DNA of 64,000 nt from Geothrix sp. 21YS21S-2. Its GTDB lineage: Bacteria; Acidobacteriota; Holophagae; Holophagales; Holophagaceae. Numbering within the stretch: position 1 is the first letter of the stretch; each line of letters starts with the position of its first letter. The DNA lies in NCBI RefSeq assembly GCF_030846775.1, contig NZ_CP132910.1:1-64000 (forward strand). The letters are read 5' to 3'. The translations under genes were made by a program, and so were the position numbers. Below are positions 1 to 64,000 of this stretch, piece by piece. The notes under the pieces were generated by a model that saw only the letters and a program-made list of their open reading frames with translations, was not told the DNA's origin and did no database searches.

Positions 1-516
1 GACCCCTTCTTCGTCATCGCCACCCAGAACCCCATGGACACCTCGGGCACCTTCCCCCTTCCGGAAAGCCAGATGGACCGCTTCGCCTGCGTCCTCCACC
101 TGGGCTACCCCGATCCGGTCTCGGAGCGGCTCGTCCTGCGGGGCGAGGCCGGCTCCGGGATCCTGGAGTCCCTGGAACCGGCCATGGATCTGGACGGCTG
201 GCGCCGGGCCCGGGCCGAGGTGCGCAAGGTGCGGGCCTCCGACGGCGCGCTGGACTACGCCGAGCGCGTGGTGGCGCGGATCCGCGAGAACCGGGGCTTC
301 TGCTCCACCCGGGCCGCGGGGCACTGGCTGGCGCTGTCCCGGGCGGAGGCCTGGCTCGACGGCAGGGACTTCGTGACGCCCGACGACCTCCAGTCCACCC
401 TGGGCGACGCCATGGCCCACCGCGGGACCATGGACGACCGCCGTCTCAACCGTGACGAGCGGCGCGAGCAGCTGGGGCGGATGGTGGCCGAGGTCCCCGT
501 GGGCTGGAAGCCTTGA
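1..516 (+). CDS. MoxR-family AAA ATPase, C-terminal part (5' end outside window)
   Basis: The reading frame is open from base 1, so the gene starts upstream of the window. The visible 171 residues begin in the AAA core with a sensor-1-like stretch (FFVIATQNPMD), then the arginine-finger/sensor-2 region (PLPESQMDRFACVLHLGYPD) and the helical lid seen in MoxR proteins. MoxR ATPases act as chaperones that assemble or activate protein complexes, often with VWA-domain partners encoded nearby. The Walker A and B motifs would lie upstream and cannot be checked. The TGA stop overlaps the TTG start of the next gene, so the two are probably co-transcribed. Family assignment is firm; the client is unknown. 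Confidence 0.85.
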   Translation, partial: DPFFVIATQNPMDTSGTFPLPESQMDRFACVLHLGYPDPVSERLVLRGEAGSGILESLEPAMDLDGWRRARAEVRKVRASDGALDYAERVVARIRENRGFCSTRAAGHWLALSRAEAWLDGRDFVTPDDLQSTLGDAMAHRGTMDDRRLNRDERREQLGRMVAEVPVGWKP

Positions 517-1328
517 GCGGGCCGGAGGGGGCGCCCCACGCCACCGGCATCGGCGACGCCATCCGGCAGGCCCGCATCGCCCAGGGGCTCTCCCTGCATG
601 CCCTGGCCTTCGACCTGAACCTCAGCGTGCGTGTCCTCGAGGCGGTGGAGGCCGAGGCCTGGGACCGGGTCCCGCCGGGCCGGGAGCGGCCCTACGCGCG
701 CCAGATCGCCGAGCGCCTGGGGGTGGACCCCGAGGCCTACTCCGAACAGTGGAACCAGCTTCCCGGATTGGTGGAGCAGGAACCGCCCGACCCGCGCCGT
801 GAGCACCAGGAGCGCATCCTCATGGGCGCGCTCAGCGCCGGCACGCTCCTGCTGGTGCTCTGGCTCGTGGTGCCCGGGCGCAACCTGCGCCGCCCCCGGG
901 GCCAGGCCGAGGTGCAGGTGGACCGCACCGGCCCCGCGCGCTGGAAGCCCGCCGAGCCGGAGGGCCCCTATCCCGTGGTGGGCGAAGTCCTGCCCGAAGT
1001 GCCCGTCAACGAGGAGGGCGTGCTGGTGTCCCTGCGCGCCCAGGACACCTGCGAGGTGACCGTCGCCCCCGGCGGCGCCCCCGCCCAGAAGCGCAGCCTG
1101 CGCGTGTCGGACCCCTGGCGCCTGCGGGTGAAGGGGCCCTTCTCCATCACCGTGGACAACGGCGGCGTCGTGGTGCTGGACGTCGCGGGCCGCAGGATCC
1201 GCCACGGAACCGCCGTCGGCGAACCGTGGACGGGGAAATTCGGCGAGAATGGGGAATGGATCGTCCCCGAGAGCACGGAGGCCAGGAACCCGCCCACGGC
1301 TCCGGAGACCGACCAGGAAGGGGAATGA
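513..1328 (+). CDS. RodZ-like helix-turn-helix membrane protein
   Basis: The protein has 271 residues. Residues 12-80 form an N-terminal HTH of the RodZ type (IRQARIAQGLSLHALAFDL...). A single transmembrane helix follows at about residues 109-123 (ALSAGTLLLVLWLVVPG), then a periplasmic C-terminal domain rich in beta-strand-like segments, resembling the DUF4115 domain of RodZ. RodZ links MreB to the cell-wall elongation machinery. The start is a TTG that overlaps the upstream TGA (TTGA). RodZ is usually the only protein with this HTH-TM-DUF4115 order, but this copy is divergent and sits beside a MoxR gene rather than near cell-shape genes. I therefore call it RodZ-like and give no gene symbol. 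Confidence 0.65.
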   Translation: MSGPEGAPHATGIGDAIRQARIAQGLSLHALAFDLNLSVRVLEAVEAEAWDRVPPGRERPYARQIAERLGVDPEAYSEQWNQLPGLVEQEPPDPRREHQERILMGALSAGTLLLVLWLVVPGRNLRRPRGQAEVQVDRTGPARWKPAEPEGPYPVVGEVLPEVPVNEEGVLVSLRAQDTCEVTVAPGGAPAQKRSLRVSDPWRLRVKGPFSITVDNGGVVVLDVAGRRIRHGTAVGEPWTGKFGENGEWIVPESTEARNPPTAPETDQEGE

Positions 1329-1329
1329 C

Positions 1330-2394
1330 GTGCATCTGATCGTTCAGAAATTCGTGGATGGCCAGCTGCCCGAGGCGATGGCCAGGTCCCTGGTGGCGGG
1401 CAATCTCCCGGTTCCGCCCATCGACCTGCTCCAGGCATTGAGCCACGCCGTCTTCAAGGAGACCCCCTTCGCCGACACCGCGGTGGAGACCGTGAAGGCC
1501 ATGCCGGAGAGCCTGCTCTCCAACGCCATCCTCGGGCCCCAGGATCCGCCCGATCCCCTGGGACTCATCCTCATCCACCGCAAGGAGCCGGCCCTGCTGG
1601 AGACGGCCCTGCTGCACCCGGACATGAACTCCGCCTGGATGGAGCGGGTGGTGCCGTTCCTGCCGGGGGCCGTGCTGGAGATCCCCCTGAACAACCAGGT
1701 GCTCTGGCTGGAACGCCCGGTGATCCTGGATCTGCTGGAGACCCATCCGGAGGCCGAGTACCAGATCAAGCGCCGGGTCAACGAGTTCCGGCGGGACGTG
1801 CTGCGCCTGGTGACGAAGGAGGTCGCCGAGGAGCGCCTGGAGATCATCGACGAGGTGGAGGCCGGCAGGCTCGACAAGGCCTGGGCCGAGCTGCCCCTTC
1901 CGGTGGAGACGCCCGAGGAGCTGGAAGCCCCCGTGCGGGCCATTCTGGCGCCCGTGTTGGACGAAGAGGGCAACGAGATCCCCCTCTCGCTCACCAAGCG
2001 CGTGATGCGCCTGCGCACCAACCAGAAGATCATGCTCGCCATCAAGGGCGGCAAGGAGGAGCGGACCCTCCTCATCCGCGAGGCCAACCGCCTCATCCAG
2101 GTGAACGTGATCCGCAATCCGCGGATAACCGAGGGGGAGATCGCCTTCATCGCGCAGATGCGCACCATCAACGAGGAAGTCATCCGGATCATCGCCACGA
2201 ACCGGGACTGGCTCAAGAAATACGTCATCGTGAAGGCCCTGGTGCTCAACCCCAAGACGCCCATCGCCCTTTCCCTGAACCTCCTCAAGCGCCTCATCGA
2301 CATGGACCTGAAGCTCCTCATGAGGGACAAGGGCGTCGCCGAGATCCTCCGGCGGGAGGCCAAGCGCTTCCTGGAATCCAAGCAGCCCAAGTGA
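1330..2394 (+). CDS. Conserved hypothetical all-alpha protein
   Basis: The protein has 354 residues if it starts at the GTG one base after the upstream stop. An ATG 81 bases further upstream is in frame but would overlap the RodZ-like gene. I see no signal peptide or transmembrane helix. The sequence is rich in Leu, Ile, Arg and Glu and looks like stacked helices. Its most distinctive part is the C-terminal half, from LTKRVMRLRTNQKIMLAIKGGKEERTLL onward, where short helical units recur (ITEGEIAFIAQ, NEEVIRIIATN, DWLKKYVIVKALVLNPKTP). This resembles HEAT-like or DUF2336-like repeat proteins, but I do not recognise the family. It is the last gene of the run that begins before base 1 and is followed by a terminator. 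Confidence 0.7.
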   Translation: MHLIVQKFVDGQLPEAMARSLVAGNLPVPPIDLLQALSHAVFKETPFADTAVETVKAMPESLLSNAILGPQDPPDPLGLILIHRKEPALLETALLHPDMNSAWMERVVPFLPGAVLEIPLNNQVLWLERPVILDLLETHPEAEYQIKRRVNEFRRDVLRLVTKEVAEERLEIIDEVEAGRLDKAWAELPLPVETPEELEAPVRAILAPVLDEEGNEIPLSLTKRVMRLRTNQKIMLAIKGGKEERTLLIREANRLIQVNVIRNPRITEGEIAFIAQMRTINEEVIRIIATNRDWLKKYVIVKALVLNPKTPIALSLNLLKRLIDMDLKLLMRDKGVAEILRREAKRFLESKQPK

Positions 2395-2422
2395 CGCGGC
2401 TTCCCCTGGCCACTGTGAACAT

Positions 2423-2453
2423 CGATTCATGATGTGAATCGTGGCAATTTTTT
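2423..2453 (+). terminator. Rho-independent terminator after the MoxR/RodZ-like operon
   Basis: A 7 bp perfect stem (CGATTCA at 2423-2429 and TGAATCG at 2435-2441) with a 5-base loop is followed within 6 bases by a run of six T residues. It lies 28 bases after the stop codon of the upstream gene. Confidence 0.75.
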
Positions 2454-2676
2454 CCCGGAGCCTTGTATCATCCGGGGGAAATCTGGGAAGAATGGCGTAT
2501 CCATTAGGGAATTGGGCCATCCCACCCGTGAATATTTTCCCTGCACAAAGAACGCAGCAGTCCTTCTCTTACCTGATTCTCATGGCGACTTTGGAATTCC
2601 CCACCGAGAAATCAGCAGCCTTCGCGGAAAACCCGGACCCTGGACCCGCCACCAGCCCTGGTTACACTGGAACGCT

Positions 2677-3714
2677 ATGGACGAGGCCTCCCGAGATTCC
2701 GCACATGCGCCGCTGAAGGCCTTCCAGGACATGGTTTCCACCGGACCGCCCGAAGCGGCCGCCCTGGACCGGGTTCTGAAAATGCTTGAGCTGGAAGGCC
2801 AGCTCGAACACGCCCTGGCCCTCCTCCGCCTCGCGGGGCCGGCCTGGGAGCCCGTGCGCGCGCGGCTCCGGGCCGACGTGGCCACCTCCAGGGCCCGCCG
2901 CATGAACCGCTGGCAGACGGATCCCAACCGAAGGACCCTCCGGCTCCGCTTCGCCGTCTCGGAGCCCGCGTGCGGGCAGCACCCGCCGGCCCTGGCGTCC
3001 CAGCTGGCCCGGGCCATCCTGGACGCGGGGCTCCCGCTTGCCATGGGCCTCGAGAAGGTGCCCCGGCCCGCCCTGCATCTGGGGCACCCGCTGCCCCTGG
3101 GCGTTCCCGGCCGGGGGGAATGGGCCGACGCGGTGCTGGCCCATGGGGCCGGGATGCCGCTTTCGGAACTGCCCGGCTGCATCAACGCCCACGCGCCGGC
3201 GGGCCTCACCGTCCTCCAGTGCGAGATCGTCCCCAACTACGCGTCGCCCGTGTCCGACCTGTGCCGCTCCGCCTCCTGGCGCTGGCAGTGCCCTGCGGAC
3301 CTGCTCGAGCGGGCCCTCTTCGCCACCGCGGAATTCATGGCCTCCGAACGCTTCGAGATGGAGAAATCCGGCAAGACCGGCGGCCACAAGGGCGTCAAGC
3401 GCGTGGAGATCCGCTCCCTCGTGGAGGCCATGGCCTGGAAGGACGGCGCGCTGGCCTTCACCACCCGCATCGCCTCCGGCCAGGCCCCCAATCCGCAGAA
3501 GCTCCTGGGGGCGATCCTGGGAGTCGATCCCGCCGGCGTCGCCTCCCTGGAGCGCACCGGGCTGCAGCTGGCCGCGGACCCGCGCCTCCTGGACGCCGAC
3601 CGCTACGAACCCAAGCTGCACAACATGTTCGAGGACGCCGTCCTGCTGGACGCCGGGTCCCACATCCGCATCGTGGACGGGGACGACGACGATCCGATCA
3701 TCCTGGGCGGGTAG
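2677..3714 (+). CDS. DUF2344 (TIGR03936-type) radical-SAM-associated protein
   Basis: The protein has 345 residues counted from the ATG at 2677. A longer frame runs back to 2434, but that part crosses the terminator region and reads as non-coding. From about residue 75 it matches the DUF2344 pattern: RRTLRLRFAVSE, then two Leu/Ala-rich helices (LASQLARAILDAGLPLAMGLEKVPRPALHLGHPLPLGV), and LPGCINAHAPAGLTVLQCEIVP. In most bacteria this domain is encoded beside or fused to a radical SAM protein, often next to rng and rplU. Neither partner is present here. The C-terminal tail is acidic (VDGDDDDP). The function of the family is not established. Confidence 0.65.
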   Translation: MDEASRDSAHAPLKAFQDMVSTGPPEAAALDRVLKMLELEGQLEHALALLRLAGPAWEPVRARLRADVATSRARRMNRWQTDPNRRTLRLRFAVSEPACGQHPPALASQLARAILDAGLPLAMGLEKVPRPALHLGHPLPLGVPGRGEWADAVLAHGAGMPLSELPGCINAHAPAGLTVLQCEIVPNYASPVSDLCRSASWRWQCPADLLERALFATAEFMASERFEMEKSGKTGGHKGVKRVEIRSLVEAMAWKDGALAFTTRIASGQAPNPQKLLGAILGVDPAGVASLERTGLQLAADPRLLDADRYEPKLHNMFEDAVLLDAGSHIRIVDGDDDDPIILGG

Positions 3715-5505
3715 CTACTTCGCCCTGCCGAAGTTGTATTCGAGGGTCATCCAGCCCGTGGTGGGCTTGCCGTTCTTCGTGGCCGGGGCGTAGCCCGAGG
3801 CCAGGGCGGCGTTCTGCGCGGCGTCGTTGTAGCCGAAGGGCCCGGCCACGCCCTGCACGATGACCACCTTCACGGGGTGTCCCTGGGCGTCCACGAAGAT
3901 CTTCAGGATCACCTTGATGTCGCTGTCCCGGACATTGGCGGGCAGGAAGGCCTTGTTGGCGATGCGGGGCGCCGTGGGGCTGACGCGGCGCACGAGGGCG
4001 GCGGGCGTCTCCACCGCCTCCTGCTGCGCGGGCGCGGCGGCCGCGGGGGGCGGCGCCTGGGGCGCGGGAGTGGCCACCACCGCCGGGGCCGGGGCTTCCT
4101 GCTTGGCGGGGGCCGGCGCCGGCGGCGGCGCGGGCTGCGGCGCGGGCGCGGCCTTCTGGGCGTTGAGGGCGATGGTGTTGCCCTGGTTGGTCAACTCCTG
4201 CTGCTTCTTCAGGGCCTCGTCCTTCTGACGGCCCAGTTCCAGGGCCTTGGCCTTGGATTCCTCCAGGTCCTTCTTCGCCTTGGCGCGCTCCTCGGTGGTC
4301 TTGGCCTCCGTTGCCTTCTTGGCGAGCTGCTCCTGCAGGATCCTCTGGGACTCCTCCTGCTTGGCGATGTCCATGAGCTTGTTCTCGTTCGCCGCCTTCA
4401 GCTGCTGGAGTTCGGCGAGCTTGACCTGGATGGCGTTGTTCTCGGACCGGAGCTCGCGGTACTTGTAGCCGAAGAATCCGAGGATGGCCACGGCGGCCGC
4501 GCCGGCGTAGACGAAGTACTTCACCCGGCTCTGCCCGTCGGCGTTGACCAGGACGCTGCGCGACGCGCCCTCGGAAGGCAGGAACGGCGTGTAGTCCACG
4601 CCCTGGTCCGCCTTCATGGACTGGCCGTCCTGTTCGGCCTCCTCGCGGAAGAGCGTATGCATGTAGAAGGCCATGTTGAAGGTGGTGGGGCTGTAGTCGC
4701 CGTCGTAGAGGACGCGCTCGAGCTCCTTGTTGAATTCGCCCATGGAAGGGAAGGCGGAGGGGTCCACCAGCAGCCGGTTCAGGAGGCCCGCGATCTCGGC
4801 CGGAAGGGGGCCGTCCTCCATGGCCGCCTTCAGCGTGGCGCGGGACAGCGCCGCGGGGATGGCTTCAGGCGCGGGGAGCTTCTCCAGGGTCAGCAGCTCG
4901 AAGAGCACGGCGCCCAGGGCGAAGAGGTCCTGCTGCAGCGGGCTCCTGGCTTCCGGCGCGCGGTAGGGGGCGAGTTCCTTTTCCAGCCCCTTGGCCTTGG
5001 GCAGGAGCCCCGCCAGGATGCCGGCGTAGGGCGCGTCGACGATCTGCGTGGCGCCTTCGAAGCTCACCCAGATGCTGTGGGGGCTCAGGGCGCCGTGGTG
5101 GAGATCCTTGGCGGCCAGCGCCATGAGGGACATGGCCAGGCCCTGGATCACGGAAAGGGAATGGTCCACCCCCAGGGGGATCTGCTCCTCGCGGGTCTTC
5201 CTCAGCACCTGCGCCAGGCTGCGCCCGGGCACGTAGTCGCAGACCACGTGGGGCGTCCTGCCGGGCTCGGCATGGTAGTTGGCGCCGAAGCCGCGGCTGC
5301 CGGCGAGGATTCCGGCCACCCGCGCGGCCTCCCCCATGCGGGCGCCGATGCCGGCGTCCACGAGCTCGTCGGTGAACGTCCGCAGCAGGTGGTGCTTCTC
5401 GAAGGCGCTGCCGGAAAGGGAGAGCCCGCGGTGGATCCTGCCGATGGGGTCGGCCGTGAGTTCACTGGAAAGCATGTACGAGCCGAGCCGGGTATACGAG
5501 GCCAT
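3715..5505 (-). CDS. Pseudokinase with transmembrane helix, coiled coil and TonB C-terminal domain
   Basis: The protein has 596 residues. The start was placed at the ATG at 5505 because GGAG lies six bases upstream; an in-frame ATG four codons earlier has no such site. Residues 1-270 have a Ser/Thr kinase fold outline, but the catalytic loop that normally reads HRDLKPxN is HGALSPHS (137-144) and the DFG position is DAP (157-159). The VAIK lysine and glycine loop are also unrecognisable. A transmembrane helix follows at about 330-350, then a long Lys/Glu/Gln-rich coiled coil, a Pro/Ala-rich spacer and a TonB-like C-terminus (SDIKVILKIFVDAQGHPVKVVIVQG). The topology predicts a cytoplasmic kinase-like domain and a periplasmic TonB domain. 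It probably binds a ligand or partner rather than phosphorylating it. Confidence 0.8.
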   Translation of the reverse strand: MASYTRLGSYMLSSELTADPIGRIHRGLSLSGSAFEKHHLLRTFTDELVDAGIGARMGEAARVAGILAGSRGFGANYHAEPGRTPHVVCDYVPGRSLAQVLRKTREEQIPLGVDHSLSVIQGLAMSLMALAAKDLHHGALSPHSIWVSFEGATQIVDAPYAGILAGLLPKAKGLEKELAPYRAPEARSPLQQDLFALGAVLFELLTLEKLPAPEAIPAALSRATLKAAMEDGPLPAEIAGLLNRLLVDPSAFPSMGEFNKELERVLYDGDYSPTTFNMAFYMHTLFREEAEQDGQSMKADQGVDYTPFLPSEGASRSVLVNADGQSRVKYFVYAGAAAVAILGFFGYKYRELRSENNAIQVKLAELQQLKAANENKLMDIAKQEESQRILQEQLAKKATEAKTTEERAKAKKDLEESKAKALELGRQKDEALKKQQELTNQGNTIALNAQKAAPAPQPAPPPAPAPAKQEAPAPAVVATPAPQAPPPAAAAPAQQEAVETPAALVRRVSPTAPRIANKAFLPANVRDSDIKVILKIFVDAQGHPVKVVIVQGVAGPFGYNDAAQNAALASGYAPATKNGKPTTGWMTLEYNFGRAK

Positions 5506-5544
5506 TCCTGTCTCCATGGTGATGATAGGAAGATATCGAAAAGA

Positions 5545-6258
5545 CTAGTCCCTGGCTATGCTTTCATCGCCGGGGGCGTCCCACTGGTCGCCGACGGCCC
5601 GCCACAACTGGATCCAGATATTGGCGGTGCCGTTGATCCCATTGGAATAGGAAAGCTGGAGCTGGGCGAAGGGCACTGAAAGCTCGTCCCATCCCCCCTT
5701 CCTGCGCCCGGTCGCCTCGTCGAAGCATTCCTGGAGCGCCTGGTTGCGGTCGAACTTGACCTGCGCCCACTGCACCAGCCTGGGCCGGGGGTCCAGGGGA
5801 GACGTGACCGCCCAGAAGGGCTCCCGGCTCAGCACGAGCTTCGGAAGCTTCTCGTCGCCGTAGGCCTGGAACGACTCCCGCAGCGACGATACGCCCACCA
5901 CCGCCGAGGGGTCCATGAGGAGCTGGACCTGGTGGGCCAGGACGCCCAGCTCCCTGGCAATGCGCTCCGGCCGCTTGTGATCCTCCGTGAGGGCCACGAT
6001 GCGGCGGAACTGCTCCTCCACGTCCTCCACGGTGGGCACCTGGTCGTTGGCCTGCCCCCGCGCGCCGCTGACGAGCTCCCTCGCGTGGGTGGCGAGGAAG
6101 GCCGCCATGCGCTTGGGCAGGAGCCGGGCGGCCCGCCCTGTCTGCACTTCATGGAAGGCGGGGCTCCAGGCGCCCAGGGAGGCCCAAGACACGGCGAGGC
6201 AGGCGGCGACGTTGAAAAGGTGGTTTCGGATCACTTGGAATCCCGCATGAACAGCCAT
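5545..6258 (-). CDS. Hypothetical exported protein
   Basis: The protein has 237 residues from the ATG at 6258. An upstream GTG-free frame continues into comEC on the other strand and is not credible. The N-terminus holds one hydrophobic segment (HLFNVAACLAVSWASLGAW), which could be a signal peptide or anchor. The rest is mostly helical with no motif I recognise. Conserved-looking pieces are TVEDVEEQFRRIVALTEDH and WDELSVPFAQLQLSYSNGINGTANIW. It is transcribed away from comEC, and only 37 bases separate the two starts, so their promoters must overlap. Confidence 0.6.
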   Translation of the reverse strand: MAVHAGFQVIRNHLFNVAACLAVSWASLGAWSPAFHEVQTGRAARLLPKRMAAFLATHARELVSGARGQANDQVPTVEDVEEQFRRIVALTEDHKRPERIARELGVLAHQVQLLMDPSAVVGVSSLRESFQAYGDEKLPKLVLSREPFWAVTSPLDPRPRLVQWAQVKFDRNQALQECFDEATGRRKGGWDELSVPFAQLQLSYSNGINGTANIWIQLWRAVGDQWDAPGDESIARD

Positions 6259-6295
6259 TTTCTCATGGATCGCCCCCTCGCGTAGACTCGGCTCC

Positions 6296-9250
6296 ATGCT
6301 TTCCCGGGACGAACTTTGGCAGCGCCTGAGCGGCGACGGTTTCTGGGCCCTTCCCTGGGCCCTGGGGGCCGCCTGCGCCGTTCCGTGGGCCCTGCCGGAA
6401 GCCTGGGACGGCAGGCTCCCCCTGGGGGCGCGGCTGGCGGGGTGGGCCGCCGTGGCCTGTTCCCTGCCCCTGGCGCCGCGCCGGCGCTGGATCGGGCTCT
6501 GCCTGGCCATCGCCCTGGCCTGGGGCACCCTGGGCGGGCTGGGGCGCCTGGCCCGGTGGGAATGCGCGCTTCCCGCGGGGCCCGCGCGGATCCGGGGCGT
6601 CCTGGCGGCGCCCTGGGCGCTGCGGGGCCGCTCCCGGGCCGGGGCCCTGCGCGTCGAAGCGCCGGAGGCCCTGCGGGGCCTGGCGCTTCCCTTGGACCTT
6701 CCCGCCTCGGGCGTGCCGCCGCCCCCGCCGGGCACCCCCGTGGCCTTCGGGGCCGACCTCCAGCGGGTGGAGGCAGGCCCCGGGTTCCTCGCCGAGCGCC
6801 CGCGGTGGCGCGCCCGGGAGGCGGGGGCCCCCCGGAGGCTGCGCCTGCCCTCGTCCCTGGTGCTGGAGGTCCTGGGCCCGCCCCGGCCCTCCCCGCTGCT
6901 GGCGCTGCGCGCCTGGGTCCACGCGAGGTTCCTCGCGCTGCCGCTCTCCGCCCCGGCCCGGGACCTCTGGGGCGCCCTCACCCTGGGCATCCCTCCCGCC
7001 CACGGGGAGGCCTTCAGCCCCTTCGTCCAGAGCGGGACCATCCACACCCTCGTCGTCTCCGGACTGCAGGTGTCCCTCGTCATGGCGGGCCTGGAGGCCC
7101 TGTGGCGGCGCGCCCTGGGCCGCGGCAGCCCCGCCGCCGCCATGGCGGGGGGCCTGGCCTACTGCGCCCTGGTGGGGTTCACCGCCCCGGTGTGGCGCGG
7201 CTTCCTCATGGGCCTCGCCTGGGCCGCGGCCAGGGGCACCGGGTGGAAGGTCCCCCAGGTCGTGACCCTCCACGGCGCGCTGGTGGCGTGGCTCCTGGTC
7301 CACCCCGCGGCCGGGTGCGATCCCGGCTTCCTCCTGTCCTGGCTCGCCCTGACCGGCCTGCTGTGGGGCAGCCGCCCCCTGGCCGGGCTCCTGGGGCCGC
7401 TGGCGGGGCGATTCGCCGGGCCCCTGGCGAGGGTGCTGGCCCCCTGGCTCTCCACGTTGCCCCTGCTGGCCCTGTTCCACGGGGGCGCTCCCCTGTGGTC
7501 CGCCGCCGCCAACCTGGCCCTCCTTCCCGTGGTGGCCGTGCTGGCGCTCCTGTGCCTCGCCCTGGTCTTCCTGCCGGCGCCCTGGGCCGTGGCGCCCCTC
7601 GGCCACGTCCTGGCCTGGGTGGGCGGGACCCTGGTGCCCGCCTTCGCCCGCGTCGTCCCCCTCGCCACGGGCACCCTCTGGCCCTGGGCCGCCCTGGGCC
7701 TGGGCTGGGTCCTCCTGGCGCAGCTCCATGCCGGGTTCCGCCGCACCCGCTGGCTCACCGCGGCCCTGGTGGCGGGCTCCCTGGGTCTGCTGGCCTCCAG
7801 GGGCACCGGAAGCCCTCCCCGCGCCTTGAGCATCGAGGCCCTGGACGTCGGCCAGGGCGATGCCCTCCTGATCCGCGTCCCGGGCGGCGACGCCACCCTG
7901 GTGGATACCGGCCCCGACGCCGGCTCCGCCCGGAGGATCGCGCGGGTCCTGGCCCGGCGCGGCGTCCGGGAGCCCCTCCACCTCATCCTCACCCATCCCC
8001 ATCAGGACCACGCCGGCGGGTGGGAGGCCCTGGAGAGCCTCTGGCCCCTGGCCTCGGTGAGCCGGCCGGCCATGGCCCCGGCGAAGTGGGAGCCCTTCGG
8101 CGCCGCGCCCTCCCGGCTACGCGCCCTCCCGTTGCGCCGCGGCGACGCGTGGAACCGCGGCGGGGCCTCCTTCTCCGTGCGGTGGCCGCCGGGCCCCATG
8201 GCCCTGCGGGACGTGAACATGAACTCCCTCGTCCTGCGCGTGGCCTGGCGCGGCCGGGAACTCTGGCTCATGGGCGACGCCCTGGCCACCCAGGAGCGCG
8301 ACCTCCTGGACCTGGGGGACCCCGGTCCCCCCGCCCCCGGACGGCTCCTGAAGGCCGGCCACCACGGCAGCCGCAGCGCCTCCGGATCCGCCTGGACCGC
8401 GGCCCTGGACCCGCGGCTGGCCCTGGTGTGCGCCGGCCGCGGCAACGTCTTCGGCCACCCCCACCCCGAGGCCCTGGAAGCCCTGGCCGGCGCCCACCTG
8501 TTCGTCACCGGGGACTGCCTGGGCATCCGCGCCGAGGCCGTGCCCGCGGGCTGGCTCGTGGAGACGGGCAGGGGCCGGAGCCTCCTCCTGGCCTCACCGC
8601 CCCCCGAAGACCCCCAGCCCAGCCAGGCGCGCCATCAGCTCCCGGCTCACCCGCTCATGGTTCTCCCGCCACTCCCGGTGCGCCTCGGGCCCCACGCGGT
8701 TCGCCACCGCCAGCACGGCCCCGCAGGGCACGCCCGCCTCCGCGCAGGCCGCAAAGACCCCCGTGAGCTCCAGGTGCTCCACGGCCGCCAGCTCCCCCAG
8801 GCGCCGCGCCCCCTCCTCCGTGCGCGTAATTCCCGGCGGCACCGCCACGGAATGGGCCGGGAAGGGCAGGGCCGGCACGAGGGTCGCGGGCCACCGGACG
8901 ACTTCGATGGCCGGCCGGTAGGCCCGCCCCTCCAGCTCATCCAGGGAGATGGCCAGGGCCTCCGAGGCCCAGACGGCGTCCCCCGGCTGGAGCCGCGCGT
9001 CGTAGGACCCGCAGGTGCCCACGAACAGGACGCGTTCCGGATCCAGCTCCGACAGCAACCGAACGGTCGCCACCGCGGCCGTGAGCGCCCCGACGCCGGT
9101 GCAGGCCACCCGCCAGCCGGCGGGAGGGGTGGCGTCCCACCCGGCGAGTTCGGGGGGGAAGGCTGCGAGGAGGAGGGAGGGGCGGGGGGGCATGGGCCCA
9201 TGGTACGACAGGGCCTTGCGGGTTGCTCCGGTCTCCTGGCCCCCAAATGA
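6296..9250 (+). CDS. comEC: ComEC/Rec2 DNA-uptake channel (recognisable part ends near 8605)
   Basis: ComEC forms the inner-membrane channel that takes up single-stranded DNA during transformation. The N-terminus has several hydrophobic helices. The Competence domain follows from about residue 215 (LTLGIPPAHGEAFSPFVQSGTIHTLVVSGLQ), with many transmembrane segments. A C-terminal metallo-beta-lactamase domain starts near residue 515 (IEALDVGQGDALLIRVPGGDATLVDTGPD, then THPHQDHAGG and GHHGS). Homology appears to end at about residue 770 (base 8605). The frame then stays open for another 645 bases, exactly antisense to the nucleosidase gene, up to a TGA at 9248. The final 215 Pro/Arg/His-rich residues look like antisense translation. 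The real stop may have been lost, or there is a frameshift near 8600. Confidence 0.85.
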   Translation: MLSRDELWQRLSGDGFWALPWALGAACAVPWALPEAWDGRLPLGARLAGWAAVACSLPLAPRRRWIGLCLAIALAWGTLGGLGRLARWECALPAGPARIRGVLAAPWALRGRSRAGALRVEAPEALRGLALPLDLPASGVPPPPPGTPVAFGADLQRVEAGPGFLAERPRWRAREAGAPRRLRLPSSLVLEVLGPPRPSPLLALRAWVHARFLALPLSAPARDLWGALTLGIPPAHGEAFSPFVQSGTIHTLVVSGLQVSLVMAGLEALWRRALGRGSPAAAMAGGLAYCALVGFTAPVWRGFLMGLAWAAARGTGWKVPQVVTLHGALVAWLLVHPAAGCDPGFLLSWLALTGLLWGSRPLAGLLGPLAGRFAGPLARVLAPWLSTLPLLALFHGGAPLWSAAANLALLPVVAVLALLCLALVFLPAPWAVAPLGHVLAWVGGTLVPAFARVVPLATGTLWPWAALGLGWVLLAQLHAGFRRTRWLTAALVAGSLGLLASRGTGSPPRALSIEALDVGQGDALLIRVPGGDATLVDTGPDAGSARRIARVLARRGVREPLHLILTHPHQDHAGGWEALESLWPLASVSRPAMAPAKWEPFGAAPSRLRALPLRRGDAWNRGGASFSVRWPPGPMALRDVNMNSLVLRVAWRGRELWLMGDALATQERDLLDLGDPGPPAPGRLLKAGHHGSRSASGSAWTAALDPRLALVCAGRGNVFGHPHPEALEALAGAHLFVTGDCLGIRAEAVPAGWLVETGRGRSLLLASPPPEDPQPSQARHQLPAHPLMVLPPLPVRLGPHAVRHRQHGPAGHARLRAGRKDPRELQVLHGRQLPQAPRPLLRARNSRRHRHGMGREGQGRHEGRGPPDDFDGRPVGPPLQLIQGDGQGLRGPDGVPRLEPRVVGPAGAHEQDAFRIQLRQQPNGRHRGRERPDAGAGHPPAGGRGGVPPGEFGGEGCEEEGGAGGHGPMVRQGLAGCSGLLAPK
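8594..9193 (-). CDS. mqnB: Nucleoside phosphorylase-fold protein, probable futalosine hydrolase
   Basis: The 199-residue protein has the PNP/MTAN fold signatures. These are a GVG turn followed by an Ala-rich helix (CTGVGALTAAVATVRLLSEL), the base-binding VLFVGTCGSYDARLQPGDAVWASEAL, and a later acidic patch before LTGVFAACAEAGVPCGAVLAVANRVG. Length and the VGTCGSY and LQPGD pieces fit futalosine hydrolase (MqnB), which removes hypoxanthine from futalosine in the alternative menaquinone pathway. MTA/SAH nucleosidases share the fold, so the substrate is inferred. No other mqn gene is in the window. It converges on comEC and overlaps its open frame completely. Confidence 0.7.
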   Translation of the reverse strand: MPPRPSLLLAAFPPELAGWDATPPAGWRVACTGVGALTAAVATVRLLSELDPERVLFVGTCGSYDARLQPGDAVWASEALAISLDELEGRAYRPAIEVVRWPATLVPALPFPAHSVAVPPGITRTEEGARRLGELAAVEHLELTGVFAACAEAGVPCGAVLAVANRVGPEAHREWRENHERVSRELMARLAGLGVFGGR

Positions 9251-9275
9251 AAAGGGGCGCCTGGGCGCCCCTTCT
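9251..9275 (-). terminator. Hairpin terminator between comEC/mqnB and ppdK
   Basis: A 7 bp GC stem (GGGGCGC at 9254-9260 with GCGCCCC at 9265-9271) has a CTGG loop and is followed on the minus strand by TTTT. It lies 19 bases past the ppdK stop and also just after the comEC-frame TGA, so it could serve both directions. Confidence 0.7.
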
Positions 9276-9294
9276 CATCTGTCTGCCGCAGGAA

Positions 9295-12018
<2,724 letters not shown>

Positions 12019-12213
12019 AAGCTCCTCGGAGAAAAAACCAAATTAGGCTCCAGTCTAGCCGACTGACGGGAAAAGTCCTGCCTTAATTCCGGACCGGGCA
12101 GTCGTCATAACTGCTCCGAACAGCAGGGTTAGGTTGGTAAATAACGCTTTGAGGAAGGCGCTGGATGTGAGATGATGATCGATTCGCGTCGTGATGACGC
12201 TGGAGGCACACCC

Positions 12214-13425
12214 ATGGCGACCCCCCCCCGCAAGGACTCGAAGAAGCGAGTGAGCGCAAAGAAGCCTGGGGGACCGGTTCGCACCGGCGGCAAGCCCGTA
12301 TCCCGGGCCGGTTCCAAGCCCCCTTCCCGGACGGGGGCCAAGCCCGCGCCCAGGACCGGTTCCAGGCCGGCCCCCCGGACCGCCGCCAAACCCGACTTCC
12401 GGAACGAAGTGAACCCTGCCTACTGGCCTGACGAGACCCCCGCTTCCCGCCCCGAGGGCAAGCCTTCCTCCCGGACCGGCGAGCGTTCTGCGAACCGCAC
12501 CGGCGAGCGGCCTGCGACCCGCACTGGCGAGCGGCCTGCGAACCGCACCGGCGAGCGGCCTGCGACCCGCACTGGCGAGCGGCCTGCGAACCGCACCGGC
12601 GAGCGGCCTGCGACCCGCACCGGCGAGCGGCCTGCCTCGCGCAGCGGCGCCCCGGCCAAATCCGGCCTCAAGCCCCGCGCCAAGGCCCAGCCGGGCGCCA
12701 AGCCCAAAACCGTCCAATCGGGCGACCGCCTTCAGAAGATCCTCGCCGCGGCGGGGGTGGACTCCCGGCGGGCCTGCGAGCAGATCATCCTGGACGGGCG
12801 CGTCCAGGTGAACGGGGTCACCGTCACGGAGCTGGGCACCCGCGCGGATGCCCGCCGGGACGAGATCACGGTGGACCTCCAGCCCATCACCCGGGAGAAC
12901 CTGGTCTACATCCTTCTGAACAAGCCCAAGGGCTACGTCACGAGCGTGAAGGACGACCAGGGGCGGCCCACGGTCATGGCGCTCATCCACGGGGTTGACG
13001 CGCGGGTGTATCCCGTCGGGCGACTGGATTTCAATTCCGAAGGGCTGCTCCTGCTCACCAACGACGGGGCCCTGGCGCAGCGGCTCATGGCGCCCGAGTT
13101 CCATGTGCCCAAGGTCTACCTGGTGAAGATCCACCGCATGCCCAAGCCCGAGACCCTGGACGAGTTCCGGGAGGGGTTCCGCCTGGACGGGCGGCGGCTC
13201 AAGCCCTGCGGCATCGAGATCGCCGAGAAGGCGGACAACCCCTGGCTGCGCGTCACCCTCATCGAAGGCAAGAACCAGCAGATCCGCAAGATGTTTGCCG
13301 CAGTGGGGCACCCGGTGTCCAAGCTGCGCCGCATCCAGTTCGGTCCCCTGGACGATCCCGCGATCAAGCCCGGCGAGTGGAAGTTCTTGAATCCCCAGGA
13401 ACTCGCGGCGCTGAAGGCCCTCTAG
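12214..13425 (+). CDS. rluB: RluB/RsuA-family pseudouridine synthase with repetitive basic N-terminal extension
   Basis: This protein isomerises a uridine in rRNA, most likely in 23S rRNA. It has 403 residues from the ATG at 12214, chosen over an ATG 14 codons earlier because GGAGG sits 8 bases upstream. Residues 1-168 are a disordered Arg/Lys/Pro-rich extension that includes seven copies of an 8-residue unit (ERPANRTG/ERPATRTG). An S4 RNA-binding domain starts at about 170 (GDRLQKILAAAGVDSRRACEQIILDGRVQVNG). The catalytic domain contains GRLDFNSEGLLLLTND, with Asp272 as the expected nucleophile. The last codon and the TAG stop lie at the edge of an inverted repeat shared with the gene across the gap. 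Confidence 0.9.
   Translation: MATPPRKDSKKRVSAKKPGGPVRTGGKPVSRAGSKPPSRTGAKPAPRTGSRPAPRTAAKPDFRNEVNPAYWPDETPASRPEGKPSSRTGERSANRTGERPATRTGERPANRTGERPATRTGERPANRTGERPATRTGERPASRSGAPAKSGLKPRAKAQPGAKPKTVQSGDRLQKILAAAGVDSRRACEQIILDGRVQVNGVTVTELGTRADARRDEITVDLQPITRENLVYILLNKPKGYVTSVKDDQGRPTVMALIHGVDARVYPVGRLDFNSEGLLLLTNDGALAQRLMAPEFHVPKVYLVKIHRMPKPETLDEFREGFRLDGRRLKPCGIEIAEKADNPWLRVTLIEGKNQQIRKMFAAVGHPVSKLRRIQFGPLDDPAIKPGEWKFLNPQELAALKAL
12481..12648 (+). repeat. Seven tandem 24 bp units inside the rluB-type gene
   Basis: Units begin at 12481 and recur every 24 bases to 12648. They start GAGCGGCCTGCG and end with ACCGGC or ACTGGC. Alternate units encode Asn or Thr at the sixth position, giving a 48 bp higher-order period. 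The array stays in frame (8 codons per unit), so copy number can change without breaking the gene. The first and last units are the most diverged. Confidence 0.95.
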
Positions 13426-13645
13426 TTCGACTGTGGCGTCTGGAAGCCGGGTGGGCCGGGTCCCCCCATCGCGCCCCGATTCGTTGTCGCCGGCAAGCCG
13501 GCGCCAACGGAAAGCCATCGACCAGGTTGGAGGCCTGTGTTGGCACCTGCCAACTCCGATGGATTGCCGAAGCAGCCCTGCCGGCACAGGCTCCCCGGGC
13601 CGGCCTATGGCTCGGAGGGCCTGCTGCGAGTTGAGTCTGGCGAAT
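13422..13645. repeat. Left copy of an inverted ~230 bp repeat (starts at the rluB stop codon)
   Basis: The first 45 or so bases from CTAGTTCGACTGTGGCGTC match the reverse complement of 14608-14652 exactly. Identity continues imperfectly to about 13512, through a small palindrome (GCCGGCAAGCCGGC) at 13489-13502. A more diverged block follows at about 13549-13645. The TAG stop of the rluB-type gene is part of the repeat. Confidence 0.85.
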
Positions 13646-13759
13646 GCCAAAGGGGCCGATGCTGATTAGGCCATGGCCATGCCGAACTAAGCGACGGTCC
13701 AGGATCGAGGTGGTGAACGGGGTGTGCCGGTGCGGCCGCAGAAAGGGCATCGGGGTAAC

Positions 13760-14310
13760 CGCAGGATCAGCATTCGGATGAGGTGCGCCAGCCTTGCGGC
13801 ATCGGGAGGGATCTCGCGTCCAGGCCTCAGGCAGGTAGAGTCGATAGGCCACGGGCAGCGCCGCGACGTGATTGGTCAGCGAAACGTTTTCGCCACTTGG
13901 CAGTTCTGATGGTTGCCCCGGCAGCCGCAGTTTGGGTGGGCCACACCCACGGAATGTCGGCCTTGCCTGGGAAAGGACGTGTCATCGACAATCCACGCCT
14001 CGATTCGGCCCCTGGAGGAGATGAATGGCAGGGCATAAGCCCGGCTAAAATCCAGCACGACCTGGGCATCCCACTCGGAGTCGGTGATGAGCCGCTGGAT
14101 GGAGGCATAGCAGGCTTCAGGGCGCCCCGGATCCAGTCTGGCCGCGATGGGCTCCATGCTTTTGCGCTCCCCGGGAAGCAGGAGCCCACTGCAATACCCG
14201 CACAAAGCTCCTTGCGAACCGGACCATCCGGACAAGCGCAAGGCTTCGGCCACTTGGTTCGAAAAGGCGTCGAACCGGGCCTCGCTTTCAGGGTCCAGTG
14301 CCTCCATCAT
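13760..14310 (-). pseudogene. Decayed IS701-type (DDE) transposase remnant
   Basis: From the ATG at 14310 the frame reads like the N-terminal half of an IS701-family transposase: LLLPGERKSMEPIAARLDP, then IEAWIVDDTSFPRQGRHSVGVAHPNCG and NCQVAKT. The first catalytic Asp would be in IVDDT. Near 13880 the frame breaks. The expected continuation (VAYRLYLPEAWTRDPSRCRKAG) is found in another frame around 13760-13850, after which homology stops. Only about half of a normal 400-residue transposase remains, with at least one frameshift and no C-terminal catalytic Glu region. It is not functional. It lies between two inverted copies of a longer repeat rather than between short IS termini. Confidence 0.8.
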
Positions 14311-14414
14311 CCCCTCCGTGGTGGACCTTCTGTGTGAACCCAACCCCATGGGTTCCCCATGGGGCCGGCTCAGCGACAGGAGAGAGACCGGGCGCCCAAA
14401 TCCAAATCAGCGTC

Positions 14415-14652
14415 GGCGCGACCCGGACTGAACCCTGCTCCACTGGCAGCTGGCCTTCAAAACCATAGGCCAGCCCGGGGAGCCAACGCTCATGCAGCGG
14501 CCAGAGGCACCCATCGGAGTTGGTGGGTGTGAACATGCTCCTCGCGTCCCAGGTCGGGATCTCTCCGTTGGCGCCGGCTTGCCGGCGACAACGAAACCGG
14601 GCGAAATGGGGGGACCCGGCCCACCCGGCTTCCAGACGCCACAGTCGAACTA
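14415..14652. repeat. Right copy of the inverted ~230 bp repeat (ends at the diguanylate cyclase stop codon)
   Basis: This is the reverse-complement partner of 13422-13645. The outer part at 14563-14652 is closely matched and the inner part at about 14415-14523 is weakly matched. The palindrome GCCGGCTTGCCGGC recurs at 14573-14586. The TAG of the minus-strand diguanylate cyclase gene (14650-14652) lies inside the repeat, mirroring the other end. Bases 13426-14649 hold no intact gene, only these repeats and the transposase remnant. Confidence 0.85.
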
Positions 14653-17600
14653 GCCAGGCCACACGAAGCCGGGCTCCGAGCTGGTCACGTCCATCAGGCC
14701 CTTTGACGCGGCCCAGCCCACATCCCAGGTCTTCATGCCCTCCAGGAGCGAGACATCGCCGTCGGGGGGCATGAGGGCCCCCACCCAGCGGTCGCGGCCG
14801 GTGTTCTTGGCGGCGTAGAGGCACTGGTCGGCCAGCTTCAGGGCCTGCTGCCAGTCGGCGAGCTCGGGGTGGTGGGGGTGGACGGGGAGGGCGGTGAAGC
14901 CGATGGACCAGCTCTTCTGGAATTCCACCCCGCCGGGGAGCACGAAGGTGCAGGCACGGATGGCCTCCAGCAGTCCGTTGGCGATGGCGGGGGCGCCGCT
15001 GCGCCGGGTGCGCCGGGCCACCAGCAGGAATTCCTCGCCGCCCCAGCGCACCAGGGAATCGGTGGCCCGGGTGTTGGCCCTGAGGATCTCGGAGAGCTGC
15101 TTGAGCACCAGGTCGCCGGCCAGATGGCCGTGGGTGTCGTTGACGGACTTGAAGTGATCGATGTCCATCAGGAACAGGAGGATGTCCTCCTTGTTGAGGA
15201 GGGGGTCCTGGCCGGTGTCAAGGTGTTCCCGGAAGGCCCGCTGGGCCTGGAGGGCGTCGGTGGGCAGGGAGAGGTCCAGGAAGCGGCGGTTGTGGAGGCC
15301 GGTGAGGGGGTCCACCAGGGACGCCTCCTCCAGGGCCCGGTTGGCTTTTTCCAGCTGCTTCTTGGAGGCCTCCAGGGCCTCGGTGCGGGTGGCGACCATG
15401 GCCTCCAGGGCGGCGTTGCGCCGGTGGAGCTGGGCGGTGCGCCGGCGGAAGCCCAGGAGGACCACGCCTCCGGCCGCGAGGGCCGAGAGGGTGCGGAACC
15501 ACCAGGTTCCCCACCAGGGCGGGAGGATCCGGAAGGAGAACCCGGCCACCGGCCCGGGGGGGCCGTCATTGAAGCGGCTGCGCACCTCGAACCGGTAGTT
15601 GCCGGCCGGCAGGGCGGGATAGCGCGCCTCGTAGATCCGCGTCTCGCGCCACTCGTTCTCCAGGCCGACCAGACGCACCTCGTGGCTGATGCGGCTCTCG
15701 TTCTGGAAGGAGAGGCCGGAGAAGTGGAAGGAGAGCGTGCGGTTCGCGTAGGGGATCCGGGGGCTGGCTTCGTCCACGGCGTGCTCGCGGCGCAGGTCGG
15801 TGATCTCCTGGATCTTGGCCACGGGGGGCGGGGGCGGGCCCTGGTAGGCCCGGGGCTGGAAGTAGGAGATGCCGTTGGCGAATCCCTGCCAGAGGCCTCC
15901 GTCGGGGTCGATGGTGAGGCCGTTGGCCATGGGGTCCTGGCTGATGAGGCCGTCGCTCTTGCTGAAGACATCGAGGTCCTTGCCGTCCCAGCGTTTCATG
16001 CCCCCGCCGGTGCCGAGCCAGAGGATGCCCTTGGGGTCGAAGCCCATGCTCAGGATGCTGTCCCTGAAAAGGCCTTCGGGCTGGGTGCGGGACTCCGCCA
16101 CCTGCCAGGCGCCGTTCACGCGGGCCAGGCGGCTGATGCCCTTGGCGTCGAGGTACGAGACCCACATGAAGCCCCGGGGGTCCCGGGCCAGGCTGGCGCA
16201 GTTGGTGCCGAGCAGGCCCTGCTCCCGGCCCAGGCGGGTCCATTTGCGGTTCTCCAGGAAATACAGGCCGTGCTCGCCGGCGGCCCAGAGGCCCCCGCCC
16301 AGGTCCTTGCGGAGGGAATTCACCCTCTCCTCGGCCTGGTGGCCTGGGAAGGGCAGGTGCTCCGTCTTCCAGCCCCCCCTGTCCCGGGAGACCTGGTAGA
16401 CGCCGTCGGTGCGCGAACCCAGGTAGGCCCCGCCCTCCGGGGCGCTGGCGATGGTGAGGATCAGGTTGCTGGTCTTGCAGGGTTTGATCGAGATCTTCTC
16501 CACGCGGTCCGTCTTGAGGTCCAGGCGGAAGACGGTGTTGAAGTCCTCGTTCTTTCCGGATCCGCCGAACCAGAGGGCTTCGCGGCCGTTGCCGCCCCCG
16601 GACAGGAGGGTGCGGCCCTCCGTGCCGTGCAGCACGCTCCAGGTCTCGCCCTTGAGCACGGCCACGCCGCTGTCGGTGCAGGCGAAGACCCTTCCGTCGG
16701 CGCTGTGGCCGATGTCCCACACCGAAGGGGAGGGCAGGCCCTGGTGGAGGCCGAAGTTCGTCCAGAGGGAGCGCCCCTTGAGCTTGTGGATACCCTCGCT
16801 GGTCACCCAGAGGTTGCCCTCCCGGTCCAGGTACGTGAGGGAGGCCCAGCCGCCGGGAAGGCCCTTGGACTCGCCCAGGGTCCAGGCCTCGTCCCCGTCG
16901 AAGCACACCAGTCCCTTGGAGGTGCCCACCCAGATCCGGCCCGCGCTGTCCTCGATGGGGGGGTAGGGGTTGTAGGTGTTGCTGGGCAGCTTGGAGGAGA
17001 GGTCGACCCAGGAGGCGTCCCAGCCGTTCCGGCGCCAGAGGCTCTTGCGGTCCCGGAGGAAGATCCGGCCCGAGCGGTCCTGGAGGATCCGGCAGCCGGT
17101 GCCGTGGAAGGTGGGCGGCAGGTCCAGGCTGCTCCACGCGCCCGCGAGCCGGCGCCAGAGCTGGGTCTCCGTGGTGAGGAGCAGGGTCCGCAGGTCCCGG
17201 GAGGCCCATCCGGACGTGATCTGGTCGGGCAGGGTCTTCACCACGGCCATGGGCTCGTTCCCGTGCCTTCCGAACACGGCCTTGCCCTGGACGGCCACGG
17301 CATTCCCGTTGGAGCCCAGGGCCAGGAACGGGGACCGCTGGCGGGGCAGGCCCTCCACGGGCTTGAGGTCCCGGCCTTCCAGCCGGAAGATGCCGTCATC
17401 CGTGCCGACCCACAGGCCCCCGGTGGGAGATGCGGCCATCTCCCAGATGATGCTCGACTTGAGACTCTGGCCCCAGAGCTGGAAGTGGTGTCCGTCGTAG
17501 CGGTAGAGCCCGTCCTCGGTGCCGGCCCACAGGTAGCCTTCGGCGTCCTGGGTGAAACTGTAGACGCTGAGGTTGGTGAGCCCGTCCTCGACCCCATAGC

Positions 17601-17667
17601 TCTGGAACGAGAAGACCCCCGGCGGCACCTTTCGCCCGGCGGCGGGTGCTCCGAGGAGGGGCAGCAA
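14650..17667 (-). CDS. Two-component-propeller diguanylate cyclase (exported sensor plus GGDEF)
   Basis: This protein senses outside the membrane and makes cyclic di-GMP inside. From TTG 17667 it has 1005 residues. Up to about residue 650 are regulator-propeller repeats with the usual signature (GLTNLSVYSFTQDAEGYLWAGTEDGLYRYDG and many similar blades). A Y_Y_Y domain follows, then a transmembrane helix near 725-745, a short coiled coil and a GGDEF domain (VDPLTGLHNRRFLDL). The active site is WGGEEF, near residue 876. An RxxD inhibitory site (RATD) sits five residues before it, so product inhibition is likely. The start is uncertain: a perfect AAGGAGG at 17706-17712 is followed six bases later by ATC, and an in-frame signal-peptide-like stretch (RTVLGRAVAGSILLLPLLGAPAAG) begins there. 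Confidence 0.88.
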   Translation of the reverse strand: MLPLLGAPAAGRKVPPGVFSFQSYGVEDGLTNLSVYSFTQDAEGYLWAGTEDGLYRYDGHHFQLWGQSLKSSIIWEMAASPTGGLWVGTDDGIFRLEGRDLKPVEGLPRQRSPFLALGSNGNAVAVQGKAVFGRHGNEPMAVVKTLPDQITSGWASRDLRTLLLTTETQLWRRLAGAWSSLDLPPTFHGTGCRILQDRSGRIFLRDRKSLWRRNGWDASWVDLSSKLPSNTYNPYPPIEDSAGRIWVGTSKGLVCFDGDEAWTLGESKGLPGGWASLTYLDREGNLWVTSEGIHKLKGRSLWTNFGLHQGLPSPSVWDIGHSADGRVFACTDSGVAVLKGETWSVLHGTEGRTLLSGGGNGREALWFGGSGKNEDFNTVFRLDLKTDRVEKISIKPCKTSNLILTIASAPEGGAYLGSRTDGVYQVSRDRGGWKTEHLPFPGHQAEERVNSLRKDLGGGLWAAGEHGLYFLENRKWTRLGREQGLLGTNCASLARDPRGFMWVSYLDAKGISRLARVNGAWQVAESRTQPEGLFRDSILSMGFDPKGILWLGTGGGMKRWDGKDLDVFSKSDGLISQDPMANGLTIDPDGGLWQGFANGISYFQPRAYQGPPPPPVAKIQEITDLRREHAVDEASPRIPYANRTLSFHFSGLSFQNESRISHEVRLVGLENEWRETRIYEARYPALPAGNYRFEVRSRFNDGPPGPVAGFSFRILPPWWGTWWFRTLSALAAGGVVLLGFRRRTAQLHRRNAALEAMVATRTEALEASKKQLEKANRALEEASLVDPLTGLHNRRFLDLSLPTDALQAQRAFREHLDTGQDPLLNKEDILLFLMDIDHFKSVNDTHGHLAGDLVLKQLSEILRANTRATDSLVRWGGEEFLLVARRTRRSGAPAIANGLLEAIRACTFVLPGGVEFQKSWSIGFTALPVHPHHPELADWQQALKLADQCLYAAKNTGRDRWVGALMPPDGDVSLLEGMKTWDVGWAASKGLMDVTSSEPGFVWPG

Positions 17668-17811
17668 GAGGATCGAGCCTGCGACTGCGCGGCCCAGGAC
17701 CGTACGGATGGATGACCTCCTTGGGGTTCAGTTGCGTGGCGGGAGGGCGGGATCGGTTGGGATATTGTTCAAGAAGAACATACTTGCCTTCAGCGGGATG
17801 TTCAAGTGGGC

Positions 17812-18966
17812 CTACCGGGCCAGGGCGAGGATCTCCAGGACCTTCTCGCTGGTGATGTCCTTCCGTTCGCCCATGGGCAGGGCCTTGCGGGCCTGGAGGC
17901 GGTCGACGATCTCCCCGAATCGCTCCTCCCCCACCGCATAGGCGTTCAGGTGGGTGGGATTGCCCATGGCCTCGAAGAAGGTCCGGGTGGCGATGATGCC
18001 CTTTTCCAGCCGGACGGCCTCGTTGCCGTCGTGGAAGTCCCACACCCGGGTGGCGTACTGGACGAGCTTCTCCCGCTTGACCGTCCGCTGGACCCACAGG
18101 AGGTTCGGAAGGACGATGGCCAGGGTCTGGGCGTGATCCAGGCCGTGGAAGGCGGTGAGCTCGTGCCCGATGGTGTGGGTGGCCCAGTCCTGGGGCACCC
18201 CGGAGCCGATGAGGCCGTTGAGGGCGAGCGTGGCGCACCACATGACGTTGGACCGGGCCGCGTAGTCCGTGGGGTCGGCCAGGGTCCGGGGCCCCTCCTC
18301 GATGAGGGTGCGCAGGATGGCCTCGGCGAAACGGTCCTGGAGGGGCGCGTCGGCCGGGTAGGTGAGGTACTGCTCCACGGTGTGCACGAAGGCGTCCACC
18401 ACCCCGTTGGCGATCTGGCGCGGGGAGAGGGTGAAGGTGGTCTCGGGGTCCAGGATGGAGAACTTCGGGAAGAGCAGGGGCGAGGAGAAGGCGATCTTGT
18501 CCCGGGTGGCGGCCCGGGTCACCACGGCGAAGCAGTTGGACTCGGTGCCGGTTGCGGGGAGGGTGAGGACGGTCCCCAGGGGCAGGGTGGCGCGGGGGGC
18601 CATGTGGCGGCTCACGATGTCCCACTCATTGCCCTGCCAGGGCACGGCGGCGGCCATGAACTTGGTGCCGTCGATGACGGAACCGCCGCCCACGGCCAGC
18701 AGGAAGTCCACCTTCTCCGCCCGGGCCAGCTCCACGCCCTTCATGAGGTATTCGAAGGTGGGGTTGGGCTCGATGCCGCCGAATTCAAGCAGTTCGAAGC
18801 CCTCCAGGGCCTTGCGGACCTGGTCGTAGACGCCGTTGGCCTTGATGCTGCCGCCCCCGTAGGTCATGAGGACGCGGGCGCCGTGGGGCACCTCGCGGCG
18901 CAACGAGCCGATCTGGCCGGCTCCGAAGAGGATGCGGGTGGGGTTGTGGAAGGTGAAGTTCTGCAT
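17812..18966 (-). CDS. yqhD: Iron-containing NADPH-dependent alcohol/aldehyde dehydrogenase, YqhD type
   Basis: The 384-residue protein follows E. coli YqhD along its whole length, which reduces short-chain and toxic aldehydes with NADPH. Shared blocks are NFTFHNPTRILFGAGQIGSL, the nucleotide-binding MTYGGGSIKANGV, FGGIEPNPTFEYLM, LLAVGGGSVIDGTKF and LTLPATGTESN. Metal ligands are the Asp and His of NGVVDAFVHTVEQY and the two His of GHELTAFHGLDHAQ. GAGG lies five bases before the ATG. It follows polA in the same direction with a 26-base gap, so they may be co-transcribed. A metabolic link with polA is not obvious. The substrate is inferred from the family. Confidence 0.93.
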   Translation of the reverse strand: MQNFTFHNPTRILFGAGQIGSLRREVPHGARVLMTYGGGSIKANGVYDQVRKALEGFELLEFGGIEPNPTFEYLMKGVELARAEKVDFLLAVGGGSVIDGTKFMAAAVPWQGNEWDIVSRHMAPRATLPLGTVLTLPATGTESNCFAVVTRAATRDKIAFSSPLLFPKFSILDPETTFTLSPRQIANGVVDAFVHTVEQYLTYPADAPLQDRFAEAILRTLIEEGPRTLADPTDYAARSNVMWCATLALNGLIGSGVPQDWATHTIGHELTAFHGLDHAQTLAIVLPNLLWVQRTVKREKLVQYATRVWDFHDGNEAVRLEKGIIATRTFFEAMGNPTHLNAYAVGEERFGEIVDRLQARKALPMGERKDITSEKVLEILALAR

Positions 18967-18992
18967 GGTGCCTCGCGAATGGGTTCAACGGT

Positions 18993-21797
18993 TCACTTGC
19001 ACTCCAGCCAGCTGTTTCCGCGCCGGACTTCGGCCGCGAGCTTCACGCCCAGGGGGCCCAGGTCGTCGGCGCCCTCCATCGCGTCCTTGAGCAGGGCGGA
19101 GACGGCATCGGCTTCGGCAGGGGGCGCCTCCACCAGGAGCTCGTCGTGCACCTGCAGCAGGAGCCGCGACTCCAGGCCCCCGGCTTCCAGGGACCGGTGC
19201 AGGCGCACCATGGCCCGGCGCATGAGGTCGGCGGCGGTGCCCTGCACCACGGTGTTCACCGCCTCCCGCAGGGCCTGGGCCTTGAGGCCCTGGTTGGGGG
19301 ACTGCAGGTCGGGGATGCGCCGGACGCGGCCCCAAAGGGTGCGCACCAGGCCCTCCTCCACGGCCCTGGCCTTGGTGGCCTCGATCCATTCGGCGACCTT
19401 GGGCATGCGCTCGAAGTAGCGCTCGATGAAGGCCTTGGCCTCCTTGAAGCTGATGCCCAGGCTCGCCGACAGGGCATAGGCGCCCTGGCCGTAGAGCAGG
19501 CCGAAGTTCACGGCCTTGGCGGCGCTGCGCTGCCCGGAGGTGACGGCCTCCATGTCGACCCCCATCACTTCCGAGGCCGTGCGGCGGTGGATGTCCTCGC
19601 CCCGGGAGAAGGCCCCCAGGAGCACGGGGTCCCCGGCCAGGGCCGCCACCACCCGCAGTTCGATCTGGCTGTAGTCGGCGTCCAGGAAGACCCAGCCCTT
19701 CCTGGGCACGAAGGCGCCGCGGATGGCCCGGCCCTCCTCGGTGCGCACGGGGATGTTCTGGAGGTTGGGGTCGGAGGAGGCCAGGCGCCCCGTGGCCACC
19801 GCGGCCTGGTGGAGCCGGGTGTGGAGGCGGCCCGTGACCGGGCTCACCATCAGCGGCAGGGCCTCCACGTAGGTGGAGAGGAGCTTCTGGGTCTGGCGGT
19901 GGCGCAGCAGCACCCGGGCGATCTCCCCGTCCTCCCGCAGGGCCAGTTCGGTCAGCACGTCCTCGTCCGTGGCCGGGGCCTTGGTCTTGTCGGTGCGCTT
20001 GAGCACCGGCAGGTTCAGCTTCTCGTAGAGGATCTTCCCCAGCTGCGTCGGGCTGTTGAGGTTGAAGGCCTCGCCGGCGAGCTCGAAGGCGCGGTCCGCG
20101 GCCGCGTCCCGGTCCACGCGCATGGCCTTGGCCAGGTGTTCGAGGACCCCGACGTCCAGGCGCACCCCGTCAAGCTCCAGGTCCGCCAGGGCCTCCACCA
20201 GGGGCAGGTCCACCTGTTCGTAGAGCCTCAGGATGTCGGGGGTCAGGAGCGGCTTGAGCTTGCGGCAGAGCTGCAGGGCCAGGTCGGCGTCCTCGGCGGC
20301 GTACTGCACCGCCTGGCCGAAGTCGGCCTCGTCGAAGCGCTTCTGGGCCTTGCCCTTGCCCACCACCGCCTCGAAGGGGATGGGGCGCAGGTCCAGGTGG
20401 CGGGAGGAGAGGTCGTCCAGGTTGTGGCGCAGGCGGGAGTCCACCAGGAAGCTGAGCACCATGCTGTCGTCGGCCAGCCCCCGCACCGGCATGCCATGGC
20501 GCTTGAGCACCTGCAGGTCGTACTTCAGGTTCTGGCCGGCCTTGCCCACCGACACGTCCAGGAAGAGGGGCCCCAGCACCTCCAGGGCCTCCTCGAAGGG
20601 GATGTTGCGGGGGTCCAGGTAGGGGGCCAGTTCACGGAAGAAGGCGCCGGGCTCGCCCCGCAGGTCCAGCAGGCCCTCCGGGAGGCCCGAGTCCGGCAGG
20701 AGCCCCGGCAGGGACCCGGCGGTGTCCTCGGAGCCGGGCTTGAGGTGCGCCAGGGGCACGTAGAGGCCGTCATTGGGCTTCCAGGCGAGGCTCAGGCCCA
20801 CGATGTGGCCCCGCGTGGGGTCGATGGAGGTGGTCTCGGTGTCCAGCCCGAAGGTGCCGGCCTCCCGGCACCGGGCCACGGCCTCCACCAGGTCGGCCTT
20901 CGTGGCCGCGGCGCGGTAGGCGCGGGCCGCCGACGGCGCGCTGGCGCTGCCCACCTCCGTGAACTCCTTGGTGAGCTGCTCGAAGCCCAGGGCCTTGAAG
21001 GCGGCCCGGGCCTGGGCCTGGTCCACGCCCTTGTAGGCGAGGTCCTCCAGGGTCACCGGCAGGACGAGGTCCGTGACCACCGTCACCAGGCGGCGCACCA
21101 GCTCCAGGCGGGGCAGGGCGGCCTCCAGGCCCTCCCGGTGGGCCTTGCGCTTGAGTTCGGCGCGGTGCTCCACGATGGCGTCCAGGTTCCCGTACTGCTC
21201 CACGAGGTCCCGGGCGCCCTTCTCGCCGATGCCCTCCACGCCCTTGACGTTGTCGCTCGCGTCGCCCATGAGGGTGAGCACGTCCACCACCTGCTCGGGC
21301 CACACGCCGAAGCGCTCCTTCACCCCGGCGCGGTCGATCCACACCTCGCCGTCGCGGTTGTTGAGGACCTGGATGCAGCCCGCGTCGTCCACCAGCTGCA
21401 GGAGGTCCTTGTCCGGGCTCACGATCACCGACGGAAGCCCCGCCGCGCAGGCCTGGCGGGCCAGCGTGCCCATGACGTCGTCGGCCTCGAAGCCCGAAAG
21501 CTCCACGATGGGAATGTTCAGGGCCTTGATGAGGTCCCGGATGAGCGGCACCTGGGGCCGCAGGTCCTCGGGCATCTCGGCCCGGTTGGCCTTGTATTCC
21601 GGGTAGATGTCGTGGCGGAAGGTGGGCTCGGGCCGGTCGAAGACGGCGGCGATGTGGGTGGGCTTGTGCTGGGCCACCAGCGCCAGGAGCATGCGGGCCA
21701 TGGTCAGGGCCGCGCCGTTCTTCATGCGGAGGTTGCCGTAGTACGCACGGAAGATCAGGGCGAAGGCGTCGATCAGGTAGAGGCGGTCTTCGGACAT
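18993..21797 (-). CDS. polA: DNA polymerase I
   Basis: The enzyme processes Okazaki fragments and fills repair gaps. It has 934 residues from the ATG at 21797; the frame continues further upstream but would run through the SDR gene. The N-terminal 5' nuclease begins YLIDAFALIFRAYYGN and includes GYEADDVMGTL-like FEADDVMGTLA and SPDKDLLQLV. The 3'-5' proofreading domain carries DTETTSIDP near 319, so the exonuclease acidic residues appear to be retained. The polymerase domain has DADYSQIELRV near 705, the O-helix RSAAKAVNFGLLYGQGAYALS and VHDELLVEAP near 884. All three activities are predicted. No clear ribosome-binding site is visible upstream of the start. Confidence 0.97.
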   Translation of the reverse strand: MSEDRLYLIDAFALIFRAYYGNLRMKNGAALTMARMLLALVAQHKPTHIAAVFDRPEPTFRHDIYPEYKANRAEMPEDLRPQVPLIRDLIKALNIPIVELSGFEADDVMGTLARQACAAGLPSVIVSPDKDLLQLVDDAGCIQVLNNRDGEVWIDRAGVKERFGVWPEQVVDVLTLMGDASDNVKGVEGIGEKGARDLVEQYGNLDAIVEHRAELKRKAHREGLEAALPRLELVRRLVTVVTDLVLPVTLEDLAYKGVDQAQARAAFKALGFEQLTKEFTEVGSASAPSAARAYRAAATKADLVEAVARCREAGTFGLDTETTSIDPTRGHIVGLSLAWKPNDGLYVPLAHLKPGSEDTAGSLPGLLPDSGLPEGLLDLRGEPGAFFRELAPYLDPRNIPFEEALEVLGPLFLDVSVGKAGQNLKYDLQVLKRHGMPVRGLADDSMVLSFLVDSRLRHNLDDLSSRHLDLRPIPFEAVVGKGKAQKRFDEADFGQAVQYAAEDADLALQLCRKLKPLLTPDILRLYEQVDLPLVEALADLELDGVRLDVGVLEHLAKAMRVDRDAAADRAFELAGEAFNLNSPTQLGKILYEKLNLPVLKRTDKTKAPATDEDVLTELALREDGEIARVLLRHRQTQKLLSTYVEALPLMVSPVTGRLHTRLHQAAVATGRLASSDPNLQNIPVRTEEGRAIRGAFVPRKGWVFLDADYSQIELRVVAALAGDPVLLGAFSRGEDIHRRTASEVMGVDMEAVTSGQRSAAKAVNFGLLYGQGAYALSASLGISFKEAKAFIERYFERMPKVAEWIEATKARAVEEGLVRTLWGRVRRIPDLQSPNQGLKAQALREAVNTVVQGTAADLMRRAMVRLHRSLEAGGLESRLLLQVHDELLVEAPPAEADAVSALLKDAMEGADDLGPLGVKLAAEVRRGNSWLECK

Positions 21798-21841
21798 GGG
21801 GATAGTTTGGTCGCGCGGCCCCGGCCTGTCACCTGGATTGG

Positions 21842-22675
21842 TCAGGAAAGGCCGAAGGCCTTGCGCACCGCCCAGTCCCAGGCGGTGCCGGGCAGGAGCG
21901 CCTTGCCCAGGGTCGCCCAGAAGGCGTCCCTGCCGATGAGGATCCGGCGGGGCGGATCCGCCCGCTCCATGGCCGAGACGATGCGGGCCGCGCAGGCCTG
22001 GGCGCTGAGGCCGTGGCTGGCGGCGTGGGTGCGCTGGCGGTCCAGGTAGGCCTCCATGGCGGGCGCGAAGGGCGTCCCCTTGATCCTCGCGGGCAGGTCG
22101 CCCATGGCCCAGGCGAGGGTCTCCCGGAACCCGGACCGCACCGCCCCCGGTTCGACCAGGATCACCCGGACCGCCGGGGCCACCTCCAGCCTGAGGGTCT
22201 CGGCCAGGGCCACCACCGCGTGCTTGGAGGCGCTGTAGGCCCCCGCCATGGGCACGCTCATGCGGCCCAGGATGGAGGCCACGTGGACGATGCGGCCCTC
22301 CCCGGGGTCCGCGGCGGCCCGGATCAGGGGCAGGAAGGCGCACGTGGCCGCGTGCAGGCCCACCACATTGGTCTCGAACTGGGCCCGCATCTCATCCGCC
22401 CGAAGCAGCTCCAGGGGCCCCATCTGCCCGTAGCCGGCATTGTTGATGAGGGCCGTGAGCCGCAGGGGCCTGCAGGCCTCCGCCGCCGAGGCGAGGCTGG
22501 CGGCGTCGGTGATGTCCAGGGGCAGGCGCAGCAGGTCCTCCCCGTCCGGGAGGTCCGCCAGGCTTTCCAGGCGCCGGGCCGTGGCCACCACGCTCCAGCC
22601 GGTCCGCCGGCAGGCCTCCACCAGCGCCCGGCCGATGCCGGTGGAACAACCCGTGATCAGCACCCAGCGCCGCAT
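21842..22675 (-). CDS. Short-chain dehydrogenase/reductase (SDR)
   Basis: The 277-residue classical SDR has the cofactor motif TGCSTGIG near residue 8, NNAG, and the catalytic YSASK with an upstream Ser (HVASILGRMSVPMAGAYSASK). An Arg pair after the second strand (TARRLESL) suggests NADP preference. Substrate cannot be read from sequence. The overall pattern (GCSTGIGRAL, PGAVRSGF, long C-terminal tail) is common among oxidoreductases annotated as acting on lipids or steroids. GGAGG precedes the ATG by about 4 bases. It stands 44 bases upstream of polA and is probably the first gene of an SDR-polA-yqhD run. Confidence 0.88.
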   Translation of the reverse strand: MRRWVLITGCSTGIGRALVEACRRTGWSVVATARRLESLADLPDGEDLLRLPLDITDAASLASAAEACRPLRLTALINNAGYGQMGPLELLRADEMRAQFETNVVGLHAATCAFLPLIRAAADPGEGRIVHVASILGRMSVPMAGAYSASKHAVVALAETLRLEVAPAVRVILVEPGAVRSGFRETLAWAMGDLPARIKGTPFAPAMEAYLDRQRTHAASHGLSAQACAARIVSAMERADPPRRILIGRDAFWATLGKALLPGTAWDWAVRKAFGLS

Positions 22676-22799
22676 GCGTCCTCCAAGGAGATGCGGCCAG
22701 GGTAGCGTGGATTTGCGGACGGGTTCCGCATGAACCCGGTGCGGGACCCCTGGCGAGGCCCCCCGGGAGGACCTAGAATGGCTTCGTTCTGGAGGGCGG

Positions 22800-23540
22800 A
22801 TGGGTTTTGCGTCACTTATTTATGGATTATTCTGTTATTTGGTATTTTTGGGTTCTTTTTTTTATCTCATGGCCTTCGTTGGGGACTTCGGCGTTCCAAG
22901 ATCCGTCTCGGTAGGCCCTGCGGGCCCTTGGTGGCAGGCCCTGGCCGTGGACTTCGCCCTGGTGGCGGTCTTCGGCTGCCAGCACAGCCTCATGGCCCGC
23001 CCGGGCTTCAAGCGGGCCTGGCTGCGGCTCGTGCCGCCCCACCTGGAGCGGAGCACCTACGTTCTTCTCTCCAGCGCCGCCCTGGCGCTGCTTTTCTGGC
23101 TGTGGCGGCCCCTGCCCGCGGAGGTCTGGCACCTGCGGCAGCCTGTCCTTCGCCTGGCGGTCCAGGCGGGATTCGGCGCCGGAGCCGCCCTCGTGGTGAC
23201 GAGCACCTTCCTGATCAGCCACGGCGACCTCTTCGGGCTGCGCCAGGTCTGGGCGCGGTTCCGGGGGGTCCCCCACCAGGAGGCGGCCTTCCGCCTCACG
23301 GCCTTCTATGCCCGGGTCCGCCATCCCCTGATGCTCGGCTTCCTGGCGACCTTCTGGGCCACCCCCCGCATGACCGTGGGCCACCTGGTCTTCGCCTGGG
23401 CCATGACCGTCTACATCCTCGTGGGCACGGCCCTGGAGGAGAAGGACCTCCTCCGGTCCCTGGGGTCCCGTTACGCGGCCTACAGGCGCGAAGTGCCCCG
23501 ATTCTTTCCGGTGCCCTGGCGCCGGGCGGGGAAGGAATGA
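22800..23540 (+). CDS. mddA: MddA-like methanethiol S-methyltransferase (NnrU/ICMT-type membrane protein)
   Basis: The 246-residue membrane protein closely matches the MddA pattern. It has five or six hydrophobic helices, an early LVFLGSFFYLMAFVGDFGVPRSV, AVFGCQHSLMARPGFKRAW, and PHLERSTYVLLSSAALALLFWLWRPLPAEVW. The C-terminal methyltransferase end holds FYARVRHPLMLGFLATFWATPRMTVGH and ALEEKDLLRSLGSRYAAYRREVPRFFP. MddA methylates methanethiol with S-adenosylmethionine to dimethyl sulfide. NnrU-family relatives share the fold, so the substrate is inferred. GGAGGGCGG abuts the ATG. The 5' 60 bases are unusually AT-rich for this window. The gene diverges from the SDR gene. Confidence 0.75.
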   Translation: MGFASLIYGLFCYLVFLGSFFYLMAFVGDFGVPRSVSVGPAGPWWQALAVDFALVAVFGCQHSLMARPGFKRAWLRLVPPHLERSTYVLLSSAALALLFWLWRPLPAEVWHLRQPVLRLAVQAGFGAGAALVVTSTFLISHGDLFGLRQVWARFRGVPHQEAAFRLTAFYARVRHPLMLGFLATFWATPRMTVGHLVFAWAMTVYILVGTALEEKDLLRSLGSRYAAYRREVPRFFPVPWRRAGKE

Positions 23541-23574
23541 ACCGAACAACATAGGGTATGATTTTCTTCCTCTG

Positions 23575-23704
23575 CGATCCTCGGTTCCTTGGCGATAAGC
23601 ACTTTTTATGAGCGGCCGAACCGTTTGTTCATTGCCCAATCGTTGAGGCAAATTCAGCAAAAAACCTATCGCCGAGCCGCCGAGGAACCGAGGATCGCCG
23701 AGAA
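23575..23704. repeat. Imperfect long palindrome of the AAAGGCA-type repeat family
   Basis: The left arm 23575-23597 is complementary to parts of 23667-23697, with an 8-base insertion in the right arm. The arms contain CGATCCTCGGTTCC and GGAACCGAGGATCG. AAAGGCA follows at 23703. Apart from this element, bases 23541-23749 hold nothing I can recognise. Two related elements occur at 31745 and 38632. Confidence 0.75.
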
Positions 23705-23749
23705 AGGCAATTAATAGACGGCTGCCCACCCTCGACGGGCCAAAACCTA

Positions 23750-24325
23750 TCAGCGAAGGGTCAGAAAAGCGGCCATGCAGAGCACCCACCCCGCCAACCC
23801 TGCCAACTGGGCCTTGCGGCCCTTGAGCGCCTTCACATGGTGCAGGTGCAGGGCCACGGCGAGGATGAGCCAGGAGGTCAGGAGCCACGGCGCCGGCGCG
23901 GCTTTGCGCAGGGCGGGGACCGCCAGCACGGCGCCGCAGGCCAGGAAGAGGATGCGCGTGCCCTGGAGGGTGAGGCGCTCCCAGGCCGGAGGCGGAGCCT
24001 TGTCCTTCTTCGGCCTCAGGAGCGGCTTGATCCAGAACATCCAGGGGATGCCCACGGCCAGGCAGGCCAGGCCCGGAACCACCGCCCAGCGGGGGCCGGC
24101 GAGGCCCGCCAGCAGCAGCGCGGGGCCGAGGTGGGTCAGGAGGAAGCCCAGGCGGGCCCGGTCGTAGGGGCGGCGCCTCCACGCGATGAAGAGGGTGGAC
24201 GCGAGGAGGACCGTGACGAGGACCTGGAACGGGAATCCGCCCCGGATGCCCCCGGCCCAGAGCGCCGCCAGCAGGGCCAGTTGCACCGCGGCGCTCGTCA
24301 CCGAGGCGAGGAGCCGTTCCAGCAC
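23750..24325 (-). CDS. Uncharacterised membrane protein
   Basis: The protein has 191 residues from a GTG that overlaps the TAG of the upstream gene by one base (TAGTG), showing translational coupling. The frame extends further upstream but only inside the IspH-UbiA gene. Five or so hydrophobic helices are visible (TSAAVQLALLAALWAGG, QVLVTVLLASTLFIAW, LGFLLTHLGPALLLAGLAG, WAVVPGLACLAVGIPWMFW, ILFLACGAVLAVPAL, LAGLAGWVLCMAAFLTLR). Basic loops lie between them. I do not recognise the family. Coupling to the fusion gene suggests a role with its UbiA-like half or in isoprenoid/quinone handling, but this is only positional. Confidence 0.65.
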   Translation of the reverse strand: MLERLLASVTSAAVQLALLAALWAGGIRGGFPFQVLVTVLLASTLFIAWRRRPYDRARLGFLLTHLGPALLLAGLAGPRWAVVPGLACLAVGIPWMFWIKPLLRPKKDKAPPPAWERLTLQGTRILFLACGAVLAVPALRKAAPAPWLLTSWLILAVALHLHHVKALKGRKAQLAGLAGWVLCMAAFLTLR

Positions 24326-26043
24326 TAGAACAACGCCAGGAGGCCGGCCATGTAGAAGCTCAGCTCCACCCAGGGTTCGAACCGGGGCTTGCCCGCGGAG
24401 AACCGCTCCTGGAAGAGCCACAGGTGGACCACCGGGTAGGCCAGGCACACCAGGATGATCCCCGCCTGGATCCAGCCGTGGCGGGACGGGACGCTCATGG
24501 TGGCGGCGAGGACGGCGACGCCGGCCAGGGCCAGGGCGGCCAGGAGGAGGATCTTGGTGGTGCGGCGGCCGAAGACGATGGGCAGGGTCTCCTTGCCCAG
24601 GATCTGATCGTTCTGCATGTCCTTGAGATTGAACAGGGTGGTGCGGGCGAAGCCCAGGACGGCCACCAGGAGGATGCCGGCCCAGACCCGGGGGCCCCAG
24701 GCCAGGCCATGGTGCCAGAGCGGCAGCGCCAGCGCCACCACGGCCAGGGCGGCGGGGACGAGGATGTCCTTGGAGCCGGGGATGGCCTGGATGCTCACGG
24801 TCATGTCACCCAGCTGGAGCTTGCGCTTGTAGACCATGCCGAACACCGAGGCCGCGGCCACCACCAGCAGGGAACCCAGGCCCAGGGTGGCCGCCAGCAC
24901 CAGGGCCACCGTCAGGGCCGCCAGGGCCGTGCCCACCATGAGGGTGCGGTTCCGTTCCAGGATGCGGGCCCGGGCCGGGCCCTTGGAGCCCAGGCCCAGG
25001 GGGTTGAGGTACGGGGCCAGCAGGAACATGGTCAGCACGTAGAGGGCGGTGATGGCGGCGTACTTCCAGGAGGGGGGCAGGCCGGTCCAGGCGTGGACGC
25101 CCAGGGTCAGGGCGGCCGCGCCCACGGCGAGCTTCATGGGGGTGCCGAAGGCCGCGTCGAGGAGCTTGGTATAGCGCTCCGGGCCCTTGCCGTGCTGCTC
25201 GAGGATGTCCACCACCTCCTCCACCAGCCAGGTGGGGGTGGAGGCCCCGGCCATGACGCCCACGGTGGCGATGCCGTCGAAGCGGTCCAGGTCCAGCTCG
25301 GCGGCGGTCTCCACGTACTGCACGGGCTTGCCGTAGTGCACGGCCAGCTCCGCCAGGTGCTTGGTGTTCGAGGAGGCCCTGCCGCCCACGACGATGACGT
25401 AGTCCACGGTGCGGGCGAGGTTGCGCGCCTCCTCCTGGCGGGTCCAGGTGTCCTCGCAGATGGTGTTCTCCGCGATGCACTCCTTGGAGCGCCCGCGGAT
25501 GTATTCGGAGATCTCCTGGAAGTCCTTGGTGGTGAACGTGGTCTGGGCCACCACCAGGACCTTCTCCAGCACCTCGTCCGGGAGGGCCCGGGCCTCGTCC
25601 ATGTTCGCCACGATGGCGCTGCCGCTGTCGGCGAAACTCTGATGGGCCACGCTCTCGGCATGGCCGTGGGTGCCCAGGATGACGGTGAAGTAGCCCTTGG
25701 GGCTCCACTTCTTGATCTTGCTGTGCACCTTGGCCACTTCGGGGCAGGTGGCGTTGACGATGGTGAGCTCCCCCCGCTGCTGGCGCTCCTTGAGGCCACG
25801 CAGGGACTGAATGGGGATGCCGTGGGCGCGGATGACCACGGTGCCCGAGGCCACCTCCTCCGGGGCCGCGGCCACGGACACCCCCCGGCGGCCGATGAGC
25901 TCCAGGGCCTGGGGATTGTGGATGAGGGGGCCGAGGGTCTGGACGGGGCCCGAGCTGCTGCGGGTGGAGGCCTCCAGCACCGCATCCATGGCCCTGCGCA
26001 CGCCCCAGCAGAACCCCGCCGTCTTGGCCACGATCACCTTCAT
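24325..26043 (-). CDS. ispH: IspH (HMBPP reductase) fused to a UbiA-type prenyltransferase domain
   Basis: The protein has 572 residues from the ATG at 26043, chosen for GGAG and AGGG upstream; an ATG eight codons earlier lacks them. Residues 1-290 are IspH, the last enzyme of the MEP isoprenoid pathway, with all three cluster cysteines: Cys12 (AGFCWGV), Cys100 (NATCPEV) and Cys196 (NTICEDT). Residues 310-572 form eight or nine membrane helices like UbiA. The second Asp-rich motif is intact (KDMQNDQILGKETLP). The first is replaced by LNPLGLGSKGPARARILERNRTLM, with none of the usual aspartates. The fusion puts a soluble iron-sulfur reductase on the membrane beside a putative prenyl transferase. 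The UbiA half may be altered in activity. Confidence 0.9.
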   Translation of the reverse strand: MKVIVAKTAGFCWGVRRAMDAVLEASTRSSSGPVQTLGPLIHNPQALELIGRRGVSVAAAPEEVASGTVVIRAHGIPIQSLRGLKERQQRGELTIVNATCPEVAKVHSKIKKWSPKGYFTVILGTHGHAESVAHQSFADSGSAIVANMDEARALPDEVLEKVLVVAQTTFTTKDFQEISEYIRGRSKECIAENTICEDTWTRQEEARNLARTVDYVIVVGGRASSNTKHLAELAVHYGKPVQYVETAAELDLDRFDGIATVGVMAGASTPTWLVEEVVDILEQHGKGPERYTKLLDAAFGTPMKLAVGAAALTLGVHAWTGLPPSWKYAAITALYVLTMFLLAPYLNPLGLGSKGPARARILERNRTLMVGTALAALTVALVLAATLGLGSLLVVAAASVFGMVYKRKLQLGDMTVSIQAIPGSKDILVPAALAVVALALPLWHHGLAWGPRVWAGILLVAVLGFARTTLFNLKDMQNDQILGKETLPIVFGRRTTKILLLAALALAGVAVLAATMSVPSRHGWIQAGIILVCLAYPVVHLWLFQERFSAGKPRFEPWVELSFYMAGLLALF

Positions 26044-26189
26044 CTGCCCTGCTCCAATCCAGACCAATCCGGTCAGGGTTCCAGTCTACCGTTCCCCGCC
26101 TCCGCCGGGCAGGTGTTATTTCCTGGCATTTCTCCGGGTTTTCCAATTAACTTGAAGCAAGGGTTCCCGATGCCCAAGGATATTTGTAC

Positions 26190-26639
26190 ATGACCGCTGC
26201 TCCCCTGCTTCCCGTCTCCCTCACCTGCAACACGGATCTGAGGTTCATCGACCTGATTCAGGTGGTGGGCTCGGAATTGCTCAAACATATGAATTTCTCG
26301 CACGAGGATGGGGAACGCGTCTGGCTGGCCATCCAGGAGGGCATCGGCAACGCCATGCGCCACGGGAACAAGCTGGACAAGCGCAAGAACATCGAGGTCA
26401 CCTTCACCCCCCAGGCCAACCGGCTGGAGATCCGCATCCGCGACACCGGAAAGGGGGTGGACCTGGCGGCCCTGCCCAACCCCAACCTGCCCGAGAACCT
26501 CCTGAAGCCCTGCGGCCGGGGGGTGTTCTTCATGAAGCAGGTGATGGACCAGGTGGTGATGGAGACGGATGCCGGCGGCAGCACCCTCCTGCTGGTGAAG
26601 CTACGGCGAACAGCCGATCATGCGGCAGAGGCGAACTGA
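26190..26639 (+). CDS. RsbW-like ATP-binding regulator (anti-sigma factor kinase fold)
   Basis: The 149-residue GHKL ATPase has no dimerisation domain. The N box reads WLAIQEGIGNAMRHGNKLD, the G1 box IRDTGKGVD, and the G2 region GRGVFFMKQVMDQVV. Members such as RsbW and SpoIIAB bind and phosphorylate anti-sigma factor antagonists. ATG 26190 was chosen with AAGGA nine bases upstream; a TTG two codons earlier is in frame. No sigma factor or STAS-domain antagonist is adjacent, so its target must be elsewhere. It is a single gene, converging on the tonB-like gene with 4 bases between stops. Confidence 0.85.
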   Translation: MTAAPLLPVSLTCNTDLRFIDLIQVVGSELLKHMNFSHEDGERVWLAIQEGIGNAMRHGNKLDKRKNIEVTFTPQANRLEIRIRDTGKGVDLAALPNPNLPENLLKPCGRGVFFMKQVMDQVVMETDAGGSTLLLVKLRRTADHAAEAN

Positions 26640-26643
26640 AGGT

Positions 26644-27459
26644 TCAGTTGCCCAGGTAGGTGAACCAGAACCTCACGCCCAGGGAACTCCCCTCGAACCC
26701 GTCCGGAAGCCTGGGCAACGGATCGGACCGGCGGACGGCCATCAGGGCGCTCTGGTCCATGTTCGCGTTCCCGCTGGGGATCTCGATGCGGGCGCCGTCG
26801 AGGCCGCCGTCCCTGCGGATGCGGAAGTAGATCTGCACCCGGCCCTGGCTGGAGGTGACGCGGTTCCAGTTTCCGGTGATCCGGCTCTGCACCTGCTGGA
26901 GGTACCACATGAAGGGGAAGTCGCCGTCCAGCTCCCCCACCAGGCCGGTGCCTCCGGCCACGCCGTTGGAGGCCTTGAGGCCGGGGATGCCCGTGGCCGC
27001 GCCGATGCCGCCCCCCCCGCCCGAGCCCGAGGCTCCGGTTGAAGGGTTGAGGCTGGGGGTCTTGCCTTTGGAGGCCACGGGGGCCTTGCCCATGCTGTCG
27101 GGATTGGTGCTGGTGCCCTGGAGGGGTTTGGAGGCCTTGGTGCCGAAGGCGTTGGGCGAGGCGTTGTAGCCGGTGGGCTCGCTGCGCTTGGGGGCCACCT
27201 CCTCCACCCGGCGCTGGCGCTCGCCCTCCTTGCCCTGCTCCAGGGGGCCTTCGCCTCCGGCCACGCCCTCGACGCCGGCGGCGGGGAGGCGCACCCAGGT
27301 GACCTTGGTCTCTTCGGGCGGGGGGGGCGCCTTGGGGGTGAAGAGGATGGCGCCCACCACCAGCACGTGGACGGCGACGCTCACGCCGATCCCCAGGCTG
27401 AGCCCCTGCTTGCCCAGCAGGGCCCGTTCGTGGAGGTAGGCGTAGAGTTCCTGGCTCAC
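26644..27459 (-). CDS. TonB-like energy transducer
   Basis: The protein has 271 residues from a GTG. A single N-terminal transmembrane helix (SLGIGVSVAVHVLVVGAILFT) is followed by a short Pro run, a low-complexity Gly/Ser/Lys spacer and a C-terminal TonB/TolA domain (YLQQVQSRITGNWNRVTSSQGRVQIYFRIRRDGGLDGARIEIPSG). It lies 7 bases after the exbD/tolR-type gene in the same direction, so the two act together. These proteins pass proton-motive force from the inner membrane to the outer membrane. No ExbB/TolQ gene is in the window; the third partner must be elsewhere. Confidence 0.8.
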   Translation of the reverse strand: MSQELYAYLHERALLGKQGLSLGIGVSVAVHVLVVGAILFTPKAPPPPEETKVTWVRLPAAGVEGVAGGEGPLEQGKEGERQRRVEEVAPKRSEPTGYNASPNAFGTKASKPLQGTSTNPDSMGKAPVASKGKTPSLNPSTGASGSGGGGGIGAATGIPGLKASNGVAGGTGLVGELDGDFPFMWYLQQVQSRITGNWNRVTSSQGRVQIYFRIRRDGGLDGARIEIPSGNANMDQSALMAVRRSDPLPRLPDGFEGSSLGVRFWFTYLGN

Positions 27460-27466
27460 CGGCGCC

Positions 27467-27901
27467 TCAGCGTTCCATGGGCTCGGATCCCGCGGGGGCG
27501 GTGGAGGCCGAGGTGACGAAGCCCACCTGGGTGAAGCCCGCCTCGCGGATGGCGTCGACCACCGTGATGACGCGCCCGTAGGGGATGTTGAGGTCGGCCC
27601 GGACCATGACGGGGCGCTTGCGGCTCTCCGCGGCGCGCTGGCGCAGCTGGGCCTTGAGGACGCCCTCCTGGACGAAGTGCTTCTCGAACTCGATGCGGCC
27701 GTCCCGGGCCAGGGTCACCACCAGGGCCTCGGATTCCAGGTTCTTCCCGGTGCGGCTCTCCGGGAGGTTCACGTCCACGCCGGTGGTGAGCATGGGGGCG
27801 GCCACCATGAAGATGATCAGAAGCACCAGCATCACGTCGATCATCGGCGTCATGTTGATATCCGCCATCTGGCCGCGCTTGGAACCGGGAGTGAATGCCA
27901 T
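27467..27901 (-). CDS. ExbD/TolR-family biopolymer transport protein
   Basis: The 144-residue protein begins with a cytoplasmic Lys/Arg stretch and the family signature [25 protein letters not shown], where the Asp in the membrane helix (IDVML) carries protons. The periplasmic domain contains VNLPES and [23 protein letters not shown]. It works with ExbB/TolQ and the TonB-like product downstream. ExbD and TolR cannot be separated by sequence alone. The ATG lies 50 bases from the divergent topB start. Confidence 0.92.
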
Positions 27902-27951
27902 TCGCCCTTACCTCTGCACCAGTCTACACCTTCGACATAGAATGGTAGACC

Positions 27952-30243
27952 ATGGCCACTCCGATCCGCCTCATCGTCAGCGAAAAACCCAGCATGGGCC
28001 GCGCCATCGCGGCCGCGCTGGGGATCCAGGGCACGGGGCGGAGCTTCATCCAGGGCAACGGCGTCATCGTCACCTGGTGCGTGGGTCATCTGGTGGAGGC
28101 CCTGGACCCTGAAGGCTACGATCCCGCCCTCAAGCGCTGGCGCATGGACAGCGTGCCCTTCTTCCCCCCGGAGTTCCGCTACGCGCCCATCGCCTCCACC
28201 AAGGATCAGTACGATGTGGTGGAACGCCTCATGAACCGGGACGACGTCGGCGACATCGTGAACGCCACCGACGCCGGGAGGGAAGGGGAGCTGATCTTCG
28301 ACCTGGTGTACCGGCTGGCCCGGGCCACCAAGCCCGTGCACCGCTTCTGGACCTCCAGCCTCACCGACGACGCCATCCGCGAGGCCTACGGGCGGATGAA
28401 GCCCGGCGACGCCTATGCGGGCCTGCGGGACGCGGCCCGCTGCCGCCAGGAGGCGGACTGGCTCGTGGGCATCAACTGCACCCGGGCCCAGACCCTGGTG
28501 CAGCAGAAGGCCGGCGGCGAGGGCGTCTATTCCATCGGCCGCGTGCAGACCCCCACCCTGGCCCTCCTGGTGAACCGGGAACTGGAGATCCAGAATTTCG
28601 TGCCCAGGGATTTCTGGACCCTGTGGGCCGTGTTCCAGGCCGGGGCAGGCGCCTACAAGGGCAAGTGGTTCCGGAAGGAGGACGGCCGGGACCAGGACCG
28701 CTTCGACACCGAGGAGGCCGCCAGGGCCCTGGCCGAGGCCCTCAAGGGCAAACCGGGGCGCGTGGCGTCGGTCACGGCGCGCACCGAGAAGAAGAAGCCC
28801 GAGCTCCTCTACGACCTCACCAACCTGCAGAAGGAAGCCAACAAGCGCTTCGGTCTCACCGCCGAGCACACCCTGGCCGTGGCCCAGGAACTCTACGAGG
28901 CCAAGCTCATCAGCTACCCCCGCACCAACTCCCGGTGCCTCACCGAGGCCGACGCGGTGAAGATCCCCGCCTGGATCCGCTCCCTGGCCACGGGCCAGCT
29001 GGAGGCCCTGCGGCCCTTCGTGGACGACCTGCGCAAACGGTGGCCCCAGAAGCTGGACAAGCGCTTCGTGAACGACAAGGAAGTGGAGGACCACACCGCG
29101 CTCGTTCCCACCGAGAACCCCGCCAAGAACCTCACGGGCGACAAGCTCCGCATCTACGAGCTCATCGCCCGGCGCTTCCTGGCGGCCTTCTGGCCGGACC
29201 GGGTCGAGGCCAAGACCACCATCGTCACCAGGATCGAGAAGGAGTCCTTCAAGACCACCGGCACCGTGGTCAAGGCCCTGGGATGGTCCGAGGTGGATCC
29301 GCCCCACTCCCGCCCGAAGAAGGAGGCCAAGGCCGAGGAGGGCGAGGAGCCCGAGGAGGAGGAGGAGGCCGGAACCCTTCCCGCCGTCGCCAAGGACGAG
29401 GCCGTGGAGACGAAGGAACTCTTCCCCAAGGCCGGCAAGACCTCCCCCCCCAAGCGCATGAGCGAGGCCGATCTGCTGGGCGCCATGCAGAGCGCCGGCA
29501 AGGAGCTGGACGACGACGAGCTCAAGGGCGCCATGAAGGACTGCGGACTGGGCACGCCCGCCACCCGCGCCAACATCATCGAGACCCTCCTCAAGCGCGC
29601 CTACCTGGAGCGCAAGCGCAACATCCTGGCCCCCACGCCCAAGGGCATCGACCTGATCAGGAGCATCCGGGCCGAGCCCCTGCGCAGCCCGCAGCTCACC
29701 GGGGAATGGGAGGCGCAGATGGAGCGCATCCGCCGCGGCGAGGCCAGCAGGGACGCCTTCATGGAGGGCATCCGGGACTTCGTCAAGGACGTGGTGGGGC
29801 AGATCAAGGCGGCGGCGCCCGCGGCTTCGGCGCGGCCTCCCTCGGGCCCCGTGGTGGGCGCCTGCCCACGCTGCGGGTCCCCCCTTCACCTCAAGGAGTG
29901 GGAGGGGCGCAACTACGTGAAATGCGCGGCTTCCAAGGATCCGGAGTGCCGCGTGGCCTACGAGACCTCCGCCGACGGCAAGCCCGCCCAGACCTGCCGC
30001 CTGTGCCAGGGCCCCCTGCGCACCACCAAGGCCGGCTCGAAGGTGTGCGTGCTGTGCGGCTCCTGGGCCGCGGACCAGCCCGAGGGCCTGCCCGAACCGG
30101 GCCTGTGCCCCGGCTGCGGGCAGCCCATGCGCATCATCCGCTCCACCACCCGGGGGCAGTACTTCCGCCGCTGCTCCCCCTGCGGCACGGTCGAGGCCCT
30201 CAGCCTCCCGGAATCAACCCCTGCGGCGGCTCCTGAAAACTAG
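27952..30243 (+). CDS. topB: DNA topoisomerase III
   Basis: The 763-residue type IA topoisomerase opens with a TOPRIM domain (RLIVSEKPSMGRAIAAALG, NATDAGREGELIFDLVY). It has the linker ARCRQEADWLVGINCTRAQTL, and the catalytic Tyr322 in KLISYPRTNSR. It decatenates DNA by passing a strand through a single-strand break. Residues 440-500 are an acidic, Lys/Glu-rich insertion. The C-terminus carries zinc-ribbon-like pairs (CPRCGSP, CRLCQGP, CVLCGS, CPGCGQP), a longer metal-binding tail than E. coli TopB has. It is followed directly by the pilT-like gene with a 39-base gap. Confidence 0.95.
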   Translation: MATPIRLIVSEKPSMGRAIAAALGIQGTGRSFIQGNGVIVTWCVGHLVEALDPEGYDPALKRWRMDSVPFFPPEFRYAPIASTKDQYDVVERLMNRDDVGDIVNATDAGREGELIFDLVYRLARATKPVHRFWTSSLTDDAIREAYGRMKPGDAYAGLRDAARCRQEADWLVGINCTRAQTLVQQKAGGEGVYSIGRVQTPTLALLVNRELEIQNFVPRDFWTLWAVFQAGAGAYKGKWFRKEDGRDQDRFDTEEAARALAEALKGKPGRVASVTARTEKKKPELLYDLTNLQKEANKRFGLTAEHTLAVAQELYEAKLISYPRTNSRCLTEADAVKIPAWIRSLATGQLEALRPFVDDLRKRWPQKLDKRFVNDKEVEDHTALVPTENPAKNLTGDKLRIYELIARRFLAAFWPDRVEAKTTIVTRIEKESFKTTGTVVKALGWSEVDPPHSRPKKEAKAEEGEEPEEEEEAGTLPAVAKDEAVETKELFPKAGKTSPPKRMSEADLLGAMQSAGKELDDDELKGAMKDCGLGTPATRANIIETLLKRAYLERKRNILAPTPKGIDLIRSIRAEPLRSPQLTGEWEAQMERIRRGEASRDAFMEGIRDFVKDVVGQIKAAAPAASARPPSGPVVGACPRCGSPLHLKEWEGRNYVKCAASKDPECRVAYETSADGKPAQTCRLCQGPLRTTKAGSKVCVLCGSWAADQPEGLPEPGLCPGCGQPMRIIRSTTRGQYFRRCSPCGTVEALSLPESTPAAAPEN

Positions 30244-30282
30244 TATCATGGGCGGACCTTCCAACGGTTTACGGCGGTCGCC

Positions 30283-31728
30283 ATGGCAAAAATCGACAAG
30301 TTCCTGATGCAGATGGTGAACAAGGGCGCGGCGGTGCTGCGGCTGGATCCGGGCGATTCCCCCGTGGTGGAGGTGGCGGGGGGCCACCGCATCGCGCTGA
30401 GCTCCCAGGAGCTTCTTGGGACCGTGCTGGACGGCCTCGCCAAGGAGATCCTGCCCGAGGACCATTCCACCGCCTACCTGCGCGGGGAGAACGTCAGCTT
30501 CGACTACGTCATGGAGGGCGTCAGGTTCCAGGTGCTCCTCTGCCGGACCAGCCTGGGCACCCGCTTCGTGGTGGCGCGGTTCCGCTCGGCCGCGGAGACC
30601 GGCGCGGTGGCCACGGCCCTGGACAGCCTCGATCCGCTCATCCTGACCCTGCTCACCGGCGGCGGTTCGGACCTGTACCTCGGCGCGGACGAGCCCCCCC
30701 TGGTCCGGATGGGCGGCGAGGTGAAGTCCCTGGGCGACTACGGGAAGCTCTCCGCCAAGCGGCTCCAGGAACTGGTGCAGACCTGGGTTCCGCCCAAGGT
30801 CTGGGAGGCCTTCCTGGCCGGCCAGGACACGGAATTCGCACGCACCGACCCGGGCCTCCCCTGCCGCCTGCGGGTGAGCCTCTTCCATGGCCACGCCGGC
30901 CCCAGCATCGCCGTGCGGGTGATCCCGCGGGAGGTGCCCGACCCCGACAGCCTGGGCCTGCCCGACACCGTGCGGCGCCTGGCCGGGCTCAACAAGGGCC
31001 TGATCCTGCTCACCGGCCCCATGGGCAGCGGCAAGTCCACCACCCAGGCCTGCCTCCTGGCCCTGGCCAACGCCAGCCGCAAGAGCTTCGCCGTCACCAT
31101 CCAGGACTCCATCGAGTTCGAGTTCCCCCCGGGGGCCTGCCTCATCCGGCAGCGGGAGGTGGGCTGCGACCCCGTGCGCCAGAAGCAGGCCCTGCGCGCC
31201 GCCCTGCGCCAGGCGCCGGACATCCTCGCCGCGGGCGAGATCCGGGACGGCCAGACCCTGGACCTGTGCCTCCAGGCCGCCCAGACCGGGCGCATGGTCA
31301 TCGCGACCCTCGCCACCGCCACCCAGGAGGAGACCCTGTCCACCCTGGCGGGCTTCTTCCCCCCGGACCAGCGCCGGCGCGTCCTGGCCCGGCTCTCGGA
31401 GACCCTCACGGCCATCCTGGGCCACACCCTCCTGCCCATGGCCGGCGGGGGCCAGGTGGTGGCCCTTGAAACGCTGTTCAACAACCCCGGCATCGCCTCC
31501 CTGATCCGCGGCGACCGCCTCGGCCAGCTCGCCGACGCCATGAAGCAGAGCCGCTACGGCCAGACCTCCCACAACGAGGCGCTGGTGGCGCTCATCCAGT
31601 CCGGCAAGGTGGACCCCATGGAGGCCTACCTGCGCTGCCACGACCGCGAGTCCTTCATCGCCGCCTGCCAGCGGGCCGAGATCGACTTCGATCCGAGGGA
31701 GGCCGGCCAGCTCGTGACGGAACACTGA
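30283..31728 (+). CDS. PilT-like secretion/twitching ATPase with degenerate N-terminal duplication
   Basis: The 481-residue protein belongs to the PilT/GspE superfamily that powers type IV pilus retraction. Walker A is GPMGSGKSTT near residue 248, and the Walker B region is APDILAAGEIRDGQT. The usual PilT His box (LHTNSA) is altered to LATATQ. PilT itself is about 350 residues. Here an extra N-terminal 110 residues look like a second PilT-N-type domain (FDYVMEGVRFQVLLCRTSLGTRFVVARF), followed by the normal one (DLYLGADEPPLVRMGGEVKSL). No pilus genes are nearby, so its machine is unknown. Loss of the His-box histidine may lower ATP turnover. Confidence 0.8.
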   Translation: MAKIDKFLMQMVNKGAAVLRLDPGDSPVVEVAGGHRIALSSQELLGTVLDGLAKEILPEDHSTAYLRGENVSFDYVMEGVRFQVLLCRTSLGTRFVVARFRSAAETGAVATALDSLDPLILTLLTGGGSDLYLGADEPPLVRMGGEVKSLGDYGKLSAKRLQELVQTWVPPKVWEAFLAGQDTEFARTDPGLPCRLRVSLFHGHAGPSIAVRVIPREVPDPDSLGLPDTVRRLAGLNKGLILLTGPMGSGKSTTQACLLALANASRKSFAVTIQDSIEFEFPPGACLIRQREVGCDPVRQKQALRAALRQAPDILAAGEIRDGQTLDLCLQAAQTGRMVIATLATATQEETLSTLAGFFPPDQRRRVLARLSETLTAILGHTLLPMAGGGQVVALETLFNNPGIASLIRGDRLGQLADAMKQSRYGQTSHNEALVALIQSGKVDPMEAYLRCHDRESFIAACQRAEIDFDPREAGQLVTEH

Positions 31729-31744
31729 TCCTTCCCGCTCCTTG

Positions 31745-31867
31745 CTCGGCGAACCTCGGCCACCTCGGCGATGCCTTCTGTTTCAACAACCCTGCGGCGC
31801 TTCGAATCCATGCGCCGCAGGAGTCGAGGGAAGAAAGGCATCGCCGAGGTGGCCGAGGTTCGCCGAG
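31745..31867. repeat. Long perfect inverted repeat (33 bp arms) with nested hairpin
   Basis: Arms 31745-31777 and 31835-31867 are perfect complements. Inside the 57-base loop a second stem (CTGCGGCGC near 31792 and GCGCCGCAG near 31811) can form. The element contains CTCGGCGA, CCTCGG and AAAGGCA, shared with the elements at 23575 and 38632. It sits between the stops of two converging genes, so it may also act as a bidirectional terminator. Confidence 0.9.
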
Positions 31868-31873
31868 GAAGAG

Positions 31874-32482
31874 CTAGGCTGGCGGGCCTGTCCTCAAGCT
31901 TCGCGGCGACCGGATCGGCGCCAGCTTGCGGGTGATGAGGTGCAGGAGGTGCGCATTTCCGTCACCGTCCGGCAGCAGCACGAGGTTGATCGTCGTCTCC
32001 ACGTCGCCCATGGCCCGGTGGGCCGTGCCCGAAGGGATCCGGAGCCGCTCGGCCAGGTGCTGGAGGCGGGTGCTCTCCAGGGCGGGGTGGAGCCTGCGCC
32101 AGGGGATGCCGCGGCAGGAGCAGCCCCACACCAGGGTGTCGGCCTGGGGCATCACCTGGCGCACGAAGCCCTTGTCGAAGCCGCTGTTGTGGGCCACCAC
32201 CAGGTCGGCCCGGGCCAGGAGCGCGGCCACCCGGGCCGGGTCGATGCGCCGGCCCCGGACCATGGCGTCGGTGATGCCGTGGATCGAGGTGGCGATGGCG
32301 GGGATGGGCATGCCGGGGTCGTTCAGTTCCTGGTAGGCGTCCAGGGTGCGCAGCAGGCGCCCCGTGGCGGTCTCCACTTCCAGCAGCACCACGGCGATCT
32401 CCACGAGGCGGTCCCGGGAAGGGTAGAGGCCCGTGGTCTCGGTGTCCACGACGGCGACGAGGGCGGAAGCGGAAAGCGCCAC
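31874..32482 (-). CDS. DnaQ-like 3'-5' exonuclease (DEDDh)
   Basis: The 202-residue protein has the three exonuclease motifs: VVDTETTGLYP (Exo I), HNSGFDKGFV (Exo II) and HRAMGDVETTINL (Exo III, with the DEDDh histidine). The spacing fits the epsilon-like family. As it stands alone, it may be a proofreading subunit or an oligonucleotide/repair exonuclease. The motif SIHGITDAMV is also typical. Its stop lies 7 bases from the palindrome at 31745. The slipin gene precedes it by 8 bases in the same direction, so both may be one transcript. Confidence 0.88.
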   Translation of the reverse strand: MALSASALVAVVDTETTGLYPSRDRLVEIAVVLLEVETATGRLLRTLDAYQELNDPGMPIPAIATSIHGITDAMVRGRRIDPARVAALLARADLVVAHNSGFDKGFVRQVMPQADTLVWGCSCRGIPWRRLHPALESTRLQHLAERLRIPSGTAHRAMGDVETTINLVLLPDGDGNAHLLHLITRKLAPIRSPRSLRTGPPA

Positions 32483-32489
32483 GTATCCC

Positions 32490-33260
32490 CTACTTCGCCG
32501 CGAACTTCTCGAAGGCCTTCATGAGCTCCATGGGCAGGGGGAAGACGATGGTGCTGTTCTTCTCCACGGCGATCTCCGTGAGGGTCTGGAGGTAGCGCAT
32601 CTGGATGGCCACGGGGTTCTGGCTGATCTTGTCGGCGGCTTCCAGCAGCTGGGTGGAGGCCATGAGCTCGCCCTCGGCGGCGATCACCTTGGCGCGCTTC
32701 TCGCGCTCGGCCTCGGCCTGCTTGCCCATGGCGCGCTGGATCTGCTCGGGCAGGTCCACGGACTTCAGCTCGACGCTGGTGACCTCCACGCCCCAGGGCT
32801 CCGTGGAGCGGTCGATGATCTCGCGCAGGCGCACGCTCAGCTTCTCGCGGGCGGCCAGCAGCTCGTCGAGGCTCACCTCGCCCAGCACCGACCGGAGCGT
32901 GGTCTGCGCGATCTGGCTGGTGGCGAAGTAGTAGTTCTCCACGCCGATGATGGCCTGCTTCGTGTCCAGGACCTTGAAGTAGACCACCGCGCTCACCTTC
33001 AGGCTCACGTTGTCCCGGGTGATGATGTCCTGGCTGGGCACGTCCAGGACCACGGTGCGAAGGCTCACGACCACCGCGCGCTGGAAGGGGCGCAGGACGA
33101 AGATGAGTCCCGGGCCCTTGGGCACGGCTCCCACCTTGCCGAGCGTGAAGATCACCGCCCGTTCGTACTCGTTGATCACCCGGATGCAGGACGCCAGCCA
33201 GAAGATGACGCCCAGGATGATCGGAAAGGTGCAGCCGAGACCTGCGAGTTGTGCGGGCAT
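32490..33260 (-). CDS. SPFH/Band 7 (slipin-like) membrane protein
   Basis: The protein has 256 residues from the ATG at 33260, chosen because AAGGAGG lies five bases upstream; an ATG six codons earlier does not have this. One N-terminal membrane helix ([18 protein letters not shown]) is followed by a Band 7 domain ([56 protein letters not shown]) and a long helix with [15 protein letters not shown]. Slipins form membrane-associated oligomers. They are often encoded beside an NfeD protease, but no such gene is here. Confidence 0.93.
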
Positions 33261-33315
33261 GTGAACCTCCTTGTTCACACCATTCTCGCAGGGCCGGCGA
33301 GGGCCGGCGCCTATT

Positions 33316-33939
33316 TCATCGGCGGACGTACGGGTTGCCCGCCGCCTCCTCCCCGATGGTGGTGGCCGGGCCGTGCCCCGGGATCACGAGGGTGGCGTCC
33401 GGCAGCGCGTACAGCTCGCGCTGGATGCTCTGCTCCAGGTGCTCCCAGCTGCCCCCCCACAGGTCGGTGCGGCCCACGCCGCCCTGGAAGAGGGTGTCCC
33501 CGGCCAGCACGACGCCCCCGCGCTCGAACTCGCCGTGGAAGCAGCAGGAGCCGGGCGTGTGCCCTGGCGTATGCAGTGTGGCCAGGCCGCCGTGCACGTC
33601 GCCCTCGGCCAGGGGCGCGGTGTCGGGGCGGGGGATGGCGTCCATTCCGAAGATCCCCGTCTGCATGTCCAGGGCGTCCAGGAGGAAGAGATCCGCCGGG
33701 TGGAGCAGGGCGGGGCACTGCCAGAGCTCCTGGAGCTCCCGGGTGGCCCCGACGTGGTCGAAGTGGGCGTGGGTGTGGAGGAGGGCGGCCACCTTGAAGC
33801 CCAGGGCCTGGACCCTGAGGGCGATGCGGGCCCCCTCGCCGCCGGGATCCACCACGACGCCCTGGGCGGTCCCGGGATTCCAGAGGAGGGTGCAGTTGCA
33901 GCCCAGGGGGCCTACGGCAAAGGATTCGAGCTTGAGCAC
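33316..33939 (-). CDS. MBL-fold hydrolase (glyoxalase II-like)
   Basis: The protein has 207 residues from GTG 33939, preceded by GGAG; an upstream GTG at 33963 is also in frame. The fold's metal site is complete: THAHFDHVG, then HTPGHTPGS, a GDTLF Asp and PGHGP. The start [21 protein letters not shown] and the DPGG stretch are typical of the hydroxyacylglutathione hydrolase-like family. The substrate (thioester or sulfur compound) is not decided by sequence. It is divergent from the hybrid kinase with 89 bases between starts. Confidence 0.87.
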
Positions 33940-34028
33940 GGCATCTCCGGAAGGGCTGTCCACGGCGCCCCTTTCCGACTAGATTATCCCTCAAAGCCCA
34001 TTTCCGTGACGCCCACCCTCGAGGTCCC

Positions 34029-36334
<2,306 letters not shown>

Positions 36335-36338
<4 letters not shown>

Positions 36339-36350
36339 CTATCTAGTTAT
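36335..36350. promoter_or_regulatory. Candidate operator upstream of the molybdoenzyme operon
   Basis: ATAACTATCTAGTTAT has two perfect 7-base arms and a TC spacer, unusual in this GC-rich window. It overlaps the TAA of the histidine kinase gene and sits about 240 bases before the cytochrome start. A possible promoter follows (TTAATA at 36356 and TATAAA at 36379, 17-base spacing). The Rrf2 regulator at the end of the operon could be the binder; this is a guess. Confidence 0.45.
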
Positions 36351-36589
36351 ACAATTTAATAAAAAAATATTCTTGCGCTATAAACACGATGGCGCGATCT
36401 TCTATTCCGGAAGGTGCGAGCCTTCCCGACGCAGGTGTGAATCCTTTCAATCGAGCAATCCATATCGAATCGCCGACGCCCACGGGCGTTCACGCGGATC
36501 CGAAATCTTTCACCACAAGGCCTCCCTTCGAGTCCTTGGGTTACCTCTACCTCAACACGCGCTTCGGCGCCCGGAAGAAAGGAAAACTC

Positions 36590-36913
36590 ATGAAATTACT
36601 ATCGATCTTCACGCTGGCCGCCCTCCTGGCGGCCCCCCTCGCCGCGGAGCCCAAGGGCAGCGACACCAAGGGGAAGTTCTTCTTCAAGAAGAACTGCAAG
36701 TCCTGCCACGTGGAGAACGGGAAGGCCGCTGTGGTGACCCCCCTTTCCAAGACCCAGGCCCAGTGGCGCAAGGTCTTCGACGCCGGCAAGCACGGGAGGA
36801 CGGGCGAGGGCTTCTCGCCGAAGTACGGCACCCCCGAACAGATCCTGGACATCAAGACCTTCCTGATCAACCACGCCTCCGATTCCCCCCAGCCCGAAAC
36901 CTGCGGCGGCTGA
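36590..36913 (+). CDS. Small monohaem c-type cytochrome
   Basis: The protein has 107 residues with an N-terminal signal peptide (MKLLSIFTLAALLAAPLAAEP). One haem site (KNCKSCH) follows near residue 36. The distal Met ligand is not obvious. AAAGGA precedes the ATG. It is probably a periplasmic electron carrier. It opens the run cytochrome, outer-membrane protein, molybdoenzyme, ferredoxin, NrfD, and lies 25 bases upstream of the barrel gene. It may pass electrons to or from the reductase complex. The leader of about 250 bases before it is AT-rich and carries the palindrome at 36335. Confidence 0.83.
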   Translation: MKLLSIFTLAALLAAPLAAEPKGSDTKGKFFFKKNCKSCHVENGKAAVVTPLSKTQAQWRKVFDAGKHGRTGEGFSPKYGTPEQILDIKTFLINHASDSPQPETCGG

Positions 36914-36938
36914 TCCTCCCCTGCTCTGGAGCCGAACC

Positions 36939-38624
36939 ATGCGCATTTCCCGAATCGCCCTCACCCTCGCCGTCCTCGCTCCCATGGGTCTTGCCGCCCA
37001 GGAGGACGTGAAGAAGCAGCTCGACGAACTCAAGAAGCAGGTGGCCGTCCTGGAGGAGAAATCCAGGGACCAGGAGAAGACCCTCGTCAAGGTGGAGACC
37101 AAGGTCGCCCAGGACAACATCTCCTGGGGCGGCGATCTCCGCACGCGCTTCGACAGCGCCAAGTGGCATTTCAAGCCCTACCAGCAGTTCATGGGGTTCG
37201 TGCAGAACCCCTCCCCATCGGCCTCCAACCCGTACCCCTTCATGCCCATGGCCCAGCAGGTGGGTGAGCAGGACTACGACAATTCCACCCAGTGGTCCAC
37301 GCGCCTGCGGCTGCGCATGGGCATGGCCATCGGCGAACACGGCAAGATCTTCGGCCGGCTGACCATGTACAAGATCCACGGCGGCGCCGACGTGCCCATC
37401 TTCAACGGCTCGCCCAACACCGTGCAGAACTCCTTCAACAGCGGCAAGGTGCCCGGCAACGACACCCTCAAGGTGGAGCGCGCCAGCTTCGTGTACGACT
37501 GGCCCGCCCTGGGCGTGCTGTCCATCGGCCGCCAGAACACCTCCGACGGGCCTCCGTTCGAGGTGCGCGAAGGCGGCGAGCGCCAGGCCACGCCCCAGGC
37601 CCTGGCCGTCAACGCCATGGTCGACGGCATCGGCTGGAAGTTCCATCTGGACAAGCTGGGCTTCCCCGAGCACTCCCTCCTGGGCCTGTGCTACGGCGTG
37701 GGCTACGAGAGCGGCTTCGGCGGCGGCGGGCTGGTGAAGTCCACCTACGCCCCCGTGGGCTTCAATTTCACCAACGCGACCATGGCCAACCCCGCGGGCG
37801 CCGCGATGCAGGTCAACCGGATCGGCAACCTCAAGGACAGCACCGTCCTGGGCGCGATGCTCGACATCCCCCTCCTCTTCGAGGGCCTGGGCACCGTGCA
37901 CAGCGCGAACTTCTACCTGGGCTTCAACCGGTTCGGGAACATGACGGACATCCCCTTCGGCGAGCTCAACAACTTCCCGGTGCCCGCCCAGCCCGGCATG
38001 GGCGGCATGCCCAGCATCCAGTACGTGACGGCCACCAACAACCTGGGCGACATGGACCAGGTCACCGCCACCTGGAAGCACAAGATCGGCGACAGCTTCA
38101 CCTACTTCGCCAGCTTCGGCAGCATCAAGAGCAACCCCAACGGCAGGACCAGCCAGTACGGCGCCTACTGGGACATGCCCGCGGCCATGGGCGGCGCCAA
38201 CTACCAGCTCACCGGCTTCGGCGGCCTCCTGGGCGACGCGAACAAGAGCCAGACCGCCACCGCCTACTACGTGGGCGCCCGCTGGGACGTGAAGGACAAC
38301 CTGGGCTTCGGCCTGGAGTTCAACCACGGCTCGCCCAAATGGTTCACCTACAGCCCCGCCACCGGCGAGGCCACGGAGAAGCTCTCCACCCGCGGCGACG
38401 TGATCGAGGCCTACGTCCACTGGGAATTCGTGAAGAACGTGGCCCTGCGCGTGGGCTACCTGGACTACAAGTACACCCATGCCTTCAGCGGCTGGCACAT
38501 CGCCCCCGCCCCCATGTCCGGCACCTGGGAGAACGCGTACGACCTGAACAACAACCCGATGCTCCAGTACGCGGCGCCTTCGGGCATCAAGAACACCTAC
38601 GTCTCCCTTGAAGTGAAGTTCTGA
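36939..38624 (+). CDS. Outer-membrane beta-barrel protein, DUF3373-like
   Basis: The 561-residue protein has a signal peptide (MRISRIALTLAVLAPMGLAAQ), then a short coiled coil (VKKQLDELKKQVAVLEEKSRDQEKTLVKVE), and then a long run of alternating strands ending in an aromatic-rich last strand (NTYVSLEVKF) as outer-membrane barrels do. Strand motifs include WGGDLRTRFDSAKW and TRLRLRMGMAIGEHGKIFGRL. DUF3373 is my best match, but I have not confirmed it. Co-transcription with a cytochrome and a molybdoenzyme suggests it forms a pore or anchor for a substrate or electron carrier crossing the outer membrane. Confidence 0.75.
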   Translation: MRISRIALTLAVLAPMGLAAQEDVKKQLDELKKQVAVLEEKSRDQEKTLVKVETKVAQDNISWGGDLRTRFDSAKWHFKPYQQFMGFVQNPSPSASNPYPFMPMAQQVGEQDYDNSTQWSTRLRLRMGMAIGEHGKIFGRLTMYKIHGGADVPIFNGSPNTVQNSFNSGKVPGNDTLKVERASFVYDWPALGVLSIGRQNTSDGPPFEVREGGERQATPQALAVNAMVDGIGWKFHLDKLGFPEHSLLGLCYGVGYESGFGGGGLVKSTYAPVGFNFTNATMANPAGAAMQVNRIGNLKDSTVLGAMLDIPLLFEGLGTVHSANFYLGFNRFGNMTDIPFGELNNFPVPAQPGMGGMPSIQYVTATNNLGDMDQVTATWKHKIGDSFTYFASFGSIKSNPNGRTSQYGAYWDMPAAMGGANYQLTGFGGLLGDANKSQTATAYYVGARWDVKDNLGFGLEFNHGSPKWFTYSPATGEATEKLSTRGDVIEAYVHWEFVKNVALRVGYLDYKYTHAFSGWHIAPAPMSGTWENAYDLNNNPMLQYAAPSGIKNTYVSLEVKF

Positions 38625-38631
38625 TCTTCCT

Positions 38632-38661
38632 CCCGGCGATCCTCCTTCGAGGATCGCCGGG
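38632..38661. repeat. Perfect 13 bp-arm hairpin in the operon gap (AAAGGCA-type repeat)
   Basis: Stem CCCGGCGATCCTC at 38632-38644 pairs perfectly with 38649-38661 around a CTTC loop. AAAGGCA follows. It lies between the barrel gene and the molybdoenzyme start at 38686. Besides being a dispersed repeat it could act as an mRNA processing or stabilising stem inside the operon; no T run follows, so it is not a typical terminator. Confidence 0.85.
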
Positions 38662-38685
38662 AAAGGCATTCCCTGAGGAGGTCCC

Positions 38686-40854
38686 ATGGATCGCCGTCTG
38701 TTCCTGCAGATCGTCGGCGCCGGCGGTTTCGCCGCCACCAGCATCGCCTGCCCGAAATTCTTCGGGAAGGGCAGGCGCGCCGCGGAACCCCCGGTCCCCC
38801 TGGGGATCCCGACCACCTGCGAGCTGTGCCCCAACAAGTGCTCGGTCCTGGCCTCCGTCCGCAAGGGCCGCATCCACAAGCTGAACCCCAATCCCGAGAA
38901 CCCCAAGTCCCGCAACATGCTCTGCGCGAGGGGCAACGCGGCCATCCAGCAGGTGTACGACCCCGACAGGCTCAAGCAGCCCCTGATCCGCGCCGGAGCG
39001 CGGGGCGAAGGCAAGTGGAAGCCCGTGTCCTGGGACGAGGCCTTCGACTTCGCAGCGAAAAAGCTCGCCGAGACCAAGGCGAAGCACGGCCCCGAGGGGA
39101 CCCTCTGGTCAAGCACCGAGGGCTTCCAGGAAGTGTTCTTCAAGAACCTGGGCCTGGCTTTCGGCAGCCCCAACATCCTGCGGCACCCCTCGCTCTGCCT
39201 GGCCTCGGTGAACCTGGCCTACTCCATGACCTTCGGGACGGTGCCCAGCTTCGACCTGCAGAACGCCAAGTACGTGATCATGGCCGGGGCCAACCGCTTC
39301 GAGAGCATCATCACCCCCGACACCATGGACCTCATCGGCGGCGTCATGGAGCGCAAGGCGAAGTTCGTCTACCTCGACCCGCGCTTCACCGTCACCGCCT
39401 CCAAGGCCGACGAGTGGTACCCCATCAAGCCCGGCACCGACATGGCCTTCATCCTGGCCATGATCCACGTGATCATCCGCGAGGACCGCTGCGACAAGGC
39501 CTTCCTGGACCAGTGGACCCTGGGCTTCGACCGGCTGGTGGAGCACGTGTTGCCCTACACGCCCGAATTCGCCGAGGCCGAGACCGGCATCCCCGCCCGG
39601 GAGATCACCCGCATCGCCCGGGAGTTCGCCGACGCCGGCCACCGGGCCGTGTTCTACGCGGGGCGCCGCTCCAGCTGGTACCAGAACGATTTCCAGATGC
39701 GGCGCGCCCAGGCCATCCTCAACACCATCGTGGGCAACTGGGACCGGGAAGGGGGCATGGTGCCCAACCGGAAGGTCGCCAAGGGCGAGTTCATGTTCCT
39801 GCCCTGGGACGATCCCAAGGCCGGCCGAGTGGACGAGGTGGAGAAGAACTTCCCCCTGGCCTCCGCGAAGGACGGCGTCTACCTCCAGACCCGGGAGAAC
39901 GTCCTCAAGGGCGCGCCCTACCCGGTGAAGGCCTGGATGATCTACAAGCAGGACCCGCTCAACGCCGTGCCGGACCAGGGGAAGACGCTGAAGATGATGG
40001 AGGGCATGGACTTCATCGGCGTGGTGGACATCGCCATGAGCGACACCGCCTGGTACGCCGACGTGGTCTTCCCCGAGAGCCACTACCTGGAGCGCACCGA
40101 TCCCATCGAGGTGATGCCCGGCATCTGGCCCGCCGCCGTGCTGCGCCAGCAGGTCATCAAGCCGATCCACGACACGTTGCCCATGCTGGACATCGCCCAG
40201 GGCCTCGCCAGGCGCCTGGGGCTCGCGGACTACTTCGACTACACCATCGACCAGTGGATCGAGGCCGAGGCCAGGGAACTCCCCGTGGAGAACGGCCTCG
40301 AGTACATGAAGAAGCACGGAGTGGTGGCCTTCAGCGAGCCCAAGTACGGCACGACCCGGAACGCCGCCTACCGCTTCGTCACCAAGAGCGGGAAGATCGA
40401 GATCTTCTCGGAGCGGCTGGCGGAAGCGGGCCACGACCCCCTGCCGGTCTACGCCTCCCCCGCCCAGCCCCCCTCCGGTAAGTTCCGCATGATCCTGGGC
40501 CGCAAGGCGACGATCACCCACGCCGCCCTGGCCGGCCTGCCGTGGCTCCACGAGCAGGTCCCCGAGAACGACCTCTGGATCAACCAGGACCAGGCCACCC
40601 GCCTGGGAATCCGCACCGGGGACCTGGTCCAGGTGACCAGCACCGCAGGCACCGTGCGCATCAAGGCCCGGGCCACCGAGGAGATCCGCCCGGACTGCGT
40701 GTTCATGCTCCACGGGTTCGGGAAGAGGTCCCCCTGGCTCAAGCTGGTGCACAACGTGGGCGCGGCCGACGCCGTGCTGCTGGAGACCGCCTGGGACAAG
40801 GTGAGCGGCAACGCCGCCATGCACGAGACGTTCGTCAACGTGGTGAAGGTGTGA
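38686..40854 (+). CDS. Molybdopterin oxidoreductase catalytic subunit, polysulfide/thiosulfate reductase-like
   Basis: The protein has 722 residues. An N-terminal Tat signal (MDRRLFLQIVGAGGFAATSIA) shows export in folded form. An iron-sulfur site (CELCPNKCSVLA...MLCARGN) and the probable Mo ligand Cys in HPSLCLASVNLAYS follow. The order CISM catalytic subunit, four-cluster ferredoxin, NrfD is that of PsrABC/PhsABC. The closest functional guess is polysulfide or thiosulfate reduction in the periplasm, with electrons from quinol. Other reductases of this family (tetrathionate, arsenate, selenate) have similar parts, so the substrate is not settled. It is not an obvious ArrA: it is about 130 residues shorter. 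Confidence 0.85.
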   Translation: MDRRLFLQIVGAGGFAATSIACPKFFGKGRRAAEPPVPLGIPTTCELCPNKCSVLASVRKGRIHKLNPNPENPKSRNMLCARGNAAIQQVYDPDRLKQPLIRAGARGEGKWKPVSWDEAFDFAAKKLAETKAKHGPEGTLWSSTEGFQEVFFKNLGLAFGSPNILRHPSLCLASVNLAYSMTFGTVPSFDLQNAKYVIMAGANRFESIITPDTMDLIGGVMERKAKFVYLDPRFTVTASKADEWYPIKPGTDMAFILAMIHVIIREDRCDKAFLDQWTLGFDRLVEHVLPYTPEFAEAETGIPAREITRIAREFADAGHRAVFYAGRRSSWYQNDFQMRRAQAILNTIVGNWDREGGMVPNRKVAKGEFMFLPWDDPKAGRVDEVEKNFPLASAKDGVYLQTRENVLKGAPYPVKAWMIYKQDPLNAVPDQGKTLKMMEGMDFIGVVDIAMSDTAWYADVVFPESHYLERTDPIEVMPGIWPAAVLRQQVIKPIHDTLPMLDIAQGLARRLGLADYFDYTIDQWIEAEARELPVENGLEYMKKHGVVAFSEPKYGTTRNAAYRFVTKSGKIEIFSERLAEAGHDPLPVYASPAQPPSGKFRMILGRKATITHAALAGLPWLHEQVPENDLWINQDQATRLGIRTGDLVQVTSTAGTVRIKARATEEIRPDCVFMLHGFGKRSPWLKLVHNVGAADAVLLETAWDKVSGNAAMHETFVNVVKV

Positions 40855-40856
40855 TC

Positions 40857-41411
40857 ATGGCCAAGAATCCCGTCAAGCGCTACGCGATGGTCCTGGACTC
40901 CAGGAAATGCATCGACTGCAAGGCCTGCATCGTCGCCTGCAAGGCCGAGAACGACGTCCCCCTGGGCGTCTTCCGCAACCGCATCAACGCCGAGCACGGC
41001 GGCGCCTACCCCCGGCTGCGGGCCTCCTTCGACCCCGAGCAGTGCCACCACTGCGACAACCCCAGCTGTGTGCGGGTCTGCCCCACCGGGGCCAGCTTCC
41101 AGCGCGAGGACGGCATCGTGCAGGTGCGGGAGGCCGACTGCATCGGCTGCAAGTACTGCATGATCGCCTGCCCCTTCGACGCGCGGTTCTTCAACGAGGA
41201 GACGAAGGTGGTGGACAAGTGCACCTTCTGCTCCCACCGGGTGGACCGGGGCGAGCTCCCCGCCTGCGTGGAGACCTGCCCCAGCAAGGTCCGCACCTTC
41301 GGCGACCTCAACGACTCCGGGAGCGCGCTGCACGCGCTGCTGGAGAGCCGGCGGTACCGCGTCCTCAAACCCCAGACGGGCAACGGCCCCCAGCTGTACT
41401 ACCTCCTGTAG
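40857..41411 (+). CDS. Four-cluster [4Fe-4S] ferredoxin subunit (PsrB/PhsB/DmsB type)
   Basis: The 184-residue protein has the four cysteine groups of this family: CIDCKACIVAC, CHHCDNPSCVRVC, CIGCKYCMIAC and CTFCSHRVDRGELPACVETC. It wires electrons between the NrfD quinol site and the molybdoenzyme. It has no signal peptide of its own and probably travels with the Tat-exported catalytic subunit. The ATG follows the molybdoenzyme stop by 2 bases; the next start is 9 bases after its stop. Confidence 0.95.
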   Translation: MAKNPVKRYAMVLDSRKCIDCKACIVACKAENDVPLGVFRNRINAEHGGAYPRLRASFDPEQCHHCDNPSCVRVCPTGASFQREDGIVQVREADCIGCKYCMIACPFDARFFNEETKVVDKCTFCSHRVDRGELPACVETCPSKVRTFGDLNDSGSALHALLESRRYRVLKPQTGNGPQLYYLL

Positions 41412-41420
41412 GAGCCAACC

Positions 41421-42389
41421 ATGCATGAACCTGTCTGGGAATTCCTCATCGTCAACTACCTGTTCCTCGGCGGCCTCTCCGCGGGGATCTTCTTCGTGTC
41501 CGCCTTCTGCACCTGGCTGCAGGTGGACGGCGTCCCCGCCTACCCGCGCATCGCCCGGATCGGGGCCCTCCTGGCGCCCTGGCCCGTGGCCCTGGGGTCC
41601 TTCCTGCTGGTCTTCGACCTGGGGAAGTGGTGGCGCTTCTGGAAGCTCTTCGTGACCTTCCGGTGGGAATCGCCCATGTCCATCGGGTCCTGGCTGCTGC
41701 TGGTCTTCACCGGCATCACCCTGGTGAACCTCTTCGCCTGGCTCACGGAGGACGAGCGCAACCGGCTCTTCGCGCGCATCCCGGCGAAGACCCCCTGGCG
41801 GCCCCGGCTCCTGGCCCTCAACCGCGACCTGGGCGCGTGGAAGCGGCGCCTGGCCATGCTGGGCTTCCCCTTCGCCATCGGCGTCGGCATCTACACGGGC
41901 GTCCTGCTGGGCGCGGTGCAGGCCCGGCCCTTCTGGAACACCAACCTCGTGGCCCAGCTCTTCCTCTTCAGCGCCCTGAGCACCGGCACCGCCGTTCTGA
42001 TCCTGGCGCGGGTGGTGCAGAAGGGCCCCAAGGATGTCGCCGAGTTCCGGTTCCTGTACACCCTTGATATCTGCCTGATCCTGCTGGAGTTTTTCATTGT
42101 CGTGCCGTACCTGATCCACGGAGAGCTCTCGGTGCTGGCCGTTCGCGAGGCCCTCGCCCTCGTCCTCGGCGGCCCCTTCACCTTCGTCTTCTGGGTGCTC
42201 TTCATGGGCGCGGGCCTCCTGCTGCCCCTGGCCATCGAGCTGTGGGAGTTCAAGCCTGTGCTCCTCGGCAAGGGGACCCTGCACATCACGCACCGCCTGG
42301 CCATGACGGCCGCGGGGCTGGTGATCTTCGGCGGCTACGTCCTGCGCTACGTCTTCGTCTTCGCCGGCCAGGCCAGCGGGTTCAAGTGA
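41421..42389 (+). CDS. NrfD/PsrC-family membrane quinol dehydrogenase subunit
   Basis: The 322-residue integral membrane protein has eight to nine hydrophobic helices. It opens with MHEPVWEFLIVNYLFLGGLSAGIFFVSAFCTWLQ, a standard NrfD beginning. It contains DLGKWWRFWKLF, NLFAWL, and YTLDICLILLEFFIVVPYLIHGEL. It anchors the complex and oxidises menaquinol or, in reverse, reduces it. The ATG follows the ferredoxin stop after 9 bases. Its TGA overlaps the GTG of the chaperone gene (GTGA). Confidence 0.95.
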   Translation: MHEPVWEFLIVNYLFLGGLSAGIFFVSAFCTWLQVDGVPAYPRIARIGALLAPWPVALGSFLLVFDLGKWWRFWKLFVTFRWESPMSIGSWLLLVFTGITLVNLFAWLTEDERNRLFARIPAKTPWRPRLLALNRDLGAWKRRLAMLGFPFAIGVGIYTGVLLGAVQARPFWNTNLVAQLFLFSALSTGTAVLILARVVQKGPKDVAEFRFLYTLDICLILLEFFIVVPYLIHGELSVLAVREALALVLGGPFTFVFWVLFMGAGLLLPLAIELWEFKPVLLGKGTLHITHRLAMTAAGLVIFGGYVLRYVFVFAGQASGFK

Positions 42390-42913
42390 CGGCCTTCCCC
42401 GACCTCCTGGAGACGCTGGGCGAGGTCTTCCTGGTTCCCGGCGCCACCGCGGACTGGGCGGCTTTCGCCGGGGCGCCCTGGGCGCCGCCCGGATTGCGCC
42501 GGGGGCTGGAGGCCCTGGCCGCGGCTCCTTCCGGCGAGCTGGACGTCGCCTACGCCGGGCTCTTCCTGGCGGGGCGGGGCATCCGCCTGGAGCTCTCGGC
42601 GGTCAGGACCGGGCAGCTGCGGGACGAGGGCGTGCTCCTGGAACTGGACGGCATCTTCGAGGCCGCCGGCATCCACCCCGACCCCGGCGTCCCGCCGGAC
42701 CACCTGGGCGTGCTGCTCCTCCTCCTGGGCCACCTCCTGCGCCGGGCCGAGGAGCCGGAGCTGCCCACGGGCCGACTCTTCACCTGCCACCTCCAGCCCC
42801 TTGCGGGCAGCGTCGCCCTGGAACTGGGCAGGCCCGGCGTTCACCCCTTCTACGCAGCGGCCGGAGAGGTCCTCGCCGGCGCGACGGATCTCTGCGCCGA
42901 TCTCCTCGGGTGA
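42386..42913 (+). CDS. TorD-family molybdoenzyme maturation chaperone
   Basis: The 175-residue all-helical protein starts at a GTG overlapping the NrfD stop. Motifs consistent with the family are the DVAYAGLFLAGRGI stretch (YxxLF region), AAGIHPDPGVPPDHLGVLLLLLGHLLRRAEE and FHxxHLxP-like FTCHLQPLAGSV. Such chaperones bind the Tat signal of the catalytic subunit and hold it until the cofactor is inserted. The match is weaker than for the other subunits, but the position immediately after NrfD in a CISM operon supports it. Confidence 0.75.
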   Translation: MTAFPDLLETLGEVFLVPGATADWAAFAGAPWAPPGLRRGLEALAAAPSGELDVAYAGLFLAGRGIRLELSAVRTGQLRDEGVLLELDGIFEAAGIHPDPGVPPDHLGVLLLLLGHLLRRAEEPELPTGRLFTCHLQPLAGSVALELGRPGVHPFYAAAGEVLAGATDLCADLLG

Positions 42914-42917
42914 CCCC

Positions 42918-43340
42918 ATGCATTCCTTCTCCCATTCGGTGAACTACGCCTTCCGGTCCATGGCTCTCCTGGAGGGACCGCCGGGGGACCTGCGGCTGGT
43001 AGGGGACCTCTCCGCCCGCACCGGCGCGCCCCGTCCCTTCCTGGGCAAGGTGCTCCAGGTCCTCCAGAAGGCCGGCCTGGTGCAGTCCGTTCGCGGACGC
43101 AACGGCGGGTTCCGGCTGACGCGCCCCGCCGGCGAGATCCACCTGGCCGAGGTGGTGGATGTGCTGGACGGACCGGAATGGCGGAGCTCCTGCCTCCTGG
43201 GCATCGGCGAATGCACGGGCCGGGTGGACTGCGCCGCATGGACCTGCTGCCGGGAGGTGCGGGAGCGGATGACTTCGGAACTTACCCGGCTGACGGTGGG
43301 GGACCTGGGGCGGTTCCTGCCGGAAAGCGCCTCCCGTTGA
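42918..43340 (+). CDS. Rrf2-family transcriptional regulator (Cys-rich)
   Basis: The 140-residue protein has an N-terminal winged helix (YAFRSMALLEGPPGDLRLVGDLSARTGAPRPFLGKVLQVLQKAGLVQSVRGRNGGFRLTRPA), the standard Rrf2 layout. It has cysteines in SSCLLGIGECTGRVDCAAWTCC, enough to bind a [2Fe-2S] cluster or sense a sulfur or redox signal. It follows the chaperone by 4 bases, so it is the last gene of the reductase operon and probably controls it. Confidence 0.9.
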   Translation: MHSFSHSVNYAFRSMALLEGPPGDLRLVGDLSARTGAPRPFLGKVLQVLQKAGLVQSVRGRNGGFRLTRPAGEIHLAEVVDVLDGPEWRSSCLLGIGECTGRVDCAAWTCCREVRERMTSELTRLTVGDLGRFLPESASR

Positions 43341-43361
43341 CACCGCGGCGCCTTCCACCCC

Positions 43362-43574
43362 TCATGGGAGGATGCGGCCTCTGTGGGAGATGAGTGCATT
43401 GCAGTTCGGGCAATGCCATCTGCCCATGATCCAGTTCCGGAAGCTGCGGAATCCGTGCAGGACAGGTTTCCTTCTCCCGCAACGCGGGCAGGTGGGTCGG
43501 GGCAGGAACATGGATGCTGCAGCAACACCAACCAGTGCCCAAATGAGGCCATGGAGGTGATTCGGATTTGTCAT
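43362..43574 (-). CDS. Small membrane protein with zinc ribbon
   Basis: The 70-residue protein begins with one hydrophobic helix (LIWALVGVAAASMFL) followed by two cysteine pairs (CPRCGRR and CPNCNA) about 30 residues apart, as in zinc ribbons. Its ATG overlaps the TGA of the upstream double-glycine-leader peptide gene (TGATG), so translation is coupled. Its partner is a small Gly-rich peptide; an immunity or accessory role is possible but unproven. Confidence 0.6.
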   Translation of the reverse strand: MTNPNHLHGLIWALVGVAAASMFLPRPTCPRCGRRKPVLHGFRSFRNWIMGRWHCPNCNALISHRGRILP

Positions 43575-43927
43575 CACATGAACTGCGGGTGGGAATTCCA
43601 GCGGCCCTGAACCATCCAGGAATTGATGTTCGAAGAAGGCATGGAAGCCATTCCTCCGTGGTGGGTGGCGCTGTAGCCGATTCCGGACGCAAGGCCTCCA
43701 CTGACAGCACCACCAAGGACTCCGGGACCTCCAGATAGGGCTCCCTTCGCGGCCCCGCCAATGGCTCCCTGACCCATTGCTGTCCCCAGGCCACGCGAGG
43801 TGAACGTGGGAGGGCAGGCCGGAGATACCAGCGGCCTGCCGTATCCCATGGAACTTGCGAACATTCCGCCGTGAACGGCTCCCAATTCGGCGTCACTTCG
43901 TTTATGGAGGCTGATTCCAGCGTACAT
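43574..43927 (-). CDS. Gly-rich peptide with double-glycine-type leader (bacteriocin-like)
   Basis: The 117-residue protein starts at the ATG at 43927 with GAGGAG upstream. The first 21 residues end in SDAELGAVHGG, matching the shape of double-glycine leaders (Ser/Asp-Glu-Leu ... Gly-Gly) cut by C39-peptidase ABC exporters. The remaining 96 residues include a Gly/Ala zipper (GQGAIGGAAKGALSGGPGVLGGAVSGGLASGIGYSA) able to pack in membranes, as class II bacteriocins do. No C39-peptidase exporter gene is in the window. The leader could also be chance; a secreted Gly-rich structural peptide is the alternative. Confidence 0.55.
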   Translation of the reverse strand: MYAGISLHKRSDAELGAVHGGMFASSMGYGRPLVSPACPPTFTSRGLGTAMGQGAIGGAAKGALSGGPGVLGGAVSGGLASGIGYSATHHGGMASMPSSNINSWMVQGRWNSHPQFM

Positions 43928-44025
43928 CTTGGTTCTCCTCGGAAGAGGCGGGCACAATCCATGCCGCCCCTGTTTGAGGAATCCCATGTCACCAGGCCGC
44001 CCTTGGTTCCTGAATAAGAAACGCC

Positions 44026-44358
44026 TCAGCCCAGCGCGTGGTACGCGGCCTTCACCCGCTCCGCCACATGCCCGCACACCAGGTCGCACACGTCCCCCAC
44101 CAGGGGCATCACCGGCGTGAAGAACACCACGTTCCCCTGCGGCTCCCGGTTCGCCAGGCCCACCCGCACCAGGAACGCGAGGTGCTTGCTGGCGTTGGCC
44201 TGGGAGAGCGACGTGGCCTCGGCGATGGCGCCCTGGCTCATGGGGTCCTTGGCTTCCAGGAGGCACCGGAGGATCTTGAGCCGGGACGGATCCCCCAGGG
44301 CCAGGAAGAGACGGCTCACTTCCTCGATCATGGGGTCGCTCAAGGGGGGATGGTCCAT
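44026..44358 (-). CDS. ArsR-family regulator (paralogue of the one at 50259)
   Basis: The 110-residue winged-helix protein has LFLALGDPSRLKILRCLLEAKDPMSQGAIAEATSLSQANASKHLAFLVRVGLANREPQGNVVFF. The C-terminal helix has VCDLVCGHV, a CxxxC that may bind metal or sense thiols, plus a Cys in helix 2 (LRC). It is about two-thirds identical to the ArsR protein at 50259 and shares the same putative operator in its promoter. It stands downstream of the rhodanese gene with its own promoter. Confidence 0.93.
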   Translation of the reverse strand: MDHPPLSDPMIEEVSRLFLALGDPSRLKILRCLLEAKDPMSQGAIAEATSLSQANASKHLAFLVRVGLANREPQGNVVFFTPVMPLVGDVCDLVCGHVAERVKAAYHALG

Positions 44359-44376
44359 TCAATCTCCAGTTTACGC

Positions 44377-44410
44377 ATACAAGCATACTGTCGGGATCCC
44401 GGCCTGTCCA
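44377..44410 (-). promoter_or_regulatory. Promoter and operator of the first ArsR gene
   Basis: On the minus strand TGGACA (44405-44410) and TATGCT (44382-44387) are spaced by 17 bases. ATACAAGCATA (44377-44387, plus-strand reading) overlaps the -10 and recurs as ATACAACCATA in the other ArsR promoter at 50601. This arrangement fits self-repression. Confidence 0.5.
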
Positions 44411-44428
44411 GGCGAAGGGCCTTGTTTT

Positions 44429-44800
44429 TCAGGGCTTCAGGGCGGTCCAGGAGCCGACGTTGTGCACGTCCTGGAAGCCCGCCTTCAGGAGGATCCGGCA
44501 GGCCGAGGCGCTGCGGGCGCCGGAGGCGCAGCAGGCGAGGATGGGCTTCTTCCGGTCCAGGTCCCCCAGGCGGTCCTTGAGGAGGGGCAGGGGAATGTTC
44601 CGGGCGCCCTTGGCGTGGCCCTGGGAGAACTCCCCCACGGAGCGCACGTCCAGGATCAGGGCCCCCCGCCTGCGCAGTTCGGCCACCTGCTGCTGGGTGA
44701 GCGGCGGCTGGCGGTTGCGGTTGCGCAGGAGGAGGAACCAGGCCAGGCCCACGAGGAGCGCGGCCAGGAGGGTGAACTCGGCGTGGGAAAGCTGGGGCAT
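44429..44800 (-). CDS. Membrane-anchored rhodanese-domain protein
   Basis: The 123-residue protein starts at ATG 44800 with a membrane helix (FTLLAALLVGLAWFLLLRN) followed by a rhodanese domain (ALILDVRSVGEFSQGHAKGARNIPLPLL, active loop CCASGARSASACRILLKAGF with the catalytic Cys). Rhodaneses move sulfane sulfur. It ends the series DUF2892, DUF6132, rhodanese downstream of the broken RND pump, a grouping seen in sulfur-stress operons with ArsR regulators. Confidence 0.85.
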   Translation of the reverse strand: MPQLSHAEFTLLAALLVGLAWFLLLRNRNRQPPLTQQQVAELRRRGALILDVRSVGEFSQGHAKGARNIPLPLLKDRLGDLDRKKPILACCASGARSASACRILLKAGFQDVHNVGSWTALKP

Positions 44801-44804
44801 GGCG

Positions 44805-44996
44805 TCAGGACCGGGAGGAGCCGCCCAGGGCCCAGATGGTGCCCATGACGGCACCGTAGAGCATGGCCCGCAGGGGGGTGGCGGTGAGGGGGCAGGTGCC
44901 GGTGGAGCACCCGATGAGCTTCCAGTATCCCAGGCCCAGGCCGCCTCCGATGAGGATTCCCAGGGCCAGGCGCTTGGCGAGGAGGAGGGTCAGCAT
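44805..44996 (-). CDS. DUF6132-like small membrane protein
   Basis: The 63-residue protein from ATG 44996 has two membrane helices (RLALGILIGGGLGLGYWKLIG and ATPLRAMLYGAVMGTIWALG) and a CSTGTCPL motif between them, characteristic of DUF6132. The ATG overlaps the TGA of the DUF2892 gene by one base. The function is unknown, but the family is regularly found with rhodanese and DUF2892 proteins. Confidence 0.72.
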   Translation of the reverse strand: MLTLLLAKRLALGILIGGGLGLGYWKLIGCSTGTCPLTATPLRAMLYGAVMGTIWALGGSSRS

Positions 44997-45202
44997 CAGA
45001 GGCCGCAGCTTCCCTGGGTGGGCACGCCCGCCTTGGCCAGGATGCGCGACATCAGGCACCAGTTGGTGATGCCGCTCTGGAAGAGGTTGACGCCCACGAA
45101 GAGGGTGAGCAGGAACCACCAGGGGCTCACCCAGTGGCCCAGGGCCAGGCTGATCATGATCATGCTTCCGGCGAAGATGTGGACGATGCGGTCGACGTTC
45201 AT
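44996..45202 (-). CDS. DUF2892 family (YgaP-like inner-membrane) protein
   Basis: The 68-residue protein has two hydrophobic helices (IVHIFAGSMIMISLALGHWV and WWFLLTLFVGVNLFQSGITNWC) and the Cys-containing tail CLMSRILAKAGVPTQGSC. DUF2892 is the membrane part of YgaP-type rhodanese proteins. It overlaps the terminal frame of the broken RND pump and is coupled to DUF6132 downstream. It presumably anchors the sulfur-handling set in the membrane. Confidence 0.85.
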   Translation of the reverse strand: MNVDRIVHIFAGSMIMISLALGHWVSPWWFLLTLFVGVNLFQSGITNWCLMSRILAKAGVPTQGSCGL

Positions 45203-47943
45203 GGGGTCTCCCTAGTTGGCGGATTCGAGGGCGTTCTTGAGGACGTCGGCGCTCTGCACGCCCACGAAGCGCTGCACGACGTTGCCCCCTGGGTGCCGGG
45301 GATGGCGTCGATCTTCTTCCCGAGGGCGGCCAGCGCGTAGACGGGGCTCTCGATCCTCCCGGCCAGGTCCCCGAAGACGTAGGAGACCGGCATGAGGTTC
45401 TTGTGGAAGATGTCGGCCTCCTCGAGGCCCTCCTGGACCGTGACCAGCTGCGAGAGGGGCACCATGCCCTTGGCGCCGGGCACCGCGAGCTGGAGCAGGT
45501 CGCGCAGGTCTCGCCGGCGGGAGGAGGCCAGCTGGACCACCACCGGCACCTGGGAGGAGCCGTCGAGCACGTGGAAGCTCCCGGCGGGGAAGCCCTGGCC
45601 GGCCATGGAGAGGGTCTGGATCACGTGGGCGGGCGCCACGCCGTGGAGGGCGGCCTTCTCCCGGTCCAGCACGAGGCTGATCTTGGGATCGGTGGGATTG
45701 AGGGTCGAGTCCACGTCCACCACGCCGTCCACGGACCGGAAGGCCTTGAGGACCTCGCCGCCGTACCGGGCGCGCTCGGCGGGGGTGGGGCCGTAGATCT
45801 CGGCCACCACGGTGTCCAGCACCGGAGGCCCGGGGGGGATCTCGACGACCTTCATGCGGGCGCCGGCGGGAACGGTGTACTTCTCCAGCTCGGGCCGCAG
45901 CCGGGTGGCGATGGCGTGGCTCTGCTCCTTGCGGTCGCCCTTGGCGACCAGGTTCACCTGGATGTCCACCTGGCTCGCGTCCTGGCGCAGGAAGCTGTGG
46001 CGCACCATGCCCACGAAGGTGTAGGGCGCGGCCTCCTGGGCGTAGACCTGCACGTCCTTGACGACGGGCTCCTGCATGAGCCTCCTGGCCAGCTGCTGGC
46101 CCAGGGCCAGGGAATCCTCGCGGGGGGTGCCCGCGGGGAGGTCCAGCTGGACCATGAACTCGGACTTGTTGTCGAAGGGCAGCATCTTGACCTTGACCAC
46201 GCCGGTGCCCACCAGGGCCCCTGCGCCGCCCAGCATGGCGAGAACCGCAACCAGGAAGCCCAGGCGCACCTTGCCGCTGGTGAGGAGGGCCCGCATCACC
46301 TTGCGGTAGATGCGCGTGCTGAGGTCCTCGGGGGCGATGTTGTGGTCGTGGTCGGGTTCGGGAGGCTCGTTCTCGTCGGTGGCCGGGTGCAGGCCGGTCT
46401 CGTCCACCTCGGGCAGGTGGGCCTCCTTGCGGAAGATCTTGAGGGCGGCCCAGGGGCTGATGACGAAGGCGATGGCCAGGCTGAAGATCATGGCCAGGCT
46501 GGCGCCGATGGGGATCGGGCGCATGTAGGGCCCCATGAGGCCCCGCACGAAGGCCATGGGCAGGATGGCGGCGATGACGGCGAAGGTGGCCAGGATCGTG
46601 GGGTTGCCCACCTCGTCCACGGCCTCCACCACGGTGGTGGCGAAGGACTTGCGCGGGCCGGGCAGGTGCATGTGCCGGTGGATGTTCTCCACCACCACGA
46701 TGGCGTCGTCCACCAGGATGCCGATGGAGAAGATGAGGGCGAAGAGCGTCACCCGGTTGAGCGTATAGCCCAGGAGGTAGGTGAGGAGCAGCGTGAGGGC
46801 GAGGGTCACCGGCACCGCCACGCCCACCACCACCGCCGACCGCCAGCCCATGGCGAGAAGTATCAGCGCGATGACCGACAGGGTGGCGATGAGGAGGTGC
46901 TCGATGAGCTCGTTGGACTTGTCGCCGGCGGTCTCGCCGTAGTCGCGGGTGACGTCCACCTTGAGGGACCGGGGGAGGACGGAGCCGCGCAGGGCCTCGA
47001 CCTTGTCCAGGGCCAGGCGGGACAGCGCCGTGGCGTTGGAGCCGGCGCGCTTGGAGAGGGCGACGGTGACGGCGTTCTCGAGGCTTCCCTTGGCGCCGTA
47101 GAGCACGACCGGAGGTTCGGGGTCGGGTCCGTCGGAGACCGAGGCAACGTCGGCGAGGTAGACGGGCTTCTGGTTGCGCACGCCCACCACCAGGCGGTTC
47201 AGCTCCCGGGCCTCCAGGACGAAGCCGGTGGCCTCGAGGGTGGTGCGGCGGTTGTGGTCCACCAGGGCGCCCGCCGGCAGCTGGGCCTCGGCGCTCTGGA
47301 GCGCGGGCTGCAGCTCGGCCAGGGACATGCCCAGGGCCCGAAGCTTGTCGGGGTCGGGCTCGATGCGAACCATGCGCCGCGCCCCGCCGATGACCCGGGC
47401 CTGGGCCGTGTCGGGCACGGTGGAGAGCTCGCGGGCCAGCACCTCGCCCATGCGCCTGAGCTGGCCCGGGGTCTGCCCCTCGCCGTGCAGGGTGAGGGTG
47501 AGGAAGGGCACGTCGTCGATGGTCTGCAGGCGCACGATGGGCTTCATGGCCCCGGCGGGGAAGATCTCGGGGTGGGCGGCCAGCTCCTGGTGGACCTTCA
47601 CCAGGCTGGGCTCCTGGGGCTCGTTGACCTTGAAGCGCACGGTGACCAGGGCCATGCCGGGCCGGCTCGTGCCGTAGAGGTACTCGACGCCCGGGATGCC
47701 CCAGAGGCGCTTCTCGAGCGGCGTGGTGACCTGGGCCTCCACCTCGCGGGGGCTGGCCCCGGGGAAGGGGACGTAGAGGTCCACCATGGGGACGATGATC
47801 TGCGGCTCCTCCTCGCGGGGCGTGAGGACCACGGCCATGACGCCCAGCATGAGCGAGGCGAGGACGATGAGGGGGGTGAGCTTGCTGCGCAGGAAGCCCT
47901 TGGCCATCCTGCCGGCGAGGCCCAGCTTGGGAGCGTCGGTCAT
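45199..47943 (-). pseudogene. RND efflux pump (HAE/MMPL-type), truncated and frameshifted at the C-terminus
   Basis: The 914-residue frame matches RND efflux inner-membrane pumps from the N-terminus (FLRSKLTPLIVLASLMLGVMAVV, FPGASPREVEAQVTTPLEKRLWGIPGVEYL, DDAIVVVENIHRHMH) through the second large periplasmic loop. Family members have about 1,040-1,060 residues and end in six more membrane helices with a second GxxxD-type set. Here homology ends at about 45290 (KKIDAIPGTQG). The frame then runs in the wrong phase over the tail of another gene until 45199. The proton-relay helices of the second half are gone, so the pump is very probably dead. HlyD and TolC genes upstream in the operon look intact. 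Confidence 0.85.
45212..45286 (-). pseudogene. Thioredoxin C-terminal remnant fused to the RND gene
   Basis: In the frame one base off from the RND frame, 24 codons read GNVVQRFVGVQSADVLKNALESAN and end in TAG at 45212. This resembles the last strand and helix of a thioredoxin (xVxxFVGxxxxxxLxxxLE). The catalytic CGPC part is absent. A deletion seems to have joined the RND gene to the last quarter of a thioredoxin gene that formerly preceded the DUF2892 gene. Confidence 0.6.
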
Positions 47944-48944
47944 TTGGACACCTCGACGGGCTGGCCGTCCACGAGGGTGCCGGGATTGTCGATGACCTGC
48001 TCACCGGCCTTCAGGCCCGCGCGCACCGGCACCGCGGCGCCCCGCGCATCGCCCAGGGAGAGCCAGCGCAGCTCGGCCTTGCCGTCCCGGGCCACGAAGA
48101 CCCCGGAGAGCTCGCCGCGGACCACCAGGGCGGACCTGGGGACCGAGAGCCCTTCGGGAGCCGCGCCCGGCGACTTGATGCGGGCGAAGGCGCCGGACCG
48201 GAATCCGGTGGCGCCCAGGATGCGGGCCCGGATCGTGCCCCGGTGGGACACGGGGTCCCCGCCGGTGGACAGGGCCGAGATCTCGGCCGTGCCGGGCTTG
48301 CCGTCGGCCTCGAAGGGCACCTTCAGGCCGATGCGCAGGCTCCTGGCCTCCTGTTCGGACACGGTGCCCTCCAACTCCAGGGCGCCCTGGCCCTCGAGCT
48401 CCACCAGGGGCTGGCCGGGGCCCACGAAGGCGCCCTCGTTGACCATGCGGCTCTGCACGATGCCCGCGAAGGGAGCGCGGATCTGGGTGTAGGCGAGGTT
48501 GGCCTTCACGCCCGCGAGGCCGGCCTGGGCCTGGGCCAGGTTCGTGGCGGCCATCTCCAGCTCGCTGGGGGTGGAGGCGTTGATCTTCGAGAGGGCCTCG
48601 ATCCGGCGGTGGTGGGCCTGGGCGGCGGCCACGGCGGTCTCGGCCGCCTTGAGCCCGCCCTGGAGGTCCCCGTCGGAGAGGCTCACCAGGAGGGCGCCTT
48701 CGGCCACGTGCTGGCCTTCGTTGGCGAAGACCCGGGTGACCGAGGCCGCCATGCGGGTGGAAAGGGTGGCCCGGCGGGTCGCGGTCAGGGTCGCGGCGAT
48801 CCAGCCGGCGTCGCCGGCGGGGTCCACCGCGGCCAGGCGCACCTTGGCCGCGGGCATGGGGGGGGCCTGGGGGGCCTCGTGCTTGCCGCAGGCGAGGCCC
48901 GCCAGCAGGGCGGTGATGGGCAGGATCAGGGTGCGTTTCATCAT
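47940..48944 (-). CDS. HlyD/RND periplasmic adaptor (lipoprotein)
   Basis: The 334-residue protein has a lipoprotein signal (ITALLAGLACGK). The adaptor then has the beta-barrel/lipoyl halves (ATRRATLSTRMAASVTRVFANEGQHVAEGALLVSLSD), a coiled coil (LKAAETAVAAAQAHHRRIEALSK) and the second lipoyl half (YTQIRAPFAGIVQSRMVNEGAFVGPGQPLVEL). It links the inner-membrane pump to TolC. Its stop overlaps the RND start (4 bases). ATG ATG at the start leaves the first residue uncertain. With the pump broken, its role now is unclear. Confidence 0.93.
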   Translation of the reverse strand: MMKRTLILPITALLAGLACGKHEAPQAPPMPAAKVRLAAVDPAGDAGWIAATLTATRRATLSTRMAASVTRVFANEGQHVAEGALLVSLSDGDLQGGLKAAETAVAAAQAHHRRIEALSKINASTPSELEMAATNLAQAQAGLAGVKANLAYTQIRAPFAGIVQSRMVNEGAFVGPGQPLVELEGQGALELEGTVSEQEARSLRIGLKVPFEADGKPGTAEISALSTGGDPVSHRGTIRARILGATGFRSGAFARIKSPGAAPEGLSVPRSALVVRGELSGVFVARDGKAELRWLSLGDARGAAVPVRAGLKAGEQVIDNPGTLVDGQPVEVSK

Positions 48945-50246
48945 CTACTCCGTGACGCCTTCAATGGGTTGTCCGAGGACCAGGGCGAGCTGGGCTCCGC
49001 CCAGGCGCCATTCCAGTTCACTGTTCAGGAGGAGGGTGCGGGCGCCGGAGAGCCCGGCCTCCGCGTCCAGCACCTCCACCAGGGGCACGAGCCCCTCGCG
49101 GTGCCGGGCGATGCGGATGGTCCTCGCGCTTTCCGAGGCCTCCACCGCCACCTTGGCGAAGGCGATCTTCGCCTGGGCCGTTTCCAGGAAGCGCCGGGCC
49201 TCGTCCGTTTCGCGCGAGGCCTGCTGCTCCTGCCACTTCAGGCCCAGCTCCGCGGCCCGGGCCTGGGCCCTGGCGGAAGACACCCGCTTCGTGTCGGAGA
49301 AGGAGAAGGTCCACTTCGCCCCCAGGGAGGCGGTGGTCCAGTTCCCCCCTTCGCCCACGGCGTAGCGGGCCGTGCCGGCCGCGAGGCTGAGGCCCACTTC
49401 GGGTTTCAGGCTGCCGCGGGCGGCGGCCACGCCTTCGCGGGCGGCCTGCCCCTGGAGCTTCAGGGCCTCCAGGTCGCCCCGGCGGCCGGGAGCCGCGGGC
49501 AGGGCCGGAAGGGGCGCGTCCACGGCGGTGGCCAGGGGGCCCGCGGCCTCCCCGCCCATGAGCAGGGCCAGGCCGGAGCGGGCCGAGGCCACCCGGTTGC
49601 GGGCCTCGGCGACGCCGGCCTCGCTCTGGGCGCGGAAGGCGCGGGTGCGGTCCCCTTCGGAACGGAGCATCAGGCCCTGGTCCACCCGGGCGGACACGAA
49701 CCGTTCGGTCTCCTGGGCCTGCCTGAGGGTGTCCTCGGCGTAGCGCAGGCCCTGCTCGGCCACCTGGGCGCCGAAGTAGGCCTGGGCCACCGCGAAGGCC
49801 ACCTGCTGGCGGCGGTGGGACTGGGAGGCCGCCTCGCTGCCTGCCATGGCGGCGCCGGCCCGGGCGGCCGCGTCCAGGCGCCCGCCGGCATAGAGGGGCT
49901 GGGTGACGGTCAGGGTGGCGCCAAAACCGGTGGCGGCGTCGGGGTGGTTGAGGCGGTCGGGGATGAAATCCGTTTGGGCGATGCGGGCCTGGTTGAGGTG
50001 CATGCCGAAGACCATCATGGGCTCGGTGGTGCGCGTGAGGCCCGCGCCGAGGCTGACGGTGGGGAGGTTGAGCGCGCGCAGGGCCTCGGCCTCCCCGCGG
50101 GCGCGGTCCACCAGGGCTTCGCCGGCCTGGAGGCCGGCCTGGCCCGTCCAGGCCTTGCGGATGGCGTCCTGGATGGTGAGGGGCTGCTGGGCGGTCGCCG
50201 CCAGGGCCACCAGGGACGGAACGAGCCGTTTCGCGAGTGCAAACAT
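48945..50246 (-). CDS. TolC-family outer-membrane efflux channel
   Basis: The 433-residue protein has an N-terminal signal peptide (RLVPSLVALAATAQQ) and then the twice-repeated helical-hairpin pattern of TolC proteins (LTIQDAIRKAWTGQAGLQAGEALVDRARGEAEALRALNLPTVSLGAGLTR). The second half repeats it (AAREGVAAARGSLKPEVGLSLAAG). It stops one base before the HlyD start and forms the exit duct of the efflux system. It is preceded by an ArsR gene 12 bases upstream. Confidence 0.93.
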   Translation of the reverse strand: MFALAKRLVPSLVALAATAQQPLTIQDAIRKAWTGQAGLQAGEALVDRARGEAEALRALNLPTVSLGAGLTRTTEPMMVFGMHLNQARIAQTDFIPDRLNHPDAATGFGATLTVTQPLYAGGRLDAAARAGAAMAGSEAASQSHRRQQVAFAVAQAYFGAQVAEQGLRYAEDTLRQAQETERFVSARVDQGLMLRSEGDRTRAFRAQSEAGVAEARNRVASARSGLALLMGGEAAGPLATAVDAPLPALPAAPGRRGDLEALKLQGQAAREGVAAARGSLKPEVGLSLAAGTARYAVGEGGNWTTASLGAKWTFSFSDTKRVSSARAQARAAELGLKWQEQQASRETDEARRFLETAQAKIAFAKVAVEASESARTIRIARHREGLVPLVEVLDAEAGLSGARTLLLNSELEWRLGGAQLALVLGQPIEGVTE

Positions 50247-50258
50247 GGAACGGGACTC

Positions 50259-50591
50259 CTAGGAGATGGAGGAATAGGCGGCCTTGACGCGCGCGGCCAC
50301 GTGGGCGCACATCAGGTCGCAGACGTCGGGAACGAGGGGGGAGACGGGAGTGAAGAGCACGAGGTTGCCGCTGGGCTCCCGGTTCACGAGCCCGACCCGG
50401 GCGAGGTGGATGAGGTGCTTGCTGGCGTTGGCCTGGGAAAGGCCCGCCGCCTCGGCCACCGCGCCCTGGGACATGGGCTGGCCGGCATCCACGAGGACCT
50501 TGAGGATCCGGAGCCGGGACTCGTCGCCCAGGGCGGCGAAGAGCCTGCTGACGTCGCTGATCATGGGCTGGGTGAGAGTCAACTGGTTCAT
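50259..50591 (-). CDS. ArsR-family regulator of the efflux operon
   Basis: The 110-residue winged-helix protein has LFAALGDESRLRILKVLVDAGQPMSQGAVAEAAGLSQANASKHLIHLARVGLVNREPSGNLVLFT. The C-terminal VCDLMCAHV CxxxC is conserved with its paralogue at 44026. It is the first gene of the operon ArsR, TolC, HlyD, RND, DUF2892, DUF6132, rhodanese. Its promoter carries the shared operator. The signal could be a metal or reactive sulfur. Confidence 0.93.
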   Translation of the reverse strand: MNQLTLTQPMISDVSRLFAALGDESRLRILKVLVDAGQPMSQGAVAEAAGLSQANASKHLIHLARVGLVNREPSGNLVLFTPVSPLVPDVCDLMCAHVAARVKAAYSSIS

Positions 50592-50600
50592 CCTTTATCT

Positions 50601-50638
50601 ATACAACCATAGAATAATAGAGTTCTGAACCCTGTCAA
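50601..50638 (-). promoter_or_regulatory. Promoter and operator of the ArsR-efflux operon
   Basis: On the minus strand TTGACA (50633-50638) and TATTCT (50611-50616) are spaced by 16 bases. ATACAACCATA at 50601-50611 overlaps the end of the -10 and lies 10 bases before the ATG. It matches the motif in the other ArsR promoter in ten of eleven positions. Confidence 0.55.
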
Positions 50639-50669
50639 CCCGGCATTGCAGAAAATTCAATCGGGCCCC

Positions 50670-50698
50670 TTGACCATAAATGAACGTTCGTTTACTTT
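50670..50698 (+). promoter_or_regulatory. Promoter of the TetR-exporter operon with overlapping operator
   Basis: TTGACC (50670-50675) and TACTTT (50693-50698) are 17 bases apart. The spacer holds AAATGAACGTTCGTTT (50678-50693), palindromic with one mismatch, as expected for a TetR dimer. Binding here would block its own promoter. The promoter faces away from the ArsR promoter 32 bases away. Confidence 0.6.
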
Positions 50699-50714
50699 TG
50701 ATCCTGAGGTGACG

Positions 50715-51344
50715 ATGCGACCCAGGGACCCGGGCAAGGCCGAGAAGATCCGCAGGATGGCGGTGGAGATGCTGGTCGTCGAAGGCATCGACGGCTTCTC
50801 GATGCAGAAGCTGGCCCGGGCCGCCGGCGTGTCCCCCGCGACCCTTTACATCCACTTCAAGGACCGGGAGGACCTGCTGTACCAGCTGTGGGTGGAGCAG
50901 AACCAGGCCCTGACGGACGCCTTCCTGGAGGACTTCGACCCCCTGGCCCCCTTCGAGGAGGGGCTCTGGATCCAGTGGCGGAACCGGATCCGGTTCTTCC
51001 GGGAGCACCAGCTCGCCTGGCGGTTCCTGGAGCAGGTGCGCCACTCCGCCCTCATGGCCACCTACGGCGAGCTGCCCAACATCCCGCTGTTCGAGGCGAT
51101 GGGGACCTTCGTGACCACCGCCATCGCCCGCGGGGAGCTGTCCGACTTCGGCATGGGGGCCGCCGGGGAGGCGAACTTCCCCAAGGGGATCTTCTGGTCC
51201 CTGGCCTACGCTCCGCTTTATGAACTGTTGAGGCTTGAGGCCAAGGGGGAGGCCCGGGGACCCGGCCAGGGCCGCCCCCTGAAGCTGGATGACCCGACCC
51301 TCCGCCTGGTCTTCGACCGGGTTCTCCGGAGCCTGAGGCCCTAA
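50715..51344 (+). CDS. TetR-family regulator
   Basis: The protein has 209 residues from the ATG at 50715 (GAGGTG upstream); the frame also runs upstream to 50646, through the promoter. The HTH is AVEMLVVEGIDGFSMQKLARAAGVSPATLYIHFKDREDLLYQLW. The C-terminal ligand domain is of the type found beside multidrug exporters. It begins the operon TetR, HlyD, ATPase, permease and probably represses it. Confidence 0.92.
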   Translation: MRPRDPGKAEKIRRMAVEMLVVEGIDGFSMQKLARAAGVSPATLYIHFKDREDLLYQLWVEQNQALTDAFLEDFDPLAPFEEGLWIQWRNRIRFFREHQLAWRFLEQVRHSALMATYGELPNIPLFEAMGTFVTTAIARGELSDFGMGAAGEANFPKGIFWSLAYAPLYELLRLEAKGEARGPGQGRPLKLDDPTLRLVFDRVLRSLRP

Positions 51345-51411
51345 CCTTCACACCCAACGAATCGACCACCCGGCTTGCCGGCGGGCGGGAGCCTGCCTTG
51401 AGAGGAACACC

Positions 51412-52476
51412 ATGAGTCTTTCCAGAACCACCCGGCGGATCCTGACCGCCTTCGCTGCCCTCCTGGCGGTGGGCGCGGGGGTTTCCATCCATTCGCGCGT
51501 GGCCCCGGCACCGCTCGTGCTGGCGGGCACCGTGGACGCCAACCAGATCCTCATCAGTTCCCAGACGGCCGGGAGGGTGGCGAAGCTGCTCGTCGAAGAA
51601 GGCCAGGACGTGAGGGCAGGGGACGTGATCGCCCTCCTGGACCCGGCGGAGCTGGCGGCCTCCCTGGGGTCCTTCCAGGCCCAGGCCAGCAGCCTGGAGA
51701 GCCAGGTGGACGCCGCCCGGGAGGCCGCGGCCAGCTCGGCGGGGGAGGCCCGGCACGGCCTGGCCGGCGCCCAGGCGGCTCTGGACATGGCGAAGGCGAC
51801 CCTCGCAGAGGCGGCGGCCAATGGCCGGAAGCAGCAGGACCTGGCCCGGCGCATGCTCGTCCTGGCCCAGGCGGGCGCCGTCTCTGCCCAGGACCGGGAC
51901 GACGCCCTCCGCGGCCAGGAGGCCGCGGAGGCGAGGGAGCAGGCTGCCCGCAACGGCGTCGCCCAGGCCGAGGCGGCGGTGCGCAGCGCCGAGGCCCGCA
52001 CCCACCAGGGCGTCGCGGCCCGGGAGAACGTGCGGTCCGCCCTGGGCCAGCTGGCCTCGGCCCGGGCGCTGGCGGCCGGGGCTGAAACCCGCCTGGCCTA
52101 CGCCCGCGTCCTGGCGCCCAGCGACGGGAGGATCGGCATCCTTGCCGTCCGGCAGGGAGAGATCCTGGCGGCCGGGGGGGCCATCGCGACGCTGGTGGAT
52201 CTCCGGCAGACCTGGGTCCTGGCGGCGATTCCGGAAACCCGGGCGGGCGCCCTGAAGGCCGGGGACCGGCTGGAGGTGAGGATGCCCTCCGGGAGCCAGG
52301 TCACGGGGCGGATCCTGGTGAAGGCCGCGGAGGCGGACTTCGCCACCCAGCGCGACACGGGCTCCAGCCGGCGGGACATCCGGGCCGTCCGGCTCAAGCT
52401 GGGCATCGACAACCCGGGCAGCGTCTTCGTGCCCGGCATGTCCGCCGACGTGATCGTGCCGGGGAGGCCCCGATGA
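51412..52476 (+). CDS. HlyD-family adaptor of an ABC exporter
   Basis: The 354-residue protein has one N-terminal membrane helix (ILTAFAALLAVGAGVSIHS). The lipoyl half TVDANQILISSQTAGRVAKLLVEEGQDVRAGDVIALLDPAEL comes before a long coiled coil (Ala/Glu-rich, 75-210). The second half (YARVLAPSDGRIGILAVRQGEILAAGGAIATLVDL) follows. It resembles the YbhG adaptor and, with the YbhFRS-type genes after it, forms a tripartite exporter. The TGA overlaps the ATG of the ATPase gene by 4 bases. Confidence 0.9.
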   Translation: MSLSRTTRRILTAFAALLAVGAGVSIHSRVAPAPLVLAGTVDANQILISSQTAGRVAKLLVEEGQDVRAGDVIALLDPAELAASLGSFQAQASSLESQVDAAREAAASSAGEARHGLAGAQAALDMAKATLAEAAANGRKQQDLARRMLVLAQAGAVSAQDRDDALRGQEAAEAREQAARNGVAQAEAAVRSAEARTHQGVAARENVRSALGQLASARALAAGAETRLAYARVLAPSDGRIGILAVRQGEILAAGGAIATLVDLRQTWVLAAIPETRAGALKAGDRLEVRMPSGSQVTGRILVKAAEADFATQRDTGSSRRDIRAVRLKLGIDNPGSVFVPGMSADVIVPGRPR

Positions 52477-53222
52477 CGGCCGTCCAGGTGGAGGACGTCG
52501 TCAAGCGCTACGGCGCCTTCGAGGCCGTCAAGGGCATCAGCTTCGAGGTGGGTTCCGGGGAGGTACTCGGCCTGCTGGGGCCCAACGGCGCGGGCAAGAG
52601 CACCCTGATCCGCATGATGACCACGCTCATTCCCCTCACCAGCGGGCGCGTGCGCATCAACGGGCACGACCTGGCCCGACGGCCCGATGACGTCCGCCGG
52701 AGCATCGGGGTCCTGCCCCAGGCCATGACGAGCGACCTGGACCTGACGGTGGAGGAGAACCTGATCGTCTACGCCCAGCTCTACGGCGTCGGCCGTGCGG
52801 ACCGGGAACGCCGCATCGGGGACCTGCTCGAGGCGGTCGAGCTCACGGAGTGGCGCGGGGCCATGACCCGCGCCCTTTCGGGGGGCATGCGCCGGCGGCT
52901 GGAGATCGCCCGGGGCCTGATCCACGAGCCGAAGGTGTTCTTCATGGACGAGCCCACCACCGGACTGGACCCCGTGTCCCGGGTGCGGGTCTGGGAGCTC
53001 CTCCGGCGCATCAACGCGGAGCGGGGCATCACCCTCCTGATCACCACCCACTACATGGACGAGGCCGACTTCCTCTGCGGCCGGGTGGCCATCATCGACC
53101 AGGGCCGGCTCGCGGCCCTGGACACCCCGGCCAGCCTCAAGCGCAGCGTGGGCGACGGCGCCACGCTGGACGACGTCTTCGTGCGCTACGCCGGCCACGA
53201 CCTGAAAGGAGCGCGGCCATGA
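52473..53222 (+). CDS. ABC transporter ATP-binding protein (exporter)
   Basis: The 249-residue ATPase has Walker A GPNGAGKSTL, signature LSGGMRRRLEIA, Walker B VFFMDEPTTGLDP, and the switch His in ITTHYMDEAD. It resembles the YbhF/DrrA multidrug exporters. It overlaps both its neighbours by 4 bases. The partner permease follows. Confidence 0.96.
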   Translation: MTAVQVEDVVKRYGAFEAVKGISFEVGSGEVLGLLGPNGAGKSTLIRMMTTLIPLTSGRVRINGHDLARRPDDVRRSIGVLPQAMTSDLDLTVEENLIVYAQLYGVGRADRERRIGDLLEAVELTEWRGAMTRALSGGMRRRLEIARGLIHEPKVFFMDEPTTGLDPVSRVRVWELLRRINAERGITLLITTHYMDEADFLCGRVAIIDQGRLAALDTPASLKRSVGDGATLDDVFVRYAGHDLKGARP

Positions 53223-54331
53223 ACGGCATCGCCGCCATCGCCGGCCGGGAGTTGCGCAAGTTCTTCCACGCGCCCGTGCTCATCTTCGTGGTCGTGCTGG
53301 GCCCGCTGGTCCAGCTGCTCATCATGGGCAACGTCTTCGGCGGGCCCATCACGGGCACGCGGATCGGGGTCGTCGACCGCGACCACGGCCCCCACGCGCT
53401 CCGGTTCAGGGAGGCCCTGGCCGCCACGTCCAGCGGCACGGGGATGTTCACCACCCTGCCGTTCGCCGACGAGAAGGCGGCCCGGGAGGCCATCCAGGCG
53501 GGCAGCCTCAACGCGGCGGTCATCCTGCCCGCGGACCTGAGCCGGCGCGTCTTCAACGGCGACAACCCCCACGTGGGGATCCTGCTGGACAACTCGGACC
53601 AGGCCGTGAGCGCGGCCCTGTCGGGAAAGCTCGCCGGGATCACCGCCGCCCTGGCCGCCCCGCCGGCGCCCCTCCACGGGAGCGGGTCCCTGGCCCTGGA
53701 GAGCGTCGAGCTCTACCCCTACATCGCCTACATCAAGTACCTGTTCCCCGGGACCCTGACCCTGGCCATCTTCCTTTCGGTCCTGTTCGGCGGGGTCATG
53801 CTCTGGATGGAGGACAAGAACCGGGGGGTGCATGAGGGCTTCCTGGTCACGCCCATCACGCGGCTGGAGCTGGTCCTCGGGATGGTCCTGGCCGGTTCGG
53901 CCAAGGCCATGATCTGCGGCGGCCTCTTCGCGGCCCTGGGCTCCCTGCTGGCGGGGCTGGATCTCCTCCTGCACCCCGTCACGATCCTGGCCGTCCTGGC
54001 GCTCATGGCGGCCACGGCCTTCGCCTTCAACACCCTCTCCATCGCCATGTTCGCCCGGGTGGACGACGTGATGCTGCCCAAGGTGCTGGCCGGGCTCCTG
54101 AACACCCTGCTGTTCTTCTCCAGCGGGGCGGTCTACCCCGTCCAGGCCTTCCCCGGCTGGCTGCGGCTCCTGGCGCGGGTCAATCCGATGACCTACGCCG
54201 TCCACGGGTTCCGCTCCCTCATCGTCAGGGACGCCCCGGTCCTGGTCGCGCTGCCGGACTTCCTGATCCTCTGCGCGATCGGGTCGGTTGCGCTGGCCGC
54301 CGGAACCCTCCTGTTCCGGCGGTCCCTCTGA
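53219..54331 (+). CDS. ABC-2 type exporter permease
   Basis: The protein has 370 residues from ATG 53219. One membrane helix near 20 is followed by a large soluble loop (GTRIGVVDRDHGPHALRFREALA...) and then five helices in the C-terminal half (LFPGTLTLAIFLSVLFGGVMLW, the conserved EDKNRGVHEGFLVTPITRLELVLGMVLAG, and NPMTYAVHGFR). This is the YbhS/YbhR layout. Only one permease gene is seen, so it presumably forms a homodimer. Confidence 0.93.
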   Translation: MNGIAAIAGRELRKFFHAPVLIFVVVLGPLVQLLIMGNVFGGPITGTRIGVVDRDHGPHALRFREALAATSSGTGMFTTLPFADEKAAREAIQAGSLNAAVILPADLSRRVFNGDNPHVGILLDNSDQAVSAALSGKLAGITAALAAPPAPLHGSGSLALESVELYPYIAYIKYLFPGTLTLAIFLSVLFGGVMLWMEDKNRGVHEGFLVTPITRLELVLGMVLAGSAKAMICGGLFAALGSLLAGLDLLLHPVTILAVLALMAATAFAFNTLSIAMFARVDDVMLPKVLAGLLNTLLFFSSGAVYPVQAFPGWLRLLARVNPMTYAVHGFRSLIVRDAPVLVALPDFLILCAIGSVALAAGTLLFRRSL

Positions 54332-54334
54332 CCT

Positions 54335-54781
54335 CTATTCGATGACGACCCACACCCGCCGGTTGGCCTTGACCCCCATGGCCAGGGTCATCATGGCTTC
54401 GGAAACGGGATCGCCCTTGGAGGAACCGTCCGCCAGGTCCACGACCATGACCATCTCCTTGCTGCCGATGGGCAGGCAGACGCTCCGGGGAAATTCGCGG
54501 TCCGTGGAGCCGGGCAGGGAAGGGGAATCGGGAATGTTGAACTCGTTGCCGCCTTCCAGGGCGTCCACGCTCGTGCGGAACAGGGAGGCCAGGGCGACGA
54601 TGGCCGAACCGGAAGGCCGGATCTTGTCGCGTTCCCAGAAGGAGATGGAGGCCTGGTCCACGCGGAGGGCCTCGGCCATCTCCTGCTGGGACCACTTCCA
54701 GGTGCGGCGCACGGACTTGATGCGGTCGCCCAGGGTCGCGAGGGCGCCGTTGGAGTCGGAATCGAGGGTGGTGATGGCCAT
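54335..54781 (-). CDS. XRE-family transcriptional regulator
   Basis: The protein has 148 residues from the ATG at 54781 (AGGAG upstream). The HTH is RIKSVRRTWKWSQQEMAEALRVDQASISFWERDKIRPSGSAIVALASLF. The C-terminal part (FPRSVCLPIGSKEMVMVVDLADGSSKGDPVSEAMMTLAMGVKANRRVWVV) looks like a small ligand- or partner-binding domain without recognised motifs. Its stop lies 3 bases from the exporter operon stop (converging). Confidence 0.85.
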   Translation of the reverse strand: MAITTLDSDSNGALATLGDRIKSVRRTWKWSQQEMAEALRVDQASISFWERDKIRPSGSAIVALASLFRTSVDALEGGNEFNIPDSPSLPGSTDREFPRSVCLPIGSKEMVMVVDLADGSSKGDPVSEAMMTLAMGVKANRRVWVVIE

Positions 54782-54957
54782 GGTGGAATCTCCTGGGGCT
54801 TGGAACCGGGAAGGCGAGGGAATCCCGGGCTCGCGTGAATACACAATAGGCGCAGGGACCAACCACCCGGGGGTGGCAGGATCTGCGCCTCCAACTTGCA
54901 GGTCTGTTACCTGAACGATGAGGAACTCCGCTCCGTAAGCGGAATTTTATTCGATGT

Positions 54958-54987
54958 ATAATTTAACTCTGATCGGGCCCCGGTCAA
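54958..54987 (-). promoter_or_regulatory. Possible promoter for the XRE gene
   Basis: On the minus strand TTGACC (54982-54987) and AATTAT (54958-54963) are 18 bases apart in a locally AT-rich stretch. The leader to the ATG would be about 170 bases and includes a 6 bp stem (TCCGCT/AGCGGA) near 54926-54942. I see nothing else in 54782-55004. Confidence 0.35.
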
Positions 54988-55004
54988 GAGATTTGTTCGC
55001 AACT

Positions 55005-56498
55005 TCAAATTTTCGCCCCGGCCAGGGCATCCAGGATCTCGCAGACCTCGTCATCGCCTGGGCGTTCGTCAGGATTCTTCCGGGCCAGGCGGCGCACCAG
55101 GTCCACCAGGGGGCGGGGCGCGTCGGGGCGCAGGGCGGCCAGGTCCGGAAGTTCGGCGCTGCGGTGCTGGTCCAGGATCTCGAAGGGGGTCTCGCCCCGG
55201 AAGGGGGTCTGCCCGCTGATCAGTTCGAAAAGCAGGATGCCGAAGGAATACCGGTCCGCGGCCGGACCCACCTGGGTCTTGAGCTGGAGCTCCGGGGCGG
55301 CGTAGGAGGGGGTGCCCAGGAAGGCGTAGGTGGTGGTGAGGGTGGCCGAGTCCAGGATCCGCGCGATGCCGAAGTCCATCACCTTGACCTGGTCCCCCAG
55401 CATCAGGATGTTCCCGGGCTTCAGGTCCCGGTGGGTGACGCCCCGGCCGTGGGCGTGGGCCATGGCCGAGGCCACCTGCCGGGCCAGGTCCAGGACCTTG
55501 GCGAGCGGCAGCTGCCCGCGCTCCTTGAGGTAGACGTCCAGGCGCTGGCCCTCCACGTACTCCATGACCAGCCAGGGGGTGGTGTCCCGGGGGCCCTGGT
55601 CCAGGAGACGGACGATGTTGGGGTGGTCCAGGAGCGAGCCCAGGCGCGCCTCCTGCCGGAAACGTCCCAGGAACTCGGGATCGTCCTGGCGGAAGGGGTG
55701 GAGGAGCTTGAGGGCCACCGGGCGCTTGTCGCCCTCCTTGCGGGCCAGGTAGGTGGACGCGAACCCGCCCCGTCCCAGCAGCCGCTCGATGTGGTACGGG
55801 CCCACCTGCGCCGGCTGGCGGAAGGCCTCGTCAAGGGCCGGCCGCCTGCGTCGACCGGCGAGCCACAGGCCCAGCACCGCCGCGGCCAGCCCGCCCAGGA
55901 GCCAGGGATAGACGCCGTGGCGCTGGCGGATCTGGATCTCGGGGGCCCTGGGCGGCTCGGGAACGGGCCGGGCGGGAGGGGCTTGCACCGATGCCGGGGG
56001 GCGCTCCACGGGGCGCGGCTCCGCCGTCCTGGGAGGTTCAGGCGGGGGCGCGGGCTGAGGCGCGGCCACCGCCGGCGGCGGGGCCGGGGCGGGTTCGGCG
56101 GCCTTCACGGGCGCGGGGGCGGGTGCCGGGGGCGCGGACGGGGCCACCTCGGCGGGGCGGGGACGATGCACGCGCGCGGCCAGGGCCTGGCGCTCCTCCC
56201 TGGGTTCGCTTTCGCGTTCCGCCTGGGCCAGGGCCTGGTCGGCCGCATCCCACCGGCCCAGCTCGATGCAGCACCGGGCGATGCGCGTGTAGGGATAGAA
56301 GCCCTGGAGCACGTTGTTGCCGTAGATGATCACCTGCCGGGCGGACCGGGGATGAAGTTCGGCCGCCCGCTGATAGGCCGCCAGGGCCGCCTCGAAGTGC
56401 CGGGCGGCCTCGGCGTCCCGGCCGTCCTCCCAGGCCGCGTAGAACGTGGGCTGGGTCTGGAGCAGGACCAGGGCGGGCAGGACGAGGCAGGGGTGCAC
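55005..56498 (-). CDS. Transmembrane Ser/Thr protein kinase with N-terminal TPR-like and Pro-rich region
   Basis: The protein has 497 residues from a GTG directly after the upstream TGA. A signal-like N-terminus and TPR-like helices (AARHFEAALAAYQRAAELHP) are followed by a Pro/Ala-rich stretch (115-195), a membrane helix (VYPWLLGGLAAAVLGLWLAG) near 205-222, and then the kinase domain. The active site is complete: LLGRGGFASTYLARKEG, VALKLL Lys, HRDLKPGNIL, DFGIAR. In bacterial Hanks kinases the kinase is normally N-terminal. Here it is C-terminal, with the sensor part at the N-terminus. Confidence 0.92.
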   Translation of the reverse strand: MHPCLVLPALVLLQTQPTFYAAWEDGRDAEAARHFEAALAAYQRAAELHPRSARQVIIYGNNVLQGFYPYTRIARCCIELGRWDAADQALAQAERESEPREERQALAARVHRPRPAEVAPSAPPAPAPAPVKAAEPAPAPPPAVAAPQPAPPPEPPRTAEPRPVERPPASVQAPPARPVPEPPRAPEIQIRQRHGVYPWLLGGLAAAVLGLWLAGRRRRPALDEAFRQPAQVGPYHIERLLGRGGFASTYLARKEGDKRPVALKLLHPFRQDDPEFLGRFRQEARLGSLLDHPNIVRLLDQGPRDTTPWLVMEYVEGQRLDVYLKERGQLPLAKVLDLARQVASAMAHAHGRGVTHRDLKPGNILMLGDQVKVMDFGIARILDSATLTTTYAFLGTPSYAAPELQLKTQVGPAADRYSFGILLFELISGQTPFRGETPFEILDQHRSAELPDLAALRPDAPRPLVDLVRRLARKNPDERPGDDEVCEILDALAGAKI

Positions 56499-57911
56499 TC
56501 AGCCCCCCACGAACAGGTGGCGCAGGAAGTCCTGCACGGGGCGCCGTTCGAACTGGACGATGAAGCTGAAGTCCAGCCGGTGCTCGGTGATGTTCTCAGT
56601 GCCCAGGGACTTGGCGTGGCTGTTGGTGAGGAGCTGGTCGGCGTCCAGGAACTGGGAGGCCCGGCGCCTGCCCCATCCGTACCGGTAGGCCGCATCGAAG
56701 GTGAAGCGCCCCCGCTTGAGGCCGGACCCGGCGCTCACGCCCTGCATGACCCGCTGCTGCCCCGTGAGGCGGTCCGTGACGGGCTGGGGTTCACGGGAAT
56801 AGCCGAAGCGCAGGGGGATGACGTTGCCCGAGGGGGCCAGGAGGATGCGCTCCACCCCCAGGTGGAACTGGGTGGCGTCCGGCGTCCGGTTCCCCTTGGA
56901 CATGTCGAAGAAGTTGAGGCCGTTGAGGTTCTCCCGGCCGCTCATGTAGCGGGCCTCGGACCAGGGGGTCCGCACCAGGTCCAGGGCCACGAGCCAGCCG
57001 TCCGCGGGGCGGTAGGCCAGCCCCACCCCGGTGGTGGAGGGCCAGTGGAGGCCCGTGGTGTAGGGGGGGGCGGTGACCTGGGGCGTGGCGCTGGAGAGGT
57101 AGGAGGCGCTGTAGGTGTAGTCCGCGTGGAAGGACGTGCTGCGGTTGATCCCCAGGCTCCAGGTCTCCCAGCGCCACAGGAGGCCCAGGGTGACGTTCGA
57201 GCCTTCCATGTGGTTGCTCTGGGTGTAGTGCACGAAGCTGGTGGTGCCGGCCGACGCGCTGGTGCTGCTGGAGCCGAGGTTCCAGTCGCCCCGCCAGTAG
57301 TTCACGGAAAAGCCCAGGAGGATCCGCTGGGACACCTCGTAGGCCGTGGCGAAGGAGTAGAGGTCGATCTGCCCCGTCTGGTCGATGCTCTGGTGCAGCT
57401 GAACGGGGGCCGACCCGTCCTGGGGCCGTTCCTGCATGGCCCGGGAATTCCCTTCCCGCAGGGGGATCAGGCGCTGGATGGAGAGCTGGATGGCCAGGGT
57501 CCTCCCGTCCACCCGCAGCGGGAGGGTGCCCGACAGCAGGAGAGGGTCGAAACGGGTGCTGGAGACCAGGGAGTCGTCCACCACCAGGGTGCGCCTGCCG
57601 GAGAGGGTCTGGGCGTCCTGGAAGGCCCCGCGCCGGTTGAAGCCCTGGCCCACGAAGCTCATCTCGGGCTTCACCATCTGGGCCAGCCCGGCGGGATTGA
57701 AGGTCACCGCCGTGGCGTCGTCGGCCACCCCGATGAAGGCCCCGCCCAGGCCCAGGGCCCGGGCCCCCGCGCCCTGCACGCTGAAGGCGGTGCGGGACTG
57801 CTCGGAGAGGATGATCCCGATGGGCGCCAGGACCCCCTGGGCCCCCAACGCGCATCCCGCCAGTCCGAAAAGGACGGCCGCGCGGATGGGGGTCGAGGGC
57901 TTCGGGGTCAC
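56499..57911 (-). CDS. FadL/OmpP1-family outer-membrane channel
   Basis: The protein has 470 residues from a GTG with AAGGA upstream. A signal peptide (AAVLFGLAGCALGAQG) precedes the FadL signature GAGARALGLGGAFIGVADDATAVTFNPAGLAQM, followed by many strands and a terminal Phe/Gly strand. FadL proteins let hydrophobic substrates cross the outer membrane. The kinase gene starts immediately after its stop, so the pair is one transcription unit. A signalling role for the barrel product is possible. Confidence 0.9.
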   Translation of the reverse strand: MTPKPSTPIRAAVLFGLAGCALGAQGVLAPIGIILSEQSRTAFSVQGAGARALGLGGAFIGVADDATAVTFNPAGLAQMVKPEMSFVGQGFNRRGAFQDAQTLSGRRTLVVDDSLVSSTRFDPLLLSGTLPLRVDGRTLAIQLSIQRLIPLREGNSRAMQERPQDGSAPVQLHQSIDQTGQIDLYSFATAYEVSQRILLGFSVNYWRGDWNLGSSSTSASAGTTSFVHYTQSNHMEGSNVTLGLLWRWETWSLGINRSTSFHADYTYSASYLSSATPQVTAPPYTTGLHWPSTTGVGLAYRPADGWLVALDLVRTPWSEARYMSGRENLNGLNFFDMSKGNRTPDATQFHLGVERILLAPSGNVIPLRFGYSREPQPVTDRLTGQQRVMQGVSAGSGLKRGRFTFDAAYRYGWGRRRASQFLDADQLLTNSHAKSLGTENITEHRLDFSFIVQFERRPVQDFLRHLFVGG

Positions 57912-57970
57912 TTTATTCCTTGAGAACCTACCATGATGCCCTGTTTGGCCGGTTTTGCGGGCAGGGATCT

Positions 57971-58927
57971 TCAGGCTCCGAAGGGGGCCAGCTGGATCTT
58001 GATCTGGCGGCTCAGCTCGTCCATGAGGGCATAACGCTTCCGGTACATGGCGCGCTTGTTGGACGGGAAGTCCTCCTCAGCCCGCCGCGGGGTGCGCAGG
58101 GGAAGCTGGAACCACCCCTCTTCGGCCGCTTCTCCCTCCGCCTCCTTCCACAGCGCGTCGTAGTCGAAGCGGACGTCCTTGGAGGCGTGCAGGATCCGCA
58201 ACGGGTTGGCGCGGTACACCTGGATCCGGTTGCCCACCCCCAGCAGCCGCCCCACCCGCAGCGCGCGGGCCATCTCCTGGGCCAGGAACACCATGAGGAA
58301 CTTGGGCCGGAGGCCGTGCATGGCCTTGGTGGCCACCTTCACGACGTCCTCCCCGCCGCCCAGGCGCCCCTGGATGGCGCCCACGTAGGCCACCCAGCGG
58401 CTGCCCGCCAGGTGCTCCAGGGAGAGGGCCATGCCCATCACCGGCCCCTCAAAGGCCGACAGCTCCAGGAACAGGCACAGCTCGCCCTCCTTGCGGAACT
58501 TGGGATCGAAACCCAGGCGGAACCGCGCCTCCAGCCCCTTGCCCAGGTCCACGGCCGCCAGGATCCGCCCTTCCGGCCGGAGCATGGCGTCCCGCAGGAC
58601 GCCCTTCATGGAGTTGATGAATTCATAGGTCTCCAGGACCACCTTGGTGCGGCGCTCCCAGGACCAGGCCTTGGACATGTAGGTGTTCATGGGCCGGAAG
58701 GCCAGGCGCGGGTTGGCGTGCACGAAGGGTGCCATGCCAGGGGTCGCCAGGAACTCGAACCAGGGCCGGGTGACCGCCTGGCGCACCGCCGCCGTCACCG
58801 CCCACCGCAGGTTCCGCTTGAACTTCCGCCGGTTGGCCTTGTACATCTCGTGGCTGAGGGACCAGGCCCTGCGGCTGACCTTCCAGGTGCTCGTGAGTTG
58901 CGGTTCCATGGGAGACCCAGGATACAC
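57971..58927 (-). CDS. VirK/YbjX-family (DUF535) protein
   Basis: The 318-residue protein shows the DUF535 pattern. It has RKFKRNLRWAVTAAVRQAVTRPWFEFL early, LEARFRLGFDPKFRKEGELCLFLEL, and in the C-terminal half GRLLGVGNRIQVYRANPLRIL and the YDALWKEAEG-PLRTPRRAEEDFPSNKRAMYRKRYALMDEL stretch. VirK relatives in Gram-negative pathogens affect outer-membrane and LPS properties, with no known enzyme activity. The start is either the GTG at 58927 or an ATG six codons later. It follows the cstA terminator-like hairpin. Confidence 0.8.
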   Translation of the reverse strand: MYPGSPMEPQLTSTWKVSRRAWSLSHEMYKANRRKFKRNLRWAVTAAVRQAVTRPWFEFLATPGMAPFVHANPRLAFRPMNTYMSKAWSWERRTKVVLETYEFINSMKGVLRDAMLRPEGRILAAVDLGKGLEARFRLGFDPKFRKEGELCLFLELSAFEGPVMGMALSLEHLAGSRWVAYVGAIQGRLGGGEDVVKVATKAMHGLRPKFLMVFLAQEMARALRVGRLLGVGNRIQVYRANPLRILHASKDVRFDYDALWKEAEGEAAEEGWFQLPLRTPRRAEEDFPSNKRAMYRKRYALMDELSRQIKIQLAPFGA

Positions 58928-58952
58928 CAGGGGGCCCTTCCGGGCCCCCTGG
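58927..58952 (-). terminator. GC hairpin after cstA
   Basis: A perfect 11 bp stem (CCAGGGGGCCC and GGGCCCCCTGG) with a TTCC loop lies 7 bases beyond the cstA stop. A T run is missing, so it may terminate inefficiently or protect the transcript 3' end. It overlaps the first codon of the downstream VirK-like gene. Confidence 0.6.
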
Positions 58953-58959
58953 CTTCACG

Positions 58960-60771
58960 CTATTCCTCGGTCTCCGCCAGCACCAGCACGCCGTGCCGGT
59001 CCTTGATGAAGTCCTTGACGTTCAGGAGCTGGAACCACTTGATGAAGGCCTCCACGAACACGATGGCCATGAGGACCATCAGCACGACGGAGAACACCAC
59101 CAGGAGCCAGAGGCCCTTGGGCAGGTAGTTGTAGAGGATGTTCTGGACGCCGGCCATGAAGGTGACCGGGACCATGAACAGGCCGGGAACGGCGGTGGTC
59201 CAGGCGTAGCGGGCCTTGCCGTGGCGGATGAGCATGGTCGTGCCGACGATCAGGGCGCAGGTGGCCAGGAGCTGGTTGGCCATGCCGAACAGGGGCCAGA
59301 TGGTGGAGATGTCGCCGGTGTAGACCAGGTAGCCCCAGGCGGTGGTGAAGAGCAGGCTGGTGACGATGATGCCGGGCATCCACTTCTTCTCGTCGAACTT
59401 CGGCCAGACCTTGCCCAGCATCTCCTGCAGCATGTAGCGGCCCACGCGGGTGCCGGTGTCCACGGCGGTGAGGATGAAGACCGCCTCGAACATGATGGCG
59501 AAGTGGTACCAGTAGGCGGCCAGGTGCTTCATGAAGGGGATGGAGGAGAAGATGTAGGACATGCCCACCGCCAGGGAGACGGCGCCGCCGGGGCGGCCCT
59601 GGAGCTGTTCGCCCACCGCCTGGCTCAGGGCCGGCAGGTGGACGGGAGTCATGTGGAGGGCCGCATAGGCCTTGGGCACCGCGTTGATGGCGAAGTAGTC
59701 GGAGGGCATCAGGACGCTGGCGGCGATCAGGGCCATGATGGCCACCACGCCTTCCACGAGCATCGCGCCGTAGCCCACGAACAGGATGTCCTTCTCGCTG
59801 GCGATCATCTTGGGGGTGGTGCCGGTGCCGATGATGGCGTGGAAGCCGCTCAGGGCGCCGCAGGCGATGGTGATGAAGATGAAGGGGTAGACGGTGCCGG
59901 GGATGATGGGGCCGCCGCCGTGGATGTACTGGGTGACGGGGGCGTTGACCAGGTTCGGGTGGACCCAGGCGATGCCGCCCACGAGCATGATGATCACGCC
60001 CAGCTTCAGGTAGGTGGACAGGTAGTCCCGGGGGCAGAGCAGGAGCCACACGGGCAGGGCCGAGGCGATGAAGCCGTAGGCGGGGATGATGATGCCCAGC
60101 TGGTTCTTGGTGAGGGTCAGCCAGCGCGCCAGGGTGGGATTGGCGGCCACGTAGGGGCCGGCCAGGAGGGTGAGGAACAGGGCCACGACGCCGATGATGC
60201 TGGCGCCGAGCACGTCGCCCTTGCGCAGGATGTACATGTGCACGCCCATGTAGAGGGCGATGGGCATGGTCATCAGCACCGTGAAGGTGCCCCAGGGGCT
60301 GTTGAACAGGGCGTTGACCACCCCGATGGAGAGGCCGGCCAGGGTCAGGATGAGGATGAAGAGGATGGCGAAGCCCGCCACGGTGCCGGCGCGCCGGCCG
60401 ATCTCGTTCTCGGCGATGTGGGCCAGGCTCTTGCCCTTGTAGCGCACGGAGGCGAACAGCACGACCATGTCGTGCACGGCGCCGCCCAGCACGCAGCCGA
60501 TGATGATCCACAGGGTGCCCGGCAGCCAGCCGAACTGGGCCGCGAGGACGGGGCCGAGCAGCGGCCCGGCGGCCGCGATGGCCGCGAAGTGGTGCCCGAA
60601 GAGGACGAACTTGTTCGTCTTGTGGTAGTCGTGCCCGTCGGCCAGGGCGATGGCGGGCGGGACGCGGTCGGCGTCCACGTTCAGGACCTTGGTGGCCAGG
60701 AAGATCCCGTAATACCGGTACGCCAGTGCGAAGATGCACAGCGTAACGAACACGAGGGTCAGGGCATTCAT
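58960..60771 (-). CDS. cstA: CstA-family carbon-starvation/pyruvate transporter
   Basis: The 603-residue membrane protein with about 16 helices has the CstA signature at the N-terminus (YRYYGIFLATKVLNVDADRVPPAIALADGHDYHKTNKFVLFGHHFAAIAAAGPLLGPVLAAQFGWLPG). E. coli relatives CstA and BtsT import peptides or pyruvate. It is shorter than E. coli CstA (about 700). The divergent LytS/LytTR pair 153 bases away mirrors BtsS/BtsR and the pyruvate transporter BtsT, making pyruvate uptake the likeliest job. GGAGGAG lies before the ATG. It may cooperate with ppdK. Confidence 0.93.
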   Translation of the reverse strand: MNALTLVFVTLCIFALAYRYYGIFLATKVLNVDADRVPPAIALADGHDYHKTNKFVLFGHHFAAIAAAGPLLGPVLAAQFGWLPGTLWIIIGCVLGGAVHDMVVLFASVRYKGKSLAHIAENEIGRRAGTVAGFAILFILILTLAGLSIGVVNALFNSPWGTFTVLMTMPIALYMGVHMYILRKGDVLGASIIGVVALFLTLLAGPYVAANPTLARWLTLTKNQLGIIIPAYGFIASALPVWLLLCPRDYLSTYLKLGVIIMLVGGIAWVHPNLVNAPVTQYIHGGGPIIPGTVYPFIFITIACGALSGFHAIIGTGTTPKMIASEKDILFVGYGAMLVEGVVAIMALIAASVLMPSDYFAINAVPKAYAALHMTPVHLPALSQAVGEQLQGRPGGAVSLAVGMSYIFSSIPFMKHLAAYWYHFAIMFEAVFILTAVDTGTRVGRYMLQEMLGKVWPKFDEKKWMPGIIVTSLLFTTAWGYLVYTGDISTIWPLFGMANQLLATCALIVGTTMLIRHGKARYAWTTAVPGLFMVPVTFMAGVQNILYNYLPKGLWLLVVFSVVLMVLMAIVFVEAFIKWFQLLNVKDFIKDRHGVLVLAETEE

Positions 60772-60838
60772 ATCGGCTCCTCCTTATGGGAATGGAATTG
60801 AAGACGGATGAGTCCATAATGGAGGCCTCCCCGGCCCG

Positions 60839-60857
60839 GGGACCCGCCAAGGGTCCC
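60839..60857. promoter_or_regulatory. Inverted repeat in the cstA-lytS divergent gap
   Basis: GGGACCC (60839-60845) and GGGTCCC (60851-60857) are perfect arms with a 5-base loop. The location in the only gap between a transporter and its predicted regulators makes it a candidate regulatory site. I found no clear pair of direct repeats of the kind LytTR regulators use. Confidence 0.35.
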
Positions 60858-60924
60858 AGGCGACAAATCGAGGCGGTATCCGGTCGTTTTTCCGCCCTGA
60901 CCGACAATCCTGCGGAGCCTGCCC

Positions 60925-62604
60925 GTGCTCAAGCTGCTGTTCCCCCTCATCCAGGTGGTGTCGTTCTTCCTCCTGGTGGCCTACGTCTACTGCAAGTCCC
61001 CCGCCTACCGCCTCCGGAAGGCCGAGCCCCTGGGCTTCGGCCAGAAGGCGGCCCTGTTCGTGTTCTTCACGCTGATCTCGGTGGGCGGCACCTACATGGG
61101 GGTCAAGGTCCACGGCGCCATCGCCAACGCCCGGGCCATCGGTCCCGTGCTGGCCGGGCTCATCGGCGGGCCCTTCCTGGGCACCGCGGTGGGGCTGCTC
61201 AGCGGCCTGCACCGCTTCACCTTCGGCGGCTTCACGGCCGTGGCCTGCGGGGTCTCCACCACCATGGAAGGCCTCATCGGGGGCCTCGTGGGCCTCTACT
61301 GCGCCCGGTCCGCCTTCCAGGACCGGGCCCTGAGCCCGGTCACCGCCGGGCTCACCATGCTGGTGGCCGAGGTCCTGCAGATGGTCGTCATCCTGGTCCT
61401 GGCCCGCCCCTTCGCGGAGGCCTGGGCCCTGGTGAAGGTCATCGGCCTCCCCATGATCCTGGCCAACTCCTGCGGGGCGGCGCTTTTCATGAGCATCCTG
61501 CGGGACCGCCGGGACATCTACGACCTGGCCGGCAACGCCTCCACCCGGCGCACCCTGCGCATCGCCGAACGCACCCTGGACCTTCTGGCCAAGGGCTTCA
61601 GCCCGGAGGTGGCCCCGCGCCTGGCCACCATCATCCAGGAGGAGACCGGCGTGGGGTCCGTGGCCATCACGGACCGCGAGAGCGTCCTGGCCTTCACCGG
61701 CCCGGGTTCCGACCACCACCGCCCCGGCACGCCCATCATGTCCGACTCCACCCGCAAGGCCATCGCCAACGGCGAGGTGGTCTTCCTGGACGGGGTGCGG
61801 GATCCCTACCACTGCAGCATCCAGGAGGACTGCCCCCTGGGGTCGGTGCTGGTGGTGCCGCTCCTGGTGGGGCGCGACGTCATCGGCACCATCAAGCTCT
61901 ACGAGAAGGCCCACAAGCGCTTCCTCACCATCAACCGCACCCTGGGCGAGGGTCTCGCCAACCTCCTGGCCAGCCAGCTGGTGCGCGCCCACTACCAGGA
62001 GCAGAAGGAGCTGCTGGTGCTCGCCGAGCTCAAGCTCGCCCACGCCCAGATCAACCCGCACTTCCTCTTCAACTCCCTGGCCGCGATCCAGGCCATCATG
62101 CGCCGGGACGCCCCGCGGGCCCGGGCCCTCCTGGACCACCTGGCGGACTTCTTCCGCATGAACCTCAAGCGCAACTCGGGCCTCTCCACCCTCCAGGAGG
62201 AGCTGGCCCACGTCAACGCCTACCTGGAGATCGAGAAGGCCCGCTACGAGGACCAGCTCACCGTGGAGGTCGACGTGGACCCGGCGCTGCTCCACGTGAA
62301 GCTCCCCACCTTCACCCTCCAGCCCCTGGTGGAGAACGCCATCAAGCACGGCATCGCCGAGATGCTCGAGCCCGGCACCGTGCGCATCCACGCCTACGCG
62401 GACGGCGCCTGCGTGCGAATCGACGTGGAGGACGACGGGGGCAACTTCGCCGCCGCCGGCCCCGGGGGCGGCCTGGGCATGAGCATCGTGGACAGGCGGG
62501 TCCGAACCCTGGTGCGGGGCTGCAAGGGGCTCACCGTCCACTGCGATCCCGACCGGCTCACCCGCGTCTCCATCGCCGTCCCCGCCGAGACGGGTGCCGC
62601 ATGA
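60925..62604 (+). CDS. LytS/BtsS-type sensor histidine kinase
   Basis: The protein has 559 residues from a GTG with CGGAG upstream. The 5TMR-LYT membrane sensor covers residues 1-190 (five or six helices, VKVHGAIANARAIGPVLAGLIGGPF and FGGFTAVACGVSTTMEGLIGGLVG). A GAF-like domain (IQEETGVGSVAITDRESVLAFTG) follows, then the His_kinase domain with phospho-His in AQINPHFLFNSLAAIQAI and ATP box NAIKHGIAEM. BtsS in E. coli senses pyruvate. The stop overlaps the regulator start by 4 bases (ATGA). Confidence 0.93.
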   Translation: MLKLLFPLIQVVSFFLLVAYVYCKSPAYRLRKAEPLGFGQKAALFVFFTLISVGGTYMGVKVHGAIANARAIGPVLAGLIGGPFLGTAVGLLSGLHRFTFGGFTAVACGVSTTMEGLIGGLVGLYCARSAFQDRALSPVTAGLTMLVAEVLQMVVILVLARPFAEAWALVKVIGLPMILANSCGAALFMSILRDRRDIYDLAGNASTRRTLRIAERTLDLLAKGFSPEVAPRLATIIQEETGVGSVAITDRESVLAFTGPGSDHHRPGTPIMSDSTRKAIANGEVVFLDGVRDPYHCSIQEDCPLGSVLVVPLLVGRDVIGTIKLYEKAHKRFLTINRTLGEGLANLLASQLVRAHYQEQKELLVLAELKLAHAQINPHFLFNSLAAIQAIMRRDAPRARALLDHLADFFRMNLKRNSGLSTLQEELAHVNAYLEIEKARYEDQLTVEVDVDPALLHVKLPTFTLQPLVENAIKHGIAEMLEPGTVRIHAYADGACVRIDVEDDGGNFAAAGPGGGLGMSIVDRRVRTLVRGCKGLTVHCDPDRLTRVSIAVPAETGAA

Positions 62605-63314
62605 TGCGCGCCGTGGTGGTGGACAACGAGCAGAACGCCCGCGAGGAGCTTGAGGCCCTGCTGGGGGAGGTGCCCGAGATCGCCGTGGTGGGGGCCTGCC
62701 CCAATGCCATCCAGGCCCTGCGCACAATCCGGGCCACGCGCCCCGACGTGCTCTTCGTGGACATCCACATGCCCAAGGTGGACGGCTTCCAGCTGGTGTC
62801 CATGATCGAGCCCGAGCTCATGCCCTGCGTGGTCTTCGTGACCGCCCACGACGAGTACGCCCTCAAGGCCTTCGAGGAGAACGCCGTGGACTACCTCCTC
62901 AAGCCCGTGCAGGCCGAGCGCCTCGCCCGCACCGTGGAGAAGGTCCGCCGCTACCTGGGCGAGGGCCGCAAGCCGGTCTTCCAGAGCCCGGCCATCGAGC
63001 GCATCCCCTGCGTGTGCGCCCAGGGCACGAAGCTCGTGGCCGCCGGGGAGGTGGAATTCGTGCGCTCCAGCGAGACCGGGGTGCACCTGGTGACGGCCAG
63101 GGCCGAGTACCTGACCGAACTCACCCTCAGCCTCCTGGAGGCCAAGGTCCCCCGCATGGCCCGGGTCCACAAGCAGTTCCTGGTGAACCTGGACCACGTG
63201 GACGTCGTGGGGAAGGGGGACCCGGCCTCGGTGGTGCTGAGGACGAGGTCCGGCCAGCAGGTGCCGGTGACGCGGCGCTACCTTGCGGAACTGAAGGAAC
63301 GCCTCGGAATCTGA
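62601..63314 (+). CDS. LytTR response regulator (BtsR-like)
   Basis: The protein has 237 residues. A REC domain (VVVDNEQNAREELEALLGEVPE, phosphoryl Asp in VLFVDIHMPKVDG) is followed by a LytTR DNA-binding domain from about residue 135 (FVRSSETGVHLVTARAEYLTELTLSLLEAKVPRMARVHKQFLVNLDHV, ending VTRRYLAELKERL). It is translationally coupled to the kinase and almost surely controls the divergent cstA. Confidence 0.95.
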   Translation: MMRAVVVDNEQNAREELEALLGEVPEIAVVGACPNAIQALRTIRATRPDVLFVDIHMPKVDGFQLVSMIEPELMPCVVFVTAHDEYALKAFEENAVDYLLKPVQAERLARTVEKVRRYLGEGRKPVFQSPAIERIPCVCAQGTKLVAAGEVEFVRSSETGVHLVTARAEYLTELTLSLLEAKVPRMARVHKQFLVNLDHVDVVGKGDPASVVLRTRSGQQVPVTRRYLAELKERLGI

Positions 63315-63385
63315 AACATGTTCTGTGGAAATGGGTTGACGGGGGGTGCGGCGTTGTCGGAAACTACTCCTCGTGAGGTGTTAGT

Positions 63386-63904
63386 TTGAGTTCGTCCCTT
63401 TATGGCGCCGGCGCCGAGTATGCCCTGCACTCGCTGCTCATCCTGGCCACCCGGCCGGAGCCGGCCTCGGTGAAGGACCTCGCCACCTTCCAGAAGGTCC
63501 CTGAGCGTTTCCTGGCCAAGCTCTTCACCCGGCTCAGGAAGGCCGGCCTGGTGGCGGCCCGCGAAGGCATCGCGGGGGGCTTCACCCTGACCCGGCCCGC
63601 GGACCGGATCTCCGTCATGGAGGTCCTCGCGGCCGTGGACCCGGACCGCAAGCTGTTCGCCTGCGCCGAGATCCGCGCCAACTGCGCCCTGTTCGGCGCC
63701 ACGGCCCCCGAGTGGGCCACGGCCGGGACCTGCCGCATCCACGCGGTGATGCTGAAGGCCGAGCAGGTCCTCCAGGACCACCTGGCATCCAGGACCCTGG
63801 CGGACCTGATTTGCGAATTCGAAAAGAAGGCTCCCGACGAATTCCTCGCGGGCACCGGCACCTGGTTCCAGTCCCGCAAGCAGGCCCGGACCCAAACAAC
63901 CTAG
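63386..63904 (+). CDS. Rrf2-family transcriptional regulator
   Basis: The protein has 172 residues from a TTG with GAGGTG upstream. The winged-helix half is AEYALHSLLILATRPEPASVKDLATFQKVPERFLAKLFTRLRKAGLVAAREGIAGGFTLTRPADRISVMEVL. Cysteines occur in LFACAEIRANCALFG and TCRIHAVM, fewer and differently spaced than in the regulator at 42918. It is preceded by a 70-base gap after the LytTR gene and may control the next gene. Confidence 0.88.
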   Translation: MSSSLYGAGAEYALHSLLILATRPEPASVKDLATFQKVPERFLAKLFTRLRKAGLVAAREGIAGGFTLTRPADRISVMEVLAAVDPDRKLFACAEIRANCALFGATAPEWATAGTCRIHAVMLKAEQVLQDHLASRTLADLICEFEKKAPDEFLAGTGTWFQSRKQARTQTT

Positions 63905-63952
63905 CCAGCCCTCAGGACTGGACGATCAACCCCCCCCACTCAGGAGGCCGAC

Positions 63953-64000
63953 ATGGTCATGCCCGAAAAACTGCTGGAAGTGCTCACGAAGGACGGCGTC
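63953..64000 (+). CDS. Start of a further gene, cut by the window end
   Basis: AGGAGG at 63942-63947 precedes ATG 63953; 16 codons follow (MVMPEKLLEVLTKDGV). The opening is like that of pyridoxamine 5'-phosphate oxidase-type flavin proteins, but 16 residues are too few to decide. It would be in the same direction as the Rrf2 gene. Confidence 0.5.
   Translation, partial: MVMPEKLLEVLTKDGV

Follow-up and report, generated by a model that had tools for sequence, protein, structure and literature searches.

A major question raised by this locus is what a protein might do when a kinase-like domain that lacks its catalytic residues is joined, in one polypeptide, to a TonB domain. The window, by which we mean the whole 64 kb stretch analysed here, is the initial part of a single 5.25 Mb contig from a genome that its nearest named relatives place in Holophagaceae, and carries the gene on its minus strand. 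Two in-frame ATG codons are present: translation from position 5517 gives an ORF of 600 residues (3715-5517), and translation from position 5505 gives a protein of 596 residues (3715-5505). Since the ATG at 5505 is unchanged in 17 orthologs and has a GGAG upstream with normal spacing, 3715-5505 is likely the real extent of the gene. Residues are numbered from the ATG at 5517, which makes the ATG at 5505 residue 5.

The N-terminal part of the window protein is predicted to be a two-lobed protein-kinase fold. The AlphaFold2 model of this part (residues 1-320; 41 sequences) has a pLDDT of 92.5 and a pTM of 0.91, and the kinase fold together with the helices that follow it spans residues 9-294 (4636-5493, minus strand). 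RIPK1 (8e-11), PknB (1.5e-10) and PknA were the top Foldseek matches of the model, while VIA aligned it to MST3 (8qlq) over 255 residues with a Z of 23.3 and an rmsd of 2.8, MEK, CDK2 and TNIK ranking close behind. The relationship to kinases is weak when judged from the sequence of the window protein alone, for which Pfam PK_Tyr_Ser-Thr gave an E of 1.9e-4, under the cut-off, and PknA a weak match of 8e-5. It is clear, however, from the fold and from the relatives: Pfam Pkinase was found in 30 of 37 family proteins (36 members plus the window protein), with a best value of 4e-30.

Inspection of the catalytic sites revealed substitutions at several of them. The HRDxKxxN motif is replaced by HGALSPHS (residues 141-148; 5074-5097, minus strand), in which H141 and G142 are conserved but the catalytic Asp and Asn are gone, Ala143 occupying the position of the HRD Asp. 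DAP (residues 161-163; 5029-5037, minus strand) takes the place of DFG: the Asp is retained as D161, FG has become AP, and both D161 and P163 are conserved among the Holophagaceae orthologs. The beta-3 (VAIK) lysine is replaced by Arg46 (5380-5382, minus strand), which is near-invariant in 41 Holophagaceae sequences. The Gly-rich loop is degraded, and residues 162-185, from DAP to the next conserved helix, are predicted to be helical without an ordinary activation loop. The HRD Asp and the beta-3 Lys, by which we scored a kinase as active, are both absent from the window protein. A pseudokinase was scored by the loss of one or more of beta-3 Lys, HRD Asp and DFG Asp, and with two of the three gone the sequence of the window protein marks it as a pseudokinase with a predicted loss of phosphotransfer.

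Past the kinase part lies the sole membrane helix (residues ~332-350; 4468-4524, minus strand), which contains no His and no SxxxH. It is followed in the sequence by a long, charged, helical and coiled-coil-like stretch (residues 351-450; 4168-4467, minus strand) that evolves fastest of all parts, and then by a Pro/Ala-rich spacer (residues 451-505; 4003-4167, minus strand). The chain ends in a TonB C-terminal domain (residues 506-600; 3718-4002, minus strand), modelled by AlphaFold2 with a pLDDT of 89. Its best Foldseek match was 6i97_D, a TonB with FoxA (E 3.6e-4), and VIA gave a Z of 10.5 against the Neisseria TonB 9dc4_T (rmsd 2.3, 84 residues aligned), 9.1 against Pseudomonas aeruginosa TonB, and 6.2 and lower against TolA. 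Pfam TonB_C (PF03544) matched the window protein with an E of 1.4e-4 and 22.7 bits against a gathering score of 24.6, reached 26.1 bits, above the cut-off, in the genome search, and matched 33 of the 37 family proteins (36 members plus the window protein) at E values up to 0.01, the best being 5e-21. We regard the TonB fold of the modelled residues 506-600 as certain. Because of this fold we infer that the kinase part is in the cytoplasm and the TonB domain in the periplasm, the only sensible topology; the Lys plus Arg counts flanking the membrane helix (mean 2.5 before and 2.6 after) give no verdict. The first-pass annotation had proposed this arrangement of a cytoplasmic kinase-like fold, with HGALSPHS and DAP as degenerate catalytic sites, tied by a membrane helix, coiled coil and Pro/Ala spacer to a periplasmic TonB C-terminus, and the analysis upholds it, adding the substitution of the beta-3 Lys, a confident model that is kinase-like, and a genuine TonB fold. 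Two relatives (L018 and L025) carry two TonB C-terminal domains in tandem.

We then asked how widely this architecture is conserved, the first-pass annotation having suggested a search in other Acidobacteriota. Almost every member of the Holophagaceae that was searched, Geothrix species included, has a full-length ortholog, and the gene is intact in more than 50 genomes. When a profile of residues 190-302 was run against 396 genomes of the phylum, many Acidobacteriota families returned strong matches and the remaining families weak, general kinase-like ones; a plasmid search returned a single remote match, an Embleya kinase. We examined 36 members from 24 Acidobacteriota families and found the HRD Asp missing in every one; each of them has lost two of the three catalytic residues. 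Thus, members of at least 24 families share the pseudokinase-TonB architecture, and since the catalytic Asp is absent from all members examined, the alignments argue that the non-catalytic function is ancestral and that this is an old family, not a decayed gene. Comparison with the closest ortholog (89% identity) gave dN/dS values of 0.21 for the kinase part, 0.24 for the linker and 0.15 for the TonB domain, consistent with a working gene under purifying selection.

The genome encodes two related proteins. A paralog at 504,702-506,147 (L045) is more degenerate, reading VGALSLDS and PDLAW at the corresponding motifs, and has no Pfam match at all, but still contains the motif STFNLAHLMHTLFR and finishes in a TonB-like part. 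A second kinase-TonB fusion at 4,354,178-4,355,542 (L044:1178-2542, plus strand) has intact HRDIKPAN and DFG motifs, matches Pkinase (5.7e-39) and TonB_C (2e-7), and lacks the conserved motif described below; it may be a catalytically active kinase that ends in a TonB domain. One genome therefore harbours degenerate as well as intact-looking kinase-TonB fusions.

The protein's most conserved stretch phylum-wide is LYDGDYSPTTFNMAFYMHTLFREE (residues 270-293; 4639-4710, minus strand), a predicted helix beyond the C-lobe. This helix, with its conserved motif LYDGDYSPTTFNMAFFMHTLFREE, precedes the membrane helix, is near-invariant in Holophagaceae, and takes the form (S/D)G(E/D)Y(S/N)PTTFNLAFFMH in the phylum as a whole. 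When 37 remote members are aligned, six columns in total are invariant, including T279, F280, N281 and A283, and no Pfam model covering residues 270-293 was found in the search with the window protein. The stretch is better conserved than any remnant of the active site, as expected of a docking site, and we consider it a candidate, docking-like motif.

Inspection of gene neighbours provided a functional context. Upstream of the pseudokinase gene, and ending 39 bp before its ATG, lies a gene for a 237-residue exported protein beginning AWSPxxHE (5545-6258, minus strand). This protein was found at 50 of 52 ortholog loci in addition to the window, encoded on the same strand and just upstream where contigs allowed, and it keeps an invariant H109 and several Trp residues. 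It has no Pfam family and no PDB relative below E 0.4, so that assignment to a known enzyme was rejected and the protein left unnamed; an anti-sigma assignment was likewise rejected, RseA_C reaching E 0.19 in one member. Its W-x-P-x-x-H start presumably resembles that of zinc-dependent phospholipase C and S1-P1 nuclease proteins, and its fold is perhaps a degenerate Zn-phospholipase/S1-P1-like one.

Outside the Holophagaceae, 11 loci from 10 families (L155, L159, L160, L161, L163, L164, L166, L177, L178, L179 and L185) have ruvX-mltG immediately ahead of the pseudokinase gene and in the same orientation, the pair being identified by Pfam RuvX and YceG (E about 1e-80); at one further locus the pair is convergent to the pseudokinase gene. 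L160 has two pseudokinase genes in tandem with 5 bp between them, and genes for the ATP-synthase b subunit lie downstream in one family of the same class. Neighbours were clustered on mechanical ORFs, including shadow ORFs, and those quoted are Pfam-confirmed or curated by eye. MltG is a peptidoglycan transglycosylase that acts on nascent peptidoglycan, and the neighbours, ruvX-mltG and the exported protein, favour a context in the cell envelope over one in outer-membrane transport. The mltG linkage was not found in Holophagaceae, and in this genome mltG sits at 2.18 Mb, at a great distance from every member; for this particular gene, the envelope role therefore rests on homology, as inferred from the linkage in other families, where the adjacency could also be a passive, inherited gene order.

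Other genes of the window merit mention. A DUF2344/TIGR03936-type protein (2434-3714, plus strand; E 3e-18, just below the NCBIfam cut-off) has an N-terminal part of ~190 residues ahead of the domain. A ComEC-like ORF of 984 residues (6296-9250, plus strand) resembles Geothrix ComEC only up to residue 764, and its tail is antisense to a nucleoside phosphorylase-family gene (8594-9193, minus strand), so the usual ComEC stop seems to have been lost, or a frameshift to have occurred. Part of a Tol-Pal cluster is formed by a TolA-like gene with SxxxH in its membrane helix (26644-27459) and TolR (27467-27901), side by side on the minus strand.

Our preferred reading, to which we give a probability of roughly 0.5, is that the pseudokinase-TonB protein serves the cell envelope as a scaffold in the inner membrane, without catalysis of its own. 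Its kinase-fold domain, in the cytoplasm, would no longer transfer phosphate; instead, the fold and the adjacent YSPTTFNxAFxMHTLFR helix would bind a partner in the cytoplasm or membrane, perhaps under the influence of a nucleotide or signal. The single membrane helix would relay this link to the periplasmic side. There, the coiled coil and the Pro/Ala spacer would extend the TonB-type domain towards a peptidoglycan or outer-membrane partner, probably in the service of cell-wall or envelope construction. Here, topology, partner binding and the envelope role are our interpretation of computed properties (the kinase and TonB folds, the loss of catalytic residues, the membrane helix, conservation, selection and neighbours). 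We favour the scaffold because the catalytic Asp is lost in all members read, the conserved motif is docking-like, the gene is under purifying selection, ruvX-mltG is linked and there are precedents for both halves. EssB/YukC of type VIIb secretion is a membrane pseudokinase acting as a scaffold, likewise degenerate throughout its active site and extending beyond the cytoplasm (PMC12599244), but it belongs to a Firmicutes secretion system and has no TonB domain, and no sequence relation to the window protein was found. In Anabaena, the TonB-like protein SjdR (TonB1) structures the peptidoglycan of the septum rather than powering transport, akin to the peptidoglycan role proposed here, although SjdR is exceptionally short and has no kinase fold (PMC8597729). 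Counting against the scaffold, the fold of the end domain resembles that of transport TonBs more than that of TolA.

That fold similarity bears on the alternative that survives best, which we see as possible with the odds against it: the protein would work with ExbB/ExbD or TolQ/TolR as a TonB, and the pseudokinase would gate or tune the energy passed to TonB-dependent receptors. The receptor-bound TonBs 6i97, 9dc4 and 2gsk are the nearest folds to the end domain, and the genome contains 4 matches to the ExbD family and 16 to the TonB-receptor plug. Ser16 and His20 of the TonB membrane helix mark an energy-transducing TonB (PMC12215075), and the D-box of TonB binds ExbD (PMC10907165). We sought the D-box by regular expression, as a Pro-flanked strand of alternating hydrophobic and polar residues right after the membrane helix. 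None of 80 members had a D-box-like segment there, where a long coiled coil stands instead, and none had SxxxH or any His in the helix. This argues weakly against a regulated TonB, since the genome's own TonB (L035, at 4.94 Mb and adjacent to two ExbD genes) likewise lacks SxxxH and D-box, and the D-box test is missed both by the genome's own TonBs and by TolA in the window, which does have SxxxH; the two marks thus discriminate badly in this lineage and do not refute energy transfer. Dedicated TonB and ExbD genes are, however, already present at 4.94 Mb, and no exbB/exbD or TonB-receptor gene was seen beside the pseudokinase gene at the loci examined. Membership among the PMF-driven TonBs is unproved, and the first-pass proposal that the protein tunes energy transfer gained no specific support.

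Compared with energy-transducing TonBs (PF03544), the window protein shares the fold of residues 506-600, the Pro-rich spacer, one membrane helix and the presumed N-in orientation. It differs in having ~330 residues of kinase fold before the membrane helix and a coiled coil before the spacer, and in lacking SxxxH, a D-box and an exbBD neighbour. TolA also combines a membrane helix, a long helical stretch and a TonB-like end domain, but the end domain here fits TonB better (Z 10.5 versus 6.2 at most) and no tolQR adjoins the gene.

A sensor, whose pocket would bind a nucleotide or metabolite and whose ligand would change the state of the membrane protein, is in our estimate doubtful. It would account for the near-invariance of Arg46 and D161 in the 41 Holophagaceae sequences, and a beta-3 Arg is fixed in ActPs2 pseudokinases too (PMC12599244), but the degraded Gly-rich loop speaks against it, as does the restriction of D161, most other families of the phylum having xGFx instead. 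The retained D161 could also belong to an atypical enzyme that still transfers some phosphate or acts as a different transferase, in the way of AMPylation by SelO and glutamylation by SidJ. Certain pseudokinases have indeed turned out to be enzymes (PMC12599244), yet we find this very improbable here, as the HRD Asp, loop Asn and beta-3 Lys are all substituted and the motifs vary from family to family within the phylum, as those of a conserved active site would not. Finally, the idea that the gene is a kinase-TonB fusion in decay, much like a pseudogene, of which the same genome carries an intact-looking example (4,354,178-4,355,542), is rejected with near certainty by dN/dS values of 0.15-0.24, intactness in more than 50 genomes and identical substitutions fixed across Holophagaceae.

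Among other kinase-like systems, PknB and PknA are the nearest bacterial structures by Foldseek, and the PknB-type PASTA kinases likewise consist of a cytoplasmic kinase fold, one membrane helix and an extracytoplasmic sensor or anchor. NF033483 is matched by 33 of the 37 family proteins, the scores of the window protein being well below the cut-off. Unlike in PASTA kinases, the catalytic residues are lost here and a TonB domain stands in place of the PASTA domains; Pfam results for the window protein and the 37 family proteins contained no PASTA repeats. NCBIfam matches to MADS6/BREX kinases (2.5e-13 and 9e-6) were dismissed as general kinase similarity, being far below cut-off (49 of 460 and 24 of 990 bits). 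The pseudokinases ActPs1-3, GLW, CP1, DYD and DLHK have Ser/Thr-kinase-like folds with degraded VAIK, HRD and DFG motifs, but none is described with TonB or from Acidobacteriota (PMC12599244); this 2025 review of bacterial pseudokinase families contains no occurrence of TonB or Acidobacteria. Open-licence PMC literature yielded no description of a pseudokinase with TonB, of MltG with a pseudokinase, or of a Geothrix or Holophaga kinase-TonB protein. Kinase folds and TonB domains are thus known kinds; what appears new, though not proved to be so, is that the two are joined, together with an invariant motif, in a combination conserved throughout the phylum.

A more specific version of the envelope reading, speculative and on balance improbable, is a phylum-wide system in which the YSPTTFNLAFFMH docking helix of an ancestral membrane pseudokinase would bind a cytoplasmic wall-synthesis regulator, while the TonB domain would target MltG or peptidoglycan and, under the control of a signal, restrain or guide the release of glycan strands, not serve nutrient uptake. 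The function of bacterial pseudokinases is mostly unknown and TonB domains are regarded as transport parts; this conserved fusion offers a concrete handle on both, through the partners of its invariant PTTFNxAF motif and of its TonB domain. Its members come from 24 or more families of a phylum dominant in many soils, and in ten of these its gene adjoins that of a peptidoglycan enzyme. If its TonB domain serves the cell wall, the known roles of TonB-type domains would widen.
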